Below the pieces are notes generated by a model. That model was not told the origin of the DNA. It did not search any database and saw only the letters and a program-made list of their open reading frames with translations. A stretch of DNA of 33,590 nt from NCBI RefSeq assembly GCF_013042245.1, contig NZ_JABDQL010000059.1, positions 1 to 33,590 on the forward strand. The letters run 5' to 3'. Below are positions 1 through 33,590 of the stretch, piece by piece (positions within the stretch are counted from its first letter, which is position 1; each line of letters begins with the position of its first letter). Both the position numbers and the translations under genes were made by a program. Origin of the DNA: Winogradskyella sp. (GTDB lineage Bacteria; Bacteroidota; Bacteroidia; Flavobacteriales; Flavobacteriaceae).

Positions 1-189
1 AGGGCAGCAAACGATTTGTATTCTAGGGCAGTATCTAAAGTTAGACAGCCTATTGAAGCTCTTTTTGCTTGGCTTATTGAAAAATCAGATATACAGAAAG
101 CGAGTAAGGTTAGATCTACTAAAGGACTGAGTCTACATGTTTATGGACGATTAGCCGCAGCCTTTATAACACTAATATTTAACTCTTGA
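1..189 (+). mobile_element. Transposase, C-terminal fragment (partial at window edge)
   Basis: An open frame enters from the left edge and ends at a TGA at 187-189, giving 62 residues that include VRQPIEALFAWLIEKSDIQ, ASKVRSTKGL and YGRLAAAFI. This resembles the C-terminal end of DDE transposases of IS4-like elements common in Flavobacteriaceae; the exact IS family cannot be fixed from this piece. The 5' part lies outside the window, so it is unknown whether the element is complete. No terminal inverted repeat is visible after the stop: the next bases already read, on the other strand, as a GNAT acetyltransferase gene. The junction is therefore an IS insertion or a later deletion that removed one IS end. 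Confidence 0.72.
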
Positions 190-491
190 TTCGCATTAAT
201 AAGTGCTTCTCCAATACCTTTACCACGATAATTACCTAAAACAAATAGATCATTGAGTAGATACAACTGTTGCATAGAGACTGAAGAAAATAGGTGATAG
301 AGCTGCGTAAAACCGACAGGCTGTTGATTTATGTATGCTATGAATATAACCGAATCTTCCTTTTGTAAGCGTTCATTTAAAAAGTGTCTTACACCATCTA
401 AATCACTTTTCTGCTTATAAAATAAACGATAACCGTCAAATAAAGGTATAAGGTCTTCGAGATAGCTTATGTCTGCTTTGTATATATTCAT
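141..491 (-). pseudogene. GNAT family N-acetyltransferase, C-terminally truncated by the transposase junction
   Basis: The 116-codon frame begins MNIYKADISYLEDLIPLF and reaches the acetyl-CoA binding motif (YRGKGIGEALI, about residues 88-99), as in the GNAT fold. Single-domain GNAT proteins of this type normally run about 140-150 residues, with a further strand and helix after this motif. Here the last roughly 16 codons (141-189) are simply the antisense of the transposase frame, ending ISVIKAAANRP, so the C-terminal part has been lost. The product would lack part of the fold and is probably inactive. The natural substrate cannot be told. Truncation is inferred from family length and from the overlap with transposase sequence. 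Confidence 0.75.
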
Positions 492-540
492 AAAAAAAAT
501 CCGTAATTAAAATTACGAATTTTGATTTGTTTGATTTCTA

Positions 541-1155
541 TTAAGACTTGTTTTTATTTATTTCGTCTTGCAGTTGTCGTCTTACTTTTTGTTCTCTTTC
601 TAGAGCAACGCGACGATGTTCTTCGTACTCTGTTTCTACTTCTTCCAATTTTAATTTAGCTGCTTTAGTATCAGAATTACTGCTATTAAATCGATAAAGA
701 AACAACAACGTTAAGGCTAAAAGACCTGCAATAATGCTCCACAGTAATATGTTGTAGCCACTTTTACTCATTTGCAATGCAAATAAAGACATACTGTCTT
801 TTTCGGCATTAATGTTATCTAATTTTTGCTGTGTATTGGAAAGTTCACTTTTTAGACTTTCTATTTCTTTAGCTTGAGTATCTACTATAGCTTTGGTATC
901 TGCTAGATTTTTGTCTTTAACTTTTAAAGAATCTGTAATACTGGCTTTAAGTTCTGTAAGCCAGTGATATTGTACATTTTTATAAACTTTACCATTGCCT
1001 CTATAAGTGTATGATTTTGATATAACATATTCAAATTGGTTATCAACAGAGCCTTCGTTTCGTTTTAGCTGTTTTTCTTCTTGTGTAACTTGGGAATTCA
1101 TGGTCTGACATAAAACCAGTGATAATACAAATAGAGTTTTGGCTAGGTATTTCAT
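541..1155 (-). CDS. Conserved flavobacterial coiled-coil membrane protein of unknown function
   Basis: The 204-residue protein has an N-terminal signal peptide (about residues 1-21, ending MNSQ), a basic and aromatic stretch (residues 40-65), a long polar helix likely to form a coiled coil (about 70-125), one transmembrane helix (about 134-155, NILLWSIIAGLLALTLLFLY) and a second charged coiled-coil tail rich in E, R and K (163-204). This predicts a single-pass protein with coiled coils on both sides of the inner membrane. I recall homologues labelled tRNA (guanine-N1)-methyltransferase in databases; nothing here supports that, since there is no knotted SPOUT methyltransferase domain. It lies downstream of gap on the same strand but after a probable terminator. 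Confidence 0.7.
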   Translation of the reverse strand: MKYLAKTLFVLSLVLCQTMNSQVTQEEKQLKRNEGSVDNQFEYVISKSYTYRGNGKVYKNVQYHWLTELKASITDSLKVKDKNLADTKAIVDTQAKEIESLKSELSNTQQKLDNINAEKDSMSLFALQMSKSGYNILLWSIIAGLLALTLLFLYRFNSSNSDTKAAKLKLEEVETEYEEHRRVALEREQKVRRQLQDEINKNKS

Positions 1156-1229
1156 TATTAATTTCGGTTAGGTTTAAGATACCTCCAATATAGTAATTTA
1201 AAGAAGTATCTTGTAGTATAAATAAACAA

Positions 1230-1257
1230 ATAGCCCCACAAGAAATTGAGAGGCTAT
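1230..1257 (-). terminator. Probable terminator downstream of the GAPDH gene
   Basis: The arms ATAGCC (1230-1235) and GGCTAT (1252-1257) form a 6-bp stem with a 16-base loop. Read on the minus strand, the stem is followed by TTTGTTTATTT. It sits 40 bases beyond the gap stop codon. The stem is short and the loop long, so this is a moderate call. Confidence 0.4.
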
Positions 1258-1296
1258 GTATATACGTTTGTATCTGTGTTTTTGGATGACGTGATT

Positions 1297-2745
1297 CTAA
1301 TAATAGGTGTAACGTCTTACTTTAGAAATGTATTTGGCAAGTCTAATAACTTGATGACTATAACCATATTCGTTATCATACCAGATATATAGTACCGCAT
1401 TTTTACCATCAGCTCTAACAATAGTGGCTTTGCTATCATAGATTGAAGGTGCAGAGCTACCAACTATATCACTAGAAACAAGCTCATCACTCATTTCATA
1501 TTTTATCTGTTCGACCAAGTCACCTTCAAGTGCATATTTCTTCATTAAAGAATTCATTGCGTCAACAGATGTTTTTCTGTCTAAGTCTAAATTTAAAATA
1601 GCTAGAGAGCCATTTGGTACAGGCACTCTAATTGCATTAGACGTTAGTTTGCCTTCTAAAGACGGTAATGCTTTACTGACTGCTTTTCCGGCACCAGTTT
1701 CTGTAATAACCATATTTAATCCTGCGGCACGACCTCTTCTGTATTTTTTATGAAAATTATCTACTAAGTTTTGGTCGTTTGTGTATGCGTGTATCGTTTC
1801 TAAATGACCAGATGTAACACCGTAAGAATCTTCAATAGCTTTTAAAATAGGTGTTATGGCATTTGTTGTACACGATGCAGCAGAAAAGATATCTACATTA
1901 TCAGGGTTGTGTTCTAAATGGTTTACACCATGTACAATATTTGGGATACCTTTTCCTGGAGCAGTTAGTAAAATTTTTTCAGCACCTTTTGCTTTTAAAT
2001 GTCTACTCAGCGCTTCTTTGTCTCTAAAAGCACCAGTATTATCAATAACTAAAGCATCGTTAATACCATACTTTGTGTAATCTATTTCTTCTGGTCCATT
2101 TGCCGAAATTATATTTACAGTTGTACCGTTAATCACCAAAGCTTCGTTTTCTACGTCAATGGATACTGTACCACTAAAGTCACCGTGTACAGAATCATTT
2201 CTTAATAATGATGCCCTTTTTTCTAAAACTGTAACATCAATTGCACCACGTGTTACAATAGCTCTTAAGCGCATTTGACTACCTTTTCCGGTTTTAGTCA
2301 TTAATTCTCTGGCTACTAAACGTCCAATACGACCAAATCCATAAAGCACAACGTCTTTTGGTTTAATGCCATTATTATCTTCTGCATTCTTAAGTTTGTT
2401 AGCCGTAAAACTCAATGCATCACTGAATTTTTCGTCCTCTAAATGATACTCGTAAGTTAATTTACCGATATCTAGTTTAGCTGGTGGTAAATTTAACTGA
2501 TTGATAGCTTTTGCAATCTCAACTGAATCAAAGATTGAAATTGGTTTCTGAACAAACTCGCCAGCATATTCATGTAAGTTTAAGATATCACTGACAGTTC
2601 TGTCGATTAGTGGGTTTCTGAAAATTACCAATTCGATTGACTTGTCGTACCATAAATCGTTAAGAATTTTTATAAATTCTACTGTAGCGCGACGTCTGTC
2701 TGCTTGAAAGGCTAATTCTTTTTCGTAAGTGTCTTTTACGGGCAT
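1297..2745 (-). CDS. gap: Glyceraldehyde-3-phosphate dehydrogenase, long Bacteroidota form
   Basis: It catalyses the NAD(P)-dependent, phosphate-requiring oxidation of glyceraldehyde 3-phosphate to 1,3-bisphosphoglycerate in cytosolic glycolysis and gluconeogenesis. From the ATG at 2745 the protein has 482 residues; an upstream in-frame TTG at 2790 would add 15 unlikely residues. The nucleotide-binding motif YGFGRIGR is at about 135-142, the catalytic cysteine at 292 (SCTTNA) and the activating histidine at 319 (HAYTNDQ), followed by the C-terminal WYDNEYGYS motif. About 130 residues precede the Rossmann fold, against almost none in the classical 335-residue enzyme; this extension is typical of the long form in Bacteroidota. 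It appears to be transcribed alone from the -7 box at 2816-2823. Confidence 0.95.
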   Translation of the reverse strand: MPVKDTYEKELAFQADRRRATVEFIKILNDLWYDKSIELVIFRNPLIDRTVSDILNLHEYAGEFVQKPISIFDSVEIAKAINQLNLPPAKLDIGKLTYEYHLEDEKFSDALSFTANKLKNAEDNNGIKPKDVVLYGFGRIGRLVARELMTKTGKGSQMRLRAIVTRGAIDVTVLEKRASLLRNDSVHGDFSGTVSIDVENEALVINGTTVNIISANGPEEIDYTKYGINDALVIDNTGAFRDKEALSRHLKAKGAEKILLTAPGKGIPNIVHGVNHLEHNPDNVDIFSAASCTTNAITPILKAIEDSYGVTSGHLETIHAYTNDQNLVDNFHKKYRRGRAAGLNMVITETGAGKAVSKALPSLEGKLTSNAIRVPVPNGSLAILNLDLDRKTSVDAMNSLMKKYALEGDLVEQIKYEMSDELVSSDIVGSSAPSIYDSKATIVRADGKNAVLYIWYDNEYGYSHQVIRLAKYISKVRRYTYY

Positions 2746-2815
2746 TGTGTTGTGTGTTATTTGTTTTTTATTTAAAAGATTTGAAATCAATAAAAACTGT
2801 TTTCAAAATTTTCGG

Positions 2816-2823
2816 CAAAAATA
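2816..2823 (-). promoter_or_regulatory. Bacteroidota -7 promoter box upstream of gap
   Basis: The minus strand reads TATTTTTG, which matches the TAnnTTTG consensus of the main Bacteroidota sigma factor. It lies 70 bases upstream of the chosen gap start, which predicts a leader of roughly 60-65 nt. No convincing -33 TTTG is seen. Confidence 0.5.
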
Positions 2824-2865
2824 CTATATTTCAAACGTTTTCGTAGCTTGTTTTTATAAAAATAA

Positions 2866-2898
2866 AAACCCTTCAGAATATTCACTTTTGAAGGGTTT
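2866..2898 (-). terminator. Rho-independent terminator of the HtrA protease gene
   Basis: A perfect 10-bp stem, AAACCCTTCA (2866-2875) with TGAAGGGTTT (2889-2898), encloses a 13-base loop. On the minus strand it is followed by a T-rich run (TTTTTATTTTTATAA). It lies 25 bases after the protease stop and separates that gene from the gap promoter. Confidence 0.8.
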
Positions 2899-2922
2899 AT
2901 TTTGTTGGGTTTGTAAGATGAT

Positions 2923-4338
2923 TTATCTAAAAAGTATTTCTTTTTTTTCTAAACTACCATCTAAGAATTCTAATTTATTTAAATTTTTAAAAAAGTCCTC
3001 GTCGTTATACTGTTCTTTTAATGCATTAATATCTTCTATCGATTCAACTTTAATGTCGTTGATTGCTGTAATCACATAGCCTTCTCTTAGACCAACTTTA
3101 TTATAAAAATAAGGGTTTCTGTTTTGGCTAATTACGACGCCTTTTTCTAATTCAGGGTATTTTTGTTTTGCTTTTAGCGGAATATCTCTAAGCTGCATAT
3201 TCATAAACTCAACGTACAAATCCTCTTTTTTTGTTAATGTTACAGATATATTTCTAACATCGTTTCCTCGTAAAACTTCGACATTAACAACATCATTTGG
3301 GCTTTTAGTTTTTAAGTAACCACTTAAGTCCGAAAACTTATTAATTTCAACATTGTCGAGTTTTCTAATAATATCTCCTTCGGATATCCCAGCTAAATCT
3401 GCTCCAGATTTTTCCTCTATGCCACTAACATAGAACCCTTCAGTAATATCGACTTCAAGCTCTTCTGCAGCTTCACTATTTAATGCCAAGCCTGTAACTC
3501 CTAAAATTCCATTTTGCACATCACCAAACTCCATAATATCTTCAACAATCTTACGAGCAATATTACTTGGTACTGCAAAAGAATAACCTACATAAGACCC
3601 TGTCTGAGATGAGATAGCGGTATTAATACCAACCAGCTCGCCATTGACATTGACCAATGCGCCACCAGAATTACCTGGGTTAACCGCTGCATCTGTTTGT
3701 ATAAAAGATTGTCCTCCAGATAAATCTCTAGATTTTGCACTGATAATTCCTGCAGTTACTGTCGAAGTTAAATTAAAAGGGTTTCCTACAGCCAAAACCC
3801 ATTCGCCAATTTGTGTAGCATCAGAATCTCCAAAGGTTACAAACGGTAATTGGTCTTCAGTATCTATTTTTAAAAGTGCAATATCATTTTTGGTGTCAGT
3901 ACCTACCAATTCGGCCATATAGGTTTTATTATCATTTAGGGTAATTGAAATCTCAACGGCACCTTTAATTACATGATTATTAGTAATGATATGCCCATCA
4001 GGTGATATAATAACACCAGAACCTGCGCCAGCAAGTTGTTTACGTTCAACTTGTCTATTACTAAAAATATCTCCCCAAGTTTGAGGTCTTCTGTTAATCT
4101 GAGTGTTTTTTACGTGTACAACAGCGTCTATTGTTTTGTTAGCAGCTGTAATTAAATCTGGTCGCTCAGTATTAGTTAATAATGTGTTGCTTGTAGATGT
4201 TGGCACATAAACTGGCAATTGAGTTTTTTCGTCTTTAGCGATTTGGATATGGTCTTTTTCAACAAATAGTTTATAACCGCCAAGGGTTAACAGACCACCT
4301 AATGCCGAAACACATACTAATGTCAAAATCTTCTTCAT
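2923..4338 (-). CDS. HtrA/Do-type periplasmic serine protease (DegP/DegQ family)
   Basis: This is a periplasmic protease and chaperone that removes misfolded envelope proteins. The 471-residue protein starts with a hydrophobic signal or anchor (about residues 4-25). A trypsin-like domain follows with the full catalytic triad: His122 (TNNHV), Asp152 (NDIALLK) and Ser224 (NPGNSGGAL). A first PDZ domain occupies about residues 270-365 and a second about 375-460 (GVVISQ, AGISEGDIIRKLDN-type carboxylate-binding loops). The length and the two PDZ domains match DegP/DegQ rather than the one-PDZ DegS. It is monocistronic, with a strong terminator downstream. Its upstream region carries the GTGTTAA-N6-GTTAAA repeat also found before the histidine kinase at 32240, consistent with envelope-stress control (inference). 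Confidence 0.93.
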   Translation of the reverse strand: MKKILTLVCVSALGGLLTLGGYKLFVEKDHIQIAKDEKTQLPVYVPTSTSNTLLTNTERPDLITAANKTIDAVVHVKNTQINRRPQTWGDIFSNRQVERKQLAGAGSGVIISPDGHIITNNHVIKGAVEISITLNDNKTYMAELVGTDTKNDIALLKIDTEDQLPFVTFGDSDATQIGEWVLAVGNPFNLTSTVTAGIISAKSRDLSGGQSFIQTDAAVNPGNSGGALVNVNGELVGINTAISSQTGSYVGYSFAVPSNIARKIVEDIMEFGDVQNGILGVTGLALNSEAAEELEVDITEGFYVSGIEEKSGADLAGISEGDIIRKLDNVEINKFSDLSGYLKTKSPNDVVNVEVLRGNDVRNISVTLTKKEDLYVEFMNMQLRDIPLKAKQKYPELEKGVVISQNRNPYFYNKVGLREGYVITAINDIKVESIEDINALKEQYNDEDFFKNLNKLEFLDGSLEKKEILFR

Positions 4339-4405
4339 TTTTTTCAGTTTTAAGTTCTACTATCTAACGTTTAAATTTATATAATTATTGATTTTCAAAT
4401 TCAAC

Positions 4406-4424
4406 TTTAACTATGATTTAACAC
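4406..4424 (-). promoter_or_regulatory. Candidate response-regulator site (GTGTTAA-N6-GTTAAA) in the htrA/dapF divergent region
   Basis: On the minus strand the sequence reads GTGTTAA, six bases, then GTTAAA. The GTTAA half-sites are in direct repeat with an 11-bp period, the arrangement bound by OmpR/PhoB-family dimers. The identical split motif occurs at 32182-32200 before the sensor kinase. It is 67 bases upstream of the htrA start and 23 bases upstream of the dapF -7 box, so either gene could be the target. An additional inverted half-site GTTAAA lies at 4429-4434. Confidence 0.45.
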
Positions 4425-4447
4425 CACAGTTAAAGGTGTTTTATTCT

Positions 4448-4455
4448 TATATTTG
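4448..4455 (+). promoter_or_regulatory. -7 promoter box of dapF
   Basis: TATATTTG matches TAnnTTTG and ends 9 bases before the ATG at 4465. The transcript would start almost at the start codon. It overlaps the TTG codon at 4453, which argues against translation beginning there. Confidence 0.6.
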
Positions 4456-4464
4456 TCAGTAATT

Positions 4465-5247
4465 ATGACAATGAATTTTTATAAATATCAAGGAACAGGC
4501 AATGACTTTATTATAATAGATAATAGGTCGTTATTGTTTGATAAAACTAACGGCAAAAATATTGCCAAACTTTGCGACCGACGTTTTGGCATTGGAGCGG
4601 ATGGATTAATTTTATTAGAAAATCATCCTGATGTAGATTTTAGAATGGTCTATTATAATGCAGATGGTAACGAGAGCAGCATGTGTGGTAATGGCGGTCG
4701 TTGTATAACAGCTTTTGCTAAGTTTCTGGGTGTAATTGATAGTACCACTACTTTCGAAGCCATAGATGGAATGCATAAAGCTCAAGTAAACGAAAGCAAA
4801 GTTAGTCTACAAATGAAAGATGTTTCTAATATCGAAACCTTTGAAACTCACTCTTTTTTAGATACGGGTTCTCCACATCATGTGCAACTAGTCAATAATT
4901 TAAAAGATTTTGATGTTAAAACTAATGGCGAGAAATTACGATACGGTTCACCTTATAAAGAAGCGGGTTCTAATATTAATTTTGTTAATCAAATTTCGGA
5001 CAGCAAATTTGCCGTAAGAACATATGAGCGTGGCGTTGAAGATGAAACATTGTCTTGTGGTACTGGTGTGACTGCAGTAGCAATCGCAATGCACAAAACT
5101 GGAAAAACTAACTCAAAAAAGATTACTCTAGAGACAGAAGGTGGCGAATTAAAGATTGCTTTTGAGGTGTCTGAAAATGGTAATTATCATAATATTTGGC
5201 TTATTGGACCAGCTACACAAGTATTTAAAGGTGAAACTTCATGGTAA
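4465..5247 (+). CDS. dapF: Diaminopimelate epimerase
   Basis: It converts LL-2,6-diaminopimelate to the meso form in the cytosol, supplying lysine and peptidoglycan precursors. From the ATG at 4465 the protein has 260 residues and starts MTMNFYKYQGTGNDF, which fits the usual flavobacterial start; the upstream TTG at 4453 lies inside the promoter box. The two catalytic cysteines are both present: Cys74 in SSMCGNGGRC and Cys198 in LSCGTGVTA. The PLP-independent two-lobed epimerase fold is complete. It overlaps the following GNAT gene by 7 bases and leads a run that includes mltG, so the cluster has a cell-wall theme. The pathway partner dapA is in the same window at 22705. Confidence 0.96.
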   Translation: MTMNFYKYQGTGNDFIIIDNRSLLFDKTNGKNIAKLCDRRFGIGADGLILLENHPDVDFRMVYYNADGNESSMCGNGGRCITAFAKFLGVIDSTTTFEAIDGMHKAQVNESKVSLQMKDVSNIETFETHSFLDTGSPHHVQLVNNLKDFDVKTNGEKLRYGSPYKEAGSNINFVNQISDSKFAVRTYERGVEDETLSCGTGVTAVAIAMHKTGKTNSKKITLETEGGELKIAFEVSENGNYHNIWLIGPATQVFKGETSW

Positions 5248-5765
5248 CTCTAAAGGGTAAACATATATATCTTAGAGCACTGGAACCAGAAGATTTAGAT
5301 TTTATCTACACTATTGAAAATGACGAAAACATTTGGCACTTAAGCCATACGCAAACACCGTATTCTCGTTTTTTGATTAAACAATATCTCGAAAATGCAC
5401 ATCAAGATATTTATGAAGCCAAACAATTACGTTTAGTCATCTCAGACTACGATGATAAAGCTTTAGGATTGATAGACATTTTTGATTTTGACTTTAAGAA
5501 CAAAAGAGCAGGAGTGGGCATTGTTATTACTAATCCAGAAAATAGAGGGAAAGGAATTGGTAGAGAAGCACTTGAACTTTTGGTTAATTATTGTTTTTCA
5601 AAATTAGACCTACATCAACTGTATTGTAATATCTCTGAAGAGAATACCATGAGTTTCCAGTTATTTGAAGGTATTGGTTTCAAAAAAGTAGGACTAAAAA
5701 AAGATTGGAATTTTACTAACGAAGGTTTTAATAATGAATATTTCCTTCAACTTATAAAAGATTAA
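5241..5765 (+). CDS. GNAT N-acetyltransferase, RimJ/RimL or SpeG-like
   Basis: The 174-residue protein begins MVTLKGKHIYLRALEPEDL, the typical start of the Acetyltransf_3 group that contains RimJ/RimL ribosomal-protein and SpeG-type spermidine acetyltransferases. The acetyl-CoA pyrophosphate-binding loop is NRGKGIGREA (about residues 100-109), and the C-terminal half has the usual SFQLFEGIGFKKVG strand-helix. It overlaps dapF by 7 bases and ends 1 base before mltG, so the three are probably translated from one message. The substrate cannot be predicted; the position between two cell-wall genes looks conserved but is no proof of a cell-wall role. Confidence 0.88.
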   Translation: MVTLKGKHIYLRALEPEDLDFIYTIENDENIWHLSHTQTPYSRFLIKQYLENAHQDIYEAKQLRLVISDYDDKALGLIDIFDFDFKNKRAGVGIVITNPENRGKGIGREALELLVNYCFSKLDLHQLYCNISEENTMSFQLFEGIGFKKVGLKKDWNFTNEGFNNEYFLQLIKD

Positions 5766-5766
5766 A

Positions 5767-6810
5767 ATGTACATAAAAAAAATACTTTGGGCAATTGCAT
5801 TAATTGGTTTGGTCGTTTTTGGAGCCATAGCTTTTTATTTCTACAATGCAATGTTTAGCCCAAACACAAAATTTGAAGAAAATGTCAAATACATTTTTGT
5901 TTCTGAGGACGACACTTATTCTGACGTTCGTGAGCAATTAATACCACTTCTCGATGATATTGATGGTTTTGATGCATTAGCCAAACAAAAAAAATATATT
6001 TCTAATATAAAATCAGGAAAGTACCAGATAAAAAATGGGATGAATAATAACGAGATTATTAATTCCATTCGCAGTAATAGTATTCCGGTAAAACTGTCTT
6101 TTAATAATCAGAATTCTCTAGAGGCTTTAGCGGGAAGAATTGCAGTGCAAATTGATGCAGATAGTTTAAGTTTATTAAAAGCGATGTATAATCCAGACTT
6201 TTTAGAGAAAGCAGGTCTTAAAGAGGAAACAGTTTTAGGTATGTACTTGCCAAACAGTTATCAAGTGTTTTGGGATATTTCAGCTGATGATTTTGTAAAC
6301 AGAATGTATAAAGAATACAATAAATTTTGGAATACTGATAGAGAAGCAAAAGCTAAAGTACTTGGTTTTTCTAGAGATGAGGTCATGGCTTTAGCATCAA
6401 TTGTTTATGAAGAGTCCAAACAGAAAACAGAGCAACCCCGAGTTGCAGGTGTTTATATTAATCGTTTAAAAATCGGTATGCCGCTGCAAGCTGATCCAAC
6501 ATTAAAGTTTGCAGCCTACAAGTTACCTAAGTATAAAAACACAGTCATAAGACGTATACTTAATGTGCATAAAGAAATTGATTCACCATACAATACCTAT
6601 AAATACGCAGGTTTACCACCTGGATTGGTCACTATGCCTGATTTATCAGCCATTGATGCAGTTTTAAATTATGAAAAGCATAATTATCTGTATTTTGCTG
6701 CCGATCCAAAAAGGATTGGCTATCATCGGTTTGCAAAATCTTTGAGCCAGCATAACAATAATGCACGTGCTTATCATAAATACTTAGACAAACAAGGTAT
6801 TAGAAAGTAG
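5767..6810 (+). CDS. mltG: Endolytic murein transglycosylase MltG (YceG-like)
   Basis: This inner-membrane enzyme cleaves nascent glycan strands and so terminates peptidoglycan polymerisation. The 347-residue protein has one N-terminal transmembrane helix (about residues 7-28), then the LysM-like subdomain, then the YceG catalytic domain. The motif ALASIVYEESK (about 208-218) aligns with the E. coli ASIVEKET segment, placing the catalytic glutamate at about residue 216. The downstream signatures GVYINRLKIGMPLQADPT and YAGLPPGLVTMP are intact. It begins 1 base after the GNAT stop codon. It is followed by a decayed DUF2279 gene and then another predicted peptidoglycan-active protein. Confidence 0.95.
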   Translation: MYIKKILWAIALIGLVVFGAIAFYFYNAMFSPNTKFEENVKYIFVSEDDTYSDVREQLIPLLDDIDGFDALAKQKKYISNIKSGKYQIKNGMNNNEIINSIRSNSIPVKLSFNNQNSLEALAGRIAVQIDADSLSLLKAMYNPDFLEKAGLKEETVLGMYLPNSYQVFWDISADDFVNRMYKEYNKFWNTDREAKAKVLGFSRDEVMALASIVYEESKQKTEQPRVAGVYINRLKIGMPLQADPTLKFAAYKLPKYKNTVIRRILNVHKEIDSPYNTYKYAGLPPGLVTMPDLSAIDAVLNYEKHNYLYFAADPKRIGYHRFAKSLSQHNNNARAYHKYLDKQGIRK

Positions 6811-6813
6811 TAA

Positions 6814-7715
6814 TTGAGAAAATTCGTAATTCTTATATCGATTTGTAGTTGTCTTTTATCCTTTGGGCAATCAAAAATCAATCTCTTTTTAAAACCCAGC
6901 GATACTTTAAACAAGTCAAGGCGTAATACTTTGGTTATTTCGCAGTCGTCATTGGCAGCTTTGACTCTAGTAGGTCTAGACCAACTATGGTATGCGGACT
7001 ATGAACGCTCAAAATTTAGAACAACTAATGATAATAGTCAGTGGTTACAAATGGATAAGCTGGGTCACGATTACGCATCATATCAATTAGGACAACTAGG
7101 AGCAGAGTCATTAAATTGGGCAGGTGTTTCAGAAAAAGACCAGCTCATTTATGGCGGATGCCTAGTTTTTTCATTTTTAACAGCCATTGAGATTTTTGAT
7201 GATTTTTCAAAAGAATGGGGTTTTTCTTGGCGAGATATGTAGGCTAATGCTGGCGGAACTAGATTATAAGTTGGACAAGAATTACTATGGAAAGAACAAG
7301 ATATAGCATTAAAATATTCATTTAGTAGAACCAATTTTGCACCTTTAAATTTAAACAAACTCGGAAGCAGTTTGATAGAAGAATTTCTTAAAGATTATTA
7401 TGCTCTCAAACTATTGGTTAAGTGTTATCCTTAATTCTTTTTAAAAAACTGATTTTATTCGCAATTGGCTAAACCTTGCAGTAGGATGTAGCGCAAATGG
7501 AATGCTTACCGGAAAAGACGATAATTTATTGTTTCGAAATCAAGACAGATACAGACAATTTTATTTAAGTTTTGACGTCGATTTAATACGAATAAAAACA
7601 AATTCTAACCTGCTAAAAACGCTTTTTTAGCGTTTTCAATACCATTAAGATGCCAATGCCGACATTGGAGTTTAACGGAAAAAATGCCGCAAAAGCCTAT
7701 TATATCTATTTTTAA
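6814..7715 (+). pseudogene. Decayed DUF2279 (YfiM-like) gene with nonsense and frameshift mutations
   Basis: A TTG at 6814, 3 bases after the mltG stop, opens a frame with a signal peptide (MRKFVILISICSCLLSFGQ) and conserved blocks such as DKLGHDYASYQLG and KEWGFSWRDM typical of DUF2279. It hits TAG at 7240-7242, but homology continues in the same frame (ANAGGT) through a second stop, TAA at 7267-7269, then VGQELLWKEQ and SFSRTNFAPLNLNKLGSS. It shifts frame near 7400 (NYWLSVILNSF), again at the A6 run near 7443 (NWLNLAVG, NQDRYRQFYLSFDVDL), and again at the T6 run at 7623-7628 (SVFNTIKMPMPTLEF), ending at 7713-7715 with a YIYF tail. At least five disabling changes are present, so this is a genuine pseudogene rather than one sequencing error. 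Confidence 0.88.
7616..7636 (+). terminator. Possible hairpin within the pseudogene tail
   Basis: AAAACGCT (7616-7623) and AGCGTTTT (7629-7636) form a perfect 8-bp stem with a 5-base T loop, ending in a short T run. It coincides with the last frameshift of the decayed DUF2279 gene. It may end transcripts reading through from mltG, but no long U-tract follows. Confidence 0.3.
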
Positions 7716-7757
7716 TCGAGTTTAAAGTCTTAGTTTTAGGCATTGTTTATATTGTTG

Positions 7758-7765
7758 TATCTTTG
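7758..7765 (+). promoter_or_regulatory. -7 promoter box of the lysozyme-like gene
   Basis: TATCTTTG matches TAnnTTTG and lies 53 bases upstream of the ATG at 7819, giving a leader of about 45 nt. The gene would therefore be transcribed independently of the mltG run. No clear -33 element is seen. Confidence 0.5.
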
Positions 7766-7818
7766 CAACGAATTTTAAAAGGATAATTTTTATTGTTTTT
7801 TAATTAAAATTTATTGTT

Positions 7819-8478
7819 ATGAACAAACAAATAGTATCTAAAGTTATAGTGCCTTTTGTGGTATGTTTTCTTATTGCATTAGCACTTTATCCTTCGACTA
7901 TCGTAAATCCAGAACAATATTCTACCGAGGGATTGGACTTGGATTTTAATGTGCCGAAGAATATTGCTATGGTTGATAAAAAGCCTCAAGTAAAAAACGA
8001 AAAGGTATTTACACCATATTTAGGAAAATCTTTTGAAGCTTTTAAAGAAGCATTAGCGTTCAAGGAATCTCAAGGTGATTATTTTTCGGTGAACACTTTT
8101 GGTTATTTAGGAAAATACCAATTTGGTAAAGAGACTTTAAAAATGTTAGGCATCTATAACCCTGTATATTTTTTAAATACTCCAGAGCTCCAAGAGAAAG
8201 CTTTTATTGCTAACGCTAGACGAAATAAATGGATTTTACGTAGAGATATCAAGCGTTTTGTGGGTAAAAAAATTGGGGCTGTTGAAGTTACAGAGTCAGG
8301 TATATTAGCCGCAGCTCATTTAGCTGGTGCTGGAAGTGTGAAAAAGTACCTTAGAAGCTATGGGGCTAACAATTTTGCTGACGGTTATGGTACGACTGTA
8401 CGATACTACTTGAAGCGTTTTGCGGGATACGATACTTCTTTTATTGCTCCAGAACGAAAAGCAAAAGCTAGTATTTAA
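7819..8478 (+). CDS. Membrane-anchored lysozyme-like protein (putative peptidoglycan lytic enzyme)
   Basis: The 219-residue protein has an N-terminal transmembrane segment or signal (about residues 9-24), a linker of about 45 residues, and a C-terminal domain with lysozyme/transglycosylase-like features: Glu83 in ALAFKESQGDY followed by GYLGKYQFG (95-103). This recalls the catalytic Glu and the G-x-x-G-x-x-Q-F motif of goose-type lysozyme and Slt-family folds. A later helix pair contains ESGILAAAHLAGAGSVKKYL. I recall flavobacterial homologues labelled peptidoglycan-binding LysM proteins, but no LysM repeat is visible. Activity is unproven. It converges with the methyltransferase gene on the other strand, overlapping it by 4 bases. 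Confidence 0.75.
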   Translation: MNKQIVSKVIVPFVVCFLIALALYPSTIVNPEQYSTEGLDLDFNVPKNIAMVDKKPQVKNEKVFTPYLGKSFEAFKEALAFKESQGDYFSVNTFGYLGKYQFGKETLKMLGIYNPVYFLNTPELQEKAFIANARRNKWILRRDIKRFVGKKIGAVEVTESGILAAAHLAGAGSVKKYLRSYGANNFADGYGTTVRYYLKRFAGYDTSFIAPERKAKASI

Positions 8479-9188
8479 TCTTTTTGAATAATAAATATAG
8501 CAGGGCGCTTGTGAAAGTCTTCGGTATTATTTTTCCAGTCTTTAGCGGATTGTGTTTTGATATATTCCGTAGGTAGCGTCAAATCACAAGCAACACATAC
8601 TCTCGTGTTGGGATGTAATGTCGCAGACAAATCGGCTAGCATTTGATTATTTCTATACGGTGTTTCGATAAACAACTGTGTTTGGTTCAATTCCGAAGAG
8701 CGTCTTTCCAACGCTTTTATTTGCTGTTTACGTTCTTTTTTATCGATAGGTAAGTATCCATTAAAAGTAAAGCTTTGTCCATTCATTCCAGAGCTCATAA
8801 GCGCTAATAAAACAGATGATGGACCAACAAGAGGAACAACTTTTATATTCATTGCGTGGGCAATACTAACAATATCTGCACCTGGATCTGCAATAGCGGG
8901 GCATCCAGCTTCTGAGATAATACCCATAGAAATACCGTTTAAACAAGGTTCTAAAAATGAATTTAACTCAGATTCTTGAGTGTACTTATTTAGGACTTTT
9001 AGTTTTAGATTAGGTTGTGATTTGCTTGGAACCACACGTTTTATAAAACGTCTTGCTGTTTTCTCATTTTCAACGATGTAATCATCAAGCTGTTCAATGA
9101 TTTTTTTTATAGAAAGCGGTAAAACTTCAAGAGGAGGATTATCGCCAAGTCTTGTAGGGATGAGGTAGAGTTTGCCTTTTGATTTCAT
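8475..9188 (-). CDS. RsmI-like SAM-dependent methyltransferase (tetrapyrrole methylase fold)
   Basis: The 237-residue protein begins GKLYLIPTRLGDNPP and carries GIISEAGCPAIADPG (about residues 87-101) and LVGPSSVLLALMSSGMNGQSF, the SAM-binding loops of the tetrapyrrole methylase fold used by RsmI, the 16S rRNA C1402 2'-O-methyltransferase. It is shorter than RsmI (about 280) and has CP in place of the usual TP in the DAGTP motif, so it looks like a separate Bacteroidota clade; an rRNA substrate is likely but not shown. It is the third gene of the dnaA, phosphatase, methyltransferase series on the minus strand, separated from the phosphatase by 207 bases that contain a palindromic repeat. Confidence 0.85.
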   Translation of the reverse strand: MKSKGKLYLIPTRLGDNPPLEVLPLSIKKIIEQLDDYIVENEKTARRFIKRVVPSKSQPNLKLKVLNKYTQESELNSFLEPCLNGISMGIISEAGCPAIADPGADIVSIAHAMNIKVVPLVGPSSVLLALMSSGMNGQSFTFNGYLPIDKKERKQQIKALERRSSELNQTQLFIETPYRNNQMLADLSATLHPNTRVCVACDLTLPTEYIKTQSAKDWKNNTEDFHKRPAIFIIQKD

Positions 9189-9267
9189 AAATCAAATATA
9201 GCTAATCTTTAATGAATTTATTATTGCAGTTTCTGTATATCCTTAAAGTGTAATAATCAGTATGTAT

Positions 9268-9366
9268 CTGTCATTTCGAGCGTAGTCGAGAAATCTAAGT
9301 TTTTGATTTGAAACACATTTCGACTTTAGTTTATGCTGAGCACAGTCGAAGTACTCAATGTGACAG
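9268..9366. repeat. Intergenic palindromic repeat of the REP-like flavobacterial type
   Basis: The ends read CTGTCA (9268-9273) and TGACAG (9361-9366). Inside are an imperfect palindrome around TTTCGAGCGTAGTCGAGAAA (9274-9293) and a larger inverted repeat with TTCGACT (9319-9325) against AGTCGAA (9344-9350). Elements with CGAGCGTAGTCGAG and TGCTGAGCACAGTCGAA cores are scattered between genes in many Flavobacteriaceae genomes, as I recall. Only this copy is seen in the window. It sits inside the otherwise compact dnaA gene run. Confidence 0.65.
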
Positions 9367-9395
9367 AATGTGTTTGAAATCTAAATTATTACAGA

Positions 9396-9878
9396 TTACG
9401 GACATAAAAATTGCAGTTTATCGGAAATAATATCACAAGTCTCGTTCAAAATCTTAAAAACATATTCAAACCCTGAATCGCCTCCATAGTAAGGGTCAGG
9501 TACGTTTTTGTCCGAAATTGATGGATTTTCATTTAGAATAAGCTTAACCTTTTCTTCATCTTCTTTACTTTGAGCTAAATCTAAAATATTTTTATAATTG
9601 GAACTATCCATAGCATAGATGATATCAAAATTTTTGAAGTCTAGAACAGAAAATTGTCGTGCTCTCTGTAAGGCAATATCCAGTCCATTGACTTTAGCTA
9701 TATGTATAGAGCGTTTGTCAGGCTTATTGCCAATATGATAAGCTGCTGTACCAGCGGAATCTATAGTGAAATTTTGAGAAGGTAATTTAGATTTTAAAAT
9801 ACCCTGTGCTAATGGAGAACGGCAAATATTACCGAGACAAACCATTAAAATTTTTGTTTTTGATGGTTTGGAGCACAT
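9396..9878 (-). CDS. Low-molecular-weight protein-tyrosine phosphatase
   Basis: The 160-residue protein carries the phosphatase P-loop CLGNICRSP (Cys14 to Arg20 and on) near its N terminus and the general-acid motif DPYYGG (Asp128), which together define the low-molecular-weight PTP / arsenate reductase fold. In bacteria such enzymes usually dephosphorylate tyrosine kinases of capsule or exopolysaccharide export, but no such kinase is present here; the gene instead follows dnaA by 18 bases. An arsenate reductase role is less likely because the C-terminal redox cysteine pair of ArsC is not apparent. Likely cotranscribed with dnaA. Confidence 0.92.
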   Translation of the reverse strand: MCSKPSKTKILMVCLGNICRSPLAQGILKSKLPSQNFTIDSAGTAAYHIGNKPDKRSIHIAKVNGLDIALQRARQFSVLDFKNFDIIYAMDSSNYKNILDLAQSKEDEEKVKLILNENPSISDKNVPDPYYGGDSGFEYVFKILNETCDIISDKLQFLCP

Positions 9879-9896
9879 TTTATTTGTTAAAAATGA

Positions 9897-11324
9897 TTAG
9901 AGCGTTAATTTTTTTGATAAGTCTTCAACATACTTTCTAAATTGCTTGTCTGTAGATGACAAATTATCTACAGTTTTACAAGCGTGTAGTACGGTAGCAT
10001 GATCACGTTGTCCAATTTGAGAGCCAATACTTGCCAACGAAGCTTTTGTGTATTTTTTAGCAAAGAACATAGCCAACTGTCTTGCTTGTACAATATGGCG
10101 TTTACGTGTTTTAGATTGTAAAGTACTTACATCCATCTGGAAGTAATCTGAAACTACCTTTTGGATGTAATCTATAGAAACCTCTCGTTTGGTATTTTTT
10201 ACAAATTTCTCAACAATATCTTTTGCTAGATTGAGTGTGATTTCTTTCTTGTTGAAAGAAGATTGTGCAATTAATGAGATGATTGCGCCTTCTAATTCTC
10301 TAACGTTAGATTTTATATGTTTAGCAACATATTCTATAATTTCATCTGGCATTTCTACGCCGTCACGATAGAGTTTATTTTCTAAAATAGATACACGAGT
10401 TTCAAAATCAGGACTTTGTAATTCAGCAGATAAACCCCATTTAAAACGTGATAATAAGCGCTGCTCGATATCTTGCATATCTACAGGTGCTTTGTCACTG
10501 GTTAAGATAACTTGCTTTCCATTTTGGTGTAAATGGTTAAAAATATGGAAGAAAACATCTTGCGTACCCGACTTACCAGAGAAAAATTGTGCATCATCAA
10601 TAATGAGTACATCTATAATTTGGTAGAAATGAATAAAGTCATTTCTATTATTTTTCTTTACAGAGTCTATATATTGTTGTGTAAATTTTTCAGCTGAAAT
10701 ATATAAAACGGTCTTTTCAGGATATTTATCTTTAATATCGACACCAATAGCATGGGCTAAATGTGTTTTTCCTAAACCAACACCACCAAAAATTAATAGT
10801 GGGTTAAAAGATGTACCCCCAGGCTTATTGGCAACTGCAATAGCTGCATTTCGAGCTAATCGGTTAGAATCACCTTCAAGAAAATTTTCAAAAGTATAAT
10901 TTGGATTAAGCTGTGATTCAATTTTAACATTTCGTATCCCTGGAATAACAAATGGATTTTTTAACTCAGGGTTTTTATTATTAAAAGCAACATCTACATC
11001 TTGTGATTTTAGAGCAGATCTATTAGAACTTGGAATTCGTTCTGTAAATGGTTGTTTATTGCCATAGGTGTTTTCCATTTTTATAACGTAAACCAGTTTA
11101 GCGTCTTCACCAAGCTCTTTGGTTAAAGCTACTTTAAGAATTTTTACGTAATGCTCTTCGAGCCATTCATAGAAAAATTTACTAGGAACCTGGATACTTA
11201 AAGCATTATTGGTGAGTTTTACGGCTACGATAGGTTCAAACCACGTTTTATACGCTTGAGGTTGAATATTATCTTTTATAAAAGAGAGACATTTGTCCCA
11301 GACCGATTGAGCCGTTACATTCAT
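9897..11324 (-). CDS. dnaA: Chromosomal replication initiator protein DnaA
   Basis: This AAA+ ATPase binds DnaA boxes at oriC and opens the duplex for replication. The 475-residue protein has domain I (residues 1-85, SVWDKCLSFIKDNIQPQAYKTW), a linker (about 86-135), the AAA+ domain with Walker A GGVGLGKT (180-187), Walker B VLIIDDAQFF (239-248) and LLSRFKWGL (sensor region), and the DNA-binding domain IV with the signature IGQRDHATVLHACK (about 438-451). All hallmarks are intact. It heads a minus-strand run with the phosphatase and the RsmI-like gene. The 202-base upstream gap contains imperfect DnaA boxes and a small leader hairpin, so autoregulation is possible. Confidence 0.98.
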   Translation of the reverse strand: MNVTAQSVWDKCLSFIKDNIQPQAYKTWFEPIVAVKLTNNALSIQVPSKFFYEWLEEHYVKILKVALTKELGEDAKLVYVIKMENTYGNKQPFTERIPSSNRSALKSQDVDVAFNNKNPELKNPFVIPGIRNVKIESQLNPNYTFENFLEGDSNRLARNAAIAVANKPGGTSFNPLLIFGGVGLGKTHLAHAIGVDIKDKYPEKTVLYISAEKFTQQYIDSVKKNNRNDFIHFYQIIDVLIIDDAQFFSGKSGTQDVFFHIFNHLHQNGKQVILTSDKAPVDMQDIEQRLLSRFKWGLSAELQSPDFETRVSILENKLYRDGVEMPDEIIEYVAKHIKSNVRELEGAIISLIAQSSFNKKEITLNLAKDIVEKFVKNTKREVSIDYIQKVVSDYFQMDVSTLQSKTRKRHIVQARQLAMFFAKKYTKASLASIGSQIGQRDHATVLHACKTVDNLSSTDKQFRKYVEDLSKKLTL

Positions 11325-11526
11325 ACTTTAAATTAGGTTTAGCAAGTTTAGTTATTTTAGCAAAAAAAGAGGTATTGAATTTCCTCTACGAATTTTATTT
11401 CTTGACAAATATGTGAACAAAAAAGGTAAAAAAAAAACGAAATCGATTAGAATTTTAAGATTTTTTTTCTCATGTTAAACACAACAATTAAAGGTACATT
11501 TTTTTCTTTAAAAAATTATCCAAAAA
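11325..11526. promoter_or_regulatory. dnaA upstream region with degenerate DnaA boxes
   Basis: The 202-base AT-rich gap between divergent dnaA and the thioesterase gene holds three 9-mers close to the DnaA box TTATNCACA: TTATCCAAA (11516-11524), TTAAACACA (11475-11483) and, on the minus strand, TTGTTCACA (11412-11420). It also holds long A runs. It could be the dnaA autoregulatory region or part of an origin. None of the boxes is perfect and their number is low for an oriC, so the call is tentative. Confidence 0.3.
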
Positions 11527-11934
11527 ATGCTAAAAAACGAAACAAAAATACGAGTACGCTACGGCGAGACAGACCAAATGGGAGTTGTTTATCATGCAAA
11601 TTACGCTTCTTATTTTGAGGTAGGACGTACTGAGTGGTTGCGCGAGTACGGATTAACCTACAAATCTATGGAAGATAATGGAATTATGTTACCTGTAATC
11701 TCATTGGAAATTAAGTATAAAAATTCTGCCGTATACGATGATGAATTGACGATAATAACTTCCATAAAAAGTTTACCTAAAGCACGTATTGAATTTGATT
11801 ACGAATTGCTTAATCCATCTGGAGAATTATTAGCAACTGGAAATACCGTTTTGGTTTTTATTGATATGAAACGAAACCGACCAACACGTTGTCCAGATTA
11901 CTTAATGAAACGACTGACAGAAAAGTCTTTATAG
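11527..11934 (+). CDS. Acyl-CoA thioesterase, 4HBT/YbgC-like hot-dog fold
   Basis: The 135-residue protein has the hot-dog thioesterase signature YGETDQMGVVYHANYASYF with the catalytic Asp16, followed by EVGRTEWLREYG, as in the YbgC/4-hydroxybenzoyl-CoA thioesterase group. These small cytosolic enzymes hydrolyse acyl-CoA thioesters, and YbgC itself is linked to the Tol-Pal envelope system in proteobacteria; no tol genes are adjacent here. It is transcribed away from dnaA. Its last 6 bases overlap the 3' end of the convergent YigZ gene. The natural acyl substrate is not predictable. Confidence 0.92.
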   Translation: MLKNETKIRVRYGETDQMGVVYHANYASYFEVGRTEWLREYGLTYKSMEDNGIMLPVISLEIKYKNSAVYDDELTIITSIKSLPKARIEFDYELLNPSGELLATGNTVLVFIDMKRNRPTRCPDYLMKRLTEKSL

Positions 11935-12537
11935 TTTAGTAATGCTAATTTCATAAAAACTGCTGAAGGTGTCTAATAATTTATTAGCATGGCCCTTACG
12001 TACTGAAACCGTCAAAACACAATCCAGCTCAAGTTTTTGTGAATCAATTTCTGCAGTATTGTCTTTTAATATTCGCATAACACGACTCATATGTTTGTAG
12101 TCAAACTGTATTTTAAATTGCGTATCAATTGTTTTCTCTACGATTTGCGTATTTTCTAATGCCATCTGTGCTACTGTTCGATAGGCATTAATTAAGCCAC
12201 CAACACCCAACTTAACGCCTCCAAAATATCGCACAACAACGACTAAGACATTAGTAAGTTCAAAGGACTGTATTTGCCCATATATGGGCATACCTGCAGA
12301 ATTATTAGGTTCTCCATCATCATTTGCACGATATCGTAAAGTTTCTGTACCTAATTGATAAGCATAGCACCAATGACGTGCGGCGTAATGCTCCTTTTTT
12401 AATTTTTCGAGATATAGTTTAACATCGTCTTCGCTCTTTACAGGAAACGCATAAGCAAAAAATTTAGAATTTTTATCCTTAAACAGTCCTTCTTCTGAAG
12501 GTTTTGTAATGGTTTTATAGGTGTCTTTTGTCTCCAT
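11929..12537 (-). CDS. YigZ/IMPACT family protein
   Basis: The 202-residue protein contains the UPF0029/IMPACT domain with AARHWCYAYQLG, RANDDGEPNNSAGMPI and VVRYFGGVKLGVGGLI, then a C-terminal DUF1949-like ferredoxin-fold segment. The family is related to the eukaryotic translation regulator IMPACT; the bacterial members have no firmly settled role, though a link to translation has been proposed. It is the last gene of the LEA14-ribD-HAD-EamA-YigZ run and its ATG overlaps the stop of the transporter gene by one base (TAATG type), suggesting translational coupling. Confidence 0.92.
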   Translation of the reverse strand: METKDTYKTITKPSEEGLFKDKNSKFFAYAFPVKSEDDVKLYLEKLKKEHYAARHWCYAYQLGTETLRYRANDDGEPNNSAGMPIYGQIQSFELTNVLVVVVRYFGGVKLGVGGLINAYRTVAQMALENTQIVEKTIDTQFKIQFDYKHMSRVMRILKDNTAEIDSQKLELDCVLTVSVRKGHANKLLDTFSSFYEISITKL

Positions 12538-13388
12538 TAGGCCAAAGTAACTAAAACAATGGACACTAAGGCTAGTGAAATTCCAACCCAGTTTTTGGTT
12601 GATATTTTTTCACTAAAAATAACTAAACCAATTAAGGTAGATACAGCAACAATAGCAACATTATTGACTGTAAATAATGTTGAACTCTCAAGACCATCAA
12701 CCCTTAGTGCTTTCAATAAAAAGTAAATAGAGGCATAATTTATTAGCCCAAGTGTAATTCCTAAGGGTAGACTTTTAATATTGAATTTCTTTTTAAAGCG
12801 TAGGTTTTTATAGACTAGTATTGAAGTACCAATTACAAAAGCGACTCCAAAAATTAATGCAGAAAATAATGGTATTCTATCATCTGGAGCAAAATAATTA
12901 ATTGATGTATCTATAATACCCGAACCAATAAATAAAAGTATTGGAAGGTAGAGTGCTTGCGTTATGACACTATTTTCTTTTTGTTTTAGGGAAGAAAGGT
13001 ATACAGCAACTAGTGCTAAAACGATTCCTGTTATCTTCTGAAAACTTAAACTCTCGTTGTAAACATATAGTCCAAAGATTACAGGAATGATAACACTCAT
13101 TTTACTTGCTACTGAGGCAACAGAAAGCCCGTTCTTTTGAGCTGTTAACGCCATTACGTTAAAAATGGCTATAAATAAAAAGCCTAAAACCATTACGCCA
13201 ATAAACCAATTTGAAGTTATGATCTCATGAGGATTGAGACCTTTATCGTTATGTATTAAGCCACAAATACAAGCTGTTACATAATTGACAACGATTCCTT
13301 GTAGCGTGTCTACTTTATATTTATTAAAAAGTTTAAAAATGACAAATATCCCCGTTGAGGAAATAATACTGAGCGCTAAATAAATCAA
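12537..13388 (-). CDS. EamA/DMT-superfamily membrane transporter
   Basis: The 283-residue protein is almost entirely hydrophobic with about ten predicted transmembrane helices in two five-helix halves, the arrangement of drug/metabolite transporters (EamA family). Recognisable pieces are GIVLALVAVYLSSL at the end of the first half and the C-terminal GLVIFSEKISTKNWVGISLALVSIVLV, which repeats the same pattern. The substrate is unknown; members export amino acids, sugars or nucleobases. It overlaps the HAD gene upstream by 4 bases (ATGA) and YigZ downstream by 1 base. Confidence 0.88.
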   Translation of the reverse strand: MIYLALSIISSTGIFVIFKLFNKYKVDTLQGIVVNYVTACICGLIHNDKGLNPHEIITSNWFIGVMVLGFLFIAIFNVMALTAQKNGLSVASVASKMSVIIPVIFGLYVYNESLSFQKITGIVLALVAVYLSSLKQKENSVITQALYLPILLFIGSGIIDTSINYFAPDDRIPLFSALIFGVAFVIGTSILVYKNLRFKKKFNIKSLPLGITLGLINYASIYFLLKALRVDGLESSTLFTVNNVAIVAVSTLIGLVIFSEKISTKNWVGISLALVSIVLVTLA

Positions 13389-13996
13389 AATAGATGTTTT
13401 TTAATTCTAAATAAATCAACAACATCTTCTTTGGTTTCGTCTATATTCCAAGTATGTATTCCCAAGCTTTTAGCTGTATCTGTATTTTCTTTTGTGTCGT
13501 CGATAAAAAGACATTCATCAGACTTTAGATGATTAGTTTCTAATACAAATTGGTAAATGTCTGAGTTTGGCTTTCTTAAATTGATTTTGTGAGATAAGTA
13601 AAACGCATCAAAACAAGATTTAAAATCCTCATAAAAAGATACATTGTCTTTTATATAGTCGATATGCATTGCGTTGGTATTGCTTAATAGTATAAGTTTA
13701 AAATTTTGGTCTTTAGAGAGTTTTTTTGCAAAGTTTAATCTGTAATTTGGAAAGTCTTTAATAATGAAATTCCAAGCATGAATTATCTGCGCATCACTTA
13801 GTGCAGGAAATTTAGTTTTATAAAACGATAAAAATTGAGATGTTGATATGGCTCCAATTTCGTATTGCATATTGGCTTGCCGCATATCTTCTTCAAAAGC
13901 ACTTAAATTAAATAATTTTAGTGCGTTATTCATGGCACCTTGTTTGTTAAGATTAATGAACACATCTCCAAAATCGAAAATTAGTGTACTAATCAT
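13385..13996 (-). CDS. HAD-superfamily hydrolase (YihX/haloacid dehalogenase-like)
   Basis: The 203-residue protein has all four HAD motifs: motif I DFGDV with nucleophile Asp8 and Asp11, motif II LLSNTN (Ser104), motif III Lys141 (RKPNSDIY) and motif IV IDDTKEN (Asp165, Asp166). An alpha-helical cap follows motif I, as in YihX-like sugar phosphatases. In the riboflavin pathway the phosphatase that acts on the RibD product is a HAD enzyme in several bacteria, and this gene overlaps ribD by 8 bases. A role as that missing phosphatase is possible but is inference from position only. Confidence 0.9.
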   Translation of the reverse strand: MISTLIFDFGDVFINLNKQGAMNNALKLFNLSAFEEDMRQANMQYEIGAISTSQFLSFYKTKFPALSDAQIIHAWNFIIKDFPNYRLNFAKKLSKDQNFKLILLSNTNAMHIDYIKDNVSFYEDFKSCFDAFYLSHKINLRKPNSDIYQFVLETNHLKSDECLFIDDTKENTDTAKSLGIHTWNIDETKEDVVDLFRIKKHLF

Positions 13997-15086
13997 TTGT
14001 GTAAATCTTTAAGGTGTCACTCAGTATTTGTTGTTCAGATTTTATTTTTCCATTAATAATGGGAGCTTTCACACCGTCTCTAAATTCAGCCTCGCCAATA
14101 AAAACTCGCGCTTCGTCCCAAAGATTTTCATCAATAAAAGTTTGAAGCGTTTTGGCGCCGCCTTCGATTATTATGGAATTAATTTGCCATTTTGTTAATC
14201 CTAAGCATATTTGATGAGCGATTTTATTTGATTTATTCCAATCGATTTCATAGAACCCTGCACTAAAGCCAATATTTAGTGGAGGGTTAATAGACCATTC
14301 TTTTTGATTTGAGTCTGCTTCAGGAAAAATATAACTTTTGCCATGGATTATTATATTATCGCTTTTATCATTTGTTACTGCAAATTCTTTATCTATTTTT
14401 AAACTTTTATCTAAAAGAACTCTAATTGGATTCTCGCCAGTCCAATCTCTAACTGTTAAGCTTGGATTGTCTTCAATGACTGTATTTGTTCCAACTAAAA
14501 TAGCTTGCTCTTCAGCACGCCATTTGTGTGCCAATTGCCTTGAGTATGGGTTAGTAATCCATATGGGTTTTTGTTCGTGCTTAGTTTTTGGAGCAATAAA
14601 ACCATTTTTAGTTTCAGCCCATTTTAATATAATATAAGGGCGTTTTTTGTTATGATAGGTAAAAAAACGTTTGTGATGGGCTATACATTCATCTTCTAAA
14701 ACACCAACAGTAACATTGCACCCGGAGGCTTTTAGTTTAGCGATACCTTTACCAGAAACTTCAGGATTATCGTCTACGCAACCGACGACCACTTCAGGTA
14801 TCTTATGTTTAATAATTACATCACTGCAGGGCGGCGTTTTACCATAGTGGCTGCATGGTTCTAAGGTAACATAAAGTGTGCTTTGTTGTAAAAGCGATTT
14901 ATCTTTTACAGAATTAATTGCATTAACTTCGGCATGTGGACCACCGCAAGGACTTGTGTAGCCTTCGCCAATAATGATGTTATTATAAACTATCACGGCG
15001 CCAACCATGGGATTTGGGCGTGTAGTCCCTAATCCATTTTTTGCAATTTGTAAACTTCTTTTTATGTATACTTCGTGAGTCTTCAA
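13989..15086 (-). CDS. ribD: Bifunctional riboflavin biosynthesis protein RibD
   Basis: It deaminates 2,5-diamino-6-ribosylamino-4(3H)-pyrimidinone 5'-phosphate and then reduces the ribose ring, in the cytosol. The 365-residue protein has an N-terminal cytidine-deaminase-like zinc domain with HAEVNAI (His51, Glu53) and PCSHYGKTPPC (Cys78, Cys87), and a C-terminal reductase domain (about residues 145-360) with KWAETKNGFIA, VGTNTVIEDNPSLTVR and IIEGGAKTLQTF. Both halves look complete. It follows the LEA14-like lipoprotein by 2 bases and overlaps the HAD gene by 8 bases. No FMN riboswitch is visible upstream, and the other rib genes are elsewhere. Confidence 0.96.
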   Translation of the reverse strand: MKTHEVYIKRSLQIAKNGLGTTRPNPMVGAVIVYNNIIIGEGYTSPCGGPHAEVNAINSVKDKSLLQQSTLYVTLEPCSHYGKTPPCSDVIIKHKIPEVVVGCVDDNPEVSGKGIAKLKASGCNVTVGVLEDECIAHHKRFFTYHNKKRPYIILKWAETKNGFIAPKTKHEQKPIWITNPYSRQLAHKWRAEEQAILVGTNTVIEDNPSLTVRDWTGENPIRVLLDKSLKIDKEFAVTNDKSDNIIIHGKSYIFPEADSNQKEWSINPPLNIGFSAGFYEIDWNKSNKIAHQICLGLTKWQINSIIIEGGAKTLQTFIDENLWDEARVFIGEAEFRDGVKAPIINGKIKSEQQILSDTLKIYTND

Positions 15087-15088
15087 GT

Positions 15089-15544
15089 TTAGAGTTTCAT
15101 TTTAATATCCTGCGTTTTGTCTACGATATACGTAGATGAATATCCAAGCACCTTATAGTCAATTTCACCTTTGTATTGTACTTTAAGTTTTTGCGAAAAT
15201 AGGCTTCCAATAAACCCTTCAATACTGTTTTTGTCTATTATGCTGTCTGTTGAGACGGCAACAGTTAAAGGGATTTTAAATTCAGCTTTTTTAGGAACGC
15301 TAAATGATTCTGTATTAAACCTTGCAACTTCTATCTCATTGATGTAAACATTTAGGTTTTCAGTTTCTAAAGTGCCACCAACATCATTAGGGTTTTTGAA
15401 AATAACATTTGCGCTCAATGTAATGGTCTTACTATTAGAATCGAGAATCTTTATATTATCTACGCCAACAAATTCTGGTTTTTCAGTAACGGTACAGTTG
15501 AAAAGTAATATAAAAAACAGAAAAAACAACATCAGTTTTTTCAT
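15089..15544 (-). CDS. LEA14-like (LEA_2 domain) lipoprotein
   Basis: From the ATG at 15544 the protein has 151 residues: a lipoprotein signal (MKKLMLFFLFFILLFNC, lipidated Cys17) and a single LEA_2/WHy-type beta-sandwich domain with TLSANVIFKNPNDVGGTLETE and FSVPKKAEFKIPLTVAV. An upstream in-frame ATG at 15574 would add 10 residues in front of the signal peptide and is less likely. Such proteins in plants and bacteria are associated with desiccation or stress, but function in Bacteroidota is unknown. It is the first gene of the run ending in YigZ and sits back to back with the GNAT gene at 15611. Confidence 0.85.
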   Translation of the reverse strand: MKKLMLFFLFFILLFNCTVTEKPEFVGVDNIKILDSNSKTITLSANVIFKNPNDVGGTLETENLNVYINEIEVARFNTESFSVPKKAEFKIPLTVAVSTDSIIDKNSIEGFIGSLFSQKLKVQYKGEIDYKVLGYSSTYIVDKTQDIKMKL

Positions 15545-15610
15545 AAAAAGGAGGGTTTTATTATGTATCTTCATGCCTTTAAAAAAAATAACTAGTTAAT
15601 TACTATTTCT

Positions 15611-16102
15611 GTGAGTAAAGATACTATTGTTATTCGAGAAATAACATCAGAAGACAATTCAAAAATTGCCAAGGCTATACGTGCTGTTTTGATCGAGTAT
15701 GGCGTTCCTAAAGTCGGTACAGCTTATGAAGACAAAGCTTTGGATTGTATGTTTGAGACTTATGATAAACCAAATAAATGCTATTACGTGATTGCCAAGG
15801 GAGACGAAATTCTTGGAGGTGCTGGCATTTCACCATTAGATAATTATGAAGGGAACATTTGCGAACTTCAAAAAATGTATTTCATGTCAGAAGTTAGAGG
15901 AATAGGCTTTGGTAGCCAAATGATGCAAAAATGTTTAGAATTTGCAAAAGTTTCTGGTTTTGACCAATGTTATCTAGAAACTATGCCGTACATGGATGAC
16001 GCACGTAAATTGTACCGAAAAGTTGGTTTCAAAGGTATTGATGCACCAATGGGTAACACTGGTCACTACTCTTGTACAGTTTGGATGCTTAAAGATTTAT
16101 AA
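15611..16102 (+). CDS. GNAT N-acetyltransferase
   Basis: The 163-residue protein starts at a GTG (SKDTIVIREITSEDN) and shows the GNAT core: ELQKMYFMSEVRGIGFGSQMMQKCLEFA holds the acetyl-CoA loop (RGIGFG) and ARKLYRKVGFKGID the final strand. No ATG is available at the N terminus, and the alignment with acetyltransferase starts supports GTG. It lies 2 bases before prmC. In some bacteria an acetyltransferase is linked to ribosomal protein or release-factor modification genes, but the substrate cannot be read from this sequence. Confidence 0.88.
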   Translation: MSKDTIVIREITSEDNSKIAKAIRAVLIEYGVPKVGTAYEDKALDCMFETYDKPNKCYYVIAKGDEILGGAGISPLDNYEGNICELQKMYFMSEVRGIGFGSQMMQKCLEFAKVSGFDQCYLETMPYMDDARKLYRKVGFKGIDAPMGNTGHYSCTVWMLKDL

Positions 16103-16104
16103 GT

Positions 16105-16974
16105 TTGAAAGCACTCGACCTTAAACATGTTTTTCAAAAAGAGTTAGGCGCTATCTACGATAAAAATGAAGTGGCTAGCTTTTTCTTTTTGTGTTTAGAG
16201 TATTTTCTGGAAGTGCCAAGAATTCAACTTATTTTAGAACCTGAATTCTCGATAAGTAAAGCTGAAGTCGAAGACTTTTTTAGAACACTAGAAGCTTTAA
16301 AAAAGCAAAAACCCATTCAGTATATTTTTGGTGAAACCGAATTTTATGGATTAAAATTTAAAGTAAATGAAAATGTTTTGATTCCTAGACAAGAAACGGA
16401 GGAGCTTATCTCACTTATTATTGAAGATTCAAAACTCAAAAGCCAAAATCCAATAATCATTTTGGATGTAGGAACTGGCTCAGGTTGCATAGCCATTACA
16501 TTAGCCAAGAATATTCCAAATGCAAAAGTTTATGCTGTTGATGTGTCAAAAGAAGCTTTAGAAATTGCTAAAGAAAATGCAGAACTTAACAATGTAAATG
16601 TTCACTTTATAAAATATGATATATTAAATCGAAACAATTGGAGTTCTAATTTTAAAGATTTAGAATTTGACTTCATAGTCTCCAATCCACCATATGTCCG
16701 TAACCTAGAAAAGGCCGAAATTCAGCCAAACGTTTTGGACTACGAACCGCATCTGGCTTTATTTGTAGAGGATGATAATCCGTTGATATTTTATAGCGCT
16801 ATTACTAATTTTGCTATTCATAAATTGAAACTCAGCGGTCACCTTTTTTTTGAAATCAATCAGTATCTTGGAAACGAAACCAAGCAGCTTTTAGTAGACG
16901 CTAATTTTAATAAAATAGAATTAAAGAAAGACTTAAATAACAACGATAGAATATTAAAAGCCGTAAAAAAATAG
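16105..16974 (+). CDS. prmC: Peptide chain release factor N5-glutamine methyltransferase
   Basis: It methylates the glutamine of the GGQ motif in release factors RF1 and RF2, improving translation termination. The 289-residue protein has an N-terminal helical substrate-binding region (1-75), then a Rossmann methyltransferase fold with SAM motif DVGTGSG (121-127) and the catalytic NPPY (194-197). It begins at a TTG: no ATG or GTG occurs near, and the residues after it (KALDLKHVFQKEL) match the usual N terminus. It follows the GNAT gene by 2 bases and ends 1 base before the LOG gene. Confidence 0.95.
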   Translation: MKALDLKHVFQKELGAIYDKNEVASFFFLCLEYFLEVPRIQLILEPEFSISKAEVEDFFRTLEALKKQKPIQYIFGETEFYGLKFKVNENVLIPRQETEELISLIIEDSKLKSQNPIIILDVGTGSGCIAITLAKNIPNAKVYAVDVSKEALEIAKENAELNNVNVHFIKYDILNRNNWSSNFKDLEFDFIVSNPPYVRNLEKAEIQPNVLDYEPHLALFVEDDNPLIFYSAITNFAIHKLKLSGHLFFEINQYLGNETKQLLVDANFNKIELKKDLNNNDRILKAVKK

Positions 16975-16975
16975 A

Positions 16976-19574
<2,599 letters not shown>

Positions 19575-19613
19575 GTGTTGATTATATAGGCATCAACTCT
19601 CTTAATATTTACA

Positions 19614-19640
19614 GCATTTTATCGATAAAAGCAATTTTTT
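19614..19640 (+). terminator. Possible terminator downstream of ligA
   Basis: The palindrome TTTTATCGATAAAA (19617-19630), flanked by GC on both sides, can form a short AT-rich hairpin and is followed by AATTTTTTT. The stem contains little G+C, so strength is doubtful. A second weak inverted repeat, GTTGAT with ATCAAC, lies just upstream (19577-19597). Confidence 0.35.
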
Positions 19641-19663
19641 TCGTCTAATTGTGTTATTTTTCA

Positions 19664-19671
19664 TACGTTTG
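19664..19671 (+). promoter_or_regulatory. -7 promoter box for the 19695 membrane protein gene
   Basis: TACGTTTG matches TAnnTTTG and ends 23 bases before the ATG at 19695. No convincing -33 element is present at the expected distance. Confidence 0.45.
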
Positions 19672-19694
19672 ACTAGCTATTAATGTGAAAAATA

Positions 19695-20426
19695 ATGATA
19701 ATCAATAGGTTAATTAAAATAATGCTTGTGCTTTTTAGTTTGGCATTTATTGTTTTAGAGGTTTTGAAATATGAACTTTTAGGAGATGCTTTGACTTCTA
19801 TTATTCTAGTTATGCTAACTGTATTGTATGTAAGAAGTACTTTTAAGAAACAGCCTTTTTTCTTCTACTTTTTGATAACCTTCACAATATCCGAAATCAT
19901 ATTATTTATAACAAACTTTTATCCACTTGTATATAATGATATTGAGTTTGATTATTATATCAATAACTTTTTATATGCACTATCATACATCTTTCTAATT
20001 ATTTTGTGTGTAAAATCAATGGTTTTTAAAGATATTATATCGAAATTTCCAGTGACTTTATTTATACTCTTTGCGCTAGGTGTTTTTAGCGTTACACTAA
20101 TTACAGAAACTGCACAACCAAGGTTAGACACTGTTGAATATGCAGCGAAGTTTCTTTATAATATTGTAGTAATGACTTTGTTGTCGGTATCTCTTCTATA
20201 TTACATGTACAAAGAAGATAATAAATCTATGCTATTTTTTATGGGGTCTATGTTAATTTTCTTTTCTGAAATGATTCAATTAGCATATTTCTACATAGCT
20301 GAAATAGATTATTTAGCAGCTATATATTCTATATTTTTGGTCTTGGCTTTTGGTTTGTATTATGGTCAGTCTCAAATTGAACACTTAGAGAGTAAAAGCA
20401 TACCAAACCAGAAGCTTAAAGCATAA
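19695..20426 (+). CDS. Unrecognised polytopic membrane protein
   Basis: The 243-residue protein has about seven or eight predicted transmembrane helices spread over its whole length and no soluble domain. The only charged stretch is the C-terminal tail (SQIEHLESKSIPNQKLKA), placed inside by the positive-inside rule. The architecture and size recall the YhhN/TMEM86 group, but I do not see a defining motif, so that is only a suggestion. It is transcribed alone from its own -7 box and converges with the metallophosphatase gene, whose stop lies 8 bases away. Confidence 0.7.
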   Translation: MIINRLIKIMLVLFSLAFIVLEVLKYELLGDALTSIILVMLTVLYVRSTFKKQPFFFYFLITFTISEIILFITNFYPLVYNDIEFDYYINNFLYALSYIFLIILCVKSMVFKDIISKFPVTLFILFALGVFSVTLITETAQPRLDTVEYAAKFLYNIVVMTLLSVSLLYYMYKEDNKSMLFFMGSMLIFFSEMIQLAYFYIAEIDYLAAIYSIFLVLAFGLYYGQSQIEHLESKSIPNQKLKA

Positions 20427-20434
20427 AAAAGTTA

Positions 20435-21349
20435 TTAAACTATTATCGTTACCCCATCAGCTTTCTTTTCTTTATTTGTTTCTAAATAAAAATCAACCTT
20501 ACCTAAATAAAGTCCATAGCATCCAACTTGATTAACCAAGACATTTTTACCTATTGCATTTTTTTCTATAGTTGGTTTTGGTAAAAAGGTGTGTGTATGT
20601 CCTCCAATGATTAGGTCTATATCTTTAGTTTTTCTGGCTAATACTAAATCAGAAATTGTTTCAGGAGAATTTTTGTAATAATAGCCTAAATGTGAAAGAC
20701 AAATCACAAGGTCGCAAGCTTCATCTTCTTTTAAAATTCTGGACATGTCTTGAGCAATTTCAACTGGATAATTGTAAACAGTCTCTTTGCGTAGCTTTTT
20801 TCCTACTAAGCCATCAAGTTCTATCCCTAAGCCAAAAATTCCAATTCTTACGTCATCTTTTATAAAAACTTTATACGGTTTTACATGAGTGTCTAAAACG
20901 GTATTTTTAAAATCATAATTTGCAGAAACAAAATCAAAATTAGCATTAGGAAGTTGTGCGTAGAGTCCGTCAATGCCATTATCAAAATCATGATTTCCTA
21001 TTGTAGCCAAATCATACTTAAGCATACTCATAAGCTTAAATTCTAGTTCGCCACCGTAATAATTAAAGTATGGTGTGCCTTGAAAGATATCACCTGCATC
21101 AAGGAGTAATGTATTTGGATTTATACTTCGTATTGATTCTACCAAAGATGCTCTTCTTGCAACGCCACCTTTATTGGCGTTTCTAACGTCATTTGGACCA
21201 AATGGGTCGATATGGCTATGAACATCGTTTGTATGTAAAATAGTTATTCTCTTGGTCTTTTTTGTATCAAAAGAAGAAAGCGTTAATCCGCCTAAACCAA
21301 TTAATGCACTAGCCGCAGATGTTTGTTGTATAAATGTTCTACGTTTCAT
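20435..21349 (-). CDS. Metallophosphatase domain protein of a split 5'-nucleotidase (UshA N-terminal half), Tat-exported
   Basis: The 304-residue protein starts with a twin-arginine signal (KRRTFIQQTSAASALIGLGG). The calcineurin-like domain follows with the metal-binding motifs HTNDVHSHIDPF, LDAGDIFQGTPYF, TIGNHDFDNG and GGHTHTFL, corresponding to the catalytic half of UshA-type 5'-nucleotidases and 2',3'-cyclic phosphodiesterases. The UshA C-terminal substrate-binding domain is absent and is instead encoded by the preceding gene, whose end overlaps this start by 11 bases. A periplasmic nucleotidase made of two polypeptides is the likely product; the substrate is not shown. Confidence 0.9.
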   Translation of the reverse strand: MKRRTFIQQTSAASALIGLGGLTLSSFDTKKTKRITILHTNDVHSHIDPFGPNDVRNANKGGVARRASLVESIRSINPNTLLLDAGDIFQGTPYFNYYGGELEFKLMSMLKYDLATIGNHDFDNGIDGLYAQLPNANFDFVSANYDFKNTVLDTHVKPYKVFIKDDVRIGIFGLGIELDGLVGKKLRKETVYNYPVEIAQDMSRILKEDEACDLVICLSHLGYYYKNSPETISDLVLARKTKDIDLIIGGHTHTFLPKPTIEKNAIGKNVLVNQVGCYGLYLGKVDFYLETNKEKKADGVTIIV

Positions 21350-22112
21350 TTTTAATTGTTTTTATTTGGATGAACCTATCGTCTATACTTGGTTGTAGAG
21401 TGTCTATTTTTTTAAAATAGTCTATAAGTAGATTTCTAATTTTATAGTTTAAGTCATAAACAGTATCCTTTGATTTAAAAAAATGCATATTACTTCCACC
21501 ATTATACAAATAGTCATTGGTGGCAACATGATAGGTCTTTTCGTAATCAATAGCTTCATCATTAATTAAAGCATCTTTTATGCTGTAATCTTCAGATAGT
21601 GTTAATTTTAATTTAGAAATAGGATGCGCTCGTTTTTTTTTTGCCAAAAAAGAAAGCATATCCTTTATTTGTTGACCCTTCATAGGTATTACATAAACCG
21701 AGTTGTCAAACGGCATTATCTTATAAGCCGTGCGACTTGTGATATTTCCTTTAGAAATTATTGAACGAATACCACCGTGATTTAATAACACCATATCGAT
21801 GAATTTGTTTGTTCTTTTCTGAAAAACAGGATTAGACATTTCAAAAACTGCATCTGCCATAAAATTACCAATAGCTGTATTTAATTTGCCATCAGACTTA
21901 GAATAGGTTTCGGCCGCATAAGCCAAAATACTATCTAAATCTCTATTAACTTTTTCTCTGTAAGGTTTAATATAGGCTTCAATTTCTGGATTGGTTGCTA
22001 AACTGTCCGAAATAGTAAGGCGTTTGCCAACTATCCTTGTTGTGGAATAGTCTTGCTTACAGGAGCTTATAATTAATCCCATAAAAAGCAAGAGAAGAAA
22101 TTTGTTTTTCAT
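21339..22112 (-). CDS. 5'-nucleotidase C-terminal domain lipoprotein (UshA C-terminal half)
   Basis: The 257-residue protein has a lipoprotein signal (KNKFLLLLFMGLIISSC, lipidated Cys18) and then the 5_nucleotid_C domain: GNFMADAVFEMS, LLNHGGIRSII, ITSRTAYKIMPFDNSVYVI and YLYNGGSNMHFF. In UshA this domain follows the metallophosphatase and binds the nucleoside part. Here it is a separate gene placed upstream of its partner, which is transcribed on the same strand and overlaps it by 11 bases. The lipid anchor could hold the complex at a membrane. The pair seems to be conserved in Flavobacteriaceae. Confidence 0.9.
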   Translation of the reverse strand: MKNKFLLLLFMGLIISSCKQDYSTTRIVGKRLTISDSLATNPEIEAYIKPYREKVNRDLDSILAYAAETYSKSDGKLNTAIGNFMADAVFEMSNPVFQKRTNKFIDMVLLNHGGIRSIISKGNITSRTAYKIMPFDNSVYVIPMKGQQIKDMLSFLAKKKRAHPISKLKLTLSEDYSIKDALINDEAIDYEKTYHVATNDYLYNGGSNMHFFKSKDTVYDLNYKIRNLLIDYFKKIDTLQPSIDDRFIQIKTIKNET

Positions 22113-22157
22113 CTAATAACTTGTGATATCTTAACAAAAAAGCATCGCTAGTTTTGC

Positions 22158-22165
22158 TAAATTTG
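22158..22165 (+). promoter_or_regulatory. -7 promoter box for the 22184 gene and dapA
   Basis: TAAATTTG matches TAnnTTTG and ends 18 bases before the ATG at 22184. It lies in the 71-base divergent gap with the 5'-nucleotidase pair; no matching box is seen for the opposite direction. Confidence 0.5.
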
Positions 22166-22183
22166 TATAAACTTTAAAGATAA

Positions 22184-22705
22184 ATGTTTTTAAAAGTATT
22201 TAAAGAAAAATCAAATCAAAAATTTATTGAAAGTGCTTTATCTCACCGTAAAGTAGATGTTAATAAAGGTAAAATTGATTCGGTTGGTGTGCTTTTAAAT
22301 AATTCTGAATTTTCTGATTACTCCAAAATTGAAACGTTTTTACAGAAAGAGATTGGTGTAAAACCCAACAGATGTAGTTTTATTACATTTTCAGAAGATT
22401 GGCAAAACAATATTAGCCAGTGGAATGCCACGTTTACATCTAAAGATTTTGGATGGAAAGGAAGCTTAAAAAATCAGGATTTGATAGATTTTACAAAATC
22501 TAAATTTGATGTATTAATTTGTTATTTTTTAGCTAATCATAATGAATTGAAGCAAATTGCAGCCATGACTCAAGCCAATTTAAAAGTTGGATTATCTAAT
22601 GAAGACGAAAGAGTGTACGATTTAATTATTGAGGTCGCTCCGAAAGAGTTCTCTATCTTTAAAACAGAATTAAAAAAGTATTTAACCATATTAAATAAAA
22701 TATAA
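22184..22705 (+). CDS. Conserved flavobacterial protein of unknown function (possibly DUF6913)
   Basis: The 173-residue cytosolic protein has no signal peptide or membrane helix. It alternates strands and helices, with CSFITFSEDWQNN, FTSKDFGWKGSL and FDVLICYFLANHNELKQIAAMTQA as the most distinctive pieces; the last resembles a small alpha/beta fold. I recall such proteins next to dapA in Flavobacteriaceae under the label DUF6913, but I cannot verify the number. Its stop overlaps the dapA start by one base (TAATG), so it is likely coupled to lysine/diaminopimelate synthesis genes; no enzymatic motif is evident. Confidence 0.75.
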   Translation: MFLKVFKEKSNQKFIESALSHRKVDVNKGKIDSVGVLLNNSEFSDYSKIETFLQKEIGVKPNRCSFITFSEDWQNNISQWNATFTSKDFGWKGSLKNQDLIDFTKSKFDVLICYFLANHNELKQIAAMTQANLKVGLSNEDERVYDLIIEVAPKEFSIFKTELKKYLTILNKI

Positions 22706-23589
22706 TGTCCAAGTTTGTGGGTACAGGTGTAGCTTTAATAACACCATTTAAGAGAGACTTATCTGTAGATTTTAAAGCTTTAGAAAAATTGGTAGAATAC
22801 AATATTACTAATGGTTTGGAATATTTGGTAATTAGTGGCACAACTGGTGAGAGTGGTACAATTACAAGAGAAGAAAAGAACGTCATTACCGATTGCATTA
22901 TCAAAGTTAATAGCGGTCGTGTACCACTGGTTTTAGGTATTGGTGGTAACAACACAAAGGCAGTTATTGACGAGATATCGTCTACAGATTTATCGCAAAT
23001 AGACGCTATTCTATCAGTGTCTCCTTACTATAATAAACCAACGCAAGAGGGTTTATATCAGCACTTTAAAGCTATTTCTTTAGTCTCACCAAAGCCAATA
23101 ATACTATATAATGTTCCAGGGCGAACTTCAAAAAATATGTTGCCAGAGACTACGTTACGTTTAGCTCGAGATTTTGAAAATATAATAGCTGTTAAAGAAG
23201 CAGGCAATAATGTAGGGCAATATTTAGAGCTTTTACGAGATAAGCCTGAGGATTTTCATGTTATCTCTGGAGATGACGACTTGGCCCTAGCAGTTGCGTT
23301 AGCAGGAGGTTCTGGAGTAATATCTGTCATTGGTCAAGCCTTACCTGCTGAATTCTCTGAAATGATTAGACAAGGTATTGCTGGCAATGCCAAAGCAGCT
23401 TTTAAAACACATTTTGATTTAATGAATATTACTAGTCTTATTTTTTCTGAAAACAATCCTGCAGGTATCAAAGCTGTTTTAAAAGCATTAAATATGAGCG
23501 AAACACACGTGAGATTACCTCTAGTAGAAGCTTCAAACGAGCTAAAAATTGCCATTGAAGAAGAACTCGAAAACCTTGGTAAACGTTAA
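22705..23589 (+). CDS. dapA: 4-hydroxy-tetrahydrodipicolinate synthase
   Basis: It condenses pyruvate with aspartate semialdehyde, the first committed step of lysine and diaminopimelate synthesis. The 294-residue TIM-barrel protein has GTTGESGTI (about 45-53), the YNVPGR motif with Tyr135, and the Schiff-base lysine Lys164 in IAVKEAGN. Full length matches the family. It overlaps the preceding unknown gene by one base. After it there are about 80 bases without a gene, then the bamD promoter, so dapA probably ends its transcript. Confidence 0.96.
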   Translation: MSKFVGTGVALITPFKRDLSVDFKALEKLVEYNITNGLEYLVISGTTGESGTITREEKNVITDCIIKVNSGRVPLVLGIGGNNTKAVIDEISSTDLSQIDAILSVSPYYNKPTQEGLYQHFKAISLVSPKPIILYNVPGRTSKNMLPETTLRLARDFENIIAVKEAGNNVGQYLELLRDKPEDFHVISGDDDLALAVALAGGSGVISVIGQALPAEFSEMIRQGIAGNAKAAFKTHFDLMNITSLIFSENNPAGIKAVLKALNMSETHVRLPLVEASNELKIAIEEELENLGKR

Positions 23590-23671
23590 ACTTCTTTTAA
23601 AGTAAAGCTAGAGTTCTTCTAAGCATGTATTTTAGTTAAAATATTTGTTTTTAAAATCCGTTAAATATGCA

Positions 23672-23679
23672 TACTTTTG
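23672..23679 (+). promoter_or_regulatory. -7 promoter box of the bamD run
   Basis: TACTTTTG matches TAnnTTTG and ends 17 bases before the bamD ATG at 23697. It overlaps an upstream in-frame ATG (23667), which argues that translation starts at 23697. Confidence 0.6.
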
Positions 23680-23696
23680 CACACTGTTTTAAATTT

Positions 23697-24491
23697 ATGA
23701 AAAAACTAGTTTACATCCTATTAGCACTTTTGGTTTTCAATTCTTGTAGTGATTTTCAGAAAGTAATGAAATCTGAAGATATTGGCTTAAAATTCAAAAC
23801 CGGCGAGGAACTTTTTGATGCTGGTAAGTACAGCAAGGCTAATCGTCTTTTTGAGCAAATTGTCCCAAAGTATAGAGGCAAGCCTCAGGCTGAAAAATTG
23901 ATGTATATGCATTCTATGTGTTTTTATAAGCAAGAACAATATTATCTTTCTGGATACAGATTTGAGCAATTTGTAAGCTCATATCCAAAGAGTGAAAAGG
24001 CTGAAGAGGCAGCATTTTTATCGGCTAAGAGTTATTACGAGGAGTCTCCAATTTATTCTAAGGATATCGAACAAACAGTAAAAGCCATTGAGAAAGTTCA
24101 GCTATTTATTAACTCTTACCCGGATTCAGAATACCTTCCAGAGGCTAACGAGTTAGTGAAAGAATTGGATTTTAAGTTAGAAAAAAAGGCTTTTGAAATT
24201 GCAAAGCAATACAATCATATTTTCGATTATAAAGCTTCTATAAAATCATTTAATAATTTTTTATTAGATTTTCCTGGAGCAACGTTAAGAGAAGATGCAC
24301 TGTATTATAAGTTTAATTCAGAATATAATCTAGCTATTTTAAGTATTGCATCACTTCAACCAGAACGAATCCAAATCGCTCTAGCAGATTATAACGCACT
24401 CATAAAAGCTTATCCAAATACAAAATATTTGGACGAAGCCAATAGTTTAAAAGAAGAATTAGAGAAAGTAAAACAAGAAAGTAAAAGTTAA
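23697..24491 (+). CDS. bamD: Outer membrane assembly lipoprotein BamD
   Basis: BamD is the essential lipoprotein of the BAM complex, which inserts beta-barrel proteins into the outer membrane. From the ATG at 23697 the protein has 264 residues with a lipoprotein signal (KKLVYILLALLVFNSC, Cys17) and a series of TPR helices (GEELFDAGKYSKANRLFEQI, YYLSGYRFEQFVSSYPKSEKA, YNHIFDYKASIKSFNNFLLDFPG, ALADYNALIKAYPNTKYLDEA). An ATG 30 bases upstream lies inside the promoter. It heads a run with the omega-like subunit, coaBC, DUF4835 and possibly recN, an order common in Bacteroidota. Confidence 0.93.
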   Translation: MKKLVYILLALLVFNSCSDFQKVMKSEDIGLKFKTGEELFDAGKYSKANRLFEQIVPKYRGKPQAEKLMYMHSMCFYKQEQYYLSGYRFEQFVSSYPKSEKAEEAAFLSAKSYYEESPIYSKDIEQTVKAIEKVQLFINSYPDSEYLPEANELVKELDFKLEKKAFEIAKQYNHIFDYKASIKSFNNFLLDFPGATLREDALYYKFNSEYNLAILSIASLQPERIQIALADYNALIKAYPNTKYLDEANSLKEELEKVKQESKS

Positions 24492-24503
24492 TCACTATAG
24501 AAT

Positions 24504-24833
24504 ATGGATTTAAAGAAGACTGACGCTCCTACGACGACGTTAACTTACAACAGAAATCAAATTGACGCTCCTACAGATAATATCTATGAAGCAATTTCTG
24601 TTATTGCAAAGCGTGCCGAGCAAATAAATACAGATATCAGAAGAGAATTGGTAGATAAGCTTGAAGAGTTTGCAACATACAATGATAGTTTAGAAGAGAT
24701 TTTCGAAAACAAAGAACAAATTGAAGTTTCTAAATTTTACGAAAAATTACCTAAACCACATGCATTAGCAGTAAAAGAGTGGTTAGAAGGTAAAATTTAC
24801 CATAGAAATACTGAGGAAAATACTCAGGAATAA
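24504..24833 (+). CDS. rpoZ: RNA polymerase omega-like (Rpb6-type) subunit
   Basis: The 109-residue cytosolic protein contains NIYEAISVIAKRAEQIN, corresponding to the conserved helix of omega/Rpb6 that clamps the C terminus of the beta' subunit, then a helix ending in EEFATYNDSLEEIFENKEQ and a tail VSKFYEKLPKPHALAVKEWL that proteobacterial omega lacks. Bacteroidota proteins of this type are annotated as omega. It begins 12 bases after bamD and is followed 8 bases later by coaBC. In E. coli and other bacteria omega helps polymerase assembly; here it is inferred from the conserved helix and the neighbourhood. Confidence 0.85.
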   Translation: MDLKKTDAPTTTLTYNRNQIDAPTDNIYEAISVIAKRAEQINTDIRRELVDKLEEFATYNDSLEEIFENKEQIEVSKFYEKLPKPHALAVKEWLEGKIYHRNTEENTQE

Positions 24834-24841
24834 AACACTAA

Positions 24842-26053
24842 ATGTCTATTCTTAAAGACAAAAATATCTTACTGGGAGTTACAGCTGGTATAGCAGCATA
24901 TAAGACGGCTCACTTAGTAAGACAATTTATAAAAGCAGGTGCCAACATCAAAGTAGTGATGACACCTGCTTCTAAGGATTTTATAACACCACTTACACTA
25001 TCCACACTTTCTAAAAATCCAGTCTACTCATCATTCACTAATGAGGATGATGATAATGCGTTGTGGAATAACCATGTAGAGTTAGGCCTTTGGGCAGATG
25101 TATTTGTTATTGCACCAGCTACGGCTAATACATTATCAAAGATGGTTAACGGTATCTGTGATAATTTACTATTAGCTACATATTTATCTGCAAAATGTCC
25201 AGTTTATTTTGCTCCAGCAATGGATTTGGATATGTATAAGCATCAGTCTACAAAACACTCTTTCAAAAAATTAGAATCTTACGGTAATACTATGATTCCC
25301 GCAACTAGTGGAGAACTGGCTAGCGGTTTAGTAGGAGAAGGTCGTATGGCCGAGCCTGAAGATATAGTGAATTTTATAGAAAAAGATATACTAAGTCAGT
25401 TGCCACTAAACGGTAAAAAAGTATTGATTACAGCTGGACCAACTTACGAAGCTTTAGACCCTGTTCGGTTTATAGGAAATCATTCTAGTGGTAAAATGGG
25501 ATTTGAAATTGCAAAAGCTGCGGCAAATCTAGGAGCTGAGGTAATCTTAGTTTCAGGACCAACATATCAAAAAGTACAATATAGCTTAATTGATGTGAAA
25601 CCTGTTGTTAGTGCACAAGAGATGTATGATGAGGTTCATAAGCACTACAAATCTTCTGATATTGCTATCTTGTCTGCTGCAGTCGCAGATTATAGACCAA
25701 AACAAGTTGCAGATAAGAAAATAAAAAAGTCCGATTCTACGTTTACTATTGAGTTAGAAAAAACTAAGGATATTTTAAAGTCATTAGGGAAGCAAAAGCA
25801 GCACCAATTTTTGGTAGGTTTTGCATTAGAAACTAATAATGAATTAGAGCATGCTAAGCGCAAGTTAAAGTCTAAAAACCTTAATCTTATAGTGTTAAAT
25901 TCCTTAAGAGATAAAGGGGCAGGTTTTGGTGGCTCAACAAATAAAGTTACATTTATAACGGAATCTAACGAGGTTATTGAAAACGAGCTCAAGTCCAAAA
26001 GCGAGGTCGCTAGAGACTTATGGCAACAAATATTAAAGCTAATAAATGCGTAA
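24842..26053 (+). CDS. coaBC: Bifunctional phosphopantothenoylcysteine decarboxylase/phosphopantothenate-cysteine ligase
   Basis: It makes 4'-phosphopantetheine from 4'-phosphopantothenate, cysteine and a nucleotide triphosphate in CoA synthesis. The 403-residue protein has the flavin-dependent CoaC half (about 1-180) with His78 (NNHVELG), APATANT (91-97), GICDNLL (Cys106) and PAMDLDMY, where the family's usual Asn of PxMN is Asp. The CoaB half follows with ITAGPTYEALDPVRFIGNHS and a C-terminal region rich in Lys. It overlaps the DUF4835 gene by 8 bases. The pathway's last enzyme, CoaE, is encoded at 31559 in the same window. Confidence 0.96.
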   Translation: MSILKDKNILLGVTAGIAAYKTAHLVRQFIKAGANIKVVMTPASKDFITPLTLSTLSKNPVYSSFTNEDDDNALWNNHVELGLWADVFVIAPATANTLSKMVNGICDNLLLATYLSAKCPVYFAPAMDLDMYKHQSTKHSFKKLESYGNTMIPATSGELASGLVGEGRMAEPEDIVNFIEKDILSQLPLNGKKVLITAGPTYEALDPVRFIGNHSSGKMGFEIAKAAANLGAEVILVSGPTYQKVQYSLIDVKPVVSAQEMYDEVHKHYKSSDIAILSAAVADYRPKQVADKKIKKSDSTFTIELEKTKDILKSLGKQKQHQFLVGFALETNNELEHAKRKLKSKNLNLIVLNSLRDKGAGFGGSTNKVTFITESNEVIENELKSKSEVARDLWQQILKLINA

Positions 26054-26933
26054 ACTTTTTTTAATTTTCTTACTATTAACATCTACTGTGGTGATAGCTC
26101 AAGAATTAAATGCTACAGTAACTGTAGTTGCTCAACAAACAGGTAATGATAATAATGTTGTTTTTCAGACTTTAGAGCGTCAGCTCAAAGAGTTTATAAA
26201 TAATACTCAATGGACGGATAAGAACTACAAAGCTCAAGAGCGTATTACCTGTAGTTTTCTCATTAACGTTCAGAACTATAGTAATGATGCCTTTTCTGCA
26301 ACATTACAAGTACAAGCATCAAGACCTGTGTTTGGTTCTACTTACAGTACACCAGTTTACACATTTAATGACAGAGATTTTCAATTTAATTACATCGAAT
26401 TTCAGAATCTGGTATTTAATCCAAATCAATTCGAATCTAATTTGATTTCAATGCTAACCTTTCATATTTATATGATATTGGCGATGGATGCGGATACATT
26501 TGCACCAAACGGTGGAGATTTGTATTACCGACAAGCACAAACTATAGCAGGTTATTCTGTTCAAGGTAATGCTCCTGGTTGGAAGTTAGAAGATGGTTTA
26601 CAGTCCCGTTTTGCATTAATTGACAATGTTTTATCTCCTACATATAAGGAGTTTAGAACAACAATGTACAGTTACCATAGAGATGGATTAGACCTTATGC
26701 ATAAAGATGTAAAAGCTGCAAAAGAAAAGATTGCAGAAGCGATACTAGAGCTACAAAAGATGCATTCTCGTAGACCAAATTCTTTTTTAATGCGAGTATT
26801 TTTTGACTCTAAAGCCAACGAAGTTGCAAAGATTTTTGGGGGAGGACCAAGCGTAAATATTTCTAAGCTTGTAGATGGTTTAAATAAGATTGCTCCAATC
26901 CACGCTTCAAAGTGGAAAAAGATTACGTTCTAA
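26046..26933 (+). CDS. DUF4835 family exported protein
   Basis: The 295-residue protein has a cleavable signal peptide (MRKLFLIFLLLTSTVVIAQ) and no membrane helix after it. Recognisable blocks are ITCSFLINVQNYSNDAF, ASRPVFGSTYSTPVYTFND, MLTFHIYMILAMDADTFAPNGG and the C-terminal KIFGGGPSVNISKLVDGLNKIAP. The family occurs in Bacteroidota downstream of coaBC, and its function is not established. It begins inside the coaBC end (8-base overlap), so it is probably coupled to that gene. Gliding/secretion or outer-membrane roles are possible from location alone but not supported by sequence. Confidence 0.88.
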   Translation: MRKLFLIFLLLTSTVVIAQELNATVTVVAQQTGNDNNVVFQTLERQLKEFINNTQWTDKNYKAQERITCSFLINVQNYSNDAFSATLQVQASRPVFGSTYSTPVYTFNDRDFQFNYIEFQNLVFNPNQFESNLISMLTFHIYMILAMDADTFAPNGGDLYYRQAQTIAGYSVQGNAPGWKLEDGLQSRFALIDNVLSPTYKEFRTTMYSYHRDGLDLMHKDVKAAKEKIAEAILELQKMHSRRPNSFLMRVFFDSKANEVAKIFGGGPSVNISKLVDGLNKIAPIHASKWKKITF

Positions 26934-26963
26934 ATTTAATACAGCCTATTTTCATTTTGTAGA

Positions 26964-26984
26964 TTACAAAGATTAACTTTGTAA
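26964..26984. promoter_or_regulatory. Palindrome overlapping the recN -7 box
   Basis: TTACAAAG (26964-26971) and CTTTGTAA (26977-26984) are perfect inverted 8-bp arms around a 5-base ATTAA centre. The right arm contains the end of TAACTTTG (26974-26981), a match to the TAnnTTTG -7 box, 20 bases before the recN ATG. A repressor bound here would block the promoter. The palindrome may also be a chance extension of the promoter box. Confidence 0.45.
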
Positions 26985-27001
26985 CTATAAAACTGCATTC
27001 A

Positions 27002-28654
27002 ATGCTCACTGCGTTAACCATTACTAACTATGCTATAATTGACGAACTCGAAGTTTCGTTCAACAATGGCTTTTCTATCATTACAGGTGAGACAGGAGCA
27101 GGAAAATCTATTCTTCTAGGTGGTTTATCTCTAGTTTTAGGAAAACGAGCAGATTTAACACAGATAAAAGACAAATCTAAAAAGTGCATCATAGAAGCTA
27201 TTTTTGATATTGCTAATTATGATTTAAAGTCAGTATTTACTCATAAAGATTTAGATTACGACCCGCAAACTATAATAAGAAGAGAGATTTTGCCATCAGG
27301 TAAATCAAGAGCTTTTGTAAATGATACACCCGTAAACCTTGAGAACTTAAACTATTTAAGTACATACTTGCTAGATATACATTCGCAACATCAAACCTTA
27401 CAATTGGTCGATGATTCTTACCAATTTAAGGTAATTGACGCTTTAGCTAAAAACGATACGATTTTAAATAATTACACGTCGGAATTAAAGCTTTATAAAA
27501 GTTTGAAGACGGAACTTGTTAAATTACAAAACTCTTTAAGTGAAGCTAAAAAGGAGTACGATTATAATCTGTTTTTGCTTAACGAGTTGGAAGAAGCCCA
27601 ACTTGAAGACGCAAAATTAGACGAGTTAGAAGCTGCTTATGAGCAATTAAATAATGTAGAAACTATAAATGAAACACTAAGCTATTCAAAGTCATTGATT
27701 GACGCTGAAGAATTAGGTATTATTGAAAGATTGAACGAAGTCAAACGTCAGCTTTCTAATATCAGCCTTTTCGGGAAGCAATACGAAGCTATCCGAACAC
27801 GTATAGAAAGTACAGCAATTGAATTAGATGATATTTTATTAGAATTAGATAATCTCGAAGGGCAATTATCCTCTGACCCTCAAGAATTGGAAAATGTTAG
27901 TGAAAAACTTAAAGTCATAAACAACTTATTACATAAGCATTCAGTTTCAGAGGTTTCAGAGCTATTAGAAATTAGTGAGACGCTTTCTCAAAAAGTAAAT
28001 GCTTCAGAAAACTTGGATACTGATATTTCAGAATTAGAAGCCAAAATTAAAATTTCCGAAGAACGTTTAAATACCTTAGCCAATGAGCTTCATGAAAAGC
28101 GTGCCAAAATCATTCCTGGATTCAAAAAAGATCTTGAAAATATTTTGAGTCAATTAGGTATGCCCAATGCACGTTTTGATATCCAATTGCAAATGCATGA
28201 AGCGTTTACATACAATGGTAAAGATGAGCTTCAGTTTTTATTCATGGCTAATAAAGGCGGGCAGTTTACTGAGTTAAAAAAATCAGCATCTGGAGGCGAG
28301 CTATCTCGTATTATGCTAGCTATCAAATCAATTCTTGCTAATTACGTTAAGTTGCCTACATTGATGTTCGATGAAATCGACACAGGTGTTTCTGGAGAAA
28401 TATCAAACAAAATGGGAGATATTATGAGAAGTATGAGTAAGCATATGCAAATATTTTCTATCACACATTTGCCTCAAATTGCTTCAAAAGGAAATTGGCA
28501 TTATAAAGTGTATAAAACCGATAAGGATGACTTCTCGCAAACCCAAATGAAATTACTGTCTCAAGACGAACGCGTGGTAGAATTGGCACAGATGTTGGGC
28601 GGCGCAGATATTACAGAGTCGGCAATTGCTCATGCCAAACAGTTGCTCAATTAA
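27002..28654 (+). CDS. recN: DNA repair protein RecN
   Basis: RecN is an SMC-like ATPase that works with RecA in double-strand break repair. The 550-residue protein has an N-terminal Walker A GETGAGKS (29-36) and ends with the ABC signature SGGELSRIMLA and Walker B TLMFDEIDTGVSG; the middle (about 150-380) is a long coiled coil. Length is normal for RecN. It has its own promoter box and operator-like palindrome, though readthrough from DUF4835, 68 bases upstream, is possible. In many bacteria RecN is SOS-controlled by LexA, and no E. coli-type LexA box is seen here. Confidence 0.96.
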   Translation: MLTALTITNYAIIDELEVSFNNGFSIITGETGAGKSILLGGLSLVLGKRADLTQIKDKSKKCIIEAIFDIANYDLKSVFTHKDLDYDPQTIIRREILPSGKSRAFVNDTPVNLENLNYLSTYLLDIHSQHQTLQLVDDSYQFKVIDALAKNDTILNNYTSELKLYKSLKTELVKLQNSLSEAKKEYDYNLFLLNELEEAQLEDAKLDELEAAYEQLNNVETINETLSYSKSLIDAEELGIIERLNEVKRQLSNISLFGKQYEAIRTRIESTAIELDDILLELDNLEGQLSSDPQELENVSEKLKVINNLLHKHSVSEVSELLEISETLSQKVNASENLDTDISELEAKIKISEERLNTLANELHEKRAKIIPGFKKDLENILSQLGMPNARFDIQLQMHEAFTYNGKDELQFLFMANKGGQFTELKKSASGGELSRIMLAIKSILANYVKLPTLMFDEIDTGVSGEISNKMGDIMRSMSKHMQIFSITHLPQIASKGNWHYKVYKTDKDDFSQTQMKLLSQDERVVELAQMLGGADITESAIAHAKQLLN

Positions 28655-28657
28655 TAG

Positions 28658-28665
28658 TATATTTG
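28658..28665 (+). promoter_or_regulatory. -7 promoter box of fabI
   Basis: TATATTTG matches TAnnTTTG, 35 bases before the fabI ATG and directly after the recN stop. It predicts independent fabI transcription with a leader of about 30 nt. Confidence 0.5.
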
Positions 28666-28700
28666 AAACTTATTATAAAGATTAATTAATAGAATTAACA

Positions 28701-29519
28701 ATGTCATATAATTTATTAAAAGGAAAAAAAGGAATCATTTTTGGAGCATTAGACCCAAATTCAATCGCATGGAAAACAGCAGAGCGTGTTCATGAAGAAG
28801 GCGGAGAGTTTGTTTTAACCAATGCACCAATTGCTATGCGAATGGGACAAATTAATGAACTTGCTGAGAAGACAGGTTCTCAAATCATTCCTGCAGATGC
28901 CACTTCTGAAGAAGACTTGCAGAACCTTGTCGAAAAGTCTATGGAGATTTTAGGAGGAAAAATGGACTTTGTATTACATTCTATAGGAATGTCAGTAAAT
29001 GTTAGAAAAGGAAGACCGTATACAGACCAAAAGTACGATTGGACGCAAAAGGGAACGGATGTTTCTGCAATGTCGTTTCATAAAGTAATGTCAGCATTAT
29101 ATAAAAATGATGCTATGAACGAGTGGGGAAGTATAGTAGCATTGACTTATATGGCCGCACAACGCGTTTTTCCAGATTATAATGATATGGCGGATAACAA
29201 GGCTTATCTAGAAAGTATAGCGCGTAGTTTTGGGTATTTCTTTGGACGCGATAAAAAAGTAAGAGTAAATACCATCTCTCAATCACCAACACCAACAACA
29301 GCTGGCCAAGGTGTTAAAGGCTTTGATGGCTTTATAGCTTATGCAGAAAAAATGTCCCCTTTAGGAAATGCAACAGCATTAGATTGCGCAAATTATACGG
29401 TTACTTTGTTTAGTGATTTGACTAAGCGCGTTACATTACAAAACCTATTTAATGATGGCGGTTTTAGTAATATGGGGGTAAGTGATGCTGTAATGGAGGC
29501 TTTTGTGGAGAAAGAGTAA
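28701..29519 (+). CDS. fabI: Enoyl-[acyl-carrier-protein] reductase (NADH), FabI type
   Basis: It carries out the last reduction of each fatty-acid elongation cycle. The 272-residue short-chain reductase has the FabI-type nucleotide-binding start KGIIFGALDPNSIAWKTAE, the middle motif FVLHSIGMS, and the catalytic pair Tyr160-x6-Lys167 (FPDYNDMADNKAYL) with an upstream Tyr150 (ALTYMAAQ). The motif differs a little from E. coli FabI, as is usual in Bacteroidota. It is followed by a strong terminator at 29541-29569, so it is probably monocistronic. Confidence 0.95.
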   Translation: MSYNLLKGKKGIIFGALDPNSIAWKTAERVHEEGGEFVLTNAPIAMRMGQINELAEKTGSQIIPADATSEEDLQNLVEKSMEILGGKMDFVLHSIGMSVNVRKGRPYTDQKYDWTQKGTDVSAMSFHKVMSALYKNDAMNEWGSIVALTYMAAQRVFPDYNDMADNKAYLESIARSFGYFFGRDKKVRVNTISQSPTPTTAGQGVKGFDGFIAYAEKMSPLGNATALDCANYTVTLFSDLTKRVTLQNLFNDGGFSNMGVSDAVMEAFVEKE

Positions 29520-29540
29520 ATTAAATTATTAAATACGTTT

Positions 29541-29569
29541 AAAGCCATTGCTATTGTAATGGCTTTTTC
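29541..29569 (+). terminator. Rho-independent terminator of fabI
   Basis: A perfect 9-bp stem, AAAGCCATT (29541-29549) with AATGGCTTT (29558-29566), encloses an 8-base loop and runs into a T5 tract (29564-29568). It begins 21 bases after the fabI stop. Confidence 0.85.
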
Positions 29570-29582
29570 TATTTACTATACT

Positions 29583-29590
29583 TACTTTTG
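29583..29590 (+). promoter_or_regulatory. -7 promoter box of the glycosyltransferase run
   Basis: TACTTTTG (same octamer as before bamD) ends only 5 bases before the ATG at 29596 and just downstream of the fabI terminator. The transcript should begin at or within a few bases of the start codon. Confidence 0.6.
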
Positions 29591-29595
29591 TTATC

Positions 29596-30600
29596 ATGGA
29601 ATCGTTATATTATTCATTTATAATCCCTGTATATAATAGGCCCAATGAAATTGAAGAACTTTTACAAAGTTTCACAAAATTAGAAGGTAATTTTAAATTC
29701 GAAATTGTAATCGTTGAGGATGGCTCTACAGAAACCTCGGAAATAGTTATATCTAAGTTTTCAAATAAATTGGATATTGGTTATTTCTTTAAAGAGAACT
29801 CGGGTCCTGGCGATTCTAGAAATTATGGAATGCAACGTGCTAAAGGTAATTACTTTATAGTATTAGATTCTGACGTTATTCTACCATCAAATTATCTTCT
29901 AGAGGTAGATGATTATTTATCAAAAACCTTTTACCATTGTTTTGGTGGACCAGATGCTGCTCATGAATCTTTCAGTGATTTACAAAAAGCAATCAATTTT
30001 TCAATGACTTCGTTTTTAACCACTGGAGGAATTCGTGGAAGTAAAAGAGCACGCCGAGATTTTGAACCTCGTAGCTTTAATCTAGGGCTTTCAAAAGAAG
30101 CCTTTAACGCATCAAGCGGTTTTGGAAAAATACACCCAGGAGAAGACCCAGATTTAATACTAAGATTAAGAGACCTAGGATATAAAACAACACTAATAGT
30201 GTCAGCATTTGTCTATCATAAGAGACGTATTTCTTGGCAAAAATTTTATAAGCAGGTTCATAAGTTCGGTCAGGTTAGACCTATACTCAATAAGTGGCAT
30301 CCTAGCTCAAAAAAAATAACCTATTGGTTTCCTACTATTTTTGTTTTAGGATTAGTAACAAGTCTGTTTTTTGCGCTTAATGGTTTCTACTATTTTATCT
30401 TTTTTTACGCTATTTACTTTTCAGCTATTTTATTTAGCGCATTGCTTTCTACGAAGAGTATCCAAATAGCTATTATGTCTTTAGTAGCTGTTTGTATTCA
30501 ATTTTATGGATATGGTTATGGATTTGTAAAATCAACACTGAAATTCATGCTTTCAAAAAAAGCTGCTCAAGAGATTTTTCCTAAATTGTTTTTTAAATGA
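29596..30600 (+). CDS. Family 2 glycosyltransferase, membrane-anchored
   Basis: The 334-residue protein has a GT-A fold domain (about residues 1-230) starting YSFIIPVYNRPNEIEELL, with the nucleotide-sugar motifs VEDGS (40-44) and LDSDV (90-94) and the acceptor-side acidic motif HPGEDPDLILRLRDLGY. About three transmembrane helices follow (235-310). It is thus an inner-membrane enzyme with its catalytic domain in the cytosol, transferring a sugar to a lipid or envelope acceptor; donor and acceptor cannot be told. Its stop overlaps the YbbR-like gene start by 4 bases (ATGA), so the two are coupled. Confidence 0.9.
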   Translation: MESLYYSFIIPVYNRPNEIEELLQSFTKLEGNFKFEIVIVEDGSTETSEIVISKFSNKLDIGYFFKENSGPGDSRNYGMQRAKGNYFIVLDSDVILPSNYLLEVDDYLSKTFYHCFGGPDAAHESFSDLQKAINFSMTSFLTTGGIRGSKRARRDFEPRSFNLGLSKEAFNASSGFGKIHPGEDPDLILRLRDLGYKTTLIVSAFVYHKRRISWQKFYKQVHKFGQVRPILNKWHPSSKKITYWFPTIFVLGLVTSLFFALNGFYYFIFFYAIYFSAILFSALLSTKSIQIAIMSLVAVCIQFYGYGYGFVKSTLKFMLSKKAAQEIFPKLFFK

Positions 30601-31559
30601 ATAAAAGAAAATCTAAATACGGTTTTGGCAAAATAAAAAGAGGTAATCTCAAGCTTTTTGGTGCTTTTTTAGGCGCTGCTTTTTTGTTTTTATTACTTAC
30701 TAAACTATCACAAGATTATACAGAAGAGGTTTCTTTAAATGTCGAATTATCTAATCTCGAAGACGAATTAGTGATAGTAAACGACTCACTACCTAAGGTT
30801 AAAGTGATGGTGAAGTCAAAGGGATTTAGTTTGTTAAAATATATGTTTAATGACAGTGAGACTATAACCATTGATGTTCAGTCAGAAATGTTCAAAAAAA
30901 ATAAAAGCTTATTTTGGGATGCTAAGAATAAAAAATATAAGCTCAATACCTTACTTGGAAAATCTGTTGAAATATTAGATATTAAACCAGATACCATTGA
31001 GTTCAAATATGATATGTTAGCATCTAAAAAAGTGCCTGTAGTATTAAATAAAAAAGTTGTCTTTTCTGACGGATTTGATATAGTGAATAATTTTAAATTA
31101 TCTCAAGACTCTATAAAGGTAATTGGTTCAAAACAGATTATAGACACAATTGATTCTGTAGAAACAAAATTATTTCAACTAGAAAATATAAACAAGGATA
31201 TTTCTAAATCTATTACGTTAGTCAGTGTTAAGGATGTTGAGTTTATGCCCAAAAACCTATACCTTGAAGCAAAGGTGAGACGTTTTACTGAAGGTGAGTT
31301 TACATTACCCGTGGAGTTAATTAATATTCCAACTGGTAAAATTGTAAATATATTTCCAAAAGAAGTGGACTTGATTTTCTATGTAGATATTGAGAATTTT
31401 AAAAATGTTAAGCCCGAAGATTTTCGGTTAGTGTCCGATTTCAATGATGTTAAGAACGATTCACAGTCTACATTAAATATTCAGATTGCAAAAAAGTCTG
31501 ATTTAGTCAAGCGAACACGATTGCTTCAAAACAATTTAGAATTTATTATTGCCAATTAA
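30597..31559 (+). CDS. YbbR-like domain protein
   Basis: The 320-residue protein has a short basic cytosolic start (KRKSKYGFGKIKRGN), one transmembrane helix (about residues 20-37) and an extracytoplasmic part made of repeated beta-rich YbbR-type segments (VELSNLEDELVIVNDSLPKVKVMVKSKG; KVPVVLNKKVVFSDGFDIV; FTLPVELINIP). In Firmicutes the YbbR protein CdaR regulates the diadenylate cyclase CdaA; no cyclase gene is adjacent here. The function in Bacteroidota is unknown. It overlaps the GT2 gene by 4 bases and coaE by 1 base (TAATG). Confidence 0.85.
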   Translation: MNKRKSKYGFGKIKRGNLKLFGAFLGAAFLFLLLTKLSQDYTEEVSLNVELSNLEDELVIVNDSLPKVKVMVKSKGFSLLKYMFNDSETITIDVQSEMFKKNKSLFWDAKNKKYKLNTLLGKSVEILDIKPDTIEFKYDMLASKKVPVVLNKKVVFSDGFDIVNNFKLSQDSIKVIGSKQIIDTIDSVETKLFQLENINKDISKSITLVSVKDVEFMPKNLYLEAKVRRFTEGEFTLPVELINIPTGKIVNIFPKEVDLIFYVDIENFKNVKPEDFRLVSDFNDVKNDSQSTLNIQIAKKSDLVKRTRLLQNNLEFIIAN

Positions 31560-32164
31560 TGAAAACTAATAATAATCATATTATCATAGGGATCACCGGT
31601 GGAATAGGTAGTGGTAAAACAACTATTTCACGATATTTTGAAGAGTATGGTATACCTGTTTATCATGCAGATGATGAGGCTAAGGCTTTAATGAATCGTT
31701 CTAAAGTCATTCGTAAAAAATTAATAGCTCTTTTTGGAGATACTGCTTATGTAGATAATACTTTAAATCGTGATTATTTACGTCAAAAAATATTTAATGA
31801 TAAGACACTACTTCAAAAAATGAACCGTATTGTACACCCTAAGGTTGGCGCTCACTTTAAGCGTTGGATAAAAAAACAACAAGCACCTTACGTACTAAAA
31901 GAAGTCGCCATAATTTTTGAAAATAATCTTCAAGACCAATACGACTACATTATAACCGTTGTTGCTGACGAAGAAGAGCGAATACGCAGAGTTACTAATC
32001 GCGACAACACATCTAAAGCTTCAGTAGCAGCTATAATTTCCAATCAACTTCCAGACGCTGATAAAATTGCCCAATCAGATTTTGTTATTTATAACAATAA
32101 TTTAGAAGAGTCAAAAAAACAAGTTACTTCTATCCATAATCAGCTATTATCAAAGTTAAATTGA
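31559..32164 (+). CDS. coaE: Dephospho-CoA kinase
   Basis: It phosphorylates dephospho-CoA at the 3' hydroxyl, the last step of CoA synthesis. The 201-residue P-loop kinase begins with IIIGITGGIGSGKTTI (Walker A GGIGSGKT, residues 14-21), followed by GIPVYHADDEAK with the conserved Asp pair, and RIVHPKVGAHF. The CoA family lid and ADP-binding regions are present and full length. Its start overlaps the YbbR stop by one base. It precedes the histidine kinase gene by 75 bases of repeat-rich DNA. Confidence 0.96.
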   Translation: MKTNNNHIIIGITGGIGSGKTTISRYFEEYGIPVYHADDEAKALMNRSKVIRKKLIALFGDTAYVDNTLNRDYLRQKIFNDKTLLQKMNRIVHPKVGAHFKRWIKKQQAPYVLKEVAIIFENNLQDQYDYIITVVADEEERIRRVTNRDNTSKASVAAIISNQLPDADKIAQSDFVIYNNNLEESKKQVTSIHNQLLSKLN

Positions 32165-32237
32165 GTCAAATTTTAACATTTGTGTTAATGTAAGGTTAAA
32201 CACAATTTAGGCTAAATGTTAAAATGTTAAATTTGAG
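32165..32237 (+). promoter_or_regulatory. Repeat-rich control region of the histidine kinase gene
   Basis: This 73-base gap is built of GTTAA/TTAAC units. An outer perfect 12-bp inverted repeat, ATTTTAACATTT (32170-32181) with AAATGTTAAAAT (32214-32225), encloses an inner one, TTGTGTTAA with TTAAACACAA. The core GTGTTAA-N6-GTTAAA (32182-32200) is a direct repeat with 11-bp period, identical in its fixed positions to 4406-4424. A second tandem pair AATGTTAA/AATGTTAA follows (32215-32230). It looks like an autoregulatory operator for an OmpR-family partner of the kinase. Confidence 0.55.
32228..32235 (+). promoter_or_regulatory. -7 promoter box of the histidine kinase
   Basis: TAAATTTG matches TAnnTTTG and ends 4 bases before the ATG at 32240, so the message would be leaderless. 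It overlaps the last GTTAA unit of the repeat array. Confidence 0.5.
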
Positions 32238-32239
32238 CG

Positions 32240-33590
32240 ATGAACAAAAAGCTTTTTGTGTTATTGGTGGTATTGATGAGTCTATCACTCATAGGTATTA
32301 TTTTCGTTCAATCATTTTTTATTAATAGTAGTCTAGAAAATGAGAGTAAACAATTTACTTTAAACGTAAAAACAGCTCTTAGTTTAGTATCGAATCAGAT
32401 AGACGACTATGAATATAGGAATTATAGAGATAAGTTACAACCTTATCTATCTAATACTAATGAGCCAGATTCAACAGCAGTACAACGTTTACTTGTTGCT
32501 TTTGAAGATAATGAAAATGATAAAACGATAGTTCATCAAAACATCGTTCTCGAAGAGCGTTTTAAAATACCATCTTTGTTCTTTGAAATAGATGCAGATA
32601 GTACTGACTTTAGTAAATATACTAATGAAAGAATTACTGAAGTCTACCAAAAATCCTCTTTAGATAATGGTTCCATGGAGCGTGTATCTCAGATAAGAGA
32701 ATTAGACAACATGAATGATGAAGCTAAAAATTTCTTATACAGAGATTCTTATAAGGCCTTAGTAAGTCAGTATCAATATCCAATTAACAAACGTGTAAGC
32801 ACAGAGTTAGTTTTAAATTTCGTTAAAAAGAACCTTAACAATCAAGGTGTAAAAACAGACTTTGAATTTGCAATTTTTGATGATGATTTATCTACAAAAG
32901 TTAGAACAGAGAATTTTAAGAAAACAACTAATTCTTATGGGGTTCCTATATTTCTAGATGTTAATGATGAGAGTTCCTACACGCTTTGGGTGGATTTTCC
33001 GGAGCGTAATAAGTTTTTATTTTCCACTATTTTGTGGATGATAGTTTTATCGATAGTCTTTACGGCAATTATCATTCTAGCATATACGAGTGCCATTTAT
33101 CAATTAATAAAGCAGCGACAGATTTCACAAATTAAGACTGATTTTATCAATAATATGACACATGAGTTTAAAACGCCAATTGCAACTATAAATTTAGCTT
33201 TAGATGCCATCAAAAATCCTCAGGTAATAGATGATAAGGAGAAAGTCGCGCGTTATTTGTCAATGATAAAGGAAGAAAATAAACGAATGCATGCACAGGT
33301 TGAAAATGTATTAAGGATATCTAAACTTGAAAAAAATGAATTAAATATTAGTAAGGACAGGGTGGATTTGCACGACTTAATTCAAGAGGCTGTTGACCAT
33401 GTTGAGCTGATAGTTGAAGACAGAAAAGGGTATATAAAAACGGATTTAAATGCTGAGTATTCAACGGTACTTGCTAATGACAGTCACTTTACGAATGTCA
33501 TTATTAATATTTTGGATAATGCTGTAAAATATTCTCCGCAAGAACCTAAAATTAATATTGTCACAGAAAATATTGGAAACAGTATAATCT
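32240..33590 (+). CDS. Sensor histidine kinase (3' end beyond the window)
   Basis: The frame from ATG 32240 is open to the right edge (450 codons) and has no stop in the window. It has an N-terminal transmembrane helix (about residues 5-27), a periplasmic sensor region of about 230 residues without a familiar domain, a second transmembrane helix (about 259-285), then a HisKA domain with the phospho-acceptor His308 in MTHEFKTPIATI, and the start of the HATPase domain with the N-box NILDNAVKYSP (423 on). This is a class I membrane kinase, similar in layout to RprX of Bacteroides. Its cognate response regulator probably follows outside the window. It may sense envelope or cell-surface stress (inference). 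Confidence 0.93.
   Translation, partial: MNKKLFVLLVVLMSLSLIGIIFVQSFFINSSLENESKQFTLNVKTALSLVSNQIDDYEYRNYRDKLQPYLSNTNEPDSTAVQRLLVAFEDNENDKTIVHQNIVLEERFKIPSLFFEIDADSTDFSKYTNERITEVYQKSSLDNGSMERVSQIRELDNMNDEAKNFLYRDSYKALVSQYQYPINKRVSTELVLNFVKKNLNNQGVKTDFEFAIFDDDLSTKVRTENFKKTTNSYGVPIFLDVNDESSYTLWVDFPERNKFLFSTILWMIVLSIVFTAIIILAYTSAIYQLIKQRQISQIKTDFINNMTHEFKTPIATINLALDAIKNPQVIDDKEKVARYLSMIKEENKRMHAQVENVLRISKLEKNELNISKDRVDLHDLIQEAVDHVELIVEDRKGYIKTDLNAEYSTVLANDSHFTNVIINILDNAVKYSPQEPKINIVTENIGNSII

Follow-up and report, generated by a model that had tools for sequence, protein, structure and literature searches.

A tandem GTTAA repeat conserved upstream of htrA and of a sensor kinase gene in Flavobacteriaceae: a candidate operator of an RprY-like response regulator

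The window considered here is the whole stretch of DNA analysed, 33,590 nucleotides from a Winogradskyella sp. of the Flavobacteriaceae (assembly GCF_013042245.1, contig NZ_JABDQL010000059.1). Towards one end an htrA/degP-like protease gene lies divergent from dapF, at the other a sensor kinase gene runs off the contig, and a short direct repeat lies upstream of both the protease and the kinase gene. The features concerned are as follows:

2923..4338, minus strand: Do-family serine protease of the htrA/degP type, carrying PDZ domain(s), from the open reading frame and domain matches
4372..4379, minus strand: TAAATTTA, resembling a -7 box, in the htrA promoter 27 nt past the repeat, assigned by family geometry and the TAnnTTTG consensus
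4407..4422, minus strand: GTTAAATCATAGTTAA, GTTAA direct repeat, 11 bp apart, upstream of htrA; position and spacing conserved
4465..5247, plus strand: dapF, divergent from htrA, with a -7-like TATATTTG at 4448-4455
31559..32164, plus strand: open reading frame directly upstream of the kinase, from the ORF list
32173..32177, minus strand: half-site in inverted orientation ahead of the kinase repeat (plus strand TTAAC), seen by eye in many relatives
32184..32199, plus strand: GTTAATGTAAGGTTAA, GTTAA direct repeat, 11 bp apart, upstream of the kinase; conserved
32212..32230, plus strand: CTAAATGTTAAAATGTTAA, additional GTTAA half-sites that overlap the -7 box and are kept in many genomes of the family
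32228..32235, plus strand: -7 box TAAATTTG of the kinase, 28 nt beyond the repeat, with 4 nt left to the start codon
32240..33589, plus strand: RprX-like sensor histidine kinase, truncated where the contig ends

A preliminary description of this DNA, made from its letters alone, had placed one copy of the repeat before a sensor kinase and the other before a Do-type protease, and the domain matches are as follows: Trypsin_2 and PDZ domains pass in Pfam for the protease, which scores 395.8 bits (E 2.4e-118) against the Do-family model TIGR02037, below its cut-off of 416.2, and a HisKA domain passes for the kinase, with HATPase_c not reported in an open reading frame that ends with the contig at residue 450. 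The frame at 4465..5247 we take to be dapF from the preliminary description and from its GTGNDF start, and that upstream of the kinase is presumably coaE (dephospho-CoA kinase). The same 13 bases with the same gap, GTGTTAA-N6-GTTAAA, do occur at both sites as had been described, at 4406-4424 on the minus strand and 32182-32200 on the plus strand, and exactly twice in the window, against a mean of 0.01 copies in 100 shuffles of it, none of which (0/100) reached two. Relaxing the word to GTTAA-N5/6-GTTAA returns the same two places in the window only, and the earlier observation of no third copy extends to the whole 2.58 Mb assembly (86% complete), in which these are the two exact matches.

Conservation of the repeat was assessed in a family set of 60 genomes, one per genus and including the Winogradskyella genome, by taking the best kinase and HtrA matches in each, scoring the sense strand up to 200 bp ahead of the gene and using 300 dinucleotide shuffles as the control. 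The GTTAA repeat precedes 51/58 kinase orthologs (shuffles at most 2) and 54/59 htrA orthologs (shuffles at most 3; one genome, G048, was left out of the 60 htrA upstream regions on account of contig ends), and its spacing is 11 bp in 47 kinase and 47 htrA genomes; half-site pairs at 10 bp also occur in 21/59 htrA promoters. Neither spacing, 10 or 11 bp, yielded an antisense repeat upstream of kinase or htrA in this set, and outside the 250 bp before the gene no match was found in 234,704 bp, both strands, of 58 family loci. Three HtrA matches (G020, G052 and G055) start about 45 residues inside the protein, with the upstream region measured from there, and for this reason G055 was scored as lacking the htrA repeat in the 200-bp count; with 420 bp the repeat becomes visible, and at that width it is absent before htrA solely in G007, G023 and G035. 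Both G007 and G023 possess the kinase-regulator pair, and in G023 the kinase lacks the repeat too. It is one of 7/58 kinase promoters without the repeat, which include those of G020 and G055, both with a repeat at htrA.

Among named genomes the repeat was found at 79/80 kinase loci (the best 80 among the matches listed, with no Porphyromonas or Bacteroides among them), against a background at these loci of 3 matches in 550,377 bp on both strands, and at 25/25 htrA loci from genomes hand-chosen from the 80, some of them identical to family-set genomes; two truncated named loci offered just 70 and 78 bp of upstream sequence. Leeuwenhoekiella marinoflava is among the named genomes that carry the repeat at both genes. 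The nearest named relatives by kinase, among the matches listed, are Winogradskyella at 63-66% identity. The conservation across Flavobacteriaceae that the preliminary description had proposed to look for is thus present, in both the family set and the named genomes, and it concerns a shorter word than the 13 bases described: the GTTAA repeat is kept, mostly with an A after each GTTAA, and the leading GT is not. That both copies fall within one window reflects conserved gene order, htrA and kinase lying within 60 kb of each other in 35/40 family genomes that have both on one contig. The distance itself is about 20-46 kb in 34/40, a conserved neighbourhood.

The repeat also keeps its place relative to the promoter. 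In Flavobacterium psychrophilum the main sigma factor has TAnnTTTG as its -7 box, according to the available passages of PMC9723704, and in the family set the distance from the last half-site to TAnnTTT is 27-28 nt in 49/51 kinase and 42/51 htrA promoters. An OmpR-type activator requires a direct repeat at such a fixed position immediately ahead of the core promoter, and the arrangement would suit activation here. Additional conserved half-sites flank the kinase repeat on either side, some reaching into the -7 box, a layout through which the operon could conceivably limit its own expression. Since the kinase -7 box lies only 4 nt before the start (32228-32240), the kinase mRNA may be leaderless. 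The distance from repeat to start is 40 nt at 30/51 kinase promoters, and the 4-nt gap between -7 box and start recurs in many genera.

An OmpR/PhoB-type regulator of some 230-250 residues directly follows the kinase in 55/58 genomes; in the other 3/58, the Winogradskyella genome included, the contig or fetched stretch ends before it. The window contig stops inside the kinase, leaving the regulator gene off the contig. A regulator (P0003) is encoded on another contig of the assembly, C13 (positions 1-1625, L137), together with a kinase fragment 67% identical to the window kinase over residues 227-450, which would be a paralog or a co-binned relative. Its receiver (PF00072) and Trans_reg_C (PF00486) domains are both above cut-off. 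The best NCBIfam model listed is RprY (NF051850) at 284.5 bits, under a cut-off of 370, and the protein is therefore called RprY-like rather than a member of RprY. A second RprY-like kinase-regulator pair lies on contig C80 (21580-23875, L138), with a triple GTTAAC box whose units are 10 bp apart. The preliminary description had read the repeat as having the hallmark geometry of OmpR/PhoB-type regulators; the 11-bp spacing, the 27-28 nt to the -7 box and the regulator of this type beside the kinase all speak for that reading, of which binding is the predicted part.

Beyond the family the repeat persists less uniformly. It precedes 10/14 kinase relatives examined (the class search took 14 kinase loci, those with a match reaching the N-terminus) and, where the pair is present, 12/21 htrA genes, made up of 5/8 in the order and 7/13 in other orders of the class, with shuffles at most 1 and 2; the remaining 9/21 htrA genes have the pair and no repeat. 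Here start codons were assumed and the order htrA set was scored over 300 bp, the other sets over 200 bp. An antisense-strand repeat was seen in 3/13 htrA upstream regions of other orders. In six genomes of five other families the kinase is preceded by a run of four half-sites at spacings of 11, 10 and 10 bp. Another 14 stretches upstream of kinases in other families of the order, in which the kinase starts are unplaced, gave five with the repeat and nine without.

Presence of the repeat was also compared between genomes with and without this kinase-regulator pair. The htrA repeat is present in 72/86 genomes with the kinase or regulator vs 1/8 without (Fisher p 8e-5, not corrected for relatedness). 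Outside the own family the comparison is 15/25 with the pair vs 0/6 without (p 0.018; the order and class htrA set gives 15/24), and inside it, in the first set, 53/57 vs 1/2, which is not significant (p 0.16). The genome G035 has no kinase or regulator ortholog, and its htrA, divergent from dapF, is without the repeat. Another six genomes, all small at 1.3-2.0 Mb and spread over four further families of the order, gave no regulator match at E 1e-60, and 0/6 have the htrA repeat. In G058 (80% complete) kinase and regulator were not found, yet four half-sites are kept at htrA. Left out of this comparison were G154 (contig cut) and G129 (weak regulator match), and no htrA match came from G125; for G109 and G098 the kinase alone was taken as a sign of the pair.

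Taken together, these patterns make it likely that both copies are operators of the RprY-like regulator encoded after the kinase, controlling its own operon and htrA. A phosphorylated dimer of the regulator would occupy both GTTAA half-sites from the same face of the DNA, immediately ahead of the core promoter; once bound, it would control its own kinase-regulator operon and the gene of the HtrA envelope protease, the latter most likely as an activator. Binding, its dependence on phosphorylation, activation and a signal of envelope stress are all predicted from sequence. The regulon linking this kinase to htrA, or to dapF on the other side, that had been proposed earlier gains from the conservation, the geometry and the operon partner, with htrA favoured over dapF; regulator binding and the direction of control are what we infer.

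Several other explanations must be weighed against control by the first RprY-like regulator. The plainest is that two AT-rich words without function happen to coincide. As a bare word the GTTAA type is indeed not enriched genome-wide: matches to GTGTTAA-N6-GTTAAA with at most one mismatch number 18 in the genome vs 39 for the reversed pattern, and GTTAAA-N4/5-GTTAAA occurs 88 times in nine genomes vs 76 for its reverse. The preliminary description had named chance frequency as grounds against the proposal, and for loose copies this is what is found; only conserved copies therefore count as evidence, and the genome-wide counts of the loose motif, which had been considered as a sign of a regulon, were dropped. 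Conservation far above both shuffles and background contradicts coincidence all the same, and leaves it hardly credible. (Triple GTTAA sites, 88 matches vs 23 reversed in 60 genomes with palindromic ones counted on both strands, served solely for listing candidates, and many have no downstream gene in the ORF parse, the double-site loci being mixed as well; at L140, L144 and L149, in three genera, they lie upstream of one gene type, which looks to us like an AraC-type regulator.) It is also improbable that the htrA-side site mainly controls dapF, or dapF and htrA jointly. In 53/59 testable family genomes a dapF-like start lies nearby in divergent orientation, and in the window the dapF -7-like box is 25 bp from the site; the half-sites nevertheless point at htrA and stand at the fixed 27-28 nt from the htrA -7 box, and on these two grounds htrA is favoured and dapF as main target was ranked low. 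In G035, without the pair, dapF is still divergent and the repeat is gone, a pattern that fits either target and so is of no help to dapF.

More serious, whilst still unlikely, is that the sites belong to the second RprY-like pair or are common to both pairs. In the Winogradskyella genome the triple GTTAAC box on C80 separates the second kinase from a small divergent gene that looks to encode a secreted protein, similar boxes were seen by eye near a second kinase match in some 18 of 60 genomes, and its spacing resembles that of the 10-bp pairs in htrA promoters; the DNA-binding ends of the two regulators are alike, and one NCBIfam model is the top match of both. The co-loss is compatible with the second pair as well, G035 being without a close copy of either regulator and the other six genomes having been covered for the first only. 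Against this, half-site spacing and promoter geometry at the first kinase match those at htrA, and G020 (99% complete) and G055 (86% complete) keep the htrA repeat with no close second regulator, which favours the first regulator, though both genomes lack the repeat at the kinase.

Control by the first regulator may reach further than its own operon and htrA. A gene for a beta-barrel outer-membrane protein (PF14905) has the repeat within 260 bp upstream in 21/29 orthologs scored, and a promoter of ECF type, GTAAC-N16-CGTC, stands beside it in 26/29; the Winogradskyella copy has both. At this gene (L252 and its orthologs L223-L251) the GTTAA repeats lie directly upstream of GTAAC-N16-CGTC. Eight more copies of the gene gave a mixed picture, the repeat being present in G048 and twice in G016, and absent in G002, in G003, twice in G058 and at the second copy of G033. 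The gene is a candidate target of the same regulator and is best regarded as such. On a broader view, to which we would give somewhat less than an even chance, an RprX-RprY-type pair would govern, in much of the class Bacteroidia, a regulon for envelope homeostasis read through tandem GTTAA half-sites, at its own operon, at htrA and, in many genera, at the outer-membrane gene with the ECF-type promoter, as an independent Bacteroidota counterpart of Cpx.

Of known systems, the nearest is RprX-RprY of Bacteroides and Porphyromonas, which likewise has a kinase followed by an OmpR-type regulator and whose RprY is the best NCBIfam match of the C13 regulator, albeit with a score under the cut-off. 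In the available passages, Porphyromonas gingivalis RprY is described as an orphan regulator and suggested repressor that binds the groES, clpB, dnaK and rprY promoters (PMC3646045), its binding to its own promoter being described in PMC5706477 as well, and rprX/rprY are reported to be essential in B. fragilis 638R (PMC4072883). For the operator reading put forward here, the binding of RprY to its own promoter is a point in favour and the suggested repression a point against. These accounts differ from the present case in that the available passages of the literature on RprY do not name htrA/degP as a target and give no GTTAA box, or other binding word. What PMC5706477 calls 'htrA' in P. gingivalis is, in the part available, a haemin transport gene under another regulator, and the GTTAA letters in that of PMC10951265 belong to primers. 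The preliminary description had called the link apparently undescribed; correspondingly, no description of a kinase-htrA link, or of any two-component envelope-stress regulon, reading a GTTAA repeat in Bacteroidota was found among the matches listed, as far as their available passages go, in literature on RprX-RprY, flavobacterial promoters, Bacteroidetes envelope stress, the word itself and footprinting; for Flavobacterium DegP no paper came up.

The likeness to CpxA-CpxR of Escherichia coli is one of logic, in that one type of OmpR-type direct repeat serves both a sensor kinase and the gene of a periplasmic protease; in E. coli, the CpxR box upstream of degP reads GTAAA-N5-GTAAA. The C13 regulator scores 110.8 bits against CpxR (NF008199), whose cut-off is 341. 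In PhoB/PhoP-type boxes, too, regulators of the OmpR/PhoB family recognise TTAAC-like words in direct repeat at 10-11 bp; in contrast to those systems, htrA and the kinase are not phosphate genes, and the C13 regulator reaches 158.9 bits against Bacteroides PhoB, with a cut-off of 270. All of this suggests a new regulatory link within a known kind of system, the RprX-RprY type being known already. For pairs of that type, a site conserved both at htrA and at their own operon would provide a candidate operator together with a widely shared candidate target.
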